From Bacteriovorax sp. BAL6_X (GTDB taxonomy: Bacteria > Bdellovibrionota > Bacteriovoracia > Bacteriovoracales > Bacteriovoracaceae), in NCBI RefSeq assembly GCF_000443995.1, contig NZ_AUMC01000009.1:62001-126000 (forward strand): a stretch of DNA of 64,000 nt. The letters run 5' to 3'. The position numbers and the translations under genes were made by a program. Positions 1 to 64,000 of this stretch are shown here, piece by piece. The notes under the pieces are model-generated. The model worked only from the letters and a program-made list of their open reading frames with translations. It did no database searches and was not told the DNA's origin. Positions within the stretch are counted from its first letter, which is position 1, and each line of letters opens with the position of its first letter.

Positions 1-2
1 AG

Positions 3-83
3 GATATAAAGAAATACCCTAACGACTTTGACTTCCTTATTAATTTTATGAATCATGATGAAAAAGTTTTCACTACGATTTAA
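3..83 (+). CDS. C-terminal end of an upstream gene (partial)
   Basis: An open frame enters from the left edge and ends at TAA (81-83), giving 26 residues that finish KVFTTI. The composition (Asp, Asn, Phe, Lys) is protein-like, but the piece is too short to name. It is followed 37 bases later by the FHA gene on the same strand. It could also be chance open sequence, since only 26 codons are visible. Confidence 0.35.
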   Translation, partial: DIKKYPNDFDFLINFMNHDEKVFTTI

Positions 84-106
84 CTTAGCAAAAAACTCAG
101 ATCGAG

Positions 107-112
107 TATAAA
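107..112 (+). promoter_or_regulatory. Candidate -10 element just upstream of the FHA gene
   Basis: TATAAA lies only 8 bases before the ATG at 121. A normal initiation distance would place the transcript start at about 119, so the mRNA would be nearly leaderless. There is no good Shine-Dalgarno sequence in front of this ATG, which fits. No convincing -35 is seen, and such hexamers are common in AT-rich DNA. Confidence 0.3.
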
Positions 113-120
113 ATAGAGTA

Positions 121-558
121 ATGATTCACATAAAAGTATTAAAAACAAATGACCTTTTATCTCTAGGAGAATACCACTTTAATCTACCAAGAGTTTATAT
201 TGGAAGATCTATTCACAATAACTTGATCATTGAAGATGATAGCATTGAAAAAGAAATTGGAGTATTGAAGTCAATTAGTCATTATCTAGTCTTTGAAACA
301 AGAAATTCTTATAAAGTAAATTCTAAAGCTGTTGAAGGTATTGTTAGGTTAGAAAAAGGAGATATCCTTGAGTGCAAAGGACTACAAATTCAAATACTTG
401 AATTTCAAAAAAGTGAAGAAAGTGACTTTCAAGACTATTACAAATACCTTGAAAAAATAAAAGTTGATGATCCTGCAAAATTCGAATTCATTCAATCTCT
501 CGAAGAACATTATATTACTCTAACTGGAAAATACGACGATGACTTCCTGGAGAAATAA
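121..558 (+). CDS. Small FHA-domain-like protein
   Basis: 145 residues. Residues about 20-95 look like a forkhead-associated domain: a YIGR-S segment near 26-29 followed by a NNLIIEDDSI stretch matches the typical 'IGR...n.i.l.d..vS..Ha.i' start, then beta strands and an LEKGDILE turn. FHA domains bind phosphothreonine peptides. The usual conserved Ser and His that contact phosphothreonine are not clearly present, so binding is uncertain. The C-terminal 45 residues are acidic and helical. It overlaps the next gene by 20 bases, implying coupled translation with an alpha/beta hydrolase. No kinase is visible in the window. The FHA call is moderate. Confidence 0.6.
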   Translation: MIHIKVLKTNDLLSLGEYHFNLPRVYIGRSIHNNLIIEDDSIEKEIGVLKSISHYLVFETRNSYKVNSKAVEGIVRLEKGDILECKGLQIQILEFQKSEESDFQDYYKYLEKIKVDDPAKFEFIQSLEEHYITLTGKYDDDFLEK

Positions 559-1420
559 AGCAAAATATCATCTAGTAGATGGAACCACTAAGATTCAATA
601 TTGGACTAATATTGATAATTTAGAAGAAGAACATAATCGTGTAATTATTTTTAATTACGGCCTAGTTTGTAATACAAGACATTTTGTCTATCAGATTGAT
701 CACTTTGAAAAGCTTGGGTATAAAATTCTACTACATGATTATCGAGGACACTATCAGTCAGAAACAACTCAAGGTATTGAATCTATAACTTTTAAAAATA
801 TTGTTAATGATCTCAATTCGTTAATCACTACACTTAATATCAAAACATCAATTCACATTGGCCACTCGATGGGAGTTAATGTCACTCTTGACTACGCTCA
901 TAAGTATCCACAAGAGGTACAAAAAATTGTTTTAATTTCTGGAACTATCTTTCCTCCACAAGATGTAATGTTTGATTCAAATATTATTGATATGACTGAG
1001 CCCTATATAAAGCAATTAAAAAGTAAGTGGAAATCGCAATTTCAGTTCATTTGGAAAAATGTTTACCGCAACCCTCTTGCCAGCGCACTAGTATGGAATG
1101 GTGGCTTTAATATTAAGAAAACAAACATTGAATTTGTTGAATATTACATGAAGAAGCTTGGAGAGCTTTCACCAGATATCTTTTTTCAACTTCTAGACCA
1201 AATGAGAGATCAAAAAATAATTAAAGAGCTTGAAGAAATTAAAACTTCAACACTAATCATTGGTGGAGATAAAGATAAAGTCATCCCAAATTATCTTCAA
1301 CAAATTCTACACGATAGTTTGAAGAATTCTGAGCTCTACATCATTAAAAACGGAAGCCATGTTCCGCAAGTTGATTTCCCGGAATTTATCAATGAAAGAA
1401 TAGATTTATTCTTGAACTAA
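539..1420 (+). CDS. Alpha/beta hydrolase
   Basis: 293 residues with the full catalytic set of an alpha/beta-fold hydrolase: nucleophile elbow HIGHSMG (Ser near residue 109), acid in GGDKDKVIP (Asp near 244) and His in NGSHVPQ (near 273). The oxyanion region is the NYGL segment near residue 39. The lid region (about 150-215) is rich in Lys, Trp and Tyr. Esterase, lipase or haloperoxidase-like members cannot be separated from sequence alone. There is no signal peptide, so it is probably cytoplasmic. It starts inside the end of the FHA gene (20-base overlap) and converges with the RelA/SpoT-like gene, overlapping its end by 15 bases. Confidence 0.85.
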   Translation: MTSWRNKAKYHLVDGTTKIQYWTNIDNLEEEHNRVIIFNYGLVCNTRHFVYQIDHFEKLGYKILLHDYRGHYQSETTQGIESITFKNIVNDLNSLITTLNIKTSIHIGHSMGVNVTLDYAHKYPQEVQKIVLISGTIFPPQDVMFDSNIIDMTEPYIKQLKSKWKSQFQFIWKNVYRNPLASALVWNGGFNIKKTNIEFVEYYMKKLGELSPDIFFQLLDQMRDQKIIKELEEIKTSTLIIGGDKDKVIPNYLQQILHDSLKNSELYIIKNGSHVPQVDFPEFINERIDLFLN

Positions 1421-2635
1421 ACCTTTATGAATTAGAAGCTTTTTGAAAACACGATTCATAGCGTAGATACGTTGCGCTTTCTTGTATTCAGTATGAGATG
1501 CTTCACCTTCAAAATTAATTCGATAAGAACTTTCGTCAACGACCTGAACTTCAAAAGGATAGAAGAACCTGATATCTCTAGCAAGTGAAGAAAAGTCTAA
1601 ACCAAGTAACTCTTTAGCAACTGCTGAATCTTCTTCTTTAGCAAGCTTTCTTAATTTAAAAAATTCTGCCAAAAAAGGATTCTTATACTTGATTAACTGC
1701 CGACAAGTAAATTGAACCGAACGATACTTTGTTGAAGAATGAAGGTTATTTTCATTTTTTAAATTATCAAAACTGCATTCGTCAATCTCACGATTTACAG
1801 CAGAAACAAATCTCTCCTCAGAAAGATTATTCCTTAACGCCATTTTTACTAAGTTTGAATACTTTGTTCTAAAATGATTGATATCAAAAATTGTATTTAG
1901 TGATCTTGAAGGTTTAATATTATGAGGAGTAACAACATAATTACGAATTAAAAATTGAAGAACTTTTAAAATATCTAATTTATTTTTAGTAACTAAACGA
2001 ACTCCGACCCTATCAAAAAGTTCTTCCGCAACATTTTCTGCCTTATGAAGTAATTTAATAATAACACTATCACGTGATTTTTTTGATTTCGTTTCAAAAT
2101 CAACAAGAGGAATTGAAATATCCCCAGACTTTAAAAAAAGGTTATTATCATGATCACGATGAAGATAGCGATAAAATTTGTCAAAAATTTGCGTTTGAAT
2201 TTGATTGAAGTAGTTTGAACGAAGATCTTTATCGGCATGCAATATAGTATGCATAACTTTTAAAACAATTTCAGCCCATAGTTGTTCCTCAACTGTGTGA
2301 TCTGAGTTCCCTGTGGCCATTAGAAATAAACCACTAATATCTGTAACCGTATAAAGCGAATTTGGAATCTCGAGATCAAGGCCGTCCGGTGTTCCATCTT
2401 TTAGAAAGTAACGTTTAATAAACTGGACCGCTTCTTGAAAATTACCAAATAACTCTGCCCTTGAAACAGGATCATCTGTATCAAGTCCATAACCCTTTAA
2501 GAATTTATTAACTTCTGTGATGTCATCTAGTTTAGCAACAAAGAAATTTGAGTCGAGTGCAGACTTACCACCTACAACAACATCAAATACATCCCAGTCG
2601 AAAATATAATTTTTTAAATAGTCAGGTCGATTCAT
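1406..2635 (-). CDS. RelA/SpoT-like nucleotidyltransferase-fold protein, function unknown
   Basis: 409 residues. The middle and end carry a series of motifs in the same order as the (p)ppGpp synthetase domain: KKSRDSVIIKL (185-195, compare RxKS..S...K), D208-RVGVR (compare D..GIR), YRSVQFT (304-310, compare YQSLHT), FEVQV (361-365, compare VEIQI with its catalytic Glu) and SHTEYK (380-385, compare EH..YK). The usual first Arg and the His of the fourth motif are replaced. There is no HD hydrolase, TGS or ACT domain, and about 180 residues precede the motifs. I infer a distant RelA/SpoT superfamily member; substrate and activity are unknown. Its 3' end overlaps the alpha/beta hydrolase gene tail to tail. 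Confidence 0.6.
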   Translation of the reverse strand: MNRPDYLKNYIFDWDVFDVVVGGKSALDSNFFVAKLDDITEVNKFLKGYGLDTDDPVSRAELFGNFQEAVQFIKRYFLKDGTPDGLDLEIPNSLYTVTDISGLFLMATGNSDHTVEEQLWAEIVLKVMHTILHADKDLRSNYFNQIQTQIFDKFYRYLHRDHDNNLFLKSGDISIPLVDFETKSKKSRDSVIIKLLHKAENVAEELFDRVGVRLVTKNKLDILKVLQFLIRNYVVTPHNIKPSRSLNTIFDINHFRTKYSNLVKMALRNNLSEERFVSAVNREIDECSFDNLKNENNLHSSTKYRSVQFTCRQLIKYKNPFLAEFFKLRKLAKEEDSAVAKELLGLDFSSLARDIRFFYPFEVQVVDESSYRINFEGEASHTEYKKAQRIYAMNRVFKKLLIHKGLVQE

Positions 2636-2678
2636 AAAGTTACTTTGTTCTATCGTTGAGTAATGCTACCATAAGCCC

Positions 2679-3197
2679 ATGAAGACAGAAAATCAGCTAA
2701 AAAATACAAAAAAACTGACATTAAAGTCACTAACTGACTTAAGAATTTTATTTCTTACATTTTTTGGTACAGGCCTAGCTCCAAAAGCGCCAGGAACTGT
2801 TGGAAGTTTAGCAACTATTATCCTTCTTTATTTTATTGGTAAACTCAATGCACCTTTCTTCTTCTTTATTCCTTTTCTTCTCATCCTTACAATTGGAGCA
2901 ATATTTATTACTGGCGTGATTGAAAAAGAATATGATTGTATCGATCCATCATGGATAGTAATTGATGAAGTCATTGGAATATGGATCGCGTCATTCTTTA
3001 TTCTGGATCATAGTTACGTAAGTTACGTTGCGATTTTTGCCCTCTTTCGACTCTTCGACATTTGGAAGATAGGACCAGTTAAATACTTTGACAACCGTAA
3101 AGACGCTATAGGAACAACGTTAGACGATGTCGCAGCAGGTCTTATGGCAGGTATAACCTACACCCTTACTTTTAAATTGTTAGAATTTATCTCTTGA
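2679..3197 (+). CDS. pgpA: Phosphatidylglycerophosphatase A
   Basis: 172 residues. PgpA removes phosphate from phosphatidylglycerol phosphate in the inner membrane, the last step to phosphatidylglycerol. The family start motif is clear (GTGLAPKAPGTVGSLA near 32-47), as is the acidic pair IDEVIG near 95-100 and the late DDVAAG motif near 150. Three or four hydrophobic membrane segments are visible. The N-terminus (about 25 basic residues) is longer than in many homologues. The gene is divergent from the RelA/SpoT-like gene across 43 bases and lies upstream of recA; its stop overlaps the recA promoter candidate. Confidence 0.92.
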   Translation: MKTENQLKNTKKLTLKSLTDLRILFLTFFGTGLAPKAPGTVGSLATIILLYFIGKLNAPFFFFIPFLLILTIGAIFITGVIEKEYDCIDPSWIVIDEVIGIWIASFFILDHSYVSYVAIFALFRLFDIWKIGPVKYFDNRKDAIGTTLDDVAAGLMAGITYTLTFKLLEFIS

Positions 3198-3221
3198 CTT
3201 ACGCAAAACTTACGCTAAAAA
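3194..3221 (+). promoter_or_regulatory. Candidate recA promoter with a direct repeat in the spacer
   Basis: TTGACT (3194-3199), 16 bases, then TAAAAA (3216-3221). CTTACGC occurs twice in this element (3198-3204 and 3209-3215), an 11-base period. That would leave a leader of about 145 bases before recA. The repeat is positioned as a repressor site would be. Promoter strength and regulator are inferred only. Confidence 0.45.
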
Positions 3222-3372
3222 TATTAATAAGCAAAAAGTAAAAAATTAGAAAGTCATCTAATAAGACACTTTAATTAACTGTACTTACACAGAAGTTAAA
3301 AATCGTCCTTTTTGCATTAGCTGATGACAGATAAATTTGGTAGAACAAAGTAAATAGAAAAATGGAGAGCTT

Positions 3373-4491
3373 ATGGCCACAACATCAACTGAAAAGAACA
3401 ACAAGCAAAAAGCATTAGACCTAGCACTTTCAACAATTGAGAAACAATTTGGTAAAGGTGCAATCATGAAGCTGGACAATGAAAATGGTCCAGAAAAAAT
3501 TCCAGCAATTCCAACAAGCTGTTTAGGTCTTGATTTAGCTCTTGGTGTAGGTGGTGTACCAAAAGGTCGTATTATCGAAATCTATGGCCCAGAATCATCA
3601 GGTAAGACAACTCTAACTCTTCATATTGCTGCAGAAGCTCAGAAGCAAGGTGGTACCGTAGCATTTATTGATGCTGAGCACGCACTAGATACAGTTTATG
3701 CACAAAAACTTGGTGTTGATATTCCAAACACACTAATTTCTCAACCAGATAGTGGTGAACAAGCTTTAGAAATCACGGATATGCTTGTACGTTCAGGTGC
3801 AGTTGATCTTTTAATTGTTGACTCTGTTGCAGCACTTACTCCAAGAGCTGAACTTGAAGGAGATATGGGTGATTCACACATGGGACTTCAAGCAAGACTA
3901 ATGTCACAAGCACTTAGAAAACTTACAGGATCGATTAATCGTTCTAACTGTACAGTAATTTTTATTAACCAACTTCGTATGAAAATCGGTGTTATGTTTG
4001 GTAATCCAGAAACAACAACTGGTGGTAATGCCCTTAAGTTCTACTCTTCAGTAAGACTTGATATCAGAAGAACTGGTGCAATTAAAAATGGTGATGAAGT
4101 AATTGGTAACAGAACAAAAGTAAAAGTTGTTAAAAATAAAGTTGCCCCTCCATTCAAAATCGTTGAGTTCGACATTATGTATGGACAAGGTATTTCTCAA
4201 ACTGGTGACTTATTAGATCTTGCAGTAGCGAATAATATCGTTGGAAAAGCAGGTGCTTGGTTCTCATATAATGAAGCTAAAATTGGTCAAGGACGTGAAA
4301 ACTCTAAGCAGTACCTAGCAGATAACCCAGAAGTAGCTCTAGAAATTAAAAATAAAATTCTGGCCCTACACGGACTTATTGAAGATAACACTGTTATAGA
4401 CCAAGCAACTGGTGAAATTATCGAAGATGAGCCAGTTGTTGAAGAAAAGAAGACTAAGAGCAAATCTAAGTCTAAGAAAGTAGTACAATAA
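3373..4491 (+). CDS. recA: Recombinase RecA
   Basis: 372 residues. RecA forms filaments on single-stranded DNA, drives strand exchange and triggers LexA self-cleavage. Features: Walker [10 protein letters not shown] near 67-75, Walker [11 protein letters not shown] near 140-149, the L1 loop region after [18 protein letters not shown], and the L2 segment around [15 protein letters not shown]. The C-terminus is a run of acidic then Lys/Ser residues, as usual. The ATG at 3373 has a GGAGAG ribosome site 3 bases upstream. recX follows after 69 bases containing a hairpin. Confidence 0.98.
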
Positions 4492-4500
4492 TCAAATATA

Positions 4501-4550
4501 GCCCCTTAGGTTTCTATCCTATCGAATGATAGATATTAATATTAAGGGGC
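4501..4550 (+). promoter_or_regulatory. Long-range hairpin between recA and recX
   Basis: GCCCCTTA (4501-4508) pairs perfectly with TAAGGGGC (4543-4550), and CTATC (4514-4518) with GATAG (4528-4532) inside it. It lacks a clear U tract, and the recX start lies 10 bases later. It could be a leaky terminator, an mRNA 3'-end stabiliser for recA or a translation control for recX. Such partial attenuation would keep RecX below RecA levels, as known in other bacteria. Confidence 0.55.
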
Positions 4551-4560
4551 ACCCTTTTAA

Positions 4561-5118
4561 ATGACTCTCAAAGAAACTATCGATAAACTTCCGCTTGGAG
4601 AATCTGAAACAAAATCAGAGGATATTCGTTCATTCAAGAGAGCTTATCAATACTGCATCTGGCTTCTTTCAAAGAGAGATTACTCAAGATATAAATTATC
4701 TCAAAAACTATACGAAAAGAAATACACTCCATTTATTGATCAACTACTCGACTTCTTAGAAGAGGCAAAATATCTACAAGAAGAACAATATATTCGTACT
4801 CGTATTAAAACCTTTATGTACAAAGGACTAAGTAAGAGAAATATTCTCAATAAGTTGCGCTCAGAAAGAGTTGAACCAAGTACAGAGCTAATCGATGAAT
4901 TGTTTGATGAGTATAGATATACTGAAAATGGGCAATTACGAGACTTAATTAACAAGAAATTGCGCTCAAAGGGTGTTTCGGCCCTTGAAGATTTTAATTT
5001 TAAGCAAAAGTTGATACGCTTTCTTTTGTCAAAAGGACATTCATACGACAAAATTAATACTGAACTAAAAAATGTCCAAAATGATGAGGAAAGTAATGCA
5101 CAAAACTCCCCTTTTTAA
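4561..5118 (+). CDS. recX: Regulatory protein RecX
   Basis: 185 residues of tandem three-helix repeats typical of RecX. The AYQYCIWLLSKRDYSRYKLSQKL segment (about 24-46) is the classic RecX first repeat, and later repeats resemble it (KTFMYKGLSKRNILNKL; KLIRFLLSKGHSYDKI). RecX binds RecA filaments and inhibits their extension. It follows recA directly on the same strand. There is no obvious strong ribosome site before the ATG at 4561 (the hairpin arm and CCCTTTTAA precede it), so expression may be low or coupled. It overlaps the next gene. Confidence 0.9.
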   Translation: MTLKETIDKLPLGESETKSEDIRSFKRAYQYCIWLLSKRDYSRYKLSQKLYEKKYTPFIDQLLDFLEEAKYLQEEQYIRTRIKTFMYKGLSKRNILNKLRSERVEPSTELIDELFDEYRYTENGQLRDLINKKLRSKGVSALEDFNFKQKLIRFLLSKGHSYDKINTELKNVQNDEESNAQNSPF

Positions 5119-6820
5119 TTTTATTCTATTTATCTTATTGCTACCTCTATTTTCTTGTAGAGTTGACAAAGATGATAAGAACACACTTCGATTTCCTTTA
5201 ACAGAATCGATTTCTACAATTGACCCAGTAAATGCATATGATTCTGTATCAATGTCTGTAATCTATCAAGGCTATGAACAATTATTTGAATATCACTATC
5301 TAAGAAAGCCATTAAAACTTGTTCCTCTATTAGCGGAAGAAATGCCACAAGTATCTGACGATGGACTTACCTATACGATAAAAATTAAAGAGGGAGTTCA
5401 GTACCACGATCACCCTGCTTTCAACGGACTGCCACGTTATGTTGAGGCTCAAGACTTTATTAATCAAATCAAACGTCTCGCTTTTACACCCTATCGTAGT
5501 AATGGTTGGTGGCTTTTTGATGGAAGAGTCGTTGGTTTAAATAAGTTTAGAAAAGAAGTTGGAAGTGATTTTGAAAAACTATTAACAACTAATGTTGATG
5601 GACTACGAGCTCTAGATAAAAGAACGCTTCAAATAAAACTAATCGCTCCTTATCCTCAAATGTTAAATGCTCTTGCAATGAGCTTTACTTCACCAATACC
5701 GTTTGAAGTTATGAAGAAAGAAACTTTTCTTGATGAGTTAATAGGTACAGGTCCATATAAACTAGATAAGTGGTTTCGTGGCTCAAAGCTTTTTATGAGC
5801 CGATTTAATAATTATCACAAATCTTTTTATCCAGGAAAAGGTGATCGTTTTGCCCACAGTAAGAACCTTTTAACAGATGCAGGCAAGCGCGTTCCTTTTA
5901 TTGATAAAATTGAATTTCATATTATCAAAGAAGCACAAACGAGATGGCTTCAATTCATGTCAGGAAAACTCGACTTCCTAAGAGTTCCAAAAGATAACTA
6001 TCACTCGCTTGTTTCACCTAGTGGAGAGCTAACAGAAGAATTTCGTGATAAGAAGATTACTCTTGATATCTTTTCAAGTTTCACTTATTGGTGGTTCTCA
6101 TTTAATATGAAGGATCCAATTGTAGGGACAAATAAAAATTTAAGATTGGCCATTGCACATGCTGTTAATGTTGAAAAGTATATTAAGACCTTTACAAATA
6201 ATATCGGTCTTAAGGCCAACTCGATCTATCCTCCTGGAATCCCAGGTTATGATCCATCAAGAAAACTTCCATATTCATATAATATAGAAAAAGCTAAGGA
6301 ATACCTACGAAAAGCCGGTTACCCGGATGGGAAAGGACTTCCAACACTTATTTACGATACGAGAGCATCTTCTACGACACAAAGACAACGTGCAGAGCTT
6401 CTTAAGCAAGATCTTGAAGCAATTGGTATTAAAATGAAAATTCAACTTAATACATTTCCTGCTTTCTTAAAGAAATCAAAAGAAGGAAAACTTCAAATTT
6501 GGTTAGATGGTTGGACTCTTGATTATCCAGATAGTGAAAATGTTTTACAGCTTTTAACAACCCAGAACCAAGCTCCTGGTCCTAATGTTTCAAATTATTC
6601 AAACACAGACTTTGATAAGAAATTTGAAAGTATTAAAGTTATGAATGATAGTGATGAAAAATATCTATTAATGTCACAAGTTGAAGATATTGTTTTAGAA
6701 GACCTTCCATGGGTCCTCCTGTACTATTCACGTGACTATATCGTTTATCATAACCGACTAAAAAACTTTAGATATAACGATCTTGTTGTTAATAAAGTTA
6801 AATACTTAAGATTAAAATAG
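5096..6820 (+). CDS. Peptide/solute-binding lipoprotein, SBP family 5
   Basis: 574 residues from ATG 5096, chosen because GAGGAAAG ends 2 bases before it; in-frame ATGs at 5072, 5081 and 5084 lack this. The N-terminus is a hydrophobic helix ending in LFSC, a lipobox, so it is likely a lipoprotein. The body matches oligopeptide/dipeptide binding proteins (SBP_bac_5): the FPLTESISTIDPVNAYDS start, LAEEMPQVSDDGLTYTIKIKEGVQYHD, the ADDF-like EAQDFINQIKRL, GTGPYKL, and the late DGWTLDYPDSENVLQLL. No ABC permease or ATPase genes adjoin it, so it may serve a transporter elsewhere or act as a sensor. Its start overlaps recX by 23 bases. Confidence 0.88.
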   Translation: MHKTPLFNFILFILLLPLFSCRVDKDDKNTLRFPLTESISTIDPVNAYDSVSMSVIYQGYEQLFEYHYLRKPLKLVPLLAEEMPQVSDDGLTYTIKIKEGVQYHDHPAFNGLPRYVEAQDFINQIKRLAFTPYRSNGWWLFDGRVVGLNKFRKEVGSDFEKLLTTNVDGLRALDKRTLQIKLIAPYPQMLNALAMSFTSPIPFEVMKKETFLDELIGTGPYKLDKWFRGSKLFMSRFNNYHKSFYPGKGDRFAHSKNLLTDAGKRVPFIDKIEFHIIKEAQTRWLQFMSGKLDFLRVPKDNYHSLVSPSGELTEEFRDKKITLDIFSSFTYWWFSFNMKDPIVGTNKNLRLAIAHAVNVEKYIKTFTNNIGLKANSIYPPGIPGYDPSRKLPYSYNIEKAKEYLRKAGYPDGKGLPTLIYDTRASSTTQRQRAELLKQDLEAIGIKMKIQLNTFPAFLKKSKEGKLQIWLDGWTLDYPDSENVLQLLTTQNQAPGPNVSNYSNTDFDKKFESIKVMNDSDEKYLLMSQVEDIVLEDLPWVLLYYSRDYIVYHNRLKNFRYNDLVVNKVKYLRLK

Positions 6821-6838
6821 TAAATAAGCATCTTATTT

Positions 6839-6859
6839 CGGGGGAATAAATTTCCCCCG
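6839..6859 (+). terminator. GC-rich hairpin after the solute-binding lipoprotein gene
   Basis: Perfect 8-base-pair stem (CGGGGGAA, 6839-6846, with TTCCCCCG, 6852-6859) and a 5-base loop, 18 bases after the stop codon. The tail is TATTTCG, with few Ts. It probably marks the end of the recA-recX-lipoprotein unit. Confidence 0.6.
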
Positions 6860-6958
6860 TATTTCGACACAACTGCCCCTATCATTTTTTTCCCCATATT
6901 TCCGAATAGTAGATCAGTACGCTCTCAAAGCCTACTACTGCAACAAAGGAAGTAATGA

Positions 6959-7357
6959 ATGAAGACTCTTGCACATTTCATACTCGTCATCATAGGCATA
7001 CTATTTCAAGCTCAGGTGATGGCAAAAGACTACATGATCTATTCAGTAGAGCATGAACTACCAATGACCAATGACGTACAAGAAATTCAAAAAAACTACT
7101 ATGTAAACTTAGGTGAAAAACAAGGTATTAAGAATGGTACTCTTCTTGATGTATATCGTGTAGTGATTCTAAACGATCCATATGATCGTGAGAAACGTTA
7201 CCGTCATAAGATGAAAGTTGGACAGCTTGAGGTTATTCATCACGATTCCGATACCTCAATTGCTGTTACAAAACATTTTAATGATAAAGAAAGGCATCCA
7301 ATTCTAGAGATAACTGCATTTATGGTTGGAGATAAGGTTAACGTAAGTCTTAATTAG
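6959..7357 (+). CDS. Small exported protein with FlgT-C-like fold segment
   Basis: 132 residues. Residues 1-22 form a signal peptide with a likely cut after VMA. The mature part has a YVNLGEKQGIKNGTLLDVYR segment, the pattern seen in the C-terminal domain of FlgT-like and other periplasmic beta proteins ('nlGs.dGvk.Gd.f.Vyr'), followed by KVGQLEVI and VGDKV strands. I infer a small beta-barrel periplasmic domain; function is unknown. AAAGGA lies 8 bases before the ATG at 6959; an overlapping ATG at 6955 is out of frame. The gene converges with the small minus-strand pair, overlapping by 8 bases. Confidence 0.7.
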   Translation: MKTLAHFILVIIGILFQAQVMAKDYMIYSVEHELPMTNDVQEIQKNYYVNLGEKQGIKNGTLLDVYRVVILNDPYDREKRYRHKMKVGQLEVIHHDSDTSIAVTKHFNDKERHPILEITAFMVGDKVNVSLN

Positions 7358-7583
7358 AGCGTTCATGGAGCAGAAACCTTCTTTGCTTAAGAAGTTCTAT
7401 CTGCTCTTTAATGGCCTTTGTAGCCTTTTTTTGTCTTCTTATTAATTCTTCATCTCCACCTTGTTCTTCTAATAGCCTTAATACCTTTGAGGCCATTCCA
7501 TCTGCAATAGCTAGCTTATTAGACATTTCGTGAAGAAACTTTCTTTCCTCTAAGGCAAGTTCAACAATAGTAGAGTTATCCAT
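7350..7583 (-). CDS. 77-residue helical protein with a histidine-kinase DHp-like motif
   Basis: All-helical by composition. The FLHEMSNKLAIADGMASKVLRLLEE segment (about 17-41) resembles the dimerisation and phospho-acceptor helix of sensor kinases (H-E-x-x-N/T-x-L), then a short break (QGGDEEL) and a second long helix (RRQKKATKAIKEQIELLKQ). That would make a single two-helix hairpin, as in a stand-alone phosphotransfer protein, but the resemblance is short and unproven. It starts at the stop of the upstream gene (TAATG, 1-base overlap), so the pair is translationally coupled. Confidence 0.6.
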   Translation of the reverse strand: MDNSTIVELALEERKFLHEMSNKLAIADGMASKVLRLLEEQGGDEELIRRQKKATKAIKEQIELLKQRRFLLHERSN

Positions 7584-7822
7584 TAGTCACCAAAATACTT
7601 ATAACTTAACACTTCACCAAAAAGTGTTTGTGATTCAATTTTTATTATATCAATCTTAAAAATATAGTAACCAATTGCCAAATTACATGGACCATTTTTA
7701 AAAGTTAAATCAATTTTTCTTAAAATGTTTCCAGCACAAATTCCATGGAATTGTTGTTTATAGTGTTTAACCGATTCTAATACAGCTTGATGTTCAATAA
7801 ATATAAATAATTGTTGCTTCAT
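7583..7822 (-). CDS. 79-residue conserved-looking hypothetical protein
   Basis: Not recognised. The sequence is mixed alpha/beta with a basic centre and a hydrophobic GYYIFKIDII strand. It has no signal peptide or membrane segment. It is immediately upstream of, and overlaps by one base with, the DHp-like protein, so the two likely act together. No clear ribosome site precedes the ATG (upstream is AT-only: ATAATATTTT). Confidence 0.5.
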   Translation of the reverse strand: MKQQLFIFIEHQAVLESVKHYKQQFHGICAGNILRKIDLTFKNGPCNLAIGYYIFKIDIIKIESQTLFGEVLSYKYFGD

Positions 7823-7900
7823 AAAATATTATTATGCAAGTAAAGTGCTCAACAAATACCTCTAACTAGCTTAAATTGCATAGTTCATGTATAAGAGCTT

Positions 7901-7921
7901 CTAAATATTTTAAATATTTAG
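7901..7921. repeat. 21-base AT-rich palindrome between divergent genes
   Basis: Arms CTAAATATTT (7901-7910) and AAATATTTAG (7912-7921) are perfect inverted copies around one T. The site lies just before the rpoZ -35 element and 79 bases before the minus-strand gene start. It could be an operator for either side; a terminator is unlikely because the stem has almost no G or C. Confidence 0.5.
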
Positions 7922-7931
7922 GCCCTATCTC

Positions 7932-7960
7932 TAGACAAAAACAGCGCTTTGTCCTATAAA
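7932..7960 (+). promoter_or_regulatory. Candidate rpoZ promoter
   Basis: TAGACA (7932-7937), a 17-base spacer and TATAAA (7955-7960): five of six matches at both elements with ideal spacing. The expected start is near 7967, giving a leader of about 33 bases with CGGAG before the rpoZ ATG. Confidence 0.65.
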
Positions 7961-7999
7961 AATAACTTAAGTCACATTTAATTTTTCGGAGTGCACAAA

Positions 8000-8212
8000 A
8001 TGGCAAGAATTACGATTGAAGACTGTCTAGAAAAAGTTGAAAACCGCTATGAGTTAGTACACCTAGCTGCTAAACGCGTAAAGCAATTAAGAGATGGTGC
8101 AGACCAACTTGTTAAGAGTAAAAATAAAGATGTTGTTACAGCACTTAGAGAGATCGCAGCTGGTAAAGTTAAGCATGCTCCGGTAAGTGAGTACGATTCA
8201 GACGAGTTCTAA
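8000..8212 (+). CDS. rpoZ: RNA polymerase omega subunit
   Basis: 70 residues beginning [30 protein letters not shown], the standard omega start (MARVTVEDCL...NRFELVLVAAKRARQL). Omega binds the beta' subunit and helps RNA polymerase assembly. The ATG at 8000 is preferred over the in-frame GTG at 7991 because family members begin at MAR and CGGAG lies 8 bases upstream. It is a single-gene unit with its own promoter and terminator. No spoT or gmk adjoins it, unlike in many proteobacteria. Confidence 0.95.
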
Positions 8213-8250
8213 GTCGAATTTAATTTTAAAAAAACTATTTTGAATATAAG

Positions 8251-8276
8251 AAAGGCCCTAATAAGGGCCTTTTTTA
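8251..8276. terminator. Bidirectional terminator between rpoZ and lon
   Basis: Stem AAAGGCCCT (8251-8259) with AGGGCCTTT (8264-8272) and loop AATA, followed on the plus strand by a T run (8270-8275). On the minus strand the A-rich flank before the stem supplies a T-rich tail after it. It serves the convergent rpoZ and lon genes. Confidence 0.88.
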
Positions 8277-10760
8277 TTACTTAAATTTTGGTTTGAATTT
8301 TGGAAGCGCTATTTTTAAAACTTCATCAAAGTGCGCAACAGGATAGAACTTCATTCCCTTTCTATGTCTTTCAGGAACTTCCTTTAAATCCTTTTCATTA
8401 TCAATTGGTAACATGATATTCGTAATACCTGCTCTCTTTGCAGCTAATACTTTCTCTTTAATTCCACCAACAGGAAGAACCTTACCTGTTAAAGATAGCT
8501 CACCAGTCATGGCCAGGTTACTCTTAATTGTCACATTGTGAGCAAGCGAGTAAAGAGCAAGTGCCATTGTAATACCTGCAGATGGCCCATCTTTTGGAGT
8601 CGCACCAGCTGGAAGGTGAAGGTGAACTTCTCTTTCAGAAAGGAAGTCTTCCATATCATCTTCATTTTCATCTGAAGCCTTTCTCTTAGGCTTCATTTTG
8701 AAAAATTCTTCCATCTCATTTTGAAGAAGTTGCTTAACATAACTATATGCAAGATTAGCAGACTCATTCATTACATCACCTAACTGACCAGTTAGCTTGA
8801 AACCTTTGCCATTAAGAGAAAGTGTTTCGATATAAAGAATATCACCACCGTAACCAGTCCAAGCAAGCCCCGTAGTCATACCAGGACAAAGCTTTTTCAG
8901 TGCCTTCTCACTTTGATAGCGTGCAGTTCCTAAGATATCTTCAAGTTCTGTAGGTTTTGGATTAAATACCTTATGTCTCTTGGCCTTAACTTTTTCAAGC
9001 GCAGCACGACGACACATTTTAGCGATCATCTGCTCCATCACACGAACACCTGGCTCACGTGCATAATCTTCGATTAACTTCTTAAGAGTGGATTTTGTCA
9101 GGCTAATATCTTTCTTTTCTAATCCATGTTTTTTAATTTGTTTTGGAATTACCCATTTAGTCGCGATTGAAAGCTTTTCTTCCATCGTATAACCACTAAG
9201 TTCAATAATCTCCATACGATCTAAAAGAGGCTCAGGAATATCGCCAATGTAATTAGCTGTCGAGATGAAAAGAACTTTCGAAAGATCAAAAGGAACATCT
9301 AGGTAGTGATCGATAAAGTTATGGTTTTGCTCAGGATCTAAAACCTCTAGTAGCGCGGATGCTGGGTCGCCTTGGAAAGATTGTCCTAGCTTGTCGATTT
9401 CATCAAGCATGATGACAGGATTATTCACCTCAACACGCTTCATCGCTTGGATTAAGCGGCCAGGCATTGCTCCAACATATGTTCTTCTATGTCCTTTAAT
9501 CTCTGCCTCATCTCTCATACCACCAAGAGAAAAACGATAGAATTTACGACCTAAAGATTCCGCAATTGATTTCCCCATCGATGTTTTACCAACACCAGGA
9601 GGACCTGCTAAACAAAGAATTGTTCCATCAAATTGTGGCTTTAACTTACGAACGGCCAAGAACTCCATAATTCTTTCTTTTGCTTTTTCAAGGCCATAGT
9701 GTTCTTTTTCAAGAATCTTCTGCGCCTTATCCATATCAACATGATCTTCAGTTGATTTTGACCAAGGAAGATCGACAATCCAATTTAGGTATGTACGAGT
9801 AACATTGTACTCTGGAGAAGAATCAGGAATTACCTCAAGTCTTTCAATTTCTTCGTTTACAGATTTAAGAACATCTTCCGGTAGTTTTGCTTCAAGAATT
9901 CTTTCTTTAAGCTTACTGATATCACGGGCCTTGTCGTCTTCTTCTAGACCAAGCTCAGATTTAATTACCTTGAGCTGTTCACGTAGGAAGTATTCTCTCT
10001 GATACTTATTAACCTTATCGTTTACTTCATCAGAAATTTTCTTTTGAATATCAGCAACATCTTTTTCTCTTTTTAGATATACTAATAGCTTTCCAAAACG
10101 TTTCTTAACAACAAGGGTTTCTAGAAAATCTTGTGCTTCTGGAATATCTAGCGATAGTGCAAATGCAACCAAGTCAGCGAGCGCTCCAGGTGAAGAAGAG
10201 TTAATCATCGCAAGTTTCATTTCTTCGTTAAAGTAAGCATTTACTTCACTCAGTTTTTTAACCTGATTGATGATCGAACGAGTGTATGCATCAAGCTCTT
10301 CATCTTCTTCTAAGATATCGTCAAATACTTCGTACTTAGCTCTTAGTAGTGGAGATTGTTCGTAAATATTTGAAGCACGGTATCTTTTTATACCGTGAAC
10401 GAGAACATTAACTGAACCATCCGGTAACTTCAATCTTTTAACTACCTTACAAAGAACACCTACTTTATAAATATCCTTTGAAGTTATTTCCCTAGAGTCT
10501 AGGTCTTCTTGAATAGAAGGATCAATTTCTCCTTCTTCATTTTTAAGATCATTCTTAACAAGGTTAAGAGCAAGATAACCACTTTTAATTAGATACTCAT
10601 CTAATTCAGCAGTGAACTTATCTTCAGTTAAAATAATTGGCGCAATCATTCCCGGAAAAATCGGGCTATTCATAATAGGTATGATTACAACATCTTCAGG
10701 AAATTTTTCATCTCCTTGAGAGTCTTTAATTTGCACGTTGTACTCTTCGTATTCATTCAT
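8277..10760 (-). CDS. lon: ATP-dependent protease Lon
   Basis: 827 residues, usual Lon length. The N-terminal substrate-binding LAN domain starts at VVIIPIMNSPIFPGMIAPI. It is followed by coiled coil, the AAA+ module (Walker A GPPGVGKTS, Walker B VIMLDEIDKL) and the protease domain with catalytic Ser727 in PKDGPSAG and Lys770 in GGIKEKVLAAKRAG. It degrades misfolded and regulatory proteins in the cytoplasm. An acidic insert (ASDENEDDMEDF) lies between ATPase and protease parts. Only 12 bases separate its start from the upstream AMIN-like gene, so the two are probably one transcript. Confidence 0.97.
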   Translation of the reverse strand: MNEYEEYNVQIKDSQGDEKFPEDVVIIPIMNSPIFPGMIAPIILTEDKFTAELDEYLIKSGYLALNLVKNDLKNEEGEIDPSIQEDLDSREITSKDIYKVGVLCKVVKRLKLPDGSVNVLVHGIKRYRASNIYEQSPLLRAKYEVFDDILEEDEELDAYTRSIINQVKKLSEVNAYFNEEMKLAMINSSSPGALADLVAFALSLDIPEAQDFLETLVVKKRFGKLLVYLKREKDVADIQKKISDEVNDKVNKYQREYFLREQLKVIKSELGLEEDDKARDISKLKERILEAKLPEDVLKSVNEEIERLEVIPDSSPEYNVTRTYLNWIVDLPWSKSTEDHVDMDKAQKILEKEHYGLEKAKERIMEFLAVRKLKPQFDGTILCLAGPPGVGKTSMGKSIAESLGRKFYRFSLGGMRDEAEIKGHRRTYVGAMPGRLIQAMKRVEVNNPVIMLDEIDKLGQSFQGDPASALLEVLDPEQNHNFIDHYLDVPFDLSKVLFISTANYIGDIPEPLLDRMEIIELSGYTMEEKLSIATKWVIPKQIKKHGLEKKDISLTKSTLKKLIEDYAREPGVRVMEQMIAKMCRRAALEKVKAKRHKVFNPKPTELEDILGTARYQSEKALKKLCPGMTTGLAWTGYGGDILYIETLSLNGKGFKLTGQLGDVMNESANLAYSYVKQLLQNEMEEFFKMKPKRKASDENEDDMEDFLSEREVHLHLPAGATPKDGPSAGITMALALYSLAHNVTIKSNLAMTGELSLTGKVLPVGGIKEKVLAAKRAGITNIMLPIDNEKDLKEVPERHRKGMKFYPVAHFDEVLKIALPKFKPKFK

Positions 10761-10772
10761 AATAAGTCACAC

Positions 10773-11255
10773 CTACTTTTTAATATCGATTACTAATCGA
10801 CCTGGATTTTTTAAAGTAAAAACATCAATTGAATGTTTTCCATCAATGACAAGTTCTGCAGAAAGTGTATCGTCTCCAACTGGATAAAAATCTACTTTCT
10901 TCACAAGTTTAGAAGTTCCAAAAGAACCAACTTTTTTATTAAGCTTTGTTTTAAAGAAATCTACATAGATCTTATTCTCTTTTTCCGACTTATAACCATA
11001 GACTCTTGGAGCCTCACTTGTTTCAAAGTCAAAGACAAGTCTTTCAAAACCTCTTGAGCTACCATTTCCATGACGAATTGATTTCAATACAGAAGTAGCA
11101 TTACTATTTGTCGAGTGAAAGATTCCTTTATTGAAAAAGATTGACCTTTTTTTATCCGGAATTTTACGAATTCTTTCGTTTAATAAATCTTGTGAATAGG
11201 CCTGGTGGCCCAGTGAAAAAACTGTGAATAACAAAAGTACTTTTAATAGATTCAT
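10773..11255 (-). CDS. Secreted AMIN-like domain protein
   Basis: 160 residues with a signal peptide (cut likely after AYS). The second half has the AMIN signature pattern: GFERLVFDFE, NKIYVDFFKT, and a final NPGRLVIDIKK. AMIN domains bring periplasmic proteins to peptidoglycan or secretins, and the same domain opens PilQ in this window. No enzymatic domain follows, so it may be an adaptor. GGAAGG lies before the ATG at 11255. It is directly upstream of lon, which is likely co-transcribed. Confidence 0.72.
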   Translation of the reverse strand: MNLLKVLLLFTVFSLGHQAYSQDLLNERIRKIPDKKRSIFFNKGIFHSTNSNATSVLKSIRHGNGSSRGFERLVFDFETSEAPRVYGYKSEKENKIYVDFFKTKLNKKVGSFGTSKLVKKVDFYPVGDDTLSAELVIDGKHSIDVFTLKNPGRLVIDIKK

Positions 11256-11328
11256 ATTTACCTTCCATGGGATAATTAGTTAAATTTTACTAAATTGCGC
11301 GTTAAAAATGAATAGTAAATTTGGATAA

Positions 11329-12009
11329 TTAGGCTTTTGATTTTCTTAACTGTGCCGCACCAAGTAATCCAAACAAAAGAGCTAACCAATAGATGTGAAT
11401 TTTATATTCACTAGATTCTTTAGAATTATCGACTGATGCAATTTTTCTACCTACGGACTTCTTATGAAAAATATCTTTATCTGTTCCAATTCCTTTCAAC
11501 CCTTCACCATAGATACTACTTATCCATAGATTAAATGTGCTAAATGAATTGGCACCAAATTTAGGATTATCTGGAAATGCTTGTGAAATGACGGCATCTT
11601 CACCATTGCGACCAATAACATTATAAACACCAAGACGTTCATTTAACGGATAAAAATCATACTCACCTTTTCTCAAAAGAACGATATAGCGGCGTCCAAC
11701 AACGAATCTCGGTTTTAGCTTATTAGGATAATCAATCCCCTGCCAAGTTCCGCCACTATAGACGAAGCTAAAGGAGTTCTTATTCAAAAGTTGTCGAGAG
11801 CCTAAGCCTACTGATTTCTCTAAATTAAATGAAACATTAGTTACAACTGATCCATCACTTAACTTCTTAGGAAAACTACCTTGATAGGTTCCCATAATAA
11901 TAGCATTGGACTCAGAGAGCTGTTTACTCAATGGGATTTGAAATAACTCTTGTGCTGAACTAGTTATAGAAATAAATATAAGAATAGAGCACAATAAGAA
12001 CCTTAACAT
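11329..12009 (-). CDS. Exported protein with C-terminal membrane anchor
   Basis: 226 residues. Residues 1-19 are a signal peptide ending SSAQ. The mature part is beta-rich (NAIIMGTYQGSFPKKL...VVTNVSFNLEKSVG, then VGRRYIVLLRKGEYDFYPLNERLGVYNVI). The C-terminus is a membrane helix (about 205-220, IYWLALLFGLLGAAQ) followed by RKSKA, a sorting-like 'helix plus basic tail' end. The MGTYQG/VGRRYIVLL layout recalls small proteins predicted to sense or bind at the envelope, but I cannot name a family. It sits 39 bases after the UvrA-like gene start side of the operon, on the same strand. Confidence 0.6.
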   Translation of the reverse strand: MLRFLLCSILIFISITSSAQELFQIPLSKQLSESNAIIMGTYQGSFPKKLSDGSVVTNVSFNLEKSVGLGSRQLLNKNSFSFVYSGGTWQGIDYPNKLKPRFVVGRRYIVLLRKGEYDFYPLNERLGVYNVIGRNGEDAVISQAFPDNPKFGANSFSTFNLWISSIYGEGLKGIGTDKDIFHKKSVGRKIASVDNSKESSEYKIHIYWLALLFGLLGAAQLRKSKA

Positions 12010-12048
12010 ACGATTCTTATCGGATATTACATCTAATACTTTAGCCTT

Positions 12049-14598
12049 TTAATCAAGTTCTATCGTATTGAAATTACTAAAAACCTCATGGTTATCGAGA
12101 AGAACTAGCGTATTACCTTGGCCAGTTAATCCCTCAAGCAATTCACAAATGGAAGACAGTTCGTTAATTGATAAACCATAGGAGATGTTTGTTAGCACAA
12201 TAATCGAGTTCTTTACCTTCTTATCAATCGCCTTTAGAAGTTTTACCCGAAGCCTCTCTCCACCAGAAAGCGAAGGAATTGTTCGGTCGAGAGTTAAGTA
12301 GTCAAGGTTTAGAAGTTTTAAATATTCAATCGTTCTTTTGATTTTAGGTGTTGTAGGAAGTGTTTCAAATAAAGTTGATACTGGTGTCTTACAAGCATCA
12401 ATAATAGTGTACCTTCCATCGGTTATAGAAGCGTAGAATTTCTTCAACCCCGTTCCACCGCATTCATCACAATCGAAAGTAACGTCTTCTAAAAATTGCA
12501 TATCAATTTCTTGAATCCCCTTTCCCTCGCAAACTACACATTGACCAAGTTTGCTGTTTTTAGAAAAGTGTCCTTTTTCTAGGCCAAGAGATTTAGAAAC
12601 AGGAAGCTTTGAAAAATAATTTCTTACGTGGCCACTCAAGTCTAGGGCCGTTCCAACAGTTGAACGACTAGTCGATTTTTCAATTCTTGTTTCATAAATA
12701 AAGATATTCTCAATACCATCAGGATAATTTAAATCATCGATTTCATAAGTAGTTTCAAAATCATACTTTTCATTGAAGATATCTTCATTCAACTCATTAA
12801 ACAAAGCATTGATAACAAGCCTCTTATCAAAGGAATCTATCTTAGTTTTTACTTGATTAATTGTTCCAACTTGAAATTTAATTTCATTATATCTAAATCC
12901 TTCAAACTCTATATTTTTAAAAATAATTTCTTCGTCTGATATTTTCTTTTTTGATAATTGTTTTTGGACTTTTTCAATTTTTGGTAATTTATGTGCAACA
13001 ACTTCACCACCAAGATGACCTGCACCTGGTCCAATTACAATATTGTGGTCACTTCCTTGTTGCAGAACTCTACTATGTTCAACCATCACAACTGTATTAT
13101 TTATTGAAAGTTTTTTTAAAAATTTTAATAGTACTTTTTGTTCATCCGAGTTCATCCCAAGGCTTGGCTCATCAAGAACAAATAAAGAACCACTTCCTTG
13201 AAAGCTTAAATAACGTACTAATAGAGATTTTTGATACTCACTCGTCTCTAGTGACTTAAGTTTTGTCATTAGAGGAAATTGACCTAAGCCTAATTCGATT
13301 GCAATTTCTAATTTACTTAAGATTTTTTTTACGATTGTATCACTCTTGTCTACAAATAGGTTCTCATATAATTCTTCAAGAGTTAGAGATAAACAATCTC
13401 CATATGAGATTATATTCTGTAGTTTTCCACAATGAAGTAGAGCACTAGGAGAAACTCTTCTACCGTCACAAATATGACAACATTTTTCACTTTGTAGTGA
13501 CCTTAGAAAAATTCTCGCAGAACGCTTATATCGCTTCTCTTCAAGTCCATAGAGAAAGTTTAAAACACCATAAAAGCGTCCACTTCCTCTCATAAGAATT
13601 TCTTCAATTTCGTCTTTAACATCACAAAAACGACTATCTGGAGAGACTCCTACTTTCTTAATTTCGGCAATAAAGTGCTTATAATGCTCACTATATTTTG
13701 CATACTCTAAGAAAGTAATGGCCCCATCAGAGATTTTTTTCTTAGGAAATTTTACAATTTTATTAATATCATAACTAAGTGTCGATCCATATCCCTTACA
13801 TTCAGAACACGCTCCAACTCCATTGTAAGGAAGAAGATCGCTAATTTGTCTCGCACTACGAACTTCTTCTTTTGAACACTTAGGACAAAAGGCCGTCGTA
13901 TTTAAGTTGAAGTGTTTAAGTTCGTCTTGACCAGCAAGATAAACACTTAACTGGGCAACAGAATTATTCTTTATTAACTCCATCCATTTTTTTCTAAATT
14001 GGCCAATACTCTTAGGCTTTATTCGAAAGATCTCCCATTGGGAATCATCTTTATCAAAATCACGTATTGTTGTTGTTTTTGAATCAAAACTTCTAGCAGG
14101 CATCCCACTTATGTTCTCGAGATAATGATCCTTACCAATTAGCACATGAATAACTTTACAATTATCAGTTAGAGTATCAGATATCTCCGTTTCAACTTGT
14201 GAAAGTCCATCAACAAATTTATTTCCATGTATTAAGCACTTTGTTGAGTACGGCTCAAAAAATAACTGCGCTAACTCGTAGCTTATCTCAAGTTGGTCGG
14301 CCATATTTAGGCGTGATCCAACGATTGGATTATTTTGCGCTAAACTCCAAACAGGTAAAACAGGAGAAATACTATCAACCTCAGCACTTGTTGGAACTCT
14401 TTCAAAGAAGTTCATTGAAGAAGGAAGCGAATTTAAAAATCTTCTCTTGGACTCATTTGCCAATGTATTAAAAACTAGTGAAGACTTTCCTGATCCAGAT
14501 ACACCAGAAACACAAGAGATCTTATTAATTGGAAATTCAACATCAATATTTTTTAGATTATTAGTTCTTACGCCTTTAAGCTGAATGGATTTTGCCAT
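12049..14598 (-). CDS. UvrA-like ABC ATPase with one intact composite ATP site
   Basis: 849 residues, shorter than UvrA (about 940). NBD1 keeps Walker A (GVSGSGKSS, 32-40) and Walker B (LFVLDEPS, 472-479) with its H-loop (VEHS), but its ABC signature is LETSE (450-454) instead of LSGGE. NBD2 keeps the signature LSGGE (777-781) but has lost Walker A (around 578-592) and Walker B (VLTN at 801-804, Asp and Glu gone). Zinc cysteines remain at 238/241, 264/267 and 687/690/710/713. So NBD1 Walker motifs plus NBD2 signature could form one working site while the other is dead. It is probably not the housekeeping UvrA, which should exist elsewhere. Its role in DNA repair is inferred. Confidence 0.88.
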   Translation of the reverse strand: MAKSIQLKGVRTNNLKNIDVEFPINKISCVSGVSGSGKSSLVFNTLANESKRRFLNSLPSSMNFFERVPTSAEVDSISPVLPVWSLAQNNPIVGSRLNMADQLEISYELAQLFFEPYSTKCLIHGNKFVDGLSQVETEISDTLTDNCKVIHVLIGKDHYLENISGMPARSFDSKTTTIRDFDKDDSQWEIFRIKPKSIGQFRKKWMELIKNNSVAQLSVYLAGQDELKHFNLNTTAFCPKCSKEEVRSARQISDLLPYNGVGACSECKGYGSTLSYDINKIVKFPKKKISDGAITFLEYAKYSEHYKHFIAEIKKVGVSPDSRFCDVKDEIEEILMRGSGRFYGVLNFLYGLEEKRYKRSARIFLRSLQSEKCCHICDGRRVSPSALLHCGKLQNIISYGDCLSLTLEELYENLFVDKSDTIVKKILSKLEIAIELGLGQFPLMTKLKSLETSEYQKSLLVRYLSFQGSGSLFVLDEPSLGMNSDEQKVLLKFLKKLSINNTVVMVEHSRVLQQGSDHNIVIGPGAGHLGGEVVAHKLPKIEKVQKQLSKKKISDEEIIFKNIEFEGFRYNEIKFQVGTINQVKTKIDSFDKRLVINALFNELNEDIFNEKYDFETTYEIDDLNYPDGIENIFIYETRIEKSTSRSTVGTALDLSGHVRNYFSKLPVSKSLGLEKGHFSKNSKLGQCVVCEGKGIQEIDMQFLEDVTFDCDECGGTGLKKFYASITDGRYTIIDACKTPVSTLFETLPTTPKIKRTIEYLKLLNLDYLTLDRTIPSLSGGERLRVKLLKAIDKKVKNSIIVLTNISYGLSINELSSICELLEGLTGQGNTLVLLDNHEVFSNFNTIELD

Positions 14599-14634
14599 AA
14601 GAGTTTATAGCATAGATGAAAAGTTTTTGATAGG

Positions 14635-14667
14635 CCCATGAATAAACAAGGCCCACAATTGTGGGCC
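14635..14667 (-). terminator. Terminator after rpsI
   Basis: A perfect 18-base palindrome with 9-base arms, GGCCCACAA and TTGTGGGCC (14650-14667), followed on the minus strand by CTTGTTTATTC. It lies 34 bases after the rpsI stop and ends the rplM-rpsI unit. Confidence 0.75.
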
Positions 14668-14700
14668 CCGCATATATTCGAAAATATTGTAAGATAAATC

Positions 14701-15102
14701 TTAACGCTTCGAGAATTGGTACTTTGCTCTTGCACCTTTCTGACCAGCTTTTTGTCTTTCAACTTTTCTTGGATCTCTTGTAAGGAATCCAGCTGATTTA
14801 AGCTCGCCTCTAAGAGCTGCATCGATCTTAAGAATTGCTCTTGCAATACCAAGACGAGTAGCACCCGCTTGACCAGTAGTTCCACCACCAGTAACGTTGA
14901 TCTTTAGATCATATTTATCTGCAAGTTTAAGTAGGTTTAGAGGTTGGTTAACAACGTATCTATCTGTACCTTTTGTGAAGTACTCTTTGATATCTCTATT
15001 ATTAACAACAACTTTACCAGTTCCTGCAGCCATATAAACTCTAGCAACTGAAGATTTTCTTCTACCAACTGCCTGTGAATCCCAAGTTTTTCCTTTAGCC
15101 AT
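14701..15102 (-). CDS. rpsI: 30S ribosomal protein S9
   Basis: 133 residues. It has the S9 pattern [12 protein letters not shown] near 13-24, the [22 protein letters not shown] core near 70-90, and the terminal basic tail ending KYQFSKR that reaches the ribosomal P site. It follows rplM by 15 bases, the universal rplM-rpsI order, with a ribosome site in the gap (GAGG). Confidence 0.97.
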
Positions 15103-15117
15103 AATAATAACCTCTTA

Positions 15118-15555
15118 CTAGAATTTGTATTCTACTGGGTTTTGAGCGCTATGAGCATGCTCAGATCCAGCAAAAACCTTAAGTTTTGTTAGTTGTTTTC
15201 TACCTAGAGAATTCTTAGGAAGCATACCCTTTACAGCGTTCATAAGAATCGCTTCTGGCTTTCTTTCTAATTGTTCTTTAGCAGTTCTTTCTTTAAGTCC
15301 ACCAGCATACCCTGTGTGTCTGTAGTAAACTTTATCGTTCCACTTATTCCCAGTAAATCTAACTTTTTCTGCGTTAATAACAACAACAAAATCACCAGAA
15401 TCTGTATGAGGAGTGTACTTTGGTGAGTTCTTTCCTCTTAATACATTAGCGATTTCAGTTGCTAAACGTCCAACTACCATATCAGTAGCATCAATTAAGT
15501 GCCATTTTTTGTCAGCGTCTGCTGGCTTCAACACAAATGATTTCTCAGTGTACAT
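15118..15555 (-). CDS. rplM: 50S ribosomal protein L13
   Basis: 145 residues, standard length. Motifs: [34 protein letters not shown] near the start, [12 protein letters not shown], and [30 protein letters not shown] near the end. It is the first gene of the rplM-rpsI operon. The 236-base region upstream (15556-15791) separates it from tamA and must hold its promoter; I see only a weak GGGCC/GGTCC inverted repeat there and no clear protein. Confidence 0.97.
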
Positions 15556-15791
15556 AGTAACCTTCCACTTTAATAATGTTAAAAATCAATAAAACGTAAA
15601 CGCATCATCAGAATAAAATGACTTGTTTACAACACTTAAGGACCTAAAGGCCCATAATTCCGTTGTTTGTGGGGTAACGGGTTTCGGCAGATATTAAACA
15701 ATTTATGCCAATAAAACAATGGGAAATTGTTATTTTTTTGGCCATGCGTAATATTTTCTTCGATCTTAAATATCTGAAATTACGAAAAATT

Positions 15792-18644
15792 CTAAAATTG
15801 GCCAATCGTGATATGAAAACGGCCAAATGAGTCACCACCAATGCGGTCTAATTTAATCCCGTAGTCAAAATCTAAAGAGCCAATAGGAGTAAAAAACTTA
15901 AAGCTCATACCTACCGACTTCAATAGGTCGAAGTTATCAATTTTATCAACAAAGACACGTCCCGCATCAAAAAAGACAGCAATGGCAGAATAATCACCTA
16001 TATAATATCTTGGTTCAAGTCTAAAGTTTACAAAGAAGGCCTCGCCTCTAACTGTTGTATCATTAATATATGTACCATCTGTCAGCCTTCCACTTTCTAG
16101 ATCACTATAACCACGAAGATAGTCGCGTCCAATTAAACGAAAAACCTTTAAGGGTGGGATATAACCTGTTGTCATTGGCTTACCATCAGTATCGATAATA
16201 ATATTTCCACTGCTATCTTTAACGATATCGCTTGAGAAGTTGTGCTCGTAGCCTAAGGCAATCGAAGTTGCTAAAGTAATATCTCCCATAGGGATATAGT
16301 TGAAGTTGCGAATCACGGCCTTATGATAGTCAATAGTTAGGTCTTCGCTTTCTTGTGAACCAAGGTACGGGTTTGCAAATTCCCAAGAGAAATTAAACCA
16401 AGCGCCTTTCTTAGGAAGCGTTTTATTATCTCTAAAGTCTAATGATATCTCAGGCCTGATTGCACCAATGATATATTTATCTTCATCAATTGCATCAGTT
16501 GCATCAAATTGTCTGATATTATCAAATTCATAAGTAAGAGTCATTGATAAGACGTCAGAGAAGGTCTTAATTAGTTGTGGAGAGAAACTAATAATATCAG
16601 CATCAAAGTCAGAGTATCTTTTTCTTTCATATCGAGCAGTGGCCTTAAAAGTTACTTTTGATTTGAATAGATCATAGAATAGATACGGCTCAACATATTG
16701 AAACTGTACTAATCCTTCTAACAATTTTCTCGAGTCCTCTCTTCTTCGATCATCAAGATACGAGAAATCAGTTCTCCAGTTTGTCTGTGCTTTAAAGATG
16801 AAAGAGCGGTTCATTCCATTGAAGTTATTGTAAGAAATTGTAGTAGAGAATTTTAAACCGAGATCGGTTCTAAAGCCTGGGGCTATTTCAGCAAGACCAA
16901 AATCTTTCTCTGTAACTTTAATAACAAAGTTTAAGTACTTTTCTGTCGGTGAGACTTCTTCACCAACAAATGAAGAAATATTTACATTTGAAAATAAGCC
17001 TAGTTCTCTTAAGCGAGCAATAAAATCATTCATGGCCTTAGGAGTAACGAGATCACCACGTTCTAGCGGAAGCTCTCTTCTAATAACAACATCTTTTGTC
17101 GTTGAGTTCCCAGTAACGATGACATTACCAAGGTAGGTCTTTACACCAACACCAAATTTTAGGTTTAATTCAATTTCATTAGTTGCCGAGTTTACATTAA
17201 CAATCTTTTTCGGACGTTTTTCAGTATAAGTACTAAAGTAATAACCACGTGTTTTTAGAGAAACAAGAGCATTCTTTAAGTCCTCATCAATATGAACAAC
17301 ATTGAAGGGCCTTCCTATTTTATTTTTAAGTACATCCTTAATAAAGTATCTGGCCTCTTCATCTTCAACCCCCTCAATATTGATCTTACTTAAAACATAC
17401 TGAGAACCTTCTGAAATTGAGAAAGATACGATTGCAGCATCCCCGCCATCGATAAAGTCGACTTTAGGCTTTTCAATATTAACGAAGATATAACCATCTT
17501 TAACATAAATTTCTTTAATCTTCTCAGAGGCATTCTCAAGTCCTCTTTCATGCAGATAGTCTGCCTTTAACAGATCAGAGTCAGTCTTATAGTAGACTTC
17601 ATTTAGTTTTTTACGATTTTTAAAGTGATTTCCATTAAAATTAATCTGGGCCACTTTGACCTTGCGTCCTTCATTAAGTGTAAAATAAAAATTTAAAATT
17701 TTATTTCCATTAATATCAACGCCACGTGCTTCTGTTAGTTTAGACTTTGCATAGTAATAACCATTTTCACGGTACAAGTTAACAATATGTCGATTAAGTG
17801 AAATATCATCAAATCGTCCCTTATTGTTTTGTATATATTTTTTAACGTGGGAGAGAAGGACGTTATGATTCAAGCGATAATTATTATGAAAATTAACACC
17901 GAATCGAGATCCTAATTCAACATTAAAAACTAGCTCATAATTACCATTCTTTAAAACATTTAATTCTTCTTTTACTCGTGATAGCCAAAAACCATTTCTT
18001 ATTAATAAGGAACGATACTCTTGAAGCATTTTCTTATAATTTGTAAAATCAAGTGAGTTTCCTTTAATACGATGCCAGAACTTTTCAGCTTCGAATAATT
18101 TTAAACCAGCGAGACCATTTAGTTTTATTTCCTCTAGTCGTCTAATCTCGTTTTTAAATAGGTTTAATGTAATCTTTATTCCCTCTTGATTTAACTCTTT
18201 AGAGATTGAACCTACTTTTGACCCTTTTTTGAAATACTCTTTACCTATGGTTTTAAGACCATCTTGTGCCGCCATTTCATCAAAATAATCACCTTCCTTC
18301 AATTTAAAATCGTTTTTAATACGACGATTAAGAACAGAGTCTGTCCCCTCTACATTAATAGAAAGAATTCTAGGCTTTGTTTCTACAACTATATTTAGAC
18401 GGTTCTTTTTTACTTCATAATAAAAAGTTTTGTAATACGGTTTAGTTAATTCAAATTGAATAATACGACTTAACTCTTCACGTGTTAATTCCTTGCCTTC
18501 GTATTTTTTAAAACTTTCAATGATAAAAAGACACTCTTCACGGCCCGTACAATCAATATCGACATTTTTAATGTGAATATTTTTAGCACCTAGAGCAGTA
18601 CCAAAAATAAAAATGAATGTGAGAATTAATCTTAGAATGACCAT
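15792..18644 (-). CDS. tamA: Omp85-family protein, TamA-like, with long POTRA array
   Basis: 950 residues. A signal peptide (1-19) precedes several POTRA domains (about 22-580, with repeated 'I..I...G' and 'GYY' segments such as YRENGYYYAKSKL and LKTRGYYFSTYTEK). A C-terminal 16-strand barrel follows, with the Omp85 LRGY motif (in GRDYLRGYSDLESG), a late FFDAGRVF strand and a terminal Phe (ITIGQF) as beta signal. TamA proteins usually have three POTRAs and about 580 residues, so this one is much longer. Linkage to tamB supports TamA rather than BamA. It begins 13 bases inside tamB, so the two are translationally coupled. Confidence 0.85.
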   Translation of the reverse strand: MVILRLILTFIFIFGTALGAKNIHIKNVDIDCTGREECLFIIESFKKYEGKELTREELSRIIQFELTKPYYKTFYYEVKKNRLNIVVETKPRILSINVEGTDSVLNRRIKNDFKLKEGDYFDEMAAQDGLKTIGKEYFKKGSKVGSISKELNQEGIKITLNLFKNEIRRLEEIKLNGLAGLKLFEAEKFWHRIKGNSLDFTNYKKMLQEYRSLLIRNGFWLSRVKEELNVLKNGNYELVFNVELGSRFGVNFHNNYRLNHNVLLSHVKKYIQNNKGRFDDISLNRHIVNLYRENGYYYAKSKLTEARGVDINGNKILNFYFTLNEGRKVKVAQINFNGNHFKNRKKLNEVYYKTDSDLLKADYLHERGLENASEKIKEIYVKDGYIFVNIEKPKVDFIDGGDAAIVSFSISEGSQYVLSKINIEGVEDEEARYFIKDVLKNKIGRPFNVVHIDEDLKNALVSLKTRGYYFSTYTEKRPKKIVNVNSATNEIELNLKFGVGVKTYLGNVIVTGNSTTKDVVIRRELPLERGDLVTPKAMNDFIARLRELGLFSNVNISSFVGEEVSPTEKYLNFVIKVTEKDFGLAEIAPGFRTDLGLKFSTTISYNNFNGMNRSFIFKAQTNWRTDFSYLDDRRREDSRKLLEGLVQFQYVEPYLFYDLFKSKVTFKATARYERKRYSDFDADIISFSPQLIKTFSDVLSMTLTYEFDNIRQFDATDAIDEDKYIIGAIRPEISLDFRDNKTLPKKGAWFNFSWEFANPYLGSQESEDLTIDYHKAVIRNFNYIPMGDITLATSIALGYEHNFSSDIVKDSSGNIIIDTDGKPMTTGYIPPLKVFRLIGRDYLRGYSDLESGRLTDGTYINDTTVRGEAFFVNFRLEPRYYIGDYSAIAVFFDAGRVFVDKIDNFDLLKSVGMSFKFFTPIGSLDFDYGIKLDRIGGDSFGRFHITIGQF

Positions 18645-21600
18645 TTATATTTTATATCGGCACCCACAGAGCCGTCTGTTCCTTCTTTATTATTAGTATC
18701 ATCTTCACTTTCAAAAATTCCTTCAATAGAAAGCTTGTCGCTTATACTATAATCAACATTGATCGATTGCTTATTACTTTCACTATCAAAGGTATTGGAA
18801 AACTTTAAGTTGATATTGTCATTTACTTTTTTCGTAATTTGTAATTTAGTGGCAGTTTTTACAGATTGCTCAGACTTCGTAGCTTCTTCAATTGGGCTAT
18901 CAGAGCTTTCAGTAAACTCTGGTAAAACACTAAGTTTTAAGCCAAGTGCAGCGTCTAGTCCTTCATTAATATTTAACTGATCAACTAAAAATGTTCCAAT
19001 TCCAATCGTTGTTAAATTTGTTCTTTGACTATCTTCTAAGTTTTGGGAAAAGTCAGATGTTACTCCAAGCGTGAGCAATGAAAAAATATTATCACGAGAA
19101 AGAGATGGATTTGATTCTAAGTTGATTGAAATATCATCAACTGAACCTGTAATTCCCATTTCAATATCATATTGTCCAATAGTAGAATTTGCTAAGAGAT
19201 TCAAAGTAATAGGTTCAATATTCTCTTCTTTCGTAAAGAAAACTACTCCTTCAGATAAGATAAAGTCATTACCTCTGAATTTAAACTTACTCAAGCCAGG
19301 AACTATAATAAGTTGTCCCTGCATTGAGGGATTTGTAAACTGTCCATCTATTTGTAAGTCACCCGCAATCAAAAGGTCTGCTAAACGATTTCTTAACCTA
19401 ACAGTTTCTTTAATACTTAAATCGATATCAAGATTGATTAGATCAGGAATACCTCTTTGGTTTTGGGTAATATACTTACTCAAACTCTTATTAAACTCTG
19501 ATGAAGATTTAAAGTCATTAAATTCATTTTCAATAAGTCCACCATTAACAAAAACACTTCCTTTAATTAAATAAGGAAAGCCACGGCCACTTAGAGTTAA
19601 TTTACCATCTGTGTTTATAATTGATCGCGATTCTACTTGATAGCCTACATTCGTATAATTAGAGGTTAAATATACCTCAGGCAGTGGAAAACTTGCCTTT
19701 ATATATCCAGACAAATCAAAGTCACCAGACCCAATCTCACCACTTAAATTATTAATTAATATTTTTTTGTCACGATAAGAACCGACACCACTTGCATTTG
19801 AAATTTCTAATGCAACGCTTTTTAGCTTGAGTCCAAAGTTGGAAGTACTTAATGAATGAGACAAGTCATATTTATTACGATTTCCAACAATAATCCCCTT
19901 CCCTTTAATTGTTCCAAGAATCCTTTCAATCTCACTTGTTAAAAGAGTTAAATAACTAAGATTAATGTCTAAGTCTTGCACGAGTTGAAAATTAGTATCA
20001 ACATTACCACTACCCACTAAATTATAGAAGCCACCAGAGCCACTAAGTGATATGTTTAGCTGCTTAATTTCAGATTGGTCGACTTCAATCGAAGTCGGCC
20101 TTTTTAATGTTAAAGAGCGTCCGTAATTACTTATGTGAAACTGAGTCAAATTTACGATAGAACTCACAGGACGACTTGGATCGAAGTCGTAAGATAATTG
20201 ACCACTAAGTTGCACGAATCCATTCAATTCATTATTAAAAGAGTTGTGCTCAGAAATAAATGCTAGAGACGGTTTGATGTCTGGCATGTCTACATTATAG
20301 TTTAAATTAATTCGTGGATGACTTTTACTAAAGTCTAATTCGCCGTCCATATGGATACTTTGATTTAGTAAATTAGTTTTAAAGTTGATTACCTTATCTT
20401 TAAAACTAAATTCTAACTCTGAAGCTCCAATCTCTTCATTTCCAATTTTTGTTTCAGATAAATATGCATTCCCTTTTCCTTTAAGAACGCCGTTTTTCTT
20501 TGCTTCAACACTAGCGGAAAAGTGGCCATTATAGCCTAAACCAAGATCACGATATCGATAAAAGCTACCAAGCTTTATCGGTGTAGTTAGAAAATTAATT
20601 TCTTCAAATCCATTTTTAAAATTATAAATGAAGTCTGCCGATACACTTGATTGATTTTTCTTAACAAATGCATCTTTAATAGAAACATCGTCATTTGTAA
20701 CGACAAGCTTCAAAGAGATATTATCAATAGGTTCCTTATAAACGCTAACTTTATCTGAGTTGATTTTTAAAGAAGTATTAAAGCTTGAAAACTTACCATT
20801 CAAATTTACATCAGCATTAAAAACACCATCAAAAGGTGTCGTATAGACTTTTATATCTTCCCATATTGGCTTAACATTTCGTTCTAGTAGATTTAAGTCA
20901 ACATTATTAAGTCCAATATTTAAATTAACCACTTCTTTATCTAGGTTAACAGTTCCTGCAATAGATGTTTGTCCATTAGTGCTGTTTTTAAGTTCATTCA
21001 CATAAATAATATTCTTATCAATAGAGTATCTTAGATCTACGTTAGATTCTTTTTCTAAAAGAAAACCAAATACTTCAATATACTTCGCGTTCAAAGTATG
21101 AACATCAATAACAACTTCATCGGATCCTTTAATCTTAATATCAAAGTCACCTCGACCTTTTGCAACCTCCGCAATCTCTCCACCTAGGTCAGAAATATTG
21201 AAATCATTTGCTTTAACTGTGAAGTCCACTTCACTACCAATAACAGATCCCCAACCAACAAGAGAAGAATTATTCATTTTTGCATTAATACCAATTCTAA
21301 AATCATTCCCAGCAAAGATATTTAGGCTTGATATATCAACTCTTTCAAAATTTAAAATGTTATCATGAGATGGTTTTAGAGCTAAATTCTTGATGTAGAC
21401 GGGACTACCTTTTATATTGTCAACAAGGACGTCTCCGTTTTCATTCATACTTAATAATACTTTTCCATTTGCACGACCTTTTAAAAGGACAAAGTCATCT
21501 CCTAAGAAGTATAAAATGTCATTTAAATGAAGATTCCTAGTTTCAACAATAACTTTATTTTCAACTACTTGTTCCGCACTAAAGTTCAAAACTATTTTAT

Positions 21601-22576
21601 CTGAGATTCTAGCTTGTCCATTATTAACTTCACCAACAAATTCTCTTAATGCTAGTTTATTATTACGGAATGAATATTTCGTTTGAAATTTATCAAGGTT
21701 AACATAATCAGAATGAATATTACTTCCATTTGAAACCCCACTAACAAAAATATCTTTCTTATCAATAGCACCAGTTATCGTAGCCTTTCCTTCTAGGATA
21801 CCATCTATTTTTACATGATATTTCTTCTTTAACTCCTCAAAGCTATCAAAGTTTATTTTATACTCAATATCTGAATGAATTTTTTTATTTTTAAACTCGT
21901 ATTTTCCAGAACCACTTATTTTTGAATCTTTAATAAATACATATCCATCTCTAACACGAATATTGTTTTCAACTATTTCAGCATCTAAAAACAAATTATC
22001 AACGACAGCACCCTGCCAACTAACATTTTCAATATCTAAAATAATATCGTAACTATATTCGAAAGGACTTAGGGCCAAATATTTTATTGGAATATTAAGG
22101 TTATTTTCAGAGATATAAAAATCAGAATTTCTAATTTCAATTTTATTTATCTTGAAAGGTAGTTGATCAGTTACATTATCAAGCGTATTAAAAACGCTTA
22201 CCTGAGAAGTATCATCTTCACTTTTTTCTAATTTTTCAAGAACAATGTAGCCATCACTGAAGTCTACTGAATTAAATCTAATATTCGATGAAAATAGGCT
22301 CAATAAAGAGAAAGCTGCAGAAACATCCTTTACATGAACTTCTAATTCATCTTTCACCTTAAAATTAACATCCTCTAAGATTGTACGAGGAGGAAAAAAT
22401 CCACCTGAGACTCTAGAGAATGAGAGACTCATATCTGAATCAAGAATGAGATTTTTATTTATATATTCTGTTAATATCGTTGATACATATCGCGATTGAA
22501 TAAAGCGCCAAGCTCCAACTGCAAGAAGTCCAAAAACAAGAGTGAATATGATTAGAAATTTATTAACAAATCTCAT
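18632..22576 (-). CDS. tamB: TamB-like translocation and lipid transport protein
   Basis: 1314 residues. One N-terminal membrane anchor (about 7-25) is followed by a long beta-helical periplasmic body made of repeated short strands, as in AsmA/TamB lipid-bridge proteins. The C-terminal TamB domain (about 1080-1314) is recognisable: LIVPGLSKFKFRGNDFILSEG, NLLANSTIGQYDIEMGITG, NPSLSRDNIFSLLTLG. With TamA it spans inner to outer membrane; in other Gram-negatives the family moves phospholipids or helps barrel insertion. Its ATG overlaps the stop of the upstream gene by four bases (ATGA). Confidence 0.9.
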   Translation of the reverse strand: MRFVNKFLIIFTLVFGLLAVGAWRFIQSRYVSTILTEYINKNLILDSDMSLSFSRVSGGFFPPRTILEDVNFKVKDELEVHVKDVSAAFSLLSLFSSNIRFNSVDFSDGYIVLEKLEKSEDDTSQVSVFNTLDNVTDQLPFKINKIEIRNSDFYISENNLNIPIKYLALSPFEYSYDIILDIENVSWQGAVVDNLFLDAEIVENNIRVRDGYVFIKDSKISGSGKYEFKNKKIHSDIEYKINFDSFEELKKKYHVKIDGILEGKATITGAIDKKDIFVSGVSNGSNIHSDYVNLDKFQTKYSFRNNKLALREFVGEVNNGQARISDKIVLNFSAEQVVENKVIVETRNLHLNDILYFLGDDFVLLKGRANGKVLLSMNENGDVLVDNIKGSPVYIKNLALKPSHDNILNFERVDISSLNIFAGNDFRIGINAKMNNSSLVGWGSVIGSEVDFTVKANDFNISDLGGEIAEVAKGRGDFDIKIKGSDEVVIDVHTLNAKYIEVFGFLLEKESNVDLRYSIDKNIIYVNELKNSTNGQTSIAGTVNLDKEVVNLNIGLNNVDLNLLERNVKPIWEDIKVYTTPFDGVFNADVNLNGKFSSFNTSLKINSDKVSVYKEPIDNISLKLVVTNDDVSIKDAFVKKNQSSVSADFIYNFKNGFEEINFLTTPIKLGSFYRYRDLGLGYNGHFSASVEAKKNGVLKGKGNAYLSETKIGNEEIGASELEFSFKDKVINFKTNLLNQSIHMDGELDFSKSHPRINLNYNVDMPDIKPSLAFISEHNSFNNELNGFVQLSGQLSYDFDPSRPVSSIVNLTQFHISNYGRSLTLKRPTSIEVDQSEIKQLNISLSGSGGFYNLVGSGNVDTNFQLVQDLDINLSYLTLLTSEIERILGTIKGKGIIVGNRNKYDLSHSLSTSNFGLKLKSVALEISNASGVGSYRDKKILINNLSGEIGSGDFDLSGYIKASFPLPEVYLTSNYTNVGYQVESRSIINTDGKLTLSGRGFPYLIKGSVFVNGGLIENEFNDFKSSSEFNKSLSKYITQNQRGIPDLINLDIDLSIKETVRLRNRLADLLIAGDLQIDGQFTNPSMQGQLIIVPGLSKFKFRGNDFILSEGVVFFTKEENIEPITLNLLANSTIGQYDIEMGITGSVDDISINLESNPSLSRDNIFSLLTLGVTSDFSQNLEDSQRTNLTTIGIGTFLVDQLNINEGLDAALGLKLSVLPEFTESSDSPIEEATKSEQSVKTATKLQITKKVNDNINLKFSNTFDSESNKQSINVDYSISDKLSIEGIFESEDDTNNKEGTDGSVGADIKYKWSF

Positions 22577-23460
22577 CTCTTTAACATACCCTCTACATTT
22601 CTATAACCAGGACATATTCGGTTAACAATAACTGCTAAGAAGTATGCTCTCTCCTCGTTTCCGAGTTTTTTGTAGGCAACTGCCATTTCAAATAATGTAT
22701 TTATATATTCATCTTTCGACTTACATCCATCAACTAATCTTTCTCTTAACTCAACTAATAATAGAAGCTCGTCTCTTTTATTTATTTTTATATCATTGCC
22801 ATCAATATATTCTCTATCCAATACAGGCTTTGGAGTAGTTTTAACAAACTCTGGAATATCACTATAATCTTTTAAGTAGTAATTAATAGCTCTTATCAGA
22901 TCATTGTCATCACAATTCTTTCCATACTTATAAATAATAGACTTATATTCACTTGTTTCGAAAAATAAAGGAATGACTTTAAAAATAGATTCGATGAACA
23001 TCAAAGGATCGATTAATTCCAAATCTCTTTCAAGGTTTTTTCTTAATGTTGAGTACTGAAAATATTTTTCAGAGTTTTTAACAGTACTTATCGTTGAAAT
23101 ATAATTCGAGAATGTTTCATCTACTTTATCAGCACTAAATATACTTATATATGAATCAAAATTTAGTGAGTATGAAACATTGAAATGGTCTAAAATATTT
23201 TTCAATTCATTAAGACGATTAATTTTTTTTCGTTTTAACAAATAGCTTATTAATTTTTTAATCTCGAGTGAAAGTTTTTGTACTTTTCCAGTTGAATGAA
23301 ATGATAGAATTTTAACTATTGAATCGATATATAAATTATGACTTAAACTCAATTCATTATTATTAATTGAATCACTTTCTAAAAACGCAATGAGTTCCCG
23401 CGTACTACCGAGTAACGTTTTTAAATCAAAATTTGAATTTGTCACTGTGTTTTCTGACAC
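22573..23460 (-). CDS. Helical hypothetical protein upstream of tamB
   Basis: 295 residues, not recognised. It is rich in Asn, Ser, Ile and Lys and fully helical, with no signal peptide. The last third (about 215-290) looks like a TPR-type unit: LLLLVELRERLVDGCKSKDEYINTLFEMAVAYKKLGNEERAYFLAVIVNRICPGY. It starts with GTG (23460) behind AGGGG. The four-base stop/start overlap with tamB makes it the first gene of a tamB-tamA operon, so a role in the same envelope process is likely by context only. Confidence 0.65.
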   Translation of the reverse strand: MSENTVTNSNFDLKTLLGSTRELIAFLESDSINNNELSLSHNLYIDSIVKILSFHSTGKVQKLSLEIKKLISYLLKRKKINRLNELKNILDHFNVSYSLNFDSYISIFSADKVDETFSNYISTISTVKNSEKYFQYSTLRKNLERDLELIDPLMFIESIFKVIPLFFETSEYKSIIYKYGKNCDDNDLIRAINYYLKDYSDIPEFVKTTPKPVLDREYIDGNDIKINKRDELLLLVELRERLVDGCKSKDEYINTLFEMAVAYKKLGNEERAYFLAVIVNRICPGYRNVEGMLKR

Positions 23461-23559
23461 ATTGCCCCTGGTATAAAATACAACTAACTATCTAATATTA
23501 TTATATCAAATAATTAATTTAATTAATGTTAAGCGTACTTTTTACCACAGAAATAATTG

Positions 23560-23595
23560 GAATAGAGATAAGAAAAAGGCCCTTTTAAAAGGGCC
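23560..23595 (-). terminator. Terminator after efp
   Basis: Perfect palindrome at 23578-23595 (arms GGCCCTTTT and AAAAGGGCC) with a T-rich tail on the minus strand (TTTTTC). It lies 17 bases beyond the efp stop and ends the pilus-aroQ-efp strand unit. Confidence 0.85.
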
Positions 23596-23611
23596 CTTAA
23601 TATTGGATATT

Positions 23612-24184
23612 TTATTTATTTACACGCTCTACATAGTCGCCAGTTCTCGTATCTATTTTCAGGGTTTCACCTTCTTTGATAAATAATGGAACGTTGACTT
23701 GAAGACCTGTTTCCATGATGGCCTTCTTTAGTCCACCTTGAGCTGTATCACCTTTCAAGCCTGGATCAGTTTCAGTTACAGCAAGTTCAACAAAGTTTGG
23801 AAGTTCAATCGAGATTGGCTTTCCTTTATAATATAATAGTTCTACTTTAATACCTTCTTGAAGGTAGTTAGCAGCATCTTCAATATATTCTGTTGCAACA
23901 TGAATTGTTTCAAAAGTTGATTGATCCATGAAATTAAATCCATCAGGATCATTGTATAAATACTCTACTTCTTTTTCGTCTAGATCCGGTTGCATTGCAC
24001 CCGTTGCGACACCAGATTTAAAAGTTCTTTCAATAACTGCACCTGTTTCAAGATTCTTAATTCTAAGCTTGTAAAAAGCTGAACCTTTACCAGGGTTAGT
24101 GAAGTCACATTTAATACAAACATATGGTTTGCCATCGATTTCTAGTTTTAAACCTTTCCTAAAATCATTTGTCGATATTTCCAT
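23612..24184 (-). CDS. efp: Elongation factor P
   Basis: 190 residues with three OB-like domains. The N-terminal KOW-like domain carries NPGKGSAF, whose Lys (about 33) is the residue usually modified with beta-lysine, rhamnose (Arg variant) or similar to speed polyproline translation. Here it is Lys, so an EpmA-type or 5-aminopentanol-type modification is expected; no such gene is in the window. The C-terminus ends TLKIDTRTGDYVERVNK as in the family. It follows aroQ by 9 bases. Confidence 0.97.
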   Translation of the reverse strand: MEISTNDFRKGLKLEIDGKPYVCIKCDFTNPGKGSAFYKLRIKNLETGAVIERTFKSGVATGAMQPDLDEKEVEYLYNDPDGFNFMDQSTFETIHVATEYIEDAANYLQEGIKVELLYYKGKPISIELPNFVELAVTETDPGLKGDTAQGGLKKAIMETGLQVNVPLFIKEGETLKIDTRTGDYVERVNK

Positions 24185-24193
24185 AAAAACCCT

Positions 24194-24628
24194 TTAAATT
24201 AATTGCGATAATATTGCTAGGAAGTAACCTTTTTCTTTTAAACCTTCTATCACAGCTGATGAAGATTTTGCAGTAATTTTATTCTTTCTAAACTCCTCTC
24301 TAAGATTTGTATTAGATAAATGTACTTCAATTACTGGACACTTCATGACGCGCAAAGCGTCTAAAATAGCAATACTAGTATGAGAAAACGCAGCTGGGTT
24401 TATAATAAGTGCTTTATAACCACCCTCTGACGCAGCATGTATTTTTTCAATAATTTCTTGTTCACCATTAGACTGGAACCATTCGACATCAACTTTGTAG
24501 CCGAGCTTCTCAAGTTTTTTATTTGTATACGCCTCAATACCGACAAGATCTAGTGTTCCATAAATTTCAGGTTCACGCTTACCTAATAAATTTAAATTAG
24601 GACCATTAATGACTAAGAATTTATCCAT
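24194..24628 (-). CDS. aroQ: 3-dehydroquinate dehydratase, type II
   Basis: 144 residues. It converts 3-dehydroquinate to 3-dehydroshikimate in aromatic synthesis. The family motifs are present: INGPNLNLLGKREPEIYG (Arg and catalytic Tyr near 18-23), INPAAFSHTSIAILDAL (Asn and catalytic His near 76-87) and IEVHLSN (substrate-binding His, Ser, Asn). The usual Gly in NPGAYTHTS is Ala here, a conservative change. It overlaps the TPR gene by 8 bases and is followed by efp; aroQ next to efp is a frequent arrangement. Confidence 0.96.
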   Translation of the reverse strand: MDKFLVINGPNLNLLGKREPEIYGTLDLVGIEAYTNKKLEKLGYKVDVEWFQSNGEQEIIEKIHAASEGGYKALIINPAAFSHTSIAILDALRVMKCPVIEVHLSNTNLREEFRKNKITAKSSSAVIEGLKEKGYFLAILSQLI

Positions 24629-25481
24629 TTAAAACTTCACTGCTTCTTTTCTTTAGATATGATTCAAATAGCTCAAATGCCATTGATAATTTTTCTAATT
24701 CAACCTTTGGTTTTTCTTCTAGCTTCTTGGCCGTAGATTCAAACGCGGCCATTAAATCTTCACGGCCTTTACTCTCACTTATCTCATCAAGTCCTTCAAG
24801 CTCTCTTAGTCTATCTTGAACTCTAGTATCATCAGGGTTCTCAACGAGTGCGCTATTTAGTACTTCAATAGCCTTTTGCTTGGCACCTTGCTTTAAGTAA
24901 AGATCTACTAATGTATGACTAAAGATTAATCCTGATTCCTCTTTACTCTTCTCTTCAACTACAGGTTCTTCTTTTATTTGTGGAACCAAACTTAGTGTGC
25001 TCCAGCTTTCTATCTCGTCATCAAGATTAGAAATATCAAAAGTTTTTTGAGTTAAGTCCTCATCTTCAACGCTATCGAAATTATCATACTTAACAATAAA
25101 CTCAGAAGCTTCTATATCTTTAGGTGAGATGAAGAGAACTCTCTTATATGTATTTAGTGCTTCAAGAATAAGGTTTTGCTTAAAACAAGATTGAGCAAAT
25201 AATTTTAAAAATTTAATATTATCGCCATTTATAGAAAGTTGGGGCCTTAATATAGTGTATGCCTCTTCTATCTCATTTTGTTCAAGAAGAAGTTGTCCAT
25301 AAATAATAACTGCAGCAGAGAAGCTAGGGTGATGGATTAAACCTCTTTTCAGTAAAATAAGAGCTTCATCATTCATACCTACTTTACGATATATTTCGGC
25401 AAGCGGAGCAAAGACCTTCGAACGAGGGTCCTTCTCCAACTGACTCTTATATTTTGTTATTAAATTATTATAATTTTTCAT
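24621..25481 (-). CDS. TPR-repeat protein linked to pilus genes
   Basis: 286 residues with two clusters of tetratricopeptide repeats: one at about 10-115 (PLAEIYRKVGMNDEALILLKRGLIHHPSF, then two more) and one at about 185-225 (HTLVDLYLKQGAKQKAIEVLNSALVENPDD). An acidic low-complexity linker (about 120-180) separates them. It has no signal peptide. It begins directly after pilQ (stop and start adjacent) and overlaps aroQ, so it belongs to the pil-aroQ-efp transcription unit. A role in pilus assembly, as for TPR proteins such as PilF or Tgl, is possible but it lacks a lipobox. Confidence 0.72.
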   Translation of the reverse strand: MKNYNNLITKYKSQLEKDPRSKVFAPLAEIYRKVGMNDEALILLKRGLIHHPSFSAAVIIYGQLLLEQNEIEEAYTILRPQLSINGDNIKFLKLFAQSCFKQNLILEALNTYKRVLFISPKDIEASEFIVKYDNFDSVEDEDLTQKTFDISNLDDEIESWSTLSLVPQIKEEPVVEEKSKEESGLIFSHTLVDLYLKQGAKQKAIEVLNSALVENPDDTRVQDRLRELEGLDEISESKGREDLMAAFESTAKKLEEKPKVELEKLSMAFELFESYLKKRSSEVLNG

Positions 25482-27278
25482 CTACAAGCTACTTGTTAAA
25501 CCTGCACGTTCTTGATTTATAACCCTTGGTGTAATAAAAATGACCAGTTCTGTCTTACTTATCTGTGGGTTATATGGAGTTCTAAATAACCAACCAACAA
25601 TTGGAACATCTTTTAAATAAGGTACACCTGAATGTGATTCAATTTTAGAATAGCTATAAAGACCACCTAGAACAATAGTTGAACCATTTTCAACAAGTAC
25701 ATTTGTCTTTACCTGTCTTTTAGTTTTATCAGGTGGTGCTCCCGCAGCTGGTGCCGTACCAAATTGTTCTTTTGAGAGTTCAACAATTAGATCAATTGCC
25801 CCATCATTTGCAACCTGTGGTGTAACAGCAAGGCTAAGCTCAGCTGTTGTTTCTTTAAATGTAATTGTAAGGTCCTCACCTGTTCCTTCTCTTTCTTCAA
25901 ATGAAGTAGTATCAGTTGAAATAATCTCAGCTTTAACATTGTGCTTAGTTACAACACGCGGAGATGCGATGATCTTTCCTTTCGACTCACTTTCTAGAAG
26001 CTGTAATTGAAAGTTTAGGTCAAATAATCGACCAAAACGAGAGATTGTTACACCAAGTAGATTTCTTGTAGCTTCACCAGTTGTCGGAGCACTTGAAAAA
26101 CTTAACCCTGGACCAGAAATACTCGTCGTACTTGCCGAGCCTGTTAACTCTGTCGAAGTAGGAATTTGCCCAATAGGGTCATAGCCAAAATTTAAACCAT
26201 TCTGTAGACCAATTTGTTTTTGATATCCTTCATTGACTTCAACAATTTTTGATTCAATTAATACCTGAGGTGTTTGACGATCTAAGATATCAACAATTTT
26301 AGCAATCTTTTCAGTAGTCTCTAAAGTATCATTAATAATTAAATTATTAGTACGCTCATCAGCAATAATCGAACCTCTTGCAGGAGTTACATAATCCTTC
26401 AGAAGTGTTGTTAAGTCTTTTGCCTTTGAGTATGAAATTGGAAGAATTTTTGTTACAAGAGGCTCTGCGACTTCTTTAATCTGTGTAGCTTCTCTCTCTT
26501 TTCTTTTCTCTTCAGTTGCTTGAGCAAGCGTCTTAATCGTTAAAATTGCGCCATTTTTTTCAGCAACAAGTTTATTAATTGATAAAACAGTGTCTAATGC
26601 CTGATCCCACGGAACATTAACAAGGTTCAGCGATAAGGGTTTAAGCTCTGCTACATCGTTTGTCATAATAACGTTAAAACCAGAAGCATCTGCAATCAGA
26701 TCAAGAATATCGTTAATTTTCATATCCTTAACATTTAGAGAGATTTTATTACCCACATATTTCTTTTGTCCTGAAAGAGTTAGGTTTTCGAGAATATCTT
26801 CCATGCTCTTGGACTTAGGCTTTAAAAGCCTTTCTGCTTTCTTTTCTTCTACCGCAGATACAACATTATCCTGCTCTTTTGAACTAGCAAATGCCCCGTA
26901 GCGATTTTCAAAAATAATACTCGCTAAATTCCCAGACGTTTGAATTTTTGAACGTACATTATCACGTAGTTGAATGACGACTCTTATATCTTTAGAACTT
27001 CCTGGTGCCTTAAATGCTGAAACAAATACAACACTTCCAGAAAATTCAGATGTATCAAAGGCCCTTAAAACTCTTTGAGTAGATACAGCGTTTTCAATAT
27101 CGATGATTACTTGCTTATCTTTTACTACTTGAAACTTCTTAATTTTGAAGTCATTCTTGTCAAAGTTAAAATTCAAGTAACTTAAGTCATCTTTTTGTTG
27201 AAAATCAATTTTTGTTAAATTTGCAGATAGTGCAAAAAATGAGTATAGAATCGATACTGCTATGACTATTTTTTTCAT
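25482..27278 (-). CDS. pilQ: Type IV pilus secretin PilQ
   Basis: 598 residues with a signal peptide. An AMIN-like region (about 20-125) is followed by an STN domain (about 180-250, KISLNVKDMKINDILDLIADASGFNVIM), an N1 domain (about 270-345, with IIADERTNNLIINDT) and a secretin domain ending VPYLKDVPIVGWLFRTPYNPQISKTELVIFITPRVI. It forms the outer-membrane channel for the pilus. Only one AMIN and one N1 domain are seen, so it is on the short side for PilQ. It is the last of the pilMNOPQ set. Confidence 0.95.
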   Translation of the reverse strand: MKKIVIAVSILYSFFALSANLTKIDFQQKDDLSYLNFNFDKNDFKIKKFQVVKDKQVIIDIENAVSTQRVLRAFDTSEFSGSVVFVSAFKAPGSSKDIRVVIQLRDNVRSKIQTSGNLASIIFENRYGAFASSKEQDNVVSAVEEKKAERLLKPKSKSMEDILENLTLSGQKKYVGNKISLNVKDMKINDILDLIADASGFNVIMTNDVAELKPLSLNLVNVPWDQALDTVLSINKLVAEKNGAILTIKTLAQATEEKRKEREATQIKEVAEPLVTKILPISYSKAKDLTTLLKDYVTPARGSIIADERTNNLIINDTLETTEKIAKIVDILDRQTPQVLIESKIVEVNEGYQKQIGLQNGLNFGYDPIGQIPTSTELTGSASTTSISGPGLSFSSAPTTGEATRNLLGVTISRFGRLFDLNFQLQLLESESKGKIIASPRVVTKHNVKAEIISTDTTSFEEREGTGEDLTITFKETTAELSLAVTPQVANDGAIDLIVELSKEQFGTAPAAGAPPDKTKRQVKTNVLVENGSTIVLGGLYSYSKIESHSGVPYLKDVPIVGWLFRTPYNPQISKTELVIFITPRVINQERAGLTSSL

Positions 27279-27350
27279 TTTTACTCTTCCTAAGTAAAAT
27301 TATTATATATTTATGATATCACAATTTGAGTTTTATAAAAGTATTATGCA

Positions 27351-27785
27351 TTACTCTGATAAAGGGAGTATTGTTTCTAGATACTCTTCTTCATCATATA
27401 CATTAATAATTTTCTCAACTAATACAACCCCACCAGGTAAAATTGCTTTAACTTCAACTTGATCTGGGCCAATTTTCATCCCTTCTTTAATTATAACAGC
27501 TTCAGATAGTCCTTCATCGTCAACTTGTTTAATAATTGCTCTTGCATCTTTACCTAAGAATATTCCCGTTACTCTTAAACGATCAATTCTTAAGTGGTCT
27601 GTAGTGAGCTTATTTGAAAACCCAGTAAACTTCTCTCTTCTGGCCTTCTTATTACCCATTTTCTTCTTATACTTTACCTTAAATGGGTCACGAATATTTC
27701 GTCCAGAGCTTAAGTCAGAAGATACATCTCCAAATGAGAGATACGAAAATAAACAGATGAGCATTACGTTGCTAATTTTTTTCAT
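27351..27785 (-). CDS. pilP: Pilus alignment protein PilP
   Basis: 144 residues. An N-terminal signal helix precedes the family RDPFKV segment (about 32-37), then a beta-sandwich (RLRVTGIFLGKDARAIIKQVDDEG...IIKEGMKIGPDQVEVKAILPGGVVLVE). PilP links the PilNO complex to the PilQ secretin. In most Gram-negatives PilP is a lipoprotein; here the only early Cys (about 11) is inside the hydrophobic core, not in a clear lipobox, so it is probably soluble or helix-anchored. It overlaps pilO by 4 bases. Confidence 0.85.
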   Translation of the reverse strand: MKKISNVMLICLFSYLSFGDVSSDLSSGRNIRDPFKVKYKKKMGNKKARREKFTGFSNKLTTDHLRIDRLRVTGIFLGKDARAIIKQVDDEGLSEAVIIKEGMKIGPDQVEVKAILPGGVVLVEKIINVYDEEEYLETILPLSE

Positions 27786-28435
27786 TTTCTCTTCCTAGTT
27801 CTCTTCTTCGGTGCAGTCTTTTTTTGTTTTTCACTTAACTGCTGCTCAATTTCCTTAATACCACGATTTTCTCTATGATTTTGATTATAAATATAACTCT
27901 CAATTGTCGCATAAAGATTTATAATCTCGTATCTAGACTTATTCGTTTTTGTAATTTTACTTAAGTTAATATCTCTAACATTAAGAATTCTTTCTTGTTT
28001 AGATATATTCTCTAGTAGTAGTAAGAACTGTAGATACGTTCCTTTTCCAGAAAATGTGTAATACTTTGTGATATAAAATCCATTCTCTTCTTGGCCACTT
28101 GGATTGATTTGTACATCTTTTACCTTAAGGCTCTCACCCAACTTCTTAATAAGATTAATACTTTCATTATCACTTATATCTTTAGGTAAGCGTCTTTGTG
28201 TTTCTTCTAGTTTTTGAGCAACTGTCTCAATTTCTTCTTTCTTTTGCTCAACATCTCTCTCATAATCTTTAAGTTTTTTTAGTTCTTTTTTCTTCTTAGC
28301 TATTCGGCCATTTATTGCATTCAGATCAGATTGTAAAATTTCTCTTTCTGAATCAACTAAATTATAAGCCTCGTACACTTGAAAGGCTCCCCAAAAAATA
28401 AGTAGTAAATATAACTTATTAATTAATGATAACAT
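27782..28435 (-). CDS. pilO: Pilus alignment protein PilO
   Basis: 217 residues. A single N-terminal membrane helix (about 7-22) is followed by a long coiled coil (about 28-85, DLNAINGRIAKKKKELKKLKDYERDVEQKKEEIE...) and the ferredoxin-like domain (about 90-185, LIKKLGESLKVKDVQINPSG...YTFSGKGTYLQFLLLLENISKQERILNVRDINL). The final 30 residues are strongly basic (KKTAPKKRTRKRK), unusual for PilO. It is in the canonical pilMNOP order. Confidence 0.88.
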   Translation of the reverse strand: MLSLINKLYLLLIFWGAFQVYEAYNLVDSEREILQSDLNAINGRIAKKKKELKKLKDYERDVEQKKEEIETVAQKLEETQRRLPKDISDNESINLIKKLGESLKVKDVQINPSGQEENGFYITKYYTFSGKGTYLQFLLLLENISKQERILNVRDINLSKITKTNKSRYEIINLYATIESYIYNQNHRENRGIKEIEQQLSEKQKKTAPKKRTRKRK

Positions 28436-28437
28436 TA

Positions 28438-29067
28438 CTAAAGATCTCCATATGATTGAACTTTCCCTTCAATCGAAAAACTTTGTAACGTTACATTCTC
28501 ACCATATAGCTGGTCCTGTATCTCTTTCAATTCTTTCATTCCAAAGGTCTCTGAGCTAAAACCATTTCTTGGAATGAAATATTCTAGCTCTTTTACATTA
28601 TTAATGAAGTCCCCAACTGAAGAAAAAGAAATGGACTCCCCTTCAATTTTGATAACCTTCTCATCATCGATAGTAAGTGTATTGAACCAGATATCATCAT
28701 TTAAAGATCCAGATAGACCTCTTAACACTTTATATGGATTTGATTTCTTCGACATAACTTGTGCAACAAGGGCCTCACGGCTTTTAAGCTCTTCAATTCG
28801 TTTCGTAAATGCATCCATTACTTCTGTTAAAGAACCATAAGAATCGACTTCTTTCTTTAGCTTATTATAAGTCGCTCTTTGTTGAACGATCTGATCCTGA
28901 ATATCTTTATTTTGATTTTTAAAATTTGGTACTAAATAAGATGTCATTACATAATACAAAACATAAGCAATCACGAGTGATTTCTTATTCACTTTATTAA
29001 GATCAACACCAAGTATAACAGGAAGCTCTATTGGCTTCTTTTTCTCTAATAAGTTAATTTCTATCAT
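28438..29067 (-). CDS. pilN: Pilus alignment protein PilN
   Basis: 209 residues. The very N-terminus MIEINLLEKKKP is the PilN segment that inserts into PilM. A membrane helix (about 30-47), coiled coil (about 52-95) and a ferredoxin-like domain follow (VLRGLSGSLNDDIWFNTLTIDDEKVIKIEGESISFSSVGDFINNVKEL). Its start overlaps the pilM stop by 4 bases. Confidence 0.9.
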   Translation of the reverse strand: MIEINLLEKKKPIELPVILGVDLNKVNKKSLVIAYVLYYVMTSYLVPNFKNQNKDIQDQIVQQRATYNKLKKEVDSYGSLTEVMDAFTKRIEELKSREALVAQVMSKKSNPYKVLRGLSGSLNDDIWFNTLTIDDEKVIKIEGESISFSSVGDFINNVKELEYFIPRNGFSSETFGMKELKEIQDQLYGENVTLQSFSIEGKVQSYGDL

Positions 29068-30236
29068 TTTGGAAACTCCCTAAGGGCCAATCCAAATGAA
29101 ACAACACCTTCGTGGGCCATTGCATTTAATTCATCATCATCGAAATCACTTTCATTAAACTCAATCTCATTAAATGGATTCAGTACGCTTACATCAACTC
29201 CAAATGAAGATCGAATTTCTTCTAGTAAATTTGGTAATCGAACAGAGCCCCCTGTCACAGTAATATTTTTCAATGAATCGTCTGATGTAGCATTAATATA
29301 AAAATCATGTGCCTTTTTTAACTCATTAACCAGCGTTCCGTTGATTTCATTAATAATCATCAAGACATCATCTGGAACTCCTCCACCAGCAGACATCTTT
29401 TTTAAGTCTTCTGCTTCTCGAAAGGTGACACCTAATTGTCTTTGGATCTCTTCGGTAATGCTGGCACCACCAATAATGATTTCCTTAACAAAAACAGGAA
29501 TTCCCTTTTTAAGAACAATAAATACTGTCGCCTGTGATCCTATATCTATTAATAAACTTGAAGGAATTAGCACCTTGTTTACATCTGTACTTGATGTAGA
29601 TTCAAAAACTTCGTCGTCAAAATCATTATTAATATTACTTTCAATATCATCATCTTCAGAAGCAAGCTCATAGATGTTAGTGAGAGCAATTGAACATAAA
29701 TCAACCACTTTAACGATTTTACCTAATGACTCAATAATTGACTTGAATGACTCGAGAACATCCTTCTTAACTGCACAGACAATAACATCGAGACCACCCC
29801 CCATGTTTTCGCCAATGACATACCAGTCAATATTACAATCCTCAACAGGAAATGGAAGATACTGCTCAGCTTCCCAAATAACTTGGTCCTCAAGTTCTTC
29901 GTCATCACCACCAGCTAATTGCAATTTTTTTATGACTGTATTGGGGCCGGATAAACCAAGACAAATATATGGCTCTGTTACTTTAGCTTCTTTAAAAGCA
30001 TCCTCTAAAGCTTCTTTGAGAGCTTCTTCATCTTGAATTTCATCTTCAATAATTGCAGCTTCAGGAAGAGGAACAGATGCATACTTAACTAATTTATAAG
30101 TATCGTTTTTAGTGACTATTTTAGAGATCTTTACCGAGCTTTGACCAATGTCAACGCCAATAAGTTCTTTAGGAACTAAACCTAAACCTTCCCTAATTTT
30201 AAATATAACATCCTGTATATCAATATTCTTCTTCAT
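29064..30236 (-). CDS. pilM: Pilus assembly ATPase-fold protein PilM
   Basis: 390 residues of actin-like fold. GVDIGQSSVKISKI (about 23-36) is the phosphate-1 loop, LLIDIGSQATVFIVLKKG (about 228-245) is the phosphate-2 loop, and TVTGGSVRLPNL (about 324-335) is the adenosine loop. PilM is the cytoplasmic platform that binds the PilN tail. An acidic insert (EDDDIESNINNDFDDEVFESTSS, about 195-217) interrupts the usual core and is not typical. It is the first gene of pilMNOPQ; 63 bases separate it from pilD. Confidence 0.92.
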   Translation of the reverse strand: MKKNIDIQDVIFKIREGLGLVPKELIGVDIGQSSVKISKIVTKNDTYKLVKYASVPLPEAAIIEDEIQDEEALKEALEDAFKEAKVTEPYICLGLSGPNTVIKKLQLAGGDDEELEDQVIWEAEQYLPFPVEDCNIDWYVIGENMGGGLDVIVCAVKKDVLESFKSIIESLGKIVKVVDLCSIALTNIYELASEDDDIESNINNDFDDEVFESTSSTDVNKVLIPSSLLIDIGSQATVFIVLKKGIPVFVKEIIIGGASITEEIQRQLGVTFREAEDLKKMSAGGGVPDDVLMIINEINGTLVNELKKAHDFYINATSDDSLKNITVTGGSVRLPNLLEEIRSSFGVDVSVLNPFNEIEFNESDFDDDELNAMAHEGVVSFGLALREFPK

Positions 30237-30299
30237 CCGTGACCTATCAAAGTATTATTTTATTATACTCTGCACAGTCCAGTCATTTCAAGAAGTTAT

Positions 30300-31073
30300 T
30301 TAAAACAGTAATGCGCTCAGCATCATTTTAAACACGTTAGGAAAGTAGATTTGAATAACAGCAACGATTATTATAAATGGCCCAAAGGCTACTGCCTGAT
30401 CTCTTTTGATAACCTTAAACATCAACAGTGGAAGCATCAGTATACTTCCAAGAATACAAGAAAAGAGCATATTGTGAATAATACCAAGTGGACCGAGATA
30501 TATACCTAAGACGCCAAAGAGCTTGATATCTCCACCTCCAAGACCTATTACACCCTTAATTTTATAAAATAGGTAAGTAATTAAGTAAGGTACTAAGAAT
30601 CCTATTAAACTACCAAGTACCCAGTGTTTCCAATGAAAGAAGAACACAACATGAATAAAGAAGATCACACCAAGGTATACATTGATAACATCAGGTAAGA
30701 TTTGGTGTCGAATATCAATAACAAAGTGGACAAGTAAACAACAGGCAATTGTGAAGAAGAATAAATAGGAAGTTAGGCCATGGAAACTGATATCGTTACC
30801 AAATAACAAGAGAGAGATTGACGCTGTTAAAAGCTCTATTACTGGATACTGAAAACTTATTTTTGTTTTACAATTGGCACACTTCCCCAATAAACCTACA
30901 AAACTTAAAATTGGAATATTATGAAACCATTTAAGTCGAAATCCACATTTAGGACAACGAGAACGATCAATAAAAAACTTCTCATTAGTCGGAAGTCTAA
31001 GTATTAAAACATTTAAGAAACTCCCAATAAGAGCACCAAAAATAAATGCATAGATTTTAAATAGAAATATCAT
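30300..31073 (-). CDS. pilD: Prepilin peptidase / N-methyltransferase
   Basis: 257 residues, polytopic inner-membrane aspartyl protease. The first loop has the four zinc cysteines (CPKC at about 40-43, CANC at about 65-68). Catalytic aspartates are in HQILPDVIN (near 125) and GLGGGDIKLFG (near 178-188). It cleaves PilA after the glycine in KGFTLVE and methylates the new Phe. It lies between pilM and an ABC permease gene, whose end it overlaps by one base. Confidence 0.95.
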   Translation of the reverse strand: MIFLFKIYAFIFGALIGSFLNVLILRLPTNEKFFIDRSRCPKCGFRLKWFHNIPILSFVGLLGKCANCKTKISFQYPVIELLTASISLLLFGNDISFHGLTSYLFFFTIACCLLVHFVIDIRHQILPDVINVYLGVIFFIHVVFFFHWKHWVLGSLIGFLVPYLITYLFYKIKGVIGLGGGDIKLFGVLGIYLGPLGIIHNMLFSCILGSILMLPLLMFKVIKRDQAVAFGPFIIIVAVIQIYFPNVFKMMLSALLF

Positions 31074-31840
31074 TAGCTCAACTCTTTATTTTTGAAAACA
31101 AAAGCATTAATGAATGAAAGCACCAAGATATAAGTAACACCATATAGATAACTATTAATGATATTTTGACTTGAGACAAGTTCAGCATTGAAAACAAAAG
31201 GTTTGTAATTAAGTAAATTCAAGTCAGGCAAAACTGCTTTATAGAGCCTAAGAATTAGTTCTAATCCTTCTCGACTTTTTACAAAAGACAAACTAGAGAT
31301 ATGTGTTATTGCATGACCAACAAAATATATAACAACAGTATTAATAACACTAAGTGCACGTGAAGTTATTAAACTAAAAAACAGAACTACTAAAAATAAA
31401 AGAATTGATTCTAAAATCCCTAAAAACAGCGAATTAATAATAATACTATCCAAAACTCCACCACGAATTAAATAAACCACGAGAGAAGTTCCAAAAATGA
31501 TTAAAGCACTTAGAACTAGAATCGAAGAAACACCCAAAATCTTACCTAATAAAAACTTAACTCTTGAAATAGGACGAGACAGAGTTATGTAAATAGTTCT
31601 AGATTCAATTTCATCAGAAAGTACATTTACACCTACAAAAATAGCCAATAGATTTGCGGCCAAAGATGCTCCACCAAGACCGAAATCAATTGATATCCTC
31701 AAAACATTCCCATAAGAAAATTCTGAGGTTATATAACTTAAAGTTAAAACAAAGAGAGCAATCCATAGAGTAAGATAAAGAACCCTACTCTTAACGATAT
31801 CTTTAAATGTAAATTTTGCGATTGTTAATATATTATTCAT
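31073..31840 (-). CDS. ABC-2 type membrane permease
   Basis: 255 residues with six predicted membrane helices, starting at about 20 and ending with SYLYGVTYILVLSFINAFVFK. The ETDSRTIYITLSRPISRVKFLLGKILG-type segment (here DEIESRTIYITLSRPISRVKFLLG, about 75-98) is typical of ABC-2 permeases of the NosY/YbhR kind. It pairs with the next gene (4-base overlap). Substrate is unknown. Such pairs often lie near pilA in myxobacteria (pilGHI), where they affect pilus export; that is known context, not seen here directly. Confidence 0.85.
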   Translation of the reverse strand: MNNILTIAKFTFKDIVKSRVLYLTLWIALFVLTLSYITSEFSYGNVLRISIDFGLGGASLAANLLAIFVGVNVLSDEIESRTIYITLSRPISRVKFLLGKILGVSSILVLSALIIFGTSLVVYLIRGGVLDSIIINSLFLGILESILLFLVVLFFSLITSRALSVINTVVIYFVGHAITHISSLSFVKSREGLELILRLYKAVLPDLNLLNYKPFVFNAELVSSQNIINSYLYGVTYILVLSFINAFVFKNKELS

Positions 31841-32694
31841 TTATTTAACCGATATACAATTTCTTCTAGAGACGAGGTTTCTCTAATTAATTTTGATATT
31901 ATTGCTCCAGACTCAATTAGTTCTAGCATTTTCTTATCTTTAAGTGATTCCTCCACAATTAATTCACAGTCCTTGATTCCATCATTATACTTTATAACAA
32001 ATTTATTACTTGTATTTTGAGAAACTAATTCCTTGATTGGACCATTATAAATAATATTTCCACTCTCTAGAACTACGACATCATGACAAACTTCTTCAAC
32101 ATCATTTACAATATGTGAAGAAAAGAAAACACCAACACCCTCTTCATTAACTTCTTTAATAACATCTTTAAACTCTTTACGACCAATTGGATCCAATCCA
32201 GAAAGTGGCTCATCTAAAATAATAAGACGTGGATTATGTAGAAGTACAGAAACAAACCCAAGACGTTGCAACATACCTTTAGAGTAGCCTTTAATTTTTC
32301 TATCTAAGGCAAACTTTATTTCTAGCTTAGTCGCCCATTTTTCTATATTTTTATCTATTGTTTCTTTATCAATCTCTTGTAATTCACCACAATAAGTTAA
32401 GAATTCATGTCCTGTGAGATTCTGATAATAAAATGGACGCTCAGGCATATAACCAATAAGTTTCCTTACTTCATCTTCAGTCCAATCAATATCTAAAATC
32501 TTAACTGAGCCTGTATTTGGTTTAATGAATCCAAGTATTATTTTAATTAATGTTGTTTTTCCAGCACCATTTGCACCCAAAAAACCAACAATCTTTCCAT
32601 CATTAAGTTCAAAATTAACATCATGTAATGCCACGAAATCTTTATTCCAGAAATCTTTCTTAAACGATTTCGATATATTTTTACAAATTAACAT
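31837..32694 (-). CDS. ABC transporter ATP-binding protein
   Basis: 285 residues from ATG 32694, chosen because the domain begins MLICKNISKSF there and AAGG lies 6 bases upstream; an upstream in-frame ATG at 32790 would add 32 unrelated residues and run into the divergent gene. Walker A GANGAGKTT, Q-loop, signature YSKGM (a weak LSGGQ form), Walker B LIILDEPLSGLD and H-loop SSH are all present. A C-terminal 80-residue domain follows. It partners the ABC-2 permease; in Myxococcus a similar pair (PilH/PilI) sits in the pil locus. Confidence 0.9.
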   Translation of the reverse strand: MLICKNISKSFKKDFWNKDFVALHDVNFELNDGKIVGFLGANGAGKTTLIKIILGFIKPNTGSVKILDIDWTEDEVRKLIGYMPERPFYYQNLTGHEFLTYCGELQEIDKETIDKNIEKWATKLEIKFALDRKIKGYSKGMLQRLGFVSVLLHNPRLIILDEPLSGLDPIGRKEFKDVIKEVNEEGVGVFFSSHIVNDVEEVCHDVVVLESGNIIYNGPIKELVSQNTSNKFVIKYNDGIKDCELIVEESLKDKKMLELIESGAIISKLIRETSSLEEIVYRLNK

Positions 32695-32723
32695 AGAAGC
32701 CTTTTTATTTTTTTTAATACCAG

Positions 32724-32729
32724 TATAAT
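32724..32729 (+). promoter_or_regulatory. Consensus -10 hexamer just before the TPR-like gene
   Basis: TATAAT lies 5 bases before ATG 32735 and 11 before the in-frame ATG 32741. Initiation would be at about 32736, so the mRNA may be leaderless or start translation at 32741. The -35 region (CTTTTT) is poor. No Shine-Dalgarno sequence is visible for either start. Confidence 0.4.
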
Positions 32730-32734
32730 CAGAT

Positions 32735-33403
32735 ATGCTCATGAAGAAAACACAACTTGCAAATAAATTCATTCCACTGATCCTATTCACTTTTTTAGTA
32801 GGTATTAACCAAATGCTTTCATTTAGAAAGCCTATTAATCCTGAGTTATTTACTACCTTAAACAGTGACTTTATAAAGGTTATATCATTTGGAAATTACC
32901 GCTTTATTTCCAGCTACTACTGGACCAAAACACTACTGGATGCTGATGTTGAGCACGTGAAAAGCGGAGAGAAATCTTGGCTATATTATCGCTTCAAACT
33001 AATAGCTGACCTAGACAGAGGGTTTTATGAGAACTACCTTCATGGTGGTATTTATTTATCGATTATTAAAGATGATATCATAGGCGCAGAAATAATCTTC
33101 AATAGAGGTTTGGAAGTTTTTCCAAATGACTATCGCCTAATGTATAATGCTGCATTCAACTATCACTTCCAACTTAGAGACTATAATAACTCACTTATTT
33201 TGTATCAAAAGATTCAACAAAGTCCATATGCAACAAATTTCATTATACTTCCAAGGTTAATAAAAGAAGCAAAGGATAAGAAGAAAACTAAAGAATCCCA
33301 TATTCAACTTTTAATGTTACAGATGAATAAAACAAAAGACAGTAAAGAAAGAGAGATTTTACGAAAGAAAATAGAAGAGATAAAGAAGGCCTCAAATAAA
33401 TGA
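32735..33403 (+). CDS. Membrane-anchored TPR-like protein in the pilus locus
   Basis: 222 residues. Residues about 10-30 form a signal anchor. The rest is helical with TPR-like units: YENYLHGGIYLSIIKDDIIGAEIIFNRGLEVFPNDYRLMYNAAFNYHFQLRDYNNSLILYQKIQQSP. The C-terminus is a charged helix (SKEREILRKKIEEIKKASNK). It is divergent from the ABC pair, just upstream of which its promoter lies, and convergent with pilA. In Myxococcus a TPR protein (PilG-type or Tgl) lies here too, but similarity at sequence level is not established. Confidence 0.72.
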   Translation: MLMKKTQLANKFIPLILFTFLVGINQMLSFRKPINPELFTTLNSDFIKVISFGNYRFISSYYWTKTLLDADVEHVKSGEKSWLYYRFKLIADLDRGFYENYLHGGIYLSIIKDDIIGAEIIFNRGLEVFPNDYRLMYNAAFNYHFQLRDYNNSLILYQKIQQSPYATNFIILPRLIKEAKDKKKTKESHIQLLMLQMNKTKDSKEREILRKKIEEIKKASNK

Positions 33404-33411
33404 AGCCTTCT
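33384..33411. terminator. Hairpin between the TPR-like gene and pilA
   Basis: AGAAGGC (33384-33390) pairs with GCCTTCT (33405-33411), extended by TCA/TGA across one mismatch. The minus-strand tail is T-rich (TTTATCTCTTC), so it mainly serves pilA. It overlaps the end of the plus-strand gene. Confidence 0.55.
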
Positions 33412-33434
33412 GTCTAAGGTTACTTGTTAAAAGA

Positions 33435-34046
33435 TTAATAACCCTTATTAATTTCTCTAAGTACTTTATCTTGATCAATCGCCCACTTACTTGCATTAGC
33501 TGTAGTAATGAAATCTGAATCGATGTAACCGATTGCACCAGCTACAAAGTAACCACCCTGAGCATCAACTCCTGGTGCTGTTTGTGAACCATCACCCATG
33601 TTTGAAATTGCAATAGTCGAGATGTTAGCAACAGTTGTTCTCTGTCCCCCAACTTTTCTAAATGCAGGTGCACCAAATTCAATATTTTGACAAGTTCCAC
33701 CATTATCCCTAACAATTTGGTTTGGCGTAGAATTAGCAGCACTAAATCCAATTGAATAATAGTTACTTCCACTCGTTGGTGTAGAAGAGTCCCATGTACC
33801 GTTTGGAGATACGTAACCAGCATCACCTAGACATGTACCAAAAGAATCATAATCAGTTTGGATAGCAGTCATCGCTGAATAAATTGAAGCTAGTTGAAGC
33901 TTTGCTTCAGAAGTTTTCGTTTTTGCTTGGTACTTTTTAAAGTTTGGAATTGCTACCGCAGATAGAATTCCGATGATGGCAACAACGACCATCAACTCAA
34001 CCAGGGTAAACCCCTTAGAGTTTCTCAACTCGTTTGTAAATTTCAT
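33435..34046 (-). CDS. pilA: Type IV pilin PilA
   Basis: 203 residues. The prepilin start is textbook: a short basic leader ending KG, then FTLVELMVVVAIIGILSAVAIPNF, with Glu5 present. Cutting after Gly12 and methylating the Phe gives the mature subunit. The globular part is Gly/Ser/Thr/Asn-rich with two cysteines (about 68 and 112) that could form a disulphide. GAGGAG lies 7 bases before the ATG. It is a single-gene unit with its own promoter and terminator, as needed for high expression. Confidence 0.97.
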   Translation of the reverse strand: MKFTNELRNSKGFTLVELMVVVAIIGILSAVAIPNFKKYQAKTKTSEAKLQLASIYSAMTAIQTDYDSFGTCLGDAGYVSPNGTWDSSTPTSGSNYYSIGFSAANSTPNQIVRDNGGTCQNIEFGAPAFRKVGGQRTTVANISTIAISNMGDGSQTAPGVDAQGGYFVAGAIGYIDSDFITTANASKWAIDQDKVLREINKGY

Positions 34047-34082
34047 GTCTTTTCTCCTCGTTAACCTAATTTAGATAGATTA

Positions 34083-34088
34083 ATTATA
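34083..34088 (-). promoter_or_regulatory. Candidate pilA -10 element
   Basis: On the minus strand TATAAT lies 36 bases before the pilA start, giving a leader of about 30 bases with the GAGGAG site. The -35 is unclear (ATTTTG at 17-base spacing). I looked for a sigma-54 GG-N10-GC site in the upstream 200 bases and found none. Confidence 0.4.
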
Positions 34089-34249
34089 AATATATAAGGC
34101 TTGGCCAAAATTAAGATTTAACCACTCCTATAATAACTTTACGGTATATTTAATTTAAATATTAGCTTTCAATAATATTAACAACTTACGCTAGACTAAT
34201 AATTTATTATAACGACAATCTTGCCACTAAAGTCTGTCAATCCAGCTAT

Positions 34250-35464
34250 TTAGGCTCCTGCTGACATGAACATTGGTAAGTAAATTGCTATAAGTACACC
34301 ACCAATAATTCCACCTAGAACCACTAAAACTAAAGGTTCTAACATTTTTGTTGCAGCAGTAATTGCATCATTAACTTCATCTTCAAAAACAACAGAGATT
34401 TTCGCTAACATTTGATCAATTGAACCTGTGGATTCACCAACTTTAATCATTTGCGCAACCATCTCTGGAAAGTAGTCAATCTTTGTAAGAGGTTCAGTTA
34501 AAGTTTTTCCCTCAATAACCTTCTTTCTAACTTCCTTGATGTCACCACTGATTACAGTATTATCAATTGTCTCAACACATATTTCTAAAGCATCAATTAG
34601 AGCAACACCTGAACCAAGAAGAGTCGACAATGTTCTCGAAAATTGAGCCAAGCTTCCTTTTATAATAACCTTACCAAATGCTGGGATATTCATAGCAAAC
34701 TTATCAAAAGCAATCTTTCCCTGTGGAGTCTTAACAAAGTATGTAAGGAAAATCATAGTAACAATTCCACCTATAATCATTTTCCCTGAGTACTCACCAA
34801 AGAACTCCGACGTATCAATAACAAACTGAGTAATCCAAGGAAGTTCTTGTCCTGTATCAGCAAGCATTCCAGTAAACTGAGGTACAACGTATGTAATAAG
34901 ACCCCAAACAACAAGTGCACCAATACCGGAAACAATTAATGGATAGCTCATAGCTGATTTGATTTGTTTTTTTATTTTTTCTTGTTTTTCTAAATGCTCA
35001 GTAAGTTTAGATAAGATCTCATCAAGAATCCCACCAATCTCACCTGCCTTAACAAGGTTACAATAGAGATTATCGAAACCTTGTTGTTTACGCATACTCT
35101 CTGCAAGAGTATTCCCTTCTGCTACGTCTGTTGCAATATTCTTAACAGCATTTTTCAAAGATGGATTCTTTTCTGATTTATAAATAATCTCAAGTGCTAA
35201 AATAATAGGTACACCTGCATTGATCATAATTGATAATTGCTTAGTAAAATTCATTAATTCGGGAGCACCGAAGGCCGAACCAATTCCCTTCTCAATTAAC
35301 CATGCGTTAATATCAAATTCAAAAATAGATGGCGGTATAATCTTTCGAACACGATTACCTTGAGCACGCAGTCTCTTCTTCGCATCCTTTTCATCATTGG
35401 CCTGGATTTGTCCACTGGCCTTTTTTCCATTCTTATCAAGTCCTTCCCATTTATATAGTGGCAT
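34250..35464 (-). CDS. pilC: Pilus inner-membrane platform protein PilC
   Basis: 404 residues of the GspF/PilC family with two related halves. It starts MPLYKWEGLDKNGKKASGQIQANDEKDA, has the halves' FTKQLSIMINAGVPI (about 70-85) and FSRTLSTLLGSGVAL (about 275-290) motifs, and three membrane helices (about 170-195, 220-240 and 375-400). It binds PilB and PilT and the pilus base. It is 8 bases after pilT on the same strand. A 203-base gap to pilA follows. Confidence 0.95.
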   Translation of the reverse strand: MPLYKWEGLDKNGKKASGQIQANDEKDAKKRLRAQGNRVRKIIPPSIFEFDINAWLIEKGIGSAFGAPELMNFTKQLSIMINAGVPIILALEIIYKSEKNPSLKNAVKNIATDVAEGNTLAESMRKQQGFDNLYCNLVKAGEIGGILDEILSKLTEHLEKQEKIKKQIKSAMSYPLIVSGIGALVVWGLITYVVPQFTGMLADTGQELPWITQFVIDTSEFFGEYSGKMIIGGIVTMIFLTYFVKTPQGKIAFDKFAMNIPAFGKVIIKGSLAQFSRTLSTLLGSGVALIDALEICVETIDNTVISGDIKEVRKKVIEGKTLTEPLTKIDYFPEMVAQMIKVGESTGSIDQMLAKISVVFEDEVNDAITAATKMLEPLVLVVLGGIIGGVLIAIYLPMFMSAGA

Positions 35465-35472
35465 ATCTTACT

Positions 35473-36612
35473 CTATCGCTCCTTAATACCTAGCTGTGGA
35501 CCTAGTTCCTCTGGGTTTGTTGAATATGACATTGCTGTCTCAACATCAATTGCACCAGAATCTACATGCTTTTTAATAGATTGATTCATTGTCGTCATTC
35601 CTGTTTGATCCTGACCAATTTGCATCTGTGAGTAAATCTGGTGCATTTTATCTTCACGTATTAAATTTCTAATGGCCGGTGTTGGCCTTAAAATCTCAAG
35701 ACAAGCAACTCGCCCTGGTTCATATGTTTTTGGTAATAGCTGCTGTGAGACAACTCCTTGTAAAACAAATGAAAGCAGTGTACGTACTTGGTCTTGTTGA
35801 TCAGACGGAAAAACGTTTACAAGTCGATTAATCGTCTGCACACACGAGTTAGTGTGGAGTGTACCAAAAACTAGGTGTCCTGTTTCCGCAACAGTTAAAG
35901 CAGCTTCAATTGTTTCCACATCCCTCATCTCACCAACAAGAACAATATCAGGGTCCTGTCTTAGGAGTCCTTTAAGAGCATTTTCAAATGAGTGAGTATC
36001 ACGTCCAATCTCACGCTGATTCACAATACTTGTTTTATGTGGATGGACAAATTCGACAGGGTCTTCAAGAGTTACAATATGAGCAGGTTCCATCTCATTA
36101 AGACGATTAATAAGTGCTGCAAGTGTTGTTGATTTCCCCGAACCAGTTGGTCCCGTTACAAGAAAGAGACCATTTGAAACATCAGTCATTTCCATCAATA
36201 CATTTGGTAAGTTCAGTGCTTTAAAGTCAGGAACAGCACTAGGAATCAAACGAAATACTGCGGCCACTCCACCTTTTGAATAGAATATATTGGCCCTAAA
36301 ACGCGCTAGCCCTTTAATTCCAAAGGCAAGATCGAGTTCTAGGTTTTTTTCAAATTCATTTCTTTGTTCTTCAGAAAGAATTTGATAAATAAGCGACTTA
36401 CTTGTAGAAGCATCTAAGGCAGGAAGTTTTACTCTTACAATATCACCATTAACTCTCATTGCTGGAGCTGTCCCAGGTGTTAAGTGTAAATCTGAGCCAC
36501 CATTATCAACCATCAACTTAAATAGTTGTTGGATTTTTAGGGATTCGGCACTCGTGACAGCACCAGTCTTTGTTTCCGTTTTAGTTTTTGTTTGCGTACC
36601 ATCGCTACTCAT
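35473..36612 (-). CDS. pilT: Pilus retraction ATPase PilT
   Basis: 379 residues. The core has Walker A GPTGSGKST, Asp box TLEDPVEFVH, Walker B LVGEMRD and His box TAETGHLVFGTLHT. The PilT-specific AIRNLIREDK motif is near the end, which separates it from PilU and PilB. The N-terminus has an unusual Thr/Lys tail (KTKTETKT) before the SDLHL PAS-like domain. It powers depolymerisation of the pilus and twitching. It lies between pilB and pilC. Confidence 0.96.
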   Translation of the reverse strand: MSSDGTQTKTKTETKTGAVTSAESLKIQQLFKLMVDNGGSDLHLTPGTAPAMRVNGDIVRVKLPALDASTSKSLIYQILSEEQRNEFEKNLELDLAFGIKGLARFRANIFYSKGGVAAVFRLIPSAVPDFKALNLPNVLMEMTDVSNGLFLVTGPTGSGKSTTLAALINRLNEMEPAHIVTLEDPVEFVHPHKTSIVNQREIGRDTHSFENALKGLLRQDPDIVLVGEMRDVETIEAALTVAETGHLVFGTLHTNSCVQTINRLVNVFPSDQQDQVRTLLSFVLQGVVSQQLLPKTYEPGRVACLEILRPTPAIRNLIREDKMHQIYSQMQIGQDQTGMTTMNQSIKKHVDSGAIDVETAMSYSTNPEELGPQLGIKER

Positions 36613-36636
36613 CTATTTCACCTATAGAAAATATTA

Positions 36637-38313
36637 TTATAATTTATCAACACTTGAATTCTTAATTGCTTCAGCTAAAGTTGTGACACCTTCAGCAACT
36701 TTAGTCAGGGCCGACATTCTCAATGTCTTCATCCCATCTGCTATTGCCTGCTTTTTCAAGTCATCCGACGAACAATGTTTTAAAACAAGATCTCTTGCAG
36801 CAGGAGTCATCTCCAGAACTTCATAAATAGCAACTCGTCCCTTATAACCGGAGCCATCACAAAACTCACAACCTGTACCGTGATATACCTTAAGATTTTT
36901 CGCAGAGTTTGGAGTCACACCACATGCAACAATTTGATCAACAGTTACACTTTTATCGAGAGTCTTACAGTTTTCACAAATCTTTCGACATAATCTTTGT
37001 GCAACAACGACATTTAGGGCGCCTGTTACTAGAAAAGGTTCTATTCCCATATTTAGTAAACGTGTAACTGTAGATGGGGCATCATTTGTGTGAAGAGTTG
37101 ATAAAACCATGTGACCAGTTAAGGCCGCTTCAATGGCAATCTCACCTACTTCCTGATCACGAATCTCTCCAACCATGATAATGTCTGGATCCTGTCTAAG
37201 AAATGCCTTAAGAGCTCTAGCAAAGTCCAGTCCAATATCTTTTCTAACGTTTACCTGATTAATCCCTTCTAAGTTAAATTCACAAGGATCTTCGGCCGTC
37301 GAAATATTTTTTTCAATATTATTAAGTTCTGACAATGCAGAGTATAGAGTCGTTGTTTTCCCTGAACCTGTTGGGCCGGTAACAAGACACATTCCATACG
37401 GTTGTCTAATACCCTCTAAAAAAACTTCAAGTTGTTTTTTTTCGAAACCTAGCTTTGTCATATCTAACTGAAGATTTGATTGATCCAAAAGTCGCATTAC
37501 AACTTTCTCGCCAAATAATGTCGGAAGAGTAGAAACACGATAATCAATAGGGTTGCCATCAATCTCTAATTTAATACGCCCATCTTGTGGAATTCTCCTT
37601 TCAGAGATATCAAGTTGTGAAAGAATTTTCATTCTTGAAACTAATGGCAATAGCATTGACCTTGGAGGAGCAGCGTACTCATGGAGAGAACCATCTAATC
37701 GAAATCTAATTCTAAAATTATTTTCATAAGGCTCCACATGAATATCGGATACCTTTTTAATATACGCTTCCGCTAATACTTTATTAACGTATGAGATGAT
37801 ATCTTCACCAATATCCTCTTCTTTTACATTCTCATCACCTTGGGCCTGATCACCCCTAACTTCCCTTACTGTTTCAAGAATTTCATCAATTGATGCTTGA
37901 ATATTTTGATAAAGAGTTTTCCATGCAGATAAAGATGTAAGTACAAACTCAACGTTTGATTGAATTTCCTTTTGTATCTCTGCACGAATTTCAACAAGTG
38001 ACGGATCGAAAATAGCTAAAGATATAGTACCTGACTGCCTCTTTAAAGGGACAATACGAAATTTTGTTGCAACACCTTTTTTTACTAGTTTTAGTGTTGA
38101 TCCAGGTACACGAGTCTCCTTTAAATCAACATAAGCTAGGCCACTTTGTTCTGCTACGGCCTTTGCAAATTTAATATCATCAAAAAAATTAAACTTTAAT
38201 AGATCTAATTCTGATACAACACCAGGGTTCTTATTCGCAGCTAATGGCACTAAATCTTTTCGTGGTACCATACCGGTTTTTGAAATGACTTCTAGAAATT
38301 CTTTTCTTATCAC
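36637..38313 (-). CDS. pilB: Pilus extension ATPase PilB
   Basis: 558 residues. The N-terminal MshEN-like domain (about 1-140, with LVPLAANKN, LGLAYVDL-like LAYVDLKE and RIVPLKRQSGTISLAIFDP), which can bind cyclic di-GMP in relatives, precedes the ATPase: Walker A GPTGSGKTTT, STAEDPCEFN, MVGEIRD and LTGHMVLSTLHTNDAPS. A tetracysteine zinc site (CRKICENC and CEFCDGSGYKGR) is near the C-terminus. It drives pilus extension. It is the first gene of pilBTC. Confidence 0.95.
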   Translation of the reverse strand: MIRKEFLEVISKTGMVPRKDLVPLAANKNPGVVSELDLLKFNFFDDIKFAKAVAEQSGLAYVDLKETRVPGSTLKLVKKGVATKFRIVPLKRQSGTISLAIFDPSLVEIRAEIQKEIQSNVEFVLTSLSAWKTLYQNIQASIDEILETVREVRGDQAQGDENVKEEDIGEDIISYVNKVLAEAYIKKVSDIHVEPYENNFRIRFRLDGSLHEYAAPPRSMLLPLVSRMKILSQLDISERRIPQDGRIKLEIDGNPIDYRVSTLPTLFGEKVVMRLLDQSNLQLDMTKLGFEKKQLEVFLEGIRQPYGMCLVTGPTGSGKTTTLYSALSELNNIEKNISTAEDPCEFNLEGINQVNVRKDIGLDFARALKAFLRQDPDIIMVGEIRDQEVGEIAIEAALTGHMVLSTLHTNDAPSTVTRLLNMGIEPFLVTGALNVVVAQRLCRKICENCKTLDKSVTVDQIVACGVTPNSAKNLKVYHGTGCEFCDGSGYKGRVAIYEVLEMTPAARDLVLKHCSSDDLKKQAIADGMKTLRMSALTKVAEGVTTLAEAIKNSSVDKL

Positions 38314-38388
38314 CTTACGTTATCCTAATATTAGTTTCTTTAAATATTGAATACTTAGACACTCTAATTATTTACTATTTGTTTACTA

Positions 38389-39069
38389 TTATAACGTAAA
38401 GTTCCAAAATTTTTTTGCGGCTACTGCTTGTAGGTAAAGAAGTTCACTTCCGTCTACATAAGTGAGTTTATTACTCAGAAAAGACAGATGATATTCATGG
38501 GAATAGTTCATGTCCCAAAAAATTGAGTTTTTAGATAGTTCGGAATTAAAGTGAAATTGTCGTGCGCAACAATTAATAAACAGTGCCTTATCTAGATCAA
38601 CAAACGAATCATATTTAACAGAATTAAGATCGCCATTCTTTCGTCTAGAGAATTGATGAAAAATGATATTTAGCTCTTTAAATAAAACTTTGAACATATT
38701 TGTCATAGCGCCATCACCCAGCATAACAACATCTCTTTGTTCATATGAGTTTTTGAGAATGATCTCTTTAGCGGCCAAATAGTCAGTATTTGTGCCAAAA
38801 AATTGTGTTCCATCATACTTAATGCAATTAATTGCACCAATTTCCTTTACGCTCTCTTCTAGTGAGACTTCGTTTAGAAAGTGTTTCTTATAGGGAGCTG
38901 TAATCGAAAGTCCTTGAAGACTAGAGAATATCTCTTTTAATTTTGGAATATTTTTTTCATCATCAATATCCAAAAGAGTGTATTTGACTTTACCATCATA
39001 GAGTTCATCATATATATCTGGTGACTTTGAATGTTGAATATTCTTTCCCAAAAGACCCAGCTTAAGCAT
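38389..39069 (-). CDS. aroE: Short shikimate dehydrogenase
   Basis: 226 residues against about 270 usual. The substrate domain is intact: HSKSP near 13-17 (shikimate-binding Ser), SITAPYKK near 55-62 (catalytic Lys) and FFGTNTDYLAAKE near 88-100 (catalytic Asp). The NADP domain is reduced: LGDGAMTNM stands for LGAGGAxxA, and the NRT cofactor-selectivity segment is FSRRKNG. The C-terminal helix is kept (LLYLQAVAAKKFW). It may be active with altered cofactor use. It overlaps the 3' end of ribF by 8 bases. Confidence 0.82.
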   Translation of the reverse strand: MLKLGLLGKNIQHSKSPDIYDELYDGKVKYTLLDIDDEKNIPKLKEIFSSLQGLSITAPYKKHFLNEVSLEESVKEIGAINCIKYDGTQFFGTNTDYLAAKEIILKNSYEQRDVVMLGDGAMTNMFKVLFKELNIIFHQFSRRKNGDLNSVKYDSFVDLDKALFINCCARQFHFNSELSKNSIFWDMNYSHEYHLSFLSNKLTYVDGSELLYLQAVAAKKFWNFTL

Positions 39070-39982
39070 TAAAATATTCTCGCGTCTTTTTCACATCTAA
39101 TTTAATTTGTTCAATGAGTTCATTTACTGATGAAAACTTTTTTTCATCTCTTAATCTTTTAATAAATGATACCTCTAGTTCATTTCCATAAATATCATTA
39201 TCAAAGTCTAGAATATGTGTTTCAACAAAAACATTATTTCCATCTGTAAATGTAGGATTGTGACCGATATTTGTTACTGAGTACCAAGTTGATTCACCAA
39301 ATTTAGTTTTCGTAATATAGACACCATTTTTGGGGTAACGACGGTAGCGATCGAGGGCCAAATTAGCGGTTGGAATTCCAATCTGACGGCCACGGCCAGC
39401 ACCTTTGATAACTCGACCTCTTATAAAATAATTTCGCCCTAAGTATTTACCAACACTCTCAACATCACCATTTGCCAGAGATTCACGTACAACAGTACTT
39501 GAGACCTTATCCCCTTCAACATCATAAGAGCAAAGTACATTTACTTCTGTCTTCTTTGATGAACAAAAGCTTTTAACAAATTCATGATTTCCTTTCTTTT
39601 GAGCTCCAAAGGCAAAGTCATGACCTAGATAAATTCTTTTCGGCTCTATATGATTGAAAATATATTCATTTAAGAATACTTCTGGCTCTTTCATTGAAAG
39701 GTCACGATTGAATTCAATCTCTAGTAGGTAATCAATATTTTGACTAGAAAGAAGCTCTCTTCTCTCCTCATAACTATTAATTAGATAATGCTCTTTTGGA
39801 TTTAGAATCTCTATCGGATGTGGAGTAAATGTTATCACGACAAGTTTTAAGCCCGCATCATAGCATTCATTATAAATCTGATTAATGATTTTTTGATGGC
39901 CACGGTGAACACCATCAAAGTTACCGATAGTAACAGCAAAATTATCACATTTTATTTCGTTTAAGTTTTTAATTATTTTCAT
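39062..39982 (-). CDS. ribF: Riboflavin kinase / FAD synthetase
   Basis: 306 residues, bifunctional enzyme making FMN then FAD. The N-terminal nucleotidyltransferase half has IGNFDGVHRGHQKII (near 18-32), TFTPHPIEIL and YLGHDFAFGAQKKGN. SSTVVRESLANGDVE (the ISSTxIR motif) follows at about 160-175. The C-terminal kinase half has GRQIGIPTANL and NGVYI (the PTAN metal/ATP motif). It is embedded between batD (14-base overlap) and aroE. Confidence 0.96.
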   Translation of the reverse strand: MKIIKNLNEIKCDNFAVTIGNFDGVHRGHQKIINQIYNECYDAGLKLVVITFTPHPIEILNPKEHYLINSYEERRELLSSQNIDYLLEIEFNRDLSMKEPEVFLNEYIFNHIEPKRIYLGHDFAFGAQKKGNHEFVKSFCSSKKTEVNVLCSYDVEGDKVSSTVVRESLANGDVESVGKYLGRNYFIRGRVIKGAGRGRQIGIPTANLALDRYRRYPKNGVYITKTKFGESTWYSVTNIGHNPTFTDGNNVFVETHILDFDNDIYGNELEVSFIKRLRDEKKFSSVNELIEQIKLDVKKTREYFNA

Positions 39983-41633
39983 ATTCTGCTCTAGCTAGTT
40001 CTTGCCAGTACTCTTTCTTATATTTAAGAGGCAACCTGGCCCCTTTATACTCATTTTTACCGGCGTTATCCACAAGGTCAAAAAAGTACTTTCTAGCTTC
40101 ATCTGAAACTTTCATCCCCTTAATACGATCATTTAAGCTATCACCCTGTACACTAGGTGTAAATATTGTGATGTAGTGAAAAATATTTGAATAGTTAAAT
40201 TCTTTTTTTAGATTCTTAAATGGATCTCTGTCAAAAAATTTAATATAAGGGAATGCCGTAATCACTAGTATTAAAACGATGACTCCCATTAGAGAATAAT
40301 TGATAATATCCCATAAGTTTCTTTTACTAGAAGTAACAAATATTGGCGCCATTATATTTTCTGCAAGTATTGTTTTTTGTACAGTTGGTGAAACAGTTTG
40401 ATTATTTTTTACAACTTCCTTTGTTTCACTAGAAGCAATATTTGATGCAGCACTACCTGAGCCGATAATAACCAGTGGGTCAACGATTAACTCTGTCGTT
40501 TCAAACTGACCTGAAATTGGATTAAATGTCGATAGTTCAATCTTTCTTTGAGATACAAACTCTGCTCTTTTTGCTAAGAACGTATAATCAAATACTTTAT
40601 TCTTAATAAGCGGAGTTTGTTCAATCATTTCGGCCCGTGTCTCGAAAACTTCGAATGCGTCTGAATTGATTAATATAGGAGCATCAAATTTCTCAAGAGC
40701 TCCATCACCCCGAACTTCTAAACGAGCTTCTAATACGTCATTCACAACAACTTTACTTTTATTAAGGCTCAAACTAAAAGAGTGTTTACCAACGAGCCCA
40801 GTAAAAGATTTAGGCATATTTTCCATTGGAATTTGAAGGGCCTTAATTTTAATTCGTTCACTTCTAATTGTTTTTGATTTATAAGTTGAAGAGCTAAATG
40901 AAAACGACATCCCAAAGGCGTTTCCACGTCTATTTTTATAATCAGGGTGTTGAAAACGAATTTCAATAGGATCAATTGAAAGGTCTCCTGGCTTTTCAGG
41001 GTAAAGAACACTTTTGTATACAGGAATACGTTTATAGACGTCTCCCTGTACACTTACTCTTTCAACATTTGTCCTAGGTAACTCAAAACGTTTTAAAAAA
41101 TTCTTTTGTACTGGAAATTTTACGAATTCAGGATTAGTTATTTCGCCCTTAAAATATACATAATAGATAAGATCAATCTTCTCTCCAACATATGCCTGCG
41201 TTTTATCTACCTCGGCCCTAACGAAGTAATCTTGCAAACGGGCCCTCTGACTCAAAATACGCACAGTTAAAGATCGGTGTTTGATAACTTCATTTCCAAA
41301 GTCTACTTTAATATCTCTAACTACAGCACTTCCCTTTTTTAATGCTCTAAGTTCATAGACATAATTATAAACTTTTTTCTGAATCATTTTACCGCCAGCA
41401 AAATACCCTTTCACCATCAGTCTACTCGCATCATTTGTGTTATCAGATACTATTTCTGCATTATTAAGCTTAAAGCTTACATAAGGCTCAGTTTCTCCCT
41501 GATACTCGAAATTGATTATTAGTTTGAACGAATCCTCTAACGCGACCTCAGATGAACTTAGTTTTGCAGTTATAGTTTGTGCGATAGAAGAAAATGTTAA
41601 TAAAATTAAAATTATATACTTAAACATTACCAA
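39969..41633 (-). CDS. batD: BatD-like membrane protein
   Basis: 554 residues. A signal peptide (about 1-18) and a long beta-sandwich periplasmic part with the BatD repeat pattern (ASKSEVALEDSFKLIINFEYQGE; DKTQAYVGEKIDLIYYVYF; NKSKVVVNDVLEARLEVRGDGALEKFDAP) lead to one membrane helix (about 445-465) and a cytoplasmic tail ending KKEYWQELARAEYENN. BatD is the BatA/BatB partner implicated in aerotolerance and envelope stress. It overlaps the batB/C gene by 7 bases and ribF by 14. Confidence 0.85.
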   Translation of the reverse strand: MVMFKYIILILLTFSSIAQTITAKLSSSEVALEDSFKLIINFEYQGETEPYVSFKLNNAEIVSDNTNDASRLMVKGYFAGGKMIQKKVYNYVYELRALKKGSAVVRDIKVDFGNEVIKHRSLTVRILSQRARLQDYFVRAEVDKTQAYVGEKIDLIYYVYFKGEITNPEFVKFPVQKNFLKRFELPRTNVERVSVQGDVYKRIPVYKSVLYPEKPGDLSIDPIEIRFQHPDYKNRRGNAFGMSFSFSSSTYKSKTIRSERIKIKALQIPMENMPKSFTGLVGKHSFSLSLNKSKVVVNDVLEARLEVRGDGALEKFDAPILINSDAFEVFETRAEMIEQTPLIKNKVFDYTFLAKRAEFVSQRKIELSTFNPISGQFETTELIVDPLVIIGSGSAASNIASSETKEVVKNNQTVSPTVQKTILAENIMAPIFVTSSKRNLWDIINYSLMGVIVLILVITAFPYIKFFDRDPFKNLKKEFNYSNIFHYITIFTPSVQGDSLNDRIKGMKVSDEARKYFFDLVDNAGKNEYKGARLPLKYKKEYWQELARAEYENN

Positions 41634-43420
41634 TCCTTACGATTATTATTTCCATCTGAAGTTGTGTCGATAAATTTCTTCTGTAGTTGTGAATCATCAT
41701 TCATAATTTGCTTAAAGACTCCATTTGCTTTCCTCATACGCTTCTTCTTTTTGGCCTGATCTTCAAGTTCTTTCCACTGTTGCTGCTGAGTCTTTTTCTT
41801 ATTCTTTTCATTTTTATCATTATTCTTTTCAGACTTATTTTGATCTTTCTTTTCATTACCTTTATCAGATTCTTTTTGATCTTTTTTATGATCTTCTTGA
41901 CCCTTTTGTCCTTGCTTTTTTTGATCTTGATTACTATCTTTATTTTTTTGACCATCTTTCTTTTTCTGCTGTTGGTCTTGATTCTTGCTATCTTTATTAT
42001 CCTTATTATCTTTACTCTTTTCTTGTTTCTTCTTATCTTGTTCTTGTTTCTTCTTATCCTGCTTCTGCTTTTGGAGAGCAAATTTAATTTGCTTTTTAAC
42101 TGCATCTGCAAGCTCTTTATTGTCCGCATTTTTTTCCAAAATATACTTATAAAGATTAACTGCATCGACAAATTGATTATTTTTTAAGAGTGCTGTTGCA
42201 TAATTAAACAGGTCAGTAGGTGCTTCATCTTCATAATTATTCAGTGTTTCACTATAGATCTCTGCTGCTTGTTTTTGGCCATCCTTTTGTTTTAAAAAAA
42301 GCTCTGCCAGCTTTAGCTTTTCATCTTTTGAAATTTTACCCGCTCTCATTTTATCAACGAGCATTTCTTGTTTTGGATCAACTTCTACTTCTTCTTGTGC
42401 TAAGGGACTGTTAGCAGGAACAATCAATAAACAAACTAAAATTATCATGACTATCGGTTTGAATGTCTTGAAACGCCCCAAAAAAACAGATAAAACATAA
42501 AGAAAAATACTGACAACAATTAGCCAATATCCTAGCACAGGCCTTGATCTCAATGTTCCTTTGGTGAAAGAGTTCAAATGAATATCTTTAAAGAACCCTA
42601 GAATTTCTTTAGTTGGCAAACTATATGATTCCACAAACCATACTTTTGCATATTTTGATTTATTAACGAGATCTTCAAAAAACTTTTTATTTAGCTTAGA
42701 AATAATTTCAACGCTGTTGAACTTTTTATAACCAAGAAAGTTTCCACGTTTTCCACGCCTAGGTATTTTTCCGCCCTCGTCTGTTCCAACACCTACGATT
42801 GCCAAACTTATTTCACTAGGAATATCAACCTCAATATTAGAGTGCTCTTCACCATCTGTGATTAGTAGAATATTTCCTTTTGAAAATCCATCACTTGTTT
42901 TAAAGAATTGGAATGCTTCCTTTAGCGCAAGACTAACATTTGACCCGCCTTCTGGTGCTGCACTCAACATTGTACCCAGGCGGGATTCTAATATATCGAC
43001 ATCATCCGTAAATGGTACTATTTTACGTTGAATATCAGAGAAAATACTTAAAGCAACTTGATGGCCATAAGCATTTTTAACAAAGTGCTTTGCAATAATA
43101 GCTGCCTTCGAAATTCGATTAGGTCTAATATCTTCAACTAGCATACTTAGAGAATTATCAATCAAGATTAGTGTACGTTGATTAGGAATATTTGATTCAA
43201 CAAGTTCTTCGGGACCACGAAGATCTCCAAGAGAAAACGCGAAACCAAAAAAGGCTAAGGTATAACACAGCATTGATAATTTACTGATTGGTCTAGAATT
43301 AAAATTCCAAACCTGTTTAACTATTTTAAAAAAACGTTTTCTCAATAAGTATAAGAGTGAAATAAATATAGCAACCGATATAATAGAAATGATCAATAGC
43401 TTCGTATTAACAAAATCCAT
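41627..43420 (-). CDS. batB: BatB-BatC fusion: von Willebrand A domain plus TPR and KQD-rich tail
   Basis: 597 residues. Two membrane helices flank the vWA region at the N-terminus (about 10-25 and 48-64). The MIDAS-like start is LILIDNSLSMLVEDI (DxSxS) near 84-98, then ILLITDGEEHSN. Helices at about 297-335 follow. Residues about 345-455 are TPR-like (ADLFNYATALLKNNQFVDAVNLYKYILEKNADN). Residues about 455-575 are an almost pure Lys/Gln/Asp/Asn tract. BatB and BatC are separate genes in Bacteroides-type operons; here they are one. The tract would be highly extended, location unclear. Confidence 0.85.
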   Translation of the reverse strand: MDFVNTKLLIISIISVAIFISLLYLLRKRFFKIVKQVWNFNSRPISKLSMLCYTLAFFGFAFSLGDLRGPEELVESNIPNQRTLILIDNSLSMLVEDIRPNRISKAAIIAKHFVKNAYGHQVALSIFSDIQRKIVPFTDDVDILESRLGTMLSAAPEGGSNVSLALKEAFQFFKTSDGFSKGNILLITDGEEHSNIEVDIPSEISLAIVGVGTDEGGKIPRRGKRGNFLGYKKFNSVEIISKLNKKFFEDLVNKSKYAKVWFVESYSLPTKEILGFFKDIHLNSFTKGTLRSRPVLGYWLIVVSIFLYVLSVFLGRFKTFKPIVMIILVCLLIVPANSPLAQEEVEVDPKQEMLVDKMRAGKISKDEKLKLAELFLKQKDGQKQAAEIYSETLNNYEDEAPTDLFNYATALLKNNQFVDAVNLYKYILEKNADNKELADAVKKQIKFALQKQKQDKKKQEQDKKKQEKSKDNKDNKDSKNQDQQQKKKDGQKNKDSNQDQKKQGQKGQEDHKKDQKESDKGNEKKDQNKSEKNNDKNEKNKKKTQQQQWKELEDQAKKKKRMRKANGVFKQIMNDDSQLQKKFIDTTSDGNNNRKDW

Positions 43421-44427
43421 TATGCAACTTCCCTTAAGTATAAACGTCGAGTTCCCTCAACAAACATTAAAAGCAAAACACCGACAAGTAAAAACTTATA
43501 ATAATCCTCTTGATAAATAATACGACCTTTAATCTCAAGCCCTTTTCTTTCGAGCTTATTAATCTCTGAAAGAACTTCATTTAAGGAGTCATTATCAGAA
43601 GCAACAAAATCTTTTCCACCTGATAGTTCTGCAATCTTTTGTAGAGTTTCAAAGTCCATACTTGCGCCAGGCATATTCTGGTACCGCTTTCTCCCAAAAG
43701 CATCACGACCAATTGGTAACTTCGCATCTGGATCACCACCGATACCAATCGTATAAATTTTTATTCCTAACTCTTTTGCTTTTTCTGCTGCTTGCATAGG
43801 AGACATTAGGCCAGCGTTAGCACTCCCATCAGTTAGTAAAACAATTGACTTATTTTCAGCAACACTCGTTTCTGATCTAGCGAGGGCGAGTCCAAGCGCA
43901 TCACCTATATTTGTCCCCGAACCTAGAAATCCTATATTAATTTGTTCTACAGATTGTTCTACAAGCTTTAAGTCTGTAGTTACTGGAATTAAAGTAAATA
44001 CCTTATCTCCAAACATGATTATACCGATACGATCAACTGGAGATAGTTCAACAAACTTCCTTATCTGACTTTTTGCAGCTTCTAAACGATTAGGAGGAAA
44101 GTCTTCCGCTAACATTGATCTAGACACATCAACAACAAAGTAAATATCGTTAATTTCTTTTTTTACGTTACTCTTCCCCATAGGAGTCTTTGGTCCCATT
44201 AAAGCAAAACTAATAAGCGCCCATGATAGAAATGAGATAAGAAATAAAATCCCTCTTAAAAATGATGGCCCAGACTTCAGGCTATATCGAGGAGGAAGGA
44301 TTAGTTCTCCTTTTTTGAAGATTGCAAAAAAATCAATACACCAAAATAGAAAGCCTATAATTCCTACGATGAATAAATACTTATTGTGAAAGATATAATT
44401 ACTTAACAATGATATTCTCCTTTGCAC
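43420..44427 (-). CDS. batA: BatA-like von Willebrand A domain protein
   Basis: 335 residues. N-terminal helices (about 14-32 and 55-75) and a C-terminal helix (about 310-328) bracket a vWA domain with an intact MIDAS: FVVDVSRSMLAEDFPPNRLEAAK (DxSxS near 97-101), GTNIGDAL (Thr near 172) and LLTDGSANAG (Asp near 200). MIDAS sites bind Mg through a ligand Asp or Glu. It is the third membrane gene after moxR-DUF58. It overlaps its upstream neighbour by 29 bases. Confidence 0.9.
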   Translation of the reverse strand: MQRRISLLSNYIFHNKYLFIVGIIGFLFWCIDFFAIFKKGELILPPRYSLKSGPSFLRGILFLISFLSWALISFALMGPKTPMGKSNVKKEINDIYFVVDVSRSMLAEDFPPNRLEAAKSQIRKFVELSPVDRIGIIMFGDKVFTLIPVTTDLKLVEQSVEQINIGFLGSGTNIGDALGLALARSETSVAENKSIVLLTDGSANAGLMSPMQAAEKAKELGIKIYTIGIGGDPDAKLPIGRDAFGRKRYQNMPGASMDFETLQKIAELSGGKDFVASDNDSLNEVLSEINKLERKGLEIKGRIIYQEDYYKFLLVGVLLLMFVEGTRRLYLREVA

Positions 44428-45181
44428 GATTATGGAGATCAGAAATTGTTATATCATCATCATGGGTCCAACTTCTCTTATATTGAAGCTCATTAATCTT
44501 ATTTAAGTAGTCCTTAAAAAACTCTGCGTTTTCAAATATTTCTTCATAATTTATTTTTTTCGAATAGATATCCTCATGTTTTTCACGAGTATCAGCATTT
44601 TTAAATAGATCAATCTTTTCGGCCAAAACTCTTTTTGCACTCTGCTTTATATTGTAAACATGAAACCCATAAAATGAAGCCAAACATACAATTAGTAGTA
44701 CTATTATATATATGACATACTCGACAAAAGATTTTTCCTCTTCTATTTTTTTATCAAACACTATGAAATCTTGTTGTGTAACTTGAGTATCTTGAAAATT
44801 GATACCAGAAAATGAAACACCTAGGGCCATACCACGATAGTCCCAAATTTTTGGAAAAGAATTCTTCGGTGTTGCAACTAAAACTCCACTAGCTTCAATG
44901 ATATAGTACTGCGGATTTGTTTTTAAAAAATACTGTTTATTAATTTTTGATATCTTAACAATGTCAGCGAAGTCACGTGACATTAGATTATTGTTAATAT
45001 CTTCATCAATTACATCTGTTATAGGATAAATTGTAAGTTTGAAATCACGAATTTCACCAACACTCCAAGCCTTTTCATCACCTTCAAGACTCAGTTCTAC
45101 TTTAGTATCAAGAGCTTTCGCATTAAAAGTAAATATCATTAGAACTATTGAAAGCAGTGAATAAAAGAAATGTAGTCTCAT
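44399..45181 (-). CDS. Membrane-anchored protein of the Bat operon, unnamed
   Basis: 260 residues. A signal peptide (cut likely after AKA) precedes a beta domain (about 24-150, TKVELSLEGDEKAWSVGEIRDFKLTIYPITDV), a membrane helix (about 157-178) and a helical cytoplasmic tail. This layout matches the small membrane protein (DUF4381-like) found between DUF58 and batA genes elsewhere; sequence identity cannot be tested. It is coupled on both sides: one base with the DUF58 gene and 29 bases with batA. Confidence 0.7.
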   Translation of the reverse strand: MRLHFFYSLLSIVLMIFTFNAKALDTKVELSLEGDEKAWSVGEIRDFKLTIYPITDVIDEDINNNLMSRDFADIVKISKINKQYFLKTNPQYYIIEASGVLVATPKNSFPKIWDYRGMALGVSFSGINFQDTQVTQQDFIVFDKKIEEEKSFVEYVIYIIVLLIVCLASFYGFHVYNIKQSAKRVLAEKIDLFKNADTREKHEDIYSKKINYEEIFENAEFFKDYLNKINELQYKRSWTHDDDITISDLHNRAKENIIVK

Positions 45182-46026
45182 TATAACATCTCCTTAACAA
45201 AATCTTCCAAGTAGCGATCTCCTACATTTATATCCTTTAGTCTGAACCCAAAATCTAAAGGTTCAACTTTACCTTTAAGTCTGGCATCTACTTTACCGCT
45301 TCCCTTCCCAGCAATACGTCCAATCACAGAGAAACGAAACTCATTTGAAGTATCAAGTGGACAAAGTAATCTAAAGGCATGAACATGTTTTCGTGCAGTT
45401 AGTCTCTTCAAGGTTTCCGGCGATAAGAACTCATAGAAGTCACTAAGGATAACAACTTCTCTTTTCTTATAAAATTCTCTTACTAACTCAGCATCAAACT
45501 TTTCAAAGTTGCGTTCTTTTTGAGAAACTAGATATTCTGTATCAATTTCTCCAACCGTATTTAAAACGTTAGACTTCCTTAGTGCATCAACAAATGCCAC
45601 AAGCCCTGCTTCACCTCTTTTCTTTTGAACTCTTACAACACGATCATTCAAACAAATTATTGTTTCAATATAGTCATGAGTTTTTTCAGAGAGTAAGTAG
45701 AGTAATGAGATAATTTCAAAAGCAGCAGCTAGTTTTGACTTCCCATTGTGTCCGATAACCATTCCAGGGCTACAATCAAGTAATATTGTAATCTCAACAT
45801 TTCTTTCTTCTTCAAATGTTTTGATATATGGCGTATTTGTTTTAGCGACCATTTTCCAATCAATAAAACGTACGTCATCACCATGAACATACACCTGATG
45901 TTCCTTAAACTTCAATCCCGTACCTCTGAAGTGAGATTTAAGCATACCAATGGAAAATGAGTTTGCTCTTTTGAACAAACTATTTTTCATATTTTGAACA
46001 ATTTGATGTACTTCAAGTGTTTTCAT
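45181..46026 (-). CDS. DUF58 domain protein of the moxR-bat operon
   Basis: 281 residues. The DUF58 motif is clear at about 28-60: HFRGTGLKFKEHQVYVHGDDVRFIDWKMVAKT, then EERNVEITILLDCSPGM, a vWA-like strand where the usual DxSxS is DCSPG. No membrane helix, so it is cytoplasmic. MoxR-type ATPases act with this family as vWA-partner chaperones. It starts one base after moxR ends, and it overlaps the next gene by a single base. Confidence 0.9.
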   Translation of the reverse strand: MKTLEVHQIVQNMKNSLFKRANSFSIGMLKSHFRGTGLKFKEHQVYVHGDDVRFIDWKMVAKTNTPYIKTFEEERNVEITILLDCSPGMVIGHNGKSKLAAAFEIISLLYLLSEKTHDYIETIICLNDRVVRVQKKRGEAGLVAFVDALRKSNVLNTVGEIDTEYLVSQKERNFEKFDAELVREFYKKREVVILSDFYEFLSPETLKRLTARKHVHAFRLLCPLDTSNEFRFSVIGRIAGKGSGKVDARLKGKVEPLDFGFRLKDINVGDRYLEDFVKEML

Positions 46027-46027
46027 A

Positions 46028-46975
46028 TTAAATCAATTTCTGAGCAATCTTAACTGCTAAGTCCCTTGGGTTAATTCCATCAATAGATGCCTCATAAGTT
46101 AAAATAATTCTGTGTCCTAAAACAGAAGCAACTACTTTCATTACATCATCCGGCGTGACATAATCACGTTGGGCCATAAATGCGTTAAAACGTCCTAACT
46201 TTTGTAACCAGATAGCAGCACGAGGTGATGCTCCCGCTTGCACAAGTCCTTTAAAATCAGGAGAGAAGTGTTTGTCACCCGGTCTTGTTGCTCTTACTAT
46301 CTTAATGATTAAATCCTTCATCTTGTCATCTACATAAACTTTATCAATCTCTGCACGTATTGAAAGAATATCATCAGTTGAAAGAATAGAGCTTAAATCT
46401 TGTTTAATATTCTCTAAATCTAGAATTGACTTCTCTGCTTCAAAATCAGGATAATTAACGCTTACTTTCATCATAAATCGATCAAGTTGTGCTTCTGGAA
46501 GAGGATAAGTTCCTTCTTGCTCAATAGGGTTCTGTGTTGCAAGTACAACAAATGGACTTGATAGCTTATGAGTAGAATCACCAATCGTTACTTGCTTTTC
46601 GGCCATGGCCTCTAATAGTGCTGATTGTACCTTGGCCGGTGATCTATTAATTTCATCGGCAAGTAAAAGTTGTGTAAAGATTGGGCCAAACTTAGTAGAA
46701 AATTCTTCTTTTTGTTGCGAATAAACCATTGTTCCGACAAGGTCAGATGGAAGTAGGTCTGGTGTAAACTGAACTCTTTTAAATGTTAAGTCACAAAGCT
46801 TACTCATTGTTGATACAGATAATGTTTTACCTAAACCAGGCATACCTTCAATAAGGAGATGTCCTTCACAGACTAATGCTGCAATAATACTATCTAGCAT
46901 TTCGTCTTGACCATATACAATTCTCTTGGCCCTATCTAAAACACTATTAACCTTCTGTCTTGAATTATCAGTCAT
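46028..46975 (-). CDS. moxR: MoxR-type AAA+ ATPase
   Basis: 315 residues, MoxR proper subfamily. Walker A GMPGLGKT (about 44-51), Walker B LLLADEINRSPAKVQSALLEAM (about 109-130), sensor 1 ATQNPIEQEGTYPLPEAQLDRF and the GASPRAAIWL arginine segment near 255 are intact. MoxR proteins remodel or metal-load vWA proteins; here BatA and BatB are the likely clients. It overlaps rlmI by 8 bases and leads the Bat operon. Confidence 0.95.
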   Translation of the reverse strand: MTDNSRQKVNSVLDRAKRIVYGQDEMLDSIIAALVCEGHLLIEGMPGLGKTLSVSTMSKLCDLTFKRVQFTPDLLPSDLVGTMVYSQQKEEFSTKFGPIFTQLLLADEINRSPAKVQSALLEAMAEKQVTIGDSTHKLSSPFVVLATQNPIEQEGTYPLPEAQLDRFMMKVSVNYPDFEAEKSILDLENIKQDLSSILSTDDILSIRAEIDKVYVDDKMKDLIIKIVRATRPGDKHFSPDFKGLVQAGASPRAAIWLQKLGRFNAFMAQRDYVTPDDVMKVVASVLGHRIILTYEASIDGINPRDLAVKIAQKLI

Positions 46976-48140
46976 TTCTTTCCACCTTATAAGCTAAATA
47001 TTTTATATAATTTGATTTTGAATCTAATCGACTAATAGGATGATCCAGGCCTTGAATACCTGTATCAATTAACCTAATTGTAAGGTCATTCTTCTGAGCA
47101 GCTTTAACAACACATTGATCTAATTCATTCATTGAGATATTTTGAGTGCATGATGCTGCCGCTAGAACTCCACCCTTATTAATCATTTTAAAAATACGAG
47201 TATATAATTTTTCGTAACCACTAAGTGCGGCTTTCTTATCTTTATAGCTCTTACTAAATGCTGGAGGATCACAAACGATTACATCATAGCTTGCACCTTC
47301 ACTTACTTTTTCATCTAAAAACTTAAAGACGTCCTGACGCGTGAAACTCCCACGATTGCTAAAGTTATTAAGCTCAACATGATTGCTAACCACTTCTGCC
47401 ATATTTGCTTGGTCAACAAACTCAACCTGTTCCACTCCAGCACGTAAGAGGTGCAATCCCCATGACCCCACATAAGTAAATAGATCTAGTCCTTTTTTAT
47501 AGTTTTGCCCTGTTCTTTTAATAAGTTCTTCAAACTTTCTACGATTTTCACGGTGATCATAATAGTATCCCACCTTTTGCATCATCTCTCTTTTGATCTG
47601 ATATTTAAAACCAGTTTCTTCAATTTCGATTAGCTCAGGTAGTTCATCACTTTCAAAAACCGGAAGTTCTTCGATATCACGATACTTCTTATTATCAAGA
47701 AGTATCACTTCTTTATCGAGAAGCTTTTGTATATGTGTCTTTATTTCATTTCGGTAAGTGTCCATTCCTGCAGTATTTATCTGAACAATGGCGCAGTTCT
47801 TATAGCCATCAAGTATCAGTCCAGGAAGTCCGTCTTCATCACCATAAATCAAACGAGCATCTTGTCCATAACCTATTTCAGAGCGATAGTTGATTGCATC
47901 TTCGATAGCTTTTGCCACATATTCCCAAGGTTCAAGTGATGATTTGAATATCGCAATATTCTTCTTCCGTGTTGAGTTTGGATTAACAAATCCAATATAT
48001 TTATCTTTTAAATGACTAAAGCTACACCACTCCCCAGGACGATGTGAACGGAGTGAGTCTTCAATATCGTTTTCAGATAAATGGATCACTTTACTTTCAA
48101 AGTAAAGTCTAACTTTTTTATTAATTTCTATTTGTCTCAT
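46968..48140 (-). CDS. rlmI: 23S rRNA m5C methyltransferase, RlmI-like
   Basis: 390 residues. The PUA-like N-terminus (about 1-75, KVIHLSENDIEDSLRSHRPGEWCSF) precedes an EEHEAD-type insert and a Rossmann methyltransferase: KVGYYYDHRENRRKFEEL, LDLFTYVGSWGLHLLRAGVEQVEFVDQ (SAM motif I), VCDPPAFSKSYKDK (motif IV) and AAASCTQNIS (motif VI with the catalytic Cys). RlmI in E. coli makes m5C1962 in 23S rRNA. It is next to the moxR gene and after a secreted protein, all minus strand. Confidence 0.9.
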   Translation of the reverse strand: MRQIEINKKVRLYFESKVIHLSENDIEDSLRSHRPGEWCSFSHLKDKYIGFVNPNSTRKKNIAIFKSSLEPWEYVAKAIEDAINYRSEIGYGQDARLIYGDEDGLPGLILDGYKNCAIVQINTAGMDTYRNEIKTHIQKLLDKEVILLDNKKYRDIEELPVFESDELPELIEIEETGFKYQIKREMMQKVGYYYDHRENRRKFEELIKRTGQNYKKGLDLFTYVGSWGLHLLRAGVEQVEFVDQANMAEVVSNHVELNNFSNRGSFTRQDVFKFLDEKVSEGASYDVIVCDPPAFSKSYKDKKAALSGYEKLYTRIFKMINKGGVLAAASCTQNISMNELDQCVVKAAQKNDLTIRLIDTGIQGLDHPISRLDSKSNYIKYLAYKVERND

Positions 48141-48920
48141 TTATAGACCTATAATCTTTTTGGCTTGCCCAGTATTGATTTGATAGTTTTGAATTTTCAA
48201 ATCAAGTTTACCTAGCTCAACCTTCTTATCCCCTGTCACAACATATGACACAGCTTTGATATTACTTGGTAATCCGAATGTTCCAAATTTATCATAGTCA
48301 ATTTCAATTTCTTTAATAACAGAAGAGGCACCCCTTCCCTCTGAAATAGAAATTTGAGAAATTACGCTTCTTCCTTTTGCCCATGACTTCTTGGCGTAAG
48401 AAAATGACGTTTTCGTATGTAACTGAGGACTACTTGATTCAATTTCTTTAATTTGTCCACTTGAGTATAGCTCAATACTTAAATCTAGTAGTTCTGCCTT
48501 ATCTTTAACTCGAATGTAACGACTATTATTTTTTGGATCTTTTTTGAATGCACTCTGTTCAAGAGGTGTCGTTAAGTTTTTCGCTAACACCAACTCTACA
48601 TACGGCTTAATTTTTGAGATTAAAGTTTGCTTTAATAAATCAAAACCCTTATCTGGTAATCCCTCAACTCTAATTCTAATATTACTTGGATAAACCCAAT
48701 ATACGCGATAGTAAACATCATCTGGTTCTAAGGCCGTATTTGACCTTACGTATTTTTCTAAGTTTGGCTCACGAATATCAAAAAACAGGTCCTGTATTTG
48801 TCCTTCTAATGGAGTATACGTTCTTAACTTGTGATCGTTAAAAATATTACTATTATTAGAAAAAACAGATGAAACAGAAAGCAATAAAACAATAATTAGA
48901 GATAAGTTAAATTTCAGCAT
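48141..48920 (-). CDS. Secreted LolA-like (uncertain) protein
   Basis: 259 residues, signal peptide cut likely after FSN (about 22). The rest is beta-rich with strands such as YYRVYWVYPSNIRIRVEGLPDKGFDLLKQTLISKIKPYVELVL, then NSRYIRVKDKAELLDLSIELYSSGQIKEIE and KEIEIDYDKFGTFGLPSNIKAVSYVVTGDKKVELGKLDLKI. A half-barrel lipoprotein carrier of LolA/LolB type is possible, but the signature is weak. Its ribosome site (AAGGA) is inside a hairpin. It lies between rqcH and rlmI; the function is not known. Confidence 0.6.
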   Translation of the reverse strand: MLKFNLSLIIVLLLSVSSVFSNNSNIFNDHKLRTYTPLEGQIQDLFFDIREPNLEKYVRSNTALEPDDVYYRVYWVYPSNIRIRVEGLPDKGFDLLKQTLISKIKPYVELVLAKNLTTPLEQSAFKKDPKNNSRYIRVKDKAELLDLSIELYSSGQIKEIESSSPQLHTKTSFSYAKKSWAKGRSVISQISISEGRGASSVIKEIEIDYDKFGTFGLPSNIKAVSYVVTGDKKVELGKLDLKIQNYQINTGQAKKIIGL

Positions 48921-48923
48921 ATT

Positions 48924-48954
48924 ATGTCCTTTTAACTTATTTTAAAAGGGACAT
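48924..48954 (-). promoter_or_regulatory. Hairpin that covers a ribosome binding site
   Basis: Plus-strand ATGTCCTTTTAA (48924-48935) is the inverse of TTAAAAGGGACAT (48942-48954) with one bulged base. On the minus-strand mRNA the AAAAGGA ribosome site of the secreted protein gene forms the second arm, 6 bases before its ATG. It sits between the rqcH stop (48961) and that ATG, with no T tract, so it is more likely translational control than a terminator. Confidence 0.6.
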
Positions 48955-48960
48955 AGACCA

Positions 48961-50262
48961 TTACCAACTAGTTGAAATTATTTCCTTCCAATTGACTTTA
49001 GGGAGAATCAAATGCTTCTCTTTCTTATAAATGACTTTTCCAGCAGCTCCCTTTACTCCTTTGAGATTTTCTACTTGAGTAAAAATAACAGGTATTTGAT
49101 CAGCGTTAAATTCACTATAATCGGCCAATATTGAGGCTACAACACTGTATTTATCGAAGTCAAAGACATCTAAATTTTTTGCAATAACGTGAGCACTCTT
49201 ATCGCCATCGAGATGAAACCAAATATCGCCTTTAGTTGACCATTTACTACGGATATAATCATTTCCTTTTGTATTTAGGCCAACAGCAATTGAGATATTA
49301 TTCCATCTAAAGATTGAGTGATCATCTGACTTATTCACTTCAGTACTCTTTTGAGCTACCTTTTTCCAAACAGGCACATTAATCTTTTCTTTAACAAATA
49401 CGACTTTCTTAGACTCTATTTCTTTAATGACATCCTCAAGACGTTTCTCAAGAAACTCTTCACCCTTTCTAAGTTTTTTTATTTTAGTAAAGATTACATT
49501 TTTCTTTTGATAATAACTAAGGCCATAATCAAATCTTGCCTTAAGACTCTTATACTTGAAGATATGTTCGCTCAAATCTAATTCATCATTGATTAGTTTT
49601 TTTTCTATTTCATGTCTGACTTGGCAATTTTCTAAATCTTTTTCAATAAACTTCTTTTTTCTCATCAACTTCTTATTATAAGTTGTCTCAGCTTTTTTAT
49701 TGAATACTTCAATTTCTTCTAAAACGAGTTTCTTCTCATTAATATCTTTATTATCTAGCTGCTTGCGACCTAGTTCATTAAAAATATCGAAGAAATTTTC
49801 AAACTCAAATATCTGTTTTTTATTTGATTGCCAAGGGGAGAAATGAAGCCTTCTCCCTTCATTTAGATATATATAAGAGAAGAAGAGTTGACGTCCTTTC
49901 CAAAAGAGCAAGAGATTACTCTTGTCAGAGAACTTTAAATTTAAGCATTTATCTTTCGTGTCGACTTCAATCTCACTTAAACGTGCGTTTCTAATATTTG
50001 ATCTTAAAAACTCTAAAAACTGATCCCTAGTTATTCGATATTCAGAAGGTATGGATGCAATTGAGTCCCAAATTCCACAATGCTCTCCGCCTCTTCCCAA
50101 TGTAATACAAAGATTCTTACCTCTGAGTCTCAGCTGTAATAAAACAAGCTTTCCAGAGGAAAATATTTTTTGAATTTTTGGGTTTGTCGACATACCGTTT
50201 TCAAATAATTGCGCATTAATTTTATCGACATTTCGCCCTAGCTCTGAGAAATTTAAATTCAT
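48961..50262 (-). CDS. rqcH: Compact NFACT-family protein, RqcH/Rqc2-like
   Basis: 433 residues from ATG 50262 (an upstream ATG at 50334 adds 24 residues inside mutS2). The end has the NFACT-R domain: RWNNISIAVGLNTKGNDYIRSKWSTKGDIWFHLDGDKSAHVIAKNL (about 315-360), then the VKGAAGKVIYKKEKHLIL segment. A long coiled coil (about 170-300) joins it to a divergent NFACT-N domain (about 1-130). Bacillus RqcH is about 570 residues, so the HhH part is shortened here. The tRNA-contacting Asp-Arg of that family appears as KDK. Rqc2/RqcH binds stalled 50S-tRNA and adds Ala tails; activity here is unproven. Confidence 0.8.
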   Translation of the reverse strand: MNLNFSELGRNVDKINAQLFENGMSTNPKIQKIFSSGKLVLLQLRLRGKNLCITLGRGGEHCGIWDSIASIPSEYRITRDQFLEFLRSNIRNARLSEIEVDTKDKCLNLKFSDKSNLLLFWKGRQLFFSYIYLNEGRRLHFSPWQSNKKQIFEFENFFDIFNELGRKQLDNKDINEKKLVLEEIEVFNKKAETTYNKKLMRKKKFIEKDLENCQVRHEIEKKLINDELDLSEHIFKYKSLKARFDYGLSYYQKKNVIFTKIKKLRKGEEFLEKRLEDVIKEIESKKVVFVKEKINVPVWKKVAQKSTEVNKSDDHSIFRWNNISIAVGLNTKGNDYIRSKWSTKGDIWFHLDGDKSAHVIAKNLDVFDFDKYSVVASILADYSEFNADQIPVIFTQVENLKGVKGAAGKVIYKKEKHLILPKVNWKEIISTSW

Positions 50263-52585
50263 GAATAATCCAACAATTTTGTCACAAACACTGAGTAATA
50301 TTGACTGGAGCAAGATTGCTTCTGAAATTATCACCCATGCAAGGTTTCAGGTTAATAAGAATATTATAGAACATAATCCAAAGATATTCGAATCTGAACA
50401 ACTAAACGAACATTTTTATGACTTAAACGAGATTATTAGGAAAATTGACGAAACAGGGAATCTTGGTGATTTCTTCTTTAGCAATTTGAGAGATAGTGAT
50501 GAGAACCACAATGCCTTAAATTATATTGCAAAAGGTGGCGTCGCAACATTAGATCAGCTTAATTTCTTAGCTAATACGATCGAAAATCTTTTTTCAACTA
50601 AACGAGTCTTAAACTTTGGCCACTATCTAGCTTTCCTAGATGAATTAGTTAATAAAACACAGAGGCTTAAGCAAAAATTTATTAATCCATTTAGAAAGTT
50701 TGTGGATGCTGATGGAAGTGTTCACCTTGAAAAACACCCTATCATTGCGCCTCTTATTCAAGAGCAAATAAGTCTAGAAAGAAGAATTCGTGAAACTATT
50801 AACTTTATTTTAAAAGACGAAGATATTTCAAAACGTCTTCAAATGGACACTTTTGATATTATTAATGAAAGATTTGTCATTCCTATTAGAAGCGATTCTT
50901 ATCGAAGTGACTTAGGTAGTATTGTAGCAAGATCATCAACAGGTAACACACTCTTTGTTGAACCTGTTGCAACAAGGAAAATGTCAAACGAGCTAATCGA
51001 AATTAACTCAAAGATTGATTACGCAATTTCTCAAATTTGCAAAGGTTATTGCGATCTGATCAATAATGATCTTACGACAATGCGTGCTGTTTACTCATTC
51101 TTTATCGAGCTAGACTATACATATACATTAGCTAGTTATTCACATACTAAGGATTTCTGCTCCCCAGAGGTTAGCCAAGATGGAACGACTAGCTTAGTGG
51201 ACTTCTACCATCCCCTTATTGAAAACTGTGTTCGAAATACGATTGAAGTTGAAAGTAAAATGAGGGGGATTATCATCTCAGGGCCAAACACAGGGGGGAA
51301 AACTGTTTCCATTAAAAGTATTGTTATTGCGCACCTATTTTTAAAGCTTGGATTATTTATTCCAGCGCAAAAAGCGAAGCTACAGTACAAAAGCGATGTG
51401 TTTTATTTTGATAGTGACTATCAAGACTTAGAAATGGGTTTAAGTTCATTTGCGGGAGAAGTTCAAGTTATACTATCAATGCTTGAGAATATCCAAAATG
51501 ATTCACTTATTGCAGCGGATGAAATCTTTAATTCGACATCATCAGATGAAGCATCATCGCTGGCCTACTCAATTATTAACTATGTCACTAAAGAGCTGGG
51601 TTGTGACGTTTTAATTTCAACTCACCACCAACTCTTAAAAACAAAGATACAAGAGAGTAAAGAATTTATTTCTGCCCATGTAGGCTATGACTTTGACAAT
51701 AATATTCCTACTTACAAGCTAATCATTGGAACTCCGGGTTCATCGATGGCACTGGAAATCTTTAATCGCTTAAGTAAGAAGCATAATATACCTGCATTCA
51801 TATTAGATGATGCAAAAAAGATGCTTGATACAAAATATGTAACCTACGAAAGACTTCTACAAGACCTTTCCAAGAAACAAGAAAGAATCAATAAAACACT
51901 TAAAGAAAATATACAGCTTAATCACGAACTCAAAAATCAAAAAAAATCTCAAGAAGGTATTCTCTTTCTAGAGAAACAAAGGGCCTATGATCAATATGAG
52001 AAAGAAATTAAAAAAATTATCAAAGGTCTTAATGATGTCAAAACCAAAAGTTTAAGTAATGAGATATCTTCTCTAAATAAACAATATGAAAGGCTCAAGC
52101 CCAGTAAAATTGAAAAACCCAAAGAGGAAAGGCAAGTTGCTTCAGAGATAAAAGTAGGTTCACGTTATTTTTGTGATCGTTTAAACACGACTTGCGTTGT
52201 CTCTGAAATTAAGGGCAAGAATTGTACTGTCGAAGTAAATGGTAAAAAGATTTCTGTACCAAAGACATCCCTCTTTGATCAACAAGGTATCAATAATAAA
52301 AAGCCTCAAAAGTCCAAAAAAATTGAAATTAATGTTTTCAAAACAATTAACTATACTACCGAAGTTAATTGTCGTGGTATGCGCTTAAATGAATTTCAGC
52401 AAAAGGTTTTCTCTTGTATAGACGATCTTAGAATGGGCCATATTCCATATTTAATTATTGTCCACGGACATGGAGATGGAACTTTAAAGAAGTGGCTTAG
52501 AAATGAACTTAGAAGACAGCGAGATTTAAGTTGGTCACCGGACGAAGGTAACGATGGGGCAACACGTATTGATCTTACTCAATAG
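50261..52585 (+). CDS. mutS2: MutS2 (RqcU-type) ATPase with KOW and Smr domains
   Basis: 774 residues. Core and clamp helices (1-300), ATPase with Walker A GPNTGGKTVSIK (about 344-355) and Walker B SLIAADEIFNSTSSDEAS (about 418-435; usual DELGAGTDPxE), coiled coil (about 525-600), KOW-like domain (about 630-670, VGSRYFCDRL...) and C-terminal Smr (about 700-774, VNCRGMRLNEF and IIVHGHGDGTLKKWL). MutS2 in Bacillus splits collided ribosomes ahead of RqcH. The Smr Asp of LDLHG is Asn. The start ATG overlaps the rqcH start by two bases. No strong ribosome site is visible. Confidence 0.93.
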   Translation: MNNPTILSQTLSNIDWSKIASEIITHARFQVNKNIIEHNPKIFESEQLNEHFYDLNEIIRKIDETGNLGDFFFSNLRDSDENHNALNYIAKGGVATLDQLNFLANTIENLFSTKRVLNFGHYLAFLDELVNKTQRLKQKFINPFRKFVDADGSVHLEKHPIIAPLIQEQISLERRIRETINFILKDEDISKRLQMDTFDIINERFVIPIRSDSYRSDLGSIVARSSTGNTLFVEPVATRKMSNELIEINSKIDYAISQICKGYCDLINNDLTTMRAVYSFFIELDYTYTLASYSHTKDFCSPEVSQDGTTSLVDFYHPLIENCVRNTIEVESKMRGIIISGPNTGGKTVSIKSIVIAHLFLKLGLFIPAQKAKLQYKSDVFYFDSDYQDLEMGLSSFAGEVQVILSMLENIQNDSLIAADEIFNSTSSDEASSLAYSIINYVTKELGCDVLISTHHQLLKTKIQESKEFISAHVGYDFDNNIPTYKLIIGTPGSSMALEIFNRLSKKHNIPAFILDDAKKMLDTKYVTYERLLQDLSKKQERINKTLKENIQLNHELKNQKKSQEGILFLEKQRAYDQYEKEIKKIIKGLNDVKTKSLSNEISSLNKQYERLKPSKIEKPKEERQVASEIKVGSRYFCDRLNTTCVVSEIKGKNCTVEVNGKKISVPKTSLFDQQGINNKKPQKSKKIEINVFKTINYTTEVNCRGMRLNEFQQKVFSCIDDLRMGHIPYLIIVHGHGDGTLKKWLRNELRRQRDLSWSPDEGNDGATRIDLTQ

Positions 52586-53300
52586 TCTTAAAGATACGTT
52601 CTGACTTTATATTCATCTGACCAGTATAACTATCTTGCATCATTGAAAACCAAACAAAGAACGCACGGCCTCTGATATTTTCAAATGGGACAAATCCCCA
52701 CGCTCGTGAGTCAGAAGAATTATCGCGGTTATCACCCATTACAAAGTAGTGACCTTCTGGAATTTTTGTCAGTGGATAATTAAGCTTATATATATTATCC
52801 ATATCTTTTTTCACAACAAATTTTTTGTCCTTCATTGTTGTTTCAAGGTAGTCATAATTATCATTATATTTAGTTGCTATAAGTTTTTCGGTAAGCTCCT
52901 TACCATTAATATAGATCTTCTTATTCTTAATTTCTATGCTTTCACCAGGTAGGCCAATTACTCGCTTTATATAATTAATTTTAGGATCATTTGGATACTT
53001 GAAAACGATTATATCCCCACGTTGAACATCATTAGTTCTTAGCAAATAGAAAGGATTTGAATTTATTCCACCTAAGGCAATATCAGAGAAAGGAAGCTTA
53101 AATCCATAACTAAATTTTTCAACTAGAATAAAGTCCCCTATTTCTAATGTTGGAATCATTGATCCAGATGGGATTCGGTAAGGTTCATAGAAAGAAGATC
53201 TGAAAGTGAGAAGAAATAAGATAATTAAAAATGAATCGCGACACATCTTAAGAAAGCTTTTCTTACGACTTGCAATTTTCTCTTCTAATATATCACTCAC
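52575..53300 (-). CDS. lepB: Signal peptidase I
   Basis: 241 residues. One N-terminal membrane helix (about 18-35) leads to the SGSMIPTLEIGDFILVEK box with catalytic Ser (about 46). The Lys is in DPKINYIKRVIGLPGE (about 111). Conserved HYFVMGDNRDNSSDSRAWGFVPFENIRGRAFFVWFS closes the catalytic domain. It removes signal peptides at the outer face of the inner membrane. Its end overlaps mutS2 tail to tail by 11 bases, and its start overlaps the PBP gene stop by 4. Confidence 0.96.
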   Translation of the reverse strand: MSDILEEKIASRKKSFLKMCRDSFLIILFLLTFRSSFYEPYRIPSGSMIPTLEIGDFILVEKFSYGFKLPFSDIALGGINSNPFYLLRTNDVQRGDIIVFKYPNDPKINYIKRVIGLPGESIEIKNKKIYINGKELTEKLIATKYNDNYDYLETTMKDKKFVVKKDMDNIYKLNYPLTKIPEGHYFVMGDNRDNSSDSRAWGFVPFENIRGRAFFVWFSMMQDSYTGQMNIKSERIFKTIE

Positions 53301-54544
53301 TTAATTCCTCGGTAGTATTTTGAAATAATCTCTTGTGCTAACTTAGTTGATTTAACATACCACTTTTCGTAGTTGATAATCATAATACACACAGAGATAC
53401 CCTTATCGTCTAAATTCTTTTTAGGTTTAGCATAAGAAGTAAACCAATCTCTTTTACCAAATGGAAAGCCCCCAGTAATAGATCCTGTTTTACCTCCAAT
53501 TTCAAGCTTATTAGAGATTCGTCTGCTCATATATCTTCTAAATGTTCTTCTTGCTGTACCTCGTTTAATCGTCCCCTGCATTAACTCAGCGAGCTCCTTT
53601 GCTGTCTCTAGACCGATGACTTGTTCTTTTCGAACTTCATTTTCCCAAACCGTCTGGTTTTGCTCATCAACAAGGTTCGTTGCAAGGCGAGGATATTGAA
53701 GAACTCCCCCATTAGCGACTACACTTGATAAAACCGCACAGTGAACAGGTGAAATCTGAGTTCGCTTATTAAAGCCAGAAGCAATCTCGGCCATGGCATA
53801 ATCTGTCTGAGGAATTTCAAAAGTAGACTTAGCTAAATCAATCTCTTTCATCAAGCTATCATTAAAACCAAGTCTTTTGGCCATATCCTCAAGCTCTTCC
53901 GGAGTTGTATTATTAATTGCGGCCTTTCCAAAGATAACATTATTAGAATAAGCAAATGCCCTATCAAATGAAGTCGTTCTCTGCCAACGAGTTTTCTTAT
54001 TTTTCAACTGATACTTGTATAAAGTCGTTCCACGACCACGATATTTAAATTTGTCGTGAATATCAAAGTCTTCATTATTGATCAGGTCAGCACTCGTTAC
54101 AATTTTAAATACACTTGCAGCAGGATGCGTACCAGTAAAAGGGAGAAGATAATCAAATACCTTCCCTTGACGTGTAAATCCAATACTAACAAGAAGATTG
54201 CCATTATTATTATCCATAACAACTACTGCTGCCTTGTCTGGACGATAGTAACGAAGACGCTTCCTTACAAAGCTTTCTAATTTAGGATCTGTTGAATAAT
54301 TAACCTTATAAGAATTAGAATTATGTGAAATTGTTTGTTTGAATGGAGTTTTAGGATCTAAAAGCTGGCTCGAAAGGTAGTGCCTCAATTGTTGATTATC
54401 GATGACACTTGCCTTTGGCTTAACTTCTATTTTCTTTTGCTCATCTTTTCCTACTAAAAAATATCCTATTAAAGCGAGCGGAGCTAAAACTAATAAATAC
54501 TTATACAAAAACCTATACTTGAACACCTTTATAGCCCTTACCAA
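53297..54544 (-). CDS. Penicillin-binding transpeptidase
   Basis: 415 residues with an N-terminal membrane anchor (about 12-32). The three active-site motifs are present: SVFK (Ser nucleophile, about 143-146), SNN (about 200-202) and KTGS (about 353-356). The transpeptidase domain begins after DNNNGNLLVSIGFTRQGK, and the usual PBP dimerisation domain is missing or reduced, so it may be an ErfK-free, single-domain PBP2-like or class D-like enzyme. It crosslinks peptidoglycan outside the inner membrane. It overlaps rlmE by 32 bases and lepB by 4. Confidence 0.87.
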   Translation of the reverse strand: MVRAIKVFKYRFLYKYLLVLAPLALIGYFLVGKDEQKKIEVKPKASVIDNQQLRHYLSSQLLDPKTPFKQTISHNSNSYKVNYSTDPKLESFVRKRLRYYRPDKAAVVVMDNNNGNLLVSIGFTRQGKVFDYLLPFTGTHPAASVFKIVTSADLINNEDFDIHDKFKYRGRGTTLYKYQLKNKKTRWQRTTSFDRAFAYSNNVIFGKAAINNTTPEELEDMAKRLGFNDSLMKEIDLAKSTFEIPQTDYAMAEIASGFNKRTQISPVHCAVLSSVVANGGVLQYPRLATNLVDEQNQTVWENEVRKEQVIGLETAKELAELMQGTIKRGTARRTFRRYMSRRISNKLEIGGKTGSITGGFPFGKRDWFTSYAKPKKNLDDKGISVCIMIINYEKWYVKSTKLAQEIISKYYRGIK

Positions 54545-55115
54545 TCACAAAGAACTCCTTACTTACCGAACGTGTTGATTTCGGTTTAAGAAAATGGAAT
54601 TCTTTAAAAATACTTCTTTGTGATTTTAGAAAGACTTGGGCCTCATGGCCATCAAATACTTTAATTACGAAGTTTCCATCCTTTCTTAAGAATACATCTA
54701 AATGTGCAAAAACTTGTTCTATTAAATTTAAACTTCTAAGTTGATCAACAGAGCGTACACCAGTTGTATTAGGGGCCATATCAGATATAACGACATCAAA
54801 TTTACGATCGAATTCAAGTTCTTCGACAGTCGTTACATCGAAAATAGACTTCTCAAACAGCCTTACGTTTTTCACTCCCAAAAGTTTTTTATTGACTGGT
54901 TTAATATCGATACCAACCGCAAAACCCTCCGGCCCAATCTTCTTGCTTGTATACTGCATCCACGAACCAGGATAGTAGCCAAGATCAAGTACATTATTAC
55001 CCTTTTCGATAACCTTATACTTCTTATCAATCTCTTCTAGCTTATAAATTGAGCGGGCCAGAAAATTCTCTTTCTTGGCCTTATTGTAATAATAATCTTT
55101 AACTTTAAACGTCAT
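54513..55115 (-). CDS. rlmE: 23S rRNA 2'-O-methyltransferase E
   Basis: 200 residues, FtsJ/RrmJ type. SAM motif I is VLDLGYYPGSWMQYTSKKIG, and the K-D-K-E catalytic tetrad is seen: Lys in FLARSIYKL, Asp in VISDMAPNTTG, Lys in FVIKVFDG and Glu in VSKEFFVIGKG. It methylates U2552 in helix 92 of 23S rRNA and aids late 50S assembly. TTGAAT and TATATA (about 18 apart) just upstream (55127-55156) could be its promoter, with the -10 only 11 bases before the ATG. Confidence 0.96.
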   Translation of the reverse strand: MTFKVKDYYYNKAKKENFLARSIYKLEEIDKKYKVIEKGNNVLDLGYYPGSWMQYTSKKIGPEGFAVGIDIKPVNKKLLGVKNVRLFEKSIFDVTTVEELEFDRKFDVVISDMAPNTTGVRSVDQLRSLNLIEQVFAHLDVFLRKDGNFVIKVFDGHEAQVFLKSQRSIFKEFHFLKPKSTRSVSKEFFVIGKGYKGVQV

Positions 55116-55278
55116 TAACTAAACCTTATATAAAACATTAGACTAACATTATTCAAAAAACTGAAAAAGTCGTTTTTTGTAAGTAGCCGACATTTTTCTT
55201 ACATCTGAGCTCGAAAAAAAAATTTCTTTTGTGAAAAAACTTATTGACTCAGGTTTTTTACTAACATTATTAACAGAG

Positions 55279-55287
55279 TTATCCACA
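55279..55287 (+). promoter_or_regulatory. DnaA box, perfect match
   Basis: TTATCCACA, the high-affinity DnaA site. A degenerate TTATTAACA lies three bases before it. It is 152 bases from a second perfect copy in the same gene-free segment. DnaA binding is inferred from the consensus only. Confidence 0.5.
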
Positions 55288-55380
55288 CTTGACCATAATG
55301 CTTGGTTATTTTTCATTAAATTAACTTTTACTAATGAATTCCCTTATTTTCAACACTTTACCATTCATGTTGCAATGTGA

Positions 55381-55398
55381 TGACAGGTTTTGACAGGT
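55381..55398 (+). repeat. Ten-base-spaced direct repeat TGACAGGT
   Basis: TGACAGGT at 55381-55388 and 55391-55398, one DNA turn apart. A looser relative, TGACTCAGGT, is at 55246. The arrangement suits a dimeric regulator bound to one face of the helix. Confidence 0.5.
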
Positions 55399-55430
55399 CG
55401 CAAGTAAACTTACCAACAAAAAATAGCAAC

Positions 55431-55439
55431 TTATCCACA
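55431..55439 (+). promoter_or_regulatory. DnaA box, perfect match, second copy
   Basis: TTATCCACA in the same orientation as the one at 55279. The 9-mer also occurs inside batD (40066) and the fliT-like gene (59617), so chance copies exist, but those are in coding DNA. Confidence 0.5.
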
Positions 55440-55569
55440 TATGCACATTTCAAAGTGCTTTTGAAGCTTGTCAATAATATTTTTCGAATAATTGAAGTAA
55501 GATTTAGAGGGATGGATTTCCCTTATGCACAAAGCACAACAATAGTTATTTCAACAAGGTAGAAGAGGT

Positions 55570-55788
55570 TTACTCGGAAGTAACCATAAATTCTAATTCA
55601 CTACTACTTGCCAGAATCGCACCATATTCTTCACCATCATCATAAGTAAATGAACTAGCAATCAGCTTGATACTGCTATCAGCTGGATCGACAAATACAA
55701 ATGGATGGGAAGTGGTTGCGTCTTTACGCATTTTGTAGGAATCAGAAAACTCTTCGAACAATTGTCTTGTTATATGAGACTTAAACAG
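55570..55788 (-). CDS. 72-residue hypothetical protein, probable CTG start
   Basis: Starting at CTG 55788 gives 72 residues with a hydrophilic N-terminal half and a VFVDPADSSIKLIASSFTYDDGEEYGAILASSSELEFMV beta-rich end. The frame is open upstream to a TAA about 13 codons earlier and has no ATG or GTG at all. AAAGGGAG (55795-55802) lies 6 bases before this CTG; the TTG at 55761 has no such site. TATAAT lies at 55822-55827. It is monocistronic, 81 bases before the next minus-strand gene end. Function unknown. Confidence 0.55.
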   Translation of the reverse strand: MFKSHITRQLFEEFSDSYKMRKDATTSHPFVFVDPADSSIKLIASSFTYDDGEEYGAILASSSELEFMVTSE

Positions 55789-55821
55789 ATGAAACTCCCT
55801 TTCATCGTTAACGTTAATTTA

Positions 55822-55827
55822 ATTATA
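55822..55827 (-). promoter_or_regulatory. Candidate -10 element for the CTG-start gene
   Basis: On the minus strand TATAAT lies 19 bases before the AAAGGGAG ribosome site, a normal distance. The -35 region is A/T-rich (ATTTAT) and not close to consensus. Confidence 0.4.
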
Positions 55828-55869
55828 GTTTAATTCTCATATAAATAAATAAATTTAAGTCTTAGGAAA

Positions 55870-57384
55870 TTAGTCAATTGCTCCAATCGTTCTAAGTAAA
55901 ATCTTAACTCGGCCTTCAAAGTGTGAATCTAGCAGACATATAATAATATAGACTGCGTAGATCATATTCCTAGAGCTTCTAAGTCCTCTAATCTTTTGAA
56001 AGATTACTTCTATAAGTAGGACACTGAAGAAAGCTAAAAGCCATAGAATCGAAAAGTCCTGAAAGGTTCTTGAACTAAATAGCAGATCAATCAGGAGTAA
56101 GCATAGAATTGAGATAGCGACCTTAATTGAAGAGTCATGTGAAATATTTAATACCTTATGCTTCTCACTACGAGTTTGGGCAAGAATCTTATACATAAAA
56201 ATAACTAGACCAAAAAAAGACAGGACAAAGAATGACTTACGTGAAACCAGTCTAGAAATTTCTGAAGAAATAATATTTACACTTTCAATCATCTCAACAG
56301 AGATTGTACTAGTAGATAAGAAAAAGAGAGATGTCGATAAGAAAACTCCAAGAAGCGTGTACTTAAAAAACTGTCTCTTATACCAAGCTGTTTCCTCTTT
56401 AAAAAAGACAAAATGAATCAATAATAGTTGGACAACTAGCAGGATAATATTGGATTTATCAATTACTGTCCCCCACGCACCTAGGAGCCCTATAAAAAGC
56501 CCTGATCGGTACGTAGAACTCTTAGTTGACCAAAGGGTAGACCATACCCATACCACTGAGAAAGTCGTTAAAAGAGTAAAACCGTAATTATTGGCCAATA
56601 TCTTTGAGAATGACCACGAAGAAACTAATGCAAAGACACCTAAAAGTGACAATCTTCTTGAAACAAAATTTCGAAGAAGTGCATAGAATGTCATTAGAAA
56701 TAACGACATCGTCACATAGTAGAAGTGAATCGACCATGAAAGGTTTAAGAGCTTCGGGTACTTACTAAATGGAATATAATTAATTGATATAAAATTCCAG
56801 AATGCCCCAGACACTCTTTCACTTGGATCAAAAAAAAGTCTTAAAGAACTTGTTGAAAATAAATTTGGTAATTGTGGTAGCGAAGTAAAGAACATGACGA
56901 CTGTTAAAAAAAGTACCGTTTTTTCAAATTTATCTAAGTAGCGATATTCATGAAAATTCGTTGATACTGACTCTTTAATAATTTTTCCTCTTGTAGGCCA
57001 AGAGTAAAACAGCCCCATTACAACCCAAGTTACCCAAAAAATATTATAACTCCACTTATGTGGTAGTAAGCTTAATAGATTGAAGTAGATCGCCATGAAG
57101 AACATCCCCATGAATAGTCGATACACAACTCTATCGATGGAGGAATTTACTTTAAAATAAATCTTAAATCGATGATCAATTTCTTTTCCAAGTAGAAACC
57201 ACTGGGAAACAATAAACATTGAAAAGAAAATCATTGCGATGATTTGCCAAATCGGTGCAAGATTAACTTCCTTTTGCAGATAAATTGGCAATAATAAGAA
57301 TGTAAAATATGTAACTAGTCGAAAAAACAAGAATTTTGCCTTTTCAATGTAAATATCCGACTTTTTCTCTAAAGTTTTCACCAT
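55870..57384 (-). CDS. Polytopic membrane protein, possibly glycosyltransferase or polymerase type
   Basis: 504 residues with about twelve hydrophobic helices, beginning FRLVTYFTFLLLPIYL and ending IYAVYIIICLLD. A large loop (about 160-225) contains DPSERVSGAFWNFISINYIPFSKYPKLLNLSWSIHFYYVTMS, whose N-terminal position and Asp/Glu recall periplasmic loops of GT-C or Wzy-type enzymes. No classical DD or WWDYG motif is visible, so the class is not secured. It is upstream of the small CTG-start gene. Its 5' side has back-to-back hairpins. Function unknown. Confidence 0.7.
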   Translation of the reverse strand: MVKTLEKKSDIYIEKAKFLFFRLVTYFTFLLLPIYLQKEVNLAPIWQIIAMIFFSMFIVSQWFLLGKEIDHRFKIYFKVNSSIDRVVYRLFMGMFFMAIYFNLLSLLPHKWSYNIFWVTWVVMGLFYSWPTRGKIIKESVSTNFHEYRYLDKFEKTVLFLTVVMFFTSLPQLPNLFSTSSLRLFFDPSERVSGAFWNFISINYIPFSKYPKLLNLSWSIHFYYVTMSLFLMTFYALLRNFVSRRLSLLGVFALVSSWSFSKILANNYGFTLLTTFSVVWVWSTLWSTKSSTYRSGLFIGLLGAWGTVIDKSNIILLVVQLLLIHFVFFKEETAWYKRQFFKYTLLGVFLSTSLFFLSTSTISVEMIESVNIISSEISRLVSRKSFFVLSFFGLVIFMYKILAQTRSEKHKVLNISHDSSIKVAISILCLLLIDLLFSSRTFQDFSILWLLAFFSVLLIEVIFQKIRGLRSSRNMIYAVYIIICLLDSHFEGRVKILLRTIGAID

Positions 57385-57419
57385 AATACCCGATAAATTT
57401 AGTACAAAATCCCAATCCC

Positions 57420-57444
57420 AAAAAAATTACTTTCTCGAAAAGTA
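57420..57444 (-). terminator. Minus-strand terminator-like hairpin upstream of the membrane protein gene
   Basis: On the minus strand, TACTTT pairs with AAAGTA around a 5-base loop (57428-57444), followed by a run of seven T (57420-57426). It lies 36 bases before the ATG at 57384, so it would stop minus-strand transcripts before that gene unless the promoter is inside the gap. Confidence 0.5.
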
Positions 57445-57467
57445 CCCGCCCACAAGGCGGGTTTTTT
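57444..57467 (+). terminator. Plus-strand intrinsic terminator with no preceding gene
   Basis: ACCCGCC (57444-57450) pairs with GGCGGGT (57456-57462), loop CACAA, then TTTTTTATTTT. The nearest plus-strand gene end upstream is mutS2 at 52585, so it has no obvious protein-coding substrate. Confidence 0.8.
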
Positions 57468-57567
57468 ATTTTCAGGGATTTATCTATTATAGCCCCTAAA
57501 ACATCAAATGACGAAGAAGCCTTGCCTAGAAAATTATTCCACTAATGATGCGACGGAAAAAAAACCT

Positions 57568-57617
57568 CAAGTGTGATAAAATCAGAGTCGGAGACAAGTG
57601 TGAAAAGGATTTTCACA
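57568..57617 (+). promoter_or_regulatory. Repeats and operator-like palindrome upstream of fliD
   Basis: CAAGTGTGA is repeated at 57568 and 57595. The second copy begins a perfect 8-8 inverted repeat with 3-base spacer (TGTGAAAA 57599-57606, TTTTCACA 57610-57617). AAAATCAG recurs at 57578 and 57621. The palindrome ends 20 bases before the fliD start and 10 before its ribosome site. It could be a repressor operator or an mRNA hairpin. Spacing differs from CRP/FNR. Confidence 0.55.
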
Positions 57618-57636
57618 TTTAAAATCAGGAGGATTT

Positions 57637-59004
57637 TTGTCGATAGCAATGGGCTCCATTAACACCGGACTTCCTAAGGATATTGTTCAGCAAATTATGA
57701 AGGCTGAACGTATTCCAATTCAAAATATGGAAGTACGTAAGGGTAAAGTCGCCGACAAGAAAGCTCTTGTTCAAGAGCTGACATCCCTTGTTGAAGGCAT
57801 GCGTGGGACCCTCCTCCAAAACGGTAGCGCTAGATCCTTAAGAGAATTAAGCGTTATTGGTAATGATGATATCGTTGGAATAACAGCAGACAAAAACGTT
57901 GCAGAGCCTGCAACCTATCAATTCGAAGTAAAACAACTTGCTCAAAAATCATCTGCCATGACAAGTGGATTTGCCGATCCAGAGGAAAGTTATATCGGAG
58001 TAGGCTTCATTCAATACTCACTACCAAACGGTGATACAAAAGAAATATATATTGATGCAGATAATGCATCTTTAAAATCAGTAGCCAAGCTAATTAATAG
58101 AGATGATGAATCAGGACTTAGGGCCAGCGTAATTAATGATGGCTCAGAATCAGATACTCCGTGGCGCCTGATCCTCTCGCTTAAGGACACAGGTGATATT
58201 AATAAAGCAGATTTCCCACACTTCTACTTCGTCGATGGTGAACAAGATTTTTATATAGAATTTGAGAGAGAGGCCCAAGATGCAGTTGTTGCACTTGATG
58301 GCTTTGAAATTGAATTACCTGAAAATAAAGCTGCAGAACTAATTCCAGGTGTAACGCTAGATCTAAAAAAAGCGAAACCAGGAGAAGAATTCACAATTAA
58401 TATCAGTGAAGATGCTGGAAAGATCGGAGAAAAAGTTAAGTCACTAATTGATCAAATAAATGGTGTATTCACATTTATTAAACAGCAAAACACAATGGAC
58501 GAAACAACTGATACGTCGAGAACCCTTGGTGGAGACATCCTACTTCAGTCCATTGAATCAAGATTAAGAAATGCCATATTTAAGGATATTCCACTAAAAG
58601 ATGGTAGCACTTCTCGTATCGGAGAACTGGGGATTCAGTTTACAAGAGAAGGTTTACTTGATTTTGATCAAAAGAAATTTCAAACAGTAATGGAAAAAGA
58701 CTACGACCATATTGCTGAAGTACTAACTGGTCGATATGAAGACGGGACAAAAACTAATGGGTTCATCGACAACCTTAAAGAAACAGTTGGACAACTTCTT
58801 CAGTTTCCAAATGGACTACTTTCTTCAAGAAAGAGATCACTAGAAAATAATATTGAAACAATTGATAGAAGGATTGCTCAAAGAGAGAACATGCTTCAAC
58901 AAAAAGAGAAAAACTTAAAAGATAAATTTTCACGCTTAGAAGGAACCATGTCTAGGATTCGCTCTCAAGGTGCTGGCCTTGGCGGACCTCAGCCAATGGG
59001 GTAA
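57637..59004 (+). CDS. fliD: Flagellar filament cap protein FliD
   Basis: 455 residues from TTG 57637 (AGGAGG ends 4 bases upstream; the next start, ATG 57649, would be 16 bases away). The N-terminal D0 helix GSINTGLPKDIVQQIMKAERIPIQNMEVRKGKVADKK is typical of FliD. The central D2/D3 part is beta (about 65-260), and the C-terminal helix ends SSRKRSLENNIETIDRRIAQRENMLQQKEKNLKDKFSRLEGTMSRI, the filament-cap anchor. FliD folds exported flagellin at the tip. fliS and a FliT-like gene follow. Confidence 0.92.
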   Translation: MSIAMGSINTGLPKDIVQQIMKAERIPIQNMEVRKGKVADKKALVQELTSLVEGMRGTLLQNGSARSLRELSVIGNDDIVGITADKNVAEPATYQFEVKQLAQKSSAMTSGFADPEESYIGVGFIQYSLPNGDTKEIYIDADNASLKSVAKLINRDDESGLRASVINDGSESDTPWRLILSLKDTGDINKADFPHFYFVDGEQDFYIEFEREAQDAVVALDGFEIELPENKAAELIPGVTLDLKKAKPGEEFTINISEDAGKIGEKVKSLIDQINGVFTFIKQQNTMDETTDTSRTLGGDILLQSIESRLRNAIFKDIPLKDGSTSRIGELGIQFTREGLLDFDQKKFQTVMEKDYDHIAEVLTGRYEDGTKTNGFIDNLKETVGQLLQFPNGLLSSRKRSLENNIETIDRRIAQRENMLQQKEKNLKDKFSRLEGTMSRIRSQGAGLGGPQPMG

Positions 59005-59018
59005 TTAAGGAGAAGTAA

Positions 59019-59408
59019 ATGAGTTACGGTTTAGGAGCCTACAAACAAACATCTGTTAAAACAGCTAGTAAAGAACAAATCTTACTTATGCTTTATCAAG
59101 CTGCTATTAAAAATTGCAAAAGGTCAATTGAAGCAATTGAGAAGAAAGATATTGCTGGAAAAGGACAATATATTGGTAAGCTTCAGGATATTATTATCGA
59201 GCTTAATAGCAGTCTAGATTTTGAAGTTGGTGGAGATGTAGCTAAAGAACTTTCTTCACTATATGACTTTATGCTTTTTTCAAGCACACAAGCAAATATC
59301 AAAATTGATAAAGAGCCACTTAAAAGTGTGTTAGAAGTTCTGACTACTCTTTATGAAGGATGGCAAGAGGCCGTTAAGCAACTTAGAGTTGAACAGAAGG
59401 CCAAGTAA
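59019..59408 (+). CDS. fliS: Flagellar export chaperone FliS
   Basis: 129 residues, start MSYGLGAYKQTSVKTASKEQILLMLYQAAIKNCKRSIEAIEKKDI, the well-known FliS start (conserved Tyr/Leu and YxxAI pattern). It binds the C-terminal disordered end of flagellin and prevents polymerisation in the cytoplasm. AAGGAGAAG lies before its ATG. One base overlap with the next gene. Confidence 0.95.
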   Translation: MSYGLGAYKQTSVKTASKEQILLMLYQAAIKNCKRSIEAIEKKDIAGKGQYIGKLQDIIIELNSSLDFEVGGDVAKELSSLYDFMLFSSTQANIKIDKEPLKSVLEVLTTLYEGWQEAVKQLRVEQKAK

Positions 59409-59818
59409 TGGCAACAATGGAAGTCTTTAACAAGATCACCAGACATCTAGACCTCATGGGGCTTCTTGTTAACTCAACGAAGTCCATGATTAACTCATGT
59501 CAAAATAGCCGTTATGATCTGGTTGAACAAATTTCAGAAAACAGAGAAAGATTGATTAATATCATTCGCCTTCTCCAAGATGATATTGAAAGCGAACTGC
59601 AAAATAATAAAACCGTTTATCCACAAGAAGATATGGATATCTTCAAAGCATGGATTGGCGATGTTACAGAACTAGTTCAAGAAAACCAAAGACTAGATAA
59701 AGAGTGTTTAAATCTCTTGGCCAAAGCAAAAGAGTCAACTACTAAAGAGATCTCAACAGTATTTAAAAAGCGTCAACAATTCCAGGGTTACAACCTGAAC
59801 AATGTAAAAAACAGGTAA
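59408..59818 (+). CDS. fliT: FliT/FlgN-like flagellar chaperone
   Basis: 136 residues, all helical, coiled-coil pattern of alternating charged residues. Its place after fliD-fliS and its length fit FliT, which binds FliD and the export ATPase. Sequence identity of FliT is always low, so this is mostly context. A conserved Leu-rich helix (DLMGLLVNSTKSMINSCQN) starts the protein. The start codon ATG overlaps the fliS stop. Confidence 0.72.
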   Translation: MATMEVFNKITRHLDLMGLLVNSTKSMINSCQNSRYDLVEQISENRERLINIIRLLQDDIESELQNNKTVYPQEDMDIFKAWIGDVTELVQENQRLDKECLNLLAKAKESTTKEISTVFKKRQQFQGYNLNNVKNR

Positions 59819-59830
59819 TACTAGACCAGT

Positions 59831-59860
59831 TTGCCCCCTTAATCGAAACTATAGTATAAT
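59831..59860 (+). promoter_or_regulatory. Candidate promoter of the glycosylation unit
   Basis: TTGCCC (59831-59836), an 18-base spacer and TATAAT (59855-59860). The -10 is perfect; the -35 has three to four matches. It lies in the 108-base gap after the fliT-like gene and gives a leader of about 60 bases. Confidence 0.6.
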
Positions 59861-59863
59861 GTG

Positions 59864-59888
59864 GTGGAGCTCTAGGATAGAGCTTCAC
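59864..59888 (+). repeat. Near-perfect inverted repeat at the transcript start
   Basis: Eleven paired bases (one G-T) from GTGGAGCTCTA (59864-59874) and TAGAGCTTCAC (59878-59888) around GGA. Located 4 bases after the -10 hexamer, so it spans the start point. It may be a repressor site or a 5' mRNA hairpin, and lacks the T run of a terminator. Confidence 0.6.
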
Positions 59889-59926
59889 TTATACAAAAGA
59901 CCATTGGGCCTTAGGACGAGGAAATT

Positions 59927-60625
59927 ATGGAATTAATAAAAGAATCAGCACAAGCAATTCCTGCAAAATCACTTTCTTTTTTAGATATTCACTCTTATGA
60001 GATTAAGCAATCTCGTAGTAATTTGAAAGTACCCGTTATTAATGGTGTACATCTTCATTCGAACTATCACCCAGCAAAAGAAGCTAAGAAATTAATCGCC
60101 AATATTGAGCATCAACTTAAAGAAAATAAAAATTTATTAATACTAGGTTTAGGATTTGCCTACCATGTTTACGAAGCCTGTAAGCTTTTAGAAACCTACC
60201 ACGGACAAGATTACAAAGTTATTGTAATTGAACCAAATGAGCAAACATATACAGAATGTATAAAAAACAACCTTTTCCCAAATAAGAATATTGAAGTCTA
60301 TGCGACAGATAATGTCGAAAGCATTTACAAAGAAAAGAATGTCGCTTCATTCTTGTCACAGAAGCCAACAATTCTAACACATGCTCCGTCGTTCTCACTC
60401 TACAATACTTTTTACAAAGCATTCTTAGACTTTGAAGCAAGTGACAAGATCAGCGATTGTATTGAACATATCAAGTCGAGTGAACTGAAGGCACTTTTAT
60501 ATAACGCTGAACAAGACAAAAGTATTGATCAATATATTGAAAGTAGCATTTATCAAACAAACCAATTTAAAAATAAAAATGATTTTTTACTCCTAGCATT
60601 TGATGCAGTTATCAAGCAAGGATAA
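59927..60625 (+). CDS. Maf N-domain-like protein
   Basis: 232 residues. The centre has ENKNLLILGLGFAYHVYEACKLLETYHGQDYKVIVIEPNEQTYTECIKNN (about 67-120), a Rossmann-like LGLG motif plus acidic strand, as in the N-terminal half of Maf motility-associated factors that glycosylate flagellin (the MAF_flag10 family). The N-terminus has the HLHSNYHPAKEAKKLI segment typical of that domain. The larger C-terminal DUF115 half is absent, so it is a stand-alone domain. It is the first gene after the glycosylation-unit promoter. Confidence 0.7.
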   Translation: MELIKESAQAIPAKSLSFLDIHSYEIKQSRSNLKVPVINGVHLHSNYHPAKEAKKLIANIEHQLKENKNLLILGLGFAYHVYEACKLLETYHGQDYKVIVIEPNEQTYTECIKNNLFPNKNIEVYATDNVESIYKEKNVASFLSQKPTILTHAPSFSLYNTFYKAFLDFEASDKISDCIEHIKSSELKALLYNAEQDKSIDQYIESSIYQTNQFKNKNDFLLLAFDAVIKQG

Positions 60626-60634
60626 GAGGAATAG

Positions 60635-62278
60635 ATGAAAGATATACTTATTATCAACTTCAAAAGACATGGTGATATTTTCCAAATGGGAAGACTTATT
60701 TCTTCCATAAAGAATAATAATCCTGATGCTAACATTACTGTTTTAATCAATAAAGAATTTGATAAATCGGCCAAGCTTCTTAACGGTGTAAATAATATTA
60801 TCTCTTTAGATAGGAAGAAGATTGTAAGCTACAAGAAAAACAAGATCTATTCAAATGGATTTGCTCTTGATGAATTTGGTAAAACTATAAAAGAGATTAA
60901 TAAAAGCTGGAATTTAGTAATTAACTACTCTAATGATCGAATTTCAACAAGTCTTGCATCATACCTAAACAAAGATTTCAAAGGAATTCAATTCGATTTA
61001 AATTGCAATGTAAAGTATTCAAACGAGTGGGCCGTCGTTTTCAATGATGTATTAACTCAACAAAAATTTGCACCACTTAACTTTAATGACTGCTATCACA
61101 AGATGGTAGGTATTGAAGAGAATAATTCATTCAATGCTCTACATGTATCAAATGAATATAATAAAATTTGTCACCAAAACTTTTTAAAGATGAGAAAGGC
61201 CGAAGGTAAAGTTGAACCAAAACTAGTTGCAATTCAACTAACAGCATCAAATATTAATAAAATGATTGAAAGGCAAGAGCTTATCAATTTGATTAATAAG
61301 CTAAATAGCAAAGAAGACACAATTCCACTTTTAGTTATAGCACCTACTACTGATGAAAGATCCTATGCTAATAAAATAAACTTAGAACTCGATAATAAAG
61401 CCGTTACTATTGAAGCTCAATTCAGTGCTCTACCTTCAGTTTTAATTAATTGTGATCTTCTAATTACACCTGACACTGCCATCAAACATATGGCCGACAT
61501 CTTAGATGTACCTACAATTGAGCTGTCAATGGGACCTTCTCCATTTTTAAAACAAGGGTCAACAAATCAAGAGAGCATTATTATTACACCAAGAGTAAAG
61601 GATCGTGACTTTGCCTATGGACCAAGTGCACATACAGAAAAACAAGTTAGAAATAATGAAATCATAAAGTCTGAACATATAGTTTATGCACTTGATAAGT
61701 TCTTTCTCAATAAAGATGTTAAGAAGCTAGAAAACACTGATGTTTCGATATATCAAATCAGACATGATGAACTAGGTGTATTCTACAAGAATATAGAAGG
61801 CCGCATGGACACAGAGATCGAACTTGAAAGATATCTTTCAAGAGATTTCTTGTATCGTAAAATCGAAAGAAATTCTTTATCAGGTCATGGTATTATAGAA
61901 AGTGACCTAAATTTTACTTCAAATTGGATAGAACAAGCACAAGCAGAGCTTTTAAATTCTTCAAAGCACGTTTTAGCTGCGATAAAAGCGACTCTGGCAC
62001 AAGATGCCGTTAAACTACAGCATAAATTAACAGAAATAACTTCATACATGGGACGCACATCCGATTACTGTGCACTACCATTTTTATTTTATAGAGCAAA
62101 AATTAATAATATCGAAAATCCGACACTACCAGAAGTTGAGCATATTTTAATCGCATTAAAAAATGACTTACAAATACAATTTGAACAAATCAAAGAGGTT
62201 TCAAATCTAATTAGAGAAAGTCGCAGTAGATTACGTCAAGAATCTACAAAGGAATTATTAAATGAAGCAAGATCCTAA
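60635..62278 (+). CDS. GT9-type glycosyltransferase with C-terminal extension
   Basis: 547 residues. Residues 1-370 are a GT9 (heptosyltransferase-like, GT-B) domain: MKDILIINFKRHGDIFQMGRLISSIK at the start and SALPSVLINCDLLITPDTAIKHMADILDVPTIELSMGPSPFLKQGS near 265-310, where DTAIKHMA replaces the usual DSGPMHLA. The last 180 residues are helical and unlike LPS enzymes. The location next to fliD-fliS suggests flagellin or cap glycosylation; the donor sugar is unknown. AAGAGGAA precedes the ATG. Confidence 0.85.
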   Translation: MKDILIINFKRHGDIFQMGRLISSIKNNNPDANITVLINKEFDKSAKLLNGVNNIISLDRKKIVSYKKNKIYSNGFALDEFGKTIKEINKSWNLVINYSNDRISTSLASYLNKDFKGIQFDLNCNVKYSNEWAVVFNDVLTQQKFAPLNFNDCYHKMVGIEENNSFNALHVSNEYNKICHQNFLKMRKAEGKVEPKLVAIQLTASNINKMIERQELINLINKLNSKEDTIPLLVIAPTTDERSYANKINLELDNKAVTIEAQFSALPSVLINCDLLITPDTAIKHMADILDVPTIELSMGPSPFLKQGSTNQESIIITPRVKDRDFAYGPSAHTEKQVRNNEIIKSEHIVYALDKFFLNKDVKKLENTDVSIYQIRHDELGVFYKNIEGRMDTEIELERYLSRDFLYRKIERNSLSGHGIIESDLNFTSNWIEQAQAELLNSSKHVLAAIKATLAQDAVKLQHKLTEITSYMGRTSDYCALPFLFYRAKINNIENPTLPEVEHILIALKNDLQIQFEQIKEVSNLIRESRSRLRQESTKELLNEARS

Positions 62279-62402
62279 CACTTTAAAGACAGAATTCTTT
62301 AAAGAACTTGAAAGAATACAAGAGAAACAAGTTAAAAGAGAAAACTTGAGTGAAGATGATATGTCATTTTTATATCTATGCTCTGTTTTAGAAGAGGAAT
62401 AG
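62262..62402 (+). CDS. 46-residue acidic-helical small protein
   Basis: Start ATG 62262 with AAAGGA 8 bases upstream; stop TAG 62400-62402. It overlaps the end of the previous glycosyltransferase by 17 bases. The protein begins MKQDPNTLKTEFFKELERI and ends SVLEEE, charged and helical, with a short hydrophobic stretch (MSFLYLCSVL). The stop overlaps the next gene's ribosome site (AGGAG). Not recognised; likely a genuine operon member. Confidence 0.65.
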   Translation: MKQDPNTLKTEFFKELERIQEKQVKRENLSEDDMSFLYLCSVLEEE

Positions 62403-62411
62403 GAGAAATCT

Positions 62412-64000
62412 ATGAACGCCTTAAAAAATGAAGCGGATACAAAAAAGACTATAGCCATCATTCAAACAACTCGAATTGGAGATCTTCTACAAACATCACA
62501 TGCAGTGAAGCTGCTTAGAGAAAATCATCCCGACTATAAAATTATCTTAATTGCGCGTAAAAAATTCGCTACACCGATTATGTTCTTACTAGAAAAAGTC
62601 TTTGATGAAGTTATTTCTATTGAGCATAAATCAGCAATGGTAGGCGTTGATAATGTCAGAGAGGCGCTTACAAACCTAAAAAAGCAGCTCAAACAAATAA
62701 ACGATCAAAACATTGAGGTTTCGATTAATCTCGCATTTTCAAAGTCTGCAACCTATCTTCATTCATTAATAGACTCAAAAAATAAAGTCGGTCCTCATTT
62801 TAATGAACTACATGAAAGAGTGATTACGGATAGATGGTCGCAATATCTTTACTCCACAGTTATGAGAGGAGACCTAAACCCATATAACTTAGTCGATCTA
62901 TTTTCTTCAATCATCGGTACGACAAAGAAACTTACTCACTTAAGTAACAAAGAGTTTTCCAATAAAAAGAAAACCAATTTATTAATTCATCCATTTGCCT
63001 CAAACGAAAGAAAAATGTGGAAAGCAAATCGCTGGGTTGAGGTTATATATCAAACGCTTAAAAAAGATGATCAAGTTAAAATTTATATTTGTGGTGCCAA
63101 CCAAGACCAAAAATCAACAGATGAAATATTAAATTCAGAGCTTATTAAACCGTATAAAGAAAGAGTTGAAGCTTGGATTGGTCTCGATTTAAAAGAGCTA
63201 TATACTAAAGTAGACAACTCATTTCTATTTGTTGGCCATGACTCAATGATTGGAAACCTATTAAGCTTCAAAAACATTAAGACTCTAACAATTTCTCTTG
63301 GTACGGTTAGACCACATGAAACAACTCCCTATGCATTAGACAACTATAATCTAGCACCAAAAACAGAGTGTGCGCCATGCTTTCCTAAGGATGAATGTAA
63401 GGAGTACAAATGTCATAACGATGTACCTTACAACATCACACATCAATGTATTGGTCAGTTATTAAAGAAAAATAGAATCGATATCGAAGAACTCAACAAC
63501 TCGTGTTCTTCCCTCTCACTTAGCAGGGTAAAACTATATCAATCAGACATGCTTGATAATGGTGATTTAATCATTAACGAATTATTACACAAGGAACAAG
63601 ATGCAAAAGAAGTTATGCGAAATTTCTATCACATTGCGTGGACTAGCATTTTTACTGAAGTTAACACTAGCATGGATATCCCTTCTTTTAATCTTCAAAC
63701 TAAAGCACAATTGAGTACACATATTAAGGGAATTGAGACTCTATATGAGCTTTCGGAGTTCGGGAAAAAATACTCAAGATATATTATTGAAGAAATTAGT
63801 AAGAATACTCCTAGTTTGGAAGAAATTAAAAAATTCTCGGCAAAGCTGGATGAAATTGATCGTTTAAGTGATCTTGTAGCGACTTCTTATCCTCTGCTAT
63901 CTCCTGTAATTGATTTTGCAAAAGTTGCAAAGAACAATCTACAAGGAAGCAATCTTGTGAACTTATCAGAAGCTGCATTCTACACATATAATGAGATCTC
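62412..64000 (+). CDS. GT9-type glycosyltransferase (partial, runs off the window)
   Basis: At least 529 residues, open to the window end. The start MNALKNEADTKKTIAIIQTTRIGDLLQTSHAVKLLRENHPDYKIILIARKKF is GT9-like, and LLIHPFASNERKMWKANRWVEVI and DNSFLFVGHDSMIGNLLSFKNIKTLTISLGTVRPHETTPY are the second-domain motifs. A four-Cys group (CAPCFPKDECKEYKC, residues about 321-335) follows, as in metal-binding GT9 heptosyltransferases such as TibC. A helical extension continues beyond about 370. Right end missing. AGGAG is 6 bases before its ATG. Confidence 0.85.
   Translation, partial: MNALKNEADTKKTIAIIQTTRIGDLLQTSHAVKLLRENHPDYKIILIARKKFATPIMFLLEKVFDEVISIEHKSAMVGVDNVREALTNLKKQLKQINDQNIEVSINLAFSKSATYLHSLIDSKNKVGPHFNELHERVITDRWSQYLYSTVMRGDLNPYNLVDLFSSIIGTTKKLTHLSNKEFSNKKKTNLLIHPFASNERKMWKANRWVEVIYQTLKKDDQVKIYICGANQDQKSTDEILNSELIKPYKERVEAWIGLDLKELYTKVDNSFLFVGHDSMIGNLLSFKNIKTLTISLGTVRPHETTPYALDNYNLAPKTECAPCFPKDECKEYKCHNDVPYNITHQCIGQLLKKNRIDIEELNNSCSSLSLSRVKLYQSDMLDNGDLIINELLHKEQDAKEVMRNFYHIAWTSIFTEVNTSMDIPSFNLQTKAQLSTHIKGIETLYELSEFGKKYSRYIIEEISKNTPSLEEIKKFSAKLDEIDRLSDLVATSYPLLSPVIDFAKVAKNNLQGSNLVNLSEAAFYTYNEI

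Follow-up and report, generated by a model that had tools for sequence, protein, structure and literature searches.

The mutS2 (rqcU) gene and an rqcH-like gene of Bacteriovorax sp. BAL6_X, from the predatory family Bacteriovoracaceae, stand head to head with start codons that overlap by two bases, and this start-codon fusion is kept in most relatives, which is a new point; a conserved fusion of the rqcH and mutS2 start codons, or a physical tie between the genes, was not found in the limited set of literature searched. The whole stretch of DNA analysed, 64,000 nucleotides long, is referred to as the window. The reading that we favour, at a probability of about one in two, is that rqcH and mutS2 form an ancient, functionally matched head-to-head pair whose promoters are embedded in each other's gene and probably face each other, with the two outputs tied together. 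The identities of the genes, their arrangement, its conservation and the synonymous constraint are observed; we infer the promoters, their facing geometry and transcriptional interference at the junction, and with them the mutual control of the two genes that an earlier note on this DNA had proposed.

In Bacillus subtilis, MutS2 splits collided ribosomes and acts upstream of alanine tailing by RqcH (PMC10897456). Among genomes that encode RqcH, 97% also encode MutS2, and rqcH has been counted in five of six Bdellovibrionota, a phylum in which MutS2 has been counted too (PMC11633108). RqcH in Bdellovibrionota is already known and its co-occurrence with MutS2 across bacteria is published; the family-wide start fusion is independent genomic support for the two proteins acting together outside the Firmicutes, and the fused pair offers a natural test of whether the RqcH:MutS2 ratio matters.

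The plus-strand gene encodes MutS2

The plus-strand gene (50261-52585) encodes a protein of 774 aa which, by its profile match, is a full MutS2: it matches the TIGR01069 equivalog at 424 bits against a cut-off of 400, and a phmmer comparison with B. subtilis MutS2 gives 2e-58. Pfam finds MutS_V and Smr domains, the latter (PF01713) at residues 703-772 (52367-52576, plus strand), and a Walker A motif, GPNTGGKT, lies at residues 341-348 (51281-51304, plus strand); the protein is a MutS-type ATPase that has Smr and lacks the mismatch domains. It resembles B. subtilis MutS2/RqcU, the ATPase that splits collided ribosomes, in its full-length TIGR01069 match, Walker A and Smr, but differs in the KOW/MSSS region (PF20297, residues 632-671), which scores 14 bits against a Pfam cut-off of 26.8. 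This is the sole full MutS2 of the window genome; the second match covers only part of a 907-aa frame, which we take to be MutS1.

The minus-strand gene encodes a shortened RqcH relative

The minus-strand gene (48961-50262) encodes a protein of 433 aa that, by its domain, profile and structure matches, is a genuine but divergent and shortened RqcH relative. The RqcH-like identity suggested earlier is upheld by NFACT-R, by the RqcH profile and by the top structural matches, but a Pfam search finds no match to PF05833 (NFACT_N) and the protein is short. PF05670 (NFACT-R) matches at residues 345-429, numbered from an upstream GTG, with E = 1.8e-5 and 25.7 bits, which is below the Pfam threshold of 29.8; it is above cut-off in 84 of 129 genomes of the class. 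A profile of 24 relatives searched against PDB finds B. subtilis RqcH at 8e-18, with a strong stretch that aligns family positions 192-435 to RqcH 293-560 and a weak N-terminal stretch (7.5 bits) that aligns 25-111 to 22-108.

An AlphaFold2 model of the protein, run with 34 sequences, has a mean pLDDT of 86.8 and a pTM of 0.51, and at this pTM the domain arrangement is to be taken as loose. The model runs from an NFACT-N-like fold through a low-confidence linker (172-183) and a coiled coil with hairpin to NFACT-R, and among PDB structures it is closest to 50S-bound RqcH, followed by NEMF and Rqc2, so that the structural prediction which the earlier note had proposed as a check came out in favour of RqcH; the N-terminal domains of PavA and FBPS also match. 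On the minus strand, the NFACT-N-like region would span residues 1-150 (49813-50262), the coiled coil and M-domain beta hairpin, placed by the model and by alignment to B. subtilis RqcH, residues 181-283 (49414-49722), and NFACT-R residues 311-433 (48964-49332). Alignment and model together indicate that NFACT-N is present in reduced form. No HhH domain is visible in the model between NFACT-N and the coiled coil, and the protein is therefore filed as a shortened NFACT/RqcH relative and not as a canonical RqcH.

Like B. subtilis RqcH (YloA; NEMF/Rqc2/FbpA family), the protein has NFACT-N, coiled coil/M hairpin and NFACT-R in identical order, but the B. subtilis protein has 570 aa, and about 185 of its residues (108-293), HhH included, are replaced by about 80 in the window protein. 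The DR motif, which reads tRNA-Ala in B. subtilis RqcH (PMC8373112), aligns at residues 97-98 with D104-K105 of the window protein (49948-49953, minus strand), a conservative change; the position is kept in most relatives, with DR in 63, DK in 4 and other residues in 13 of 80. A further difference from B. subtilis is that no small S4 (RqcP-like) protein was found in the window genome by search for the S4 family, the four S4 proteins present all being longer than 200 aa by open frame. Of these four, two were inspected over their whole length, and by eye one resembles TlyA and the other a pseudouridine synthase. Short RqcH forms, mostly of 400-560 aa by open frame, occur across the phylum and a 461-aa form is found in an Erysipelotrichaceae MAG, so shortness is not unique to this family. 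The HhH-less RqcH of Bacteriovoracaceae was likewise not found in the limited literature set searched, and an RqcH relative of this kind allows a test of which parts the tailing machine needs at a minimum.

The start-codon junction

Bases 50260-50263 read CATG, a palindrome that holds the mutS2 ATG on the plus strand (50261-50263) and the rqcH ATG on the minus strand (50262-50260), and the two-base overlap reported earlier is seen in both the ORF list and the sequence. An alternative rqcH start, a GTG at 50334, is in frame and would give a frame of 457 aa. It was rejected: among 80 relatives with fused starts, 53 have an rqcH frame that is open for less than the 72 nt needed upstream, and the N-termini across the family line up at the ATG, which is therefore the likely start. 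The earlier suggestion of a start at 50334 is thus improbable, whereas the remark that neither gene has a strong ribosome site holds across the family: 36 of 56 rqcH starts and 54 of 56 mutS2 starts have no match longer than 3 nt to the Shine-Dalgarno consensus. Neither start is predicted to fold in excess, as a structured RNA would.

The head-to-head arrangement across relatives

Relatives of the window genome, together with named genomes (Bacteriovorax, Halobacteriovoraceae, Bacteriovoracaceae), supplied 106 distinct rqcH loci. The earlier note would have been refuted had the minus-strand protein lacked an NFACT match or had the genes not been neighbours in related genomes; the match exists, and in most relatives the genes are neighbours: rqcH and mutS2 are head to head in 94 of the 106 Bacteriovoracaceae loci, and the remaining 12 comprise ten with no mutS2 nearby and two cut by contig ends. 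The junction is a shared CATG in 57 of the 94, an abutting CATATG in 23 and something else in 14, these last consisting of ten loci whose possible starts are separated by no more than about 10 nt, two in which the separation is 25 and 52 nt, and two that could not be placed, the mutS2 start lying outside the open frame. By one and the same lenient criterion, fused or abutting ATGs occur in 80 of 94 rqcH-mutS2 pairs but in only 1 of 31 further divergent pairs from these loci, which is more than chance, counted over relatives that are non-independent samples.

On the rqcH tree the junction labels are clustered and adjacency is absent from a few lineages, with counts that are approximate because the tree is a quick one with several long branches. 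The distribution is consistent with the head-to-head arrangement being ancestral in the family, and a two-base shift gave CATATG in one clade. Adjacency is not essential, since genomes without it persist: one such family member (G021) has mutS2 and rqcH on different contigs, and another (G012) has no full-length MutS2, only a partial match of 173 bits. In the latter genome, the stretch G012:C2:511681-512076 weakly resembles the KOW/Smr end of MutS2 and contains an internal stop, perhaps the remnant of a lost mutS2.

Outside the family, the genes stand head to head in two genomes of the phylum (L105 and L108), separated by 19 and 24 nt, and two others (L068 and L104) have them co-directional, rqcH then mutS2; the remaining loci from the same phylum have no mutS2 in the flank examined, which is short for some. 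Only 2 of 663 overlapping gene pairs in E. coli are divergent (PMC4161906). The pair described here resembles such bacterial divergent overlaps in that the coding sequences overlap start to start, but differs from these rare cases in that a single pair is overlapped family-wide.

Synonymous constraint and promoter-like signals

Synonymous identity was expressed relative to the codon-usage expectation, for which internal windows have a mean of about 1.07 and an SD of about 0.07. Both gene starts are under excess synonymous constraint in both junction groups: in the CATATG clade the values are 1.53/1.34 over rqcH codons 1-30 and 1.45/1.35 over mutS2 codons 16-45, and in the CATG group 1.52/1.42/1.28 over rqcH codons 1-45 and 1.28/1.29 over mutS2 codons 1-30. 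Within the window's own genus (five sequences) the constraint is within noise. Control genes at the same loci are mostly lower, although some are raised at the 5' end and one strongly so (1.89/1.35, with 1.89 in codons 1-15). We also note that in the CATATG clade (for example L119 and L121) the 3' end of rqcH, at codons ~385-444, has a constraint of 1.3-1.8 compared with 1.06 internally and holds a conserved GGTATGGTAATATAC-like block, possibly the promoter of the downstream gene.

With no intergenic space, each promoter must sit in the coding sequence of the partner, as the earlier note argued. Geometry and synonymous constraint speak for this, but the promoter sites are predicted ones and in the CATG group they exceed chance only weakly. 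Antisense sigma-70 scores were compared with synonymous shuffles for codons 0-40 and for internal segments, the latter having no excess. In codons 0-40 the CATATG clade has a mean z of 1.16 in mutS2 and 0.85 in rqcH, and the CATG group, to which the window belongs, a marginal z of 0.27 and 0.24 (se ~0.13, standard errors that understate the uncertainty because all sequences are related).

In the CATATG clade, an nTATAAT is conserved ~73-75 nt before the rqcH ATG, on the rqcH strand and within mutS2 codons, and a TTGACC...GATAAT-type site stands directly before the mutS2 ATG, in rqcH codons 3-15. A conserved Ile pair of MutS2 is written ATT/ATC-ATA in 22 of 23 sequences of this clade, though ATA is the least used of the Ile codons (285 of 1706). 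In the window, the promoter scan is at chance overall (2 sites against 1.8 expected from shuffles), and one predicted rqcH promoter, TTAACC-17-GATAAT inside mutS2 (50327-50355, minus strand), lies where the CATATG clade has its conserved TATAAT. A putative rqcH 5' leader of about 58 nt (50263-50320, minus strand), placed from this promoter, would be antisense to the first mutS2 codons. The scan finds no standard mutS2 promoter on the plus strand of the window.

A plausible mechanism and its alternatives

By homology to B. subtilis, MutS2 (RqcU) would split collided ribosomes and the shortened RqcH would then act on the resulting 50S-peptidyl-tRNA. A plausible scenario is that the intergenic space shrank to zero in Bacteriovoracaceae so that the control sequences of each gene lie in the coding start of the partner. 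In the best-supported clade rqcH transcription would begin inside mutS2, from the nTATAAT -10 box, and that of mutS2 would begin at the mutS2 ATG or close to it, from the TTGACC/GATAAT-type promoter in rqcH codons 3-15. From such facing promoters two polymerases may collide, and the rqcH leader would be antisense to the mutS2 start, so that transcription of one gene should disturb the other and tie their outputs. Excludon-type divergent transcripts (reviewed in PMC7154746) are similar in their overlapping antisense 5' ends, which are only predicted in the present case, but differ in that the overlap at this junction extends to the start codons of the two coding sequences. The stronger proposition, that this is a family-wide cis switch written in coding sequence, where facing promoters, collision and antisense leaders fix a ratio or impose mutual exclusion, seems to us unlikely.

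The chief rival, which explains much of the same evidence, is an overlap that is simply frozen: once the two ATGs had met, neither could change without harm to both genes, and purifying selection would hold them, with promoters embedded and no selected coupling of outputs. This is possible, although we lean against it. It accounts for the conservation of CATG at no added cost, the 19-24 bp that separate the genes in two other families point to stepwise closure, and both the two-base shift that yielded CATATG in one clade and the weakness of the promoter excess in the CATG group sit well with it. It leaves unexplained, however, why genes of the same pathway are adjacent across most of the family and why they are associated in other lineages of the phylum, where two families have them head to head and one has them co-directional. 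Embedded promoters are predicted by a frozen overlap as well, which differs from the tied head-to-head pair solely on coupling.

We consider it improbable that the constraint at the starts reflects translation initiation (open mRNA and N-terminal codon bias), with the promoters elsewhere, for example deep in the partner genes. Several control genes are indeed modestly raised in codons 1-30 and the initiation sites are weak, as this would have it, but the mutS2 excess in the CATATG clade falls at codons 16-45, not 1-15, and coincides with the conserved antisense TATAAT.

Genome and window context

The window genome (G000) has a tmRNA, and RQC would therefore work beside trans-translation. In the window, rqcH is the first in a run of minus-strand genes (43420-50262) that is possibly one operon; it is followed by genes for an unknown 259-aa protein, a SAM methyltransferase, a MoxR-type ATPase, a DUF58 protein and a protein that by eye resembles a von Willebrand A type. 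Naive gene calls give a second divergent pair in the window, at 31837-33403, in which an ABC transporter ATPase gene (31837-32772, minus strand) and a 222-aa frame with no Pfam match (32735-33403, plus strand) overlap by 38 nt.
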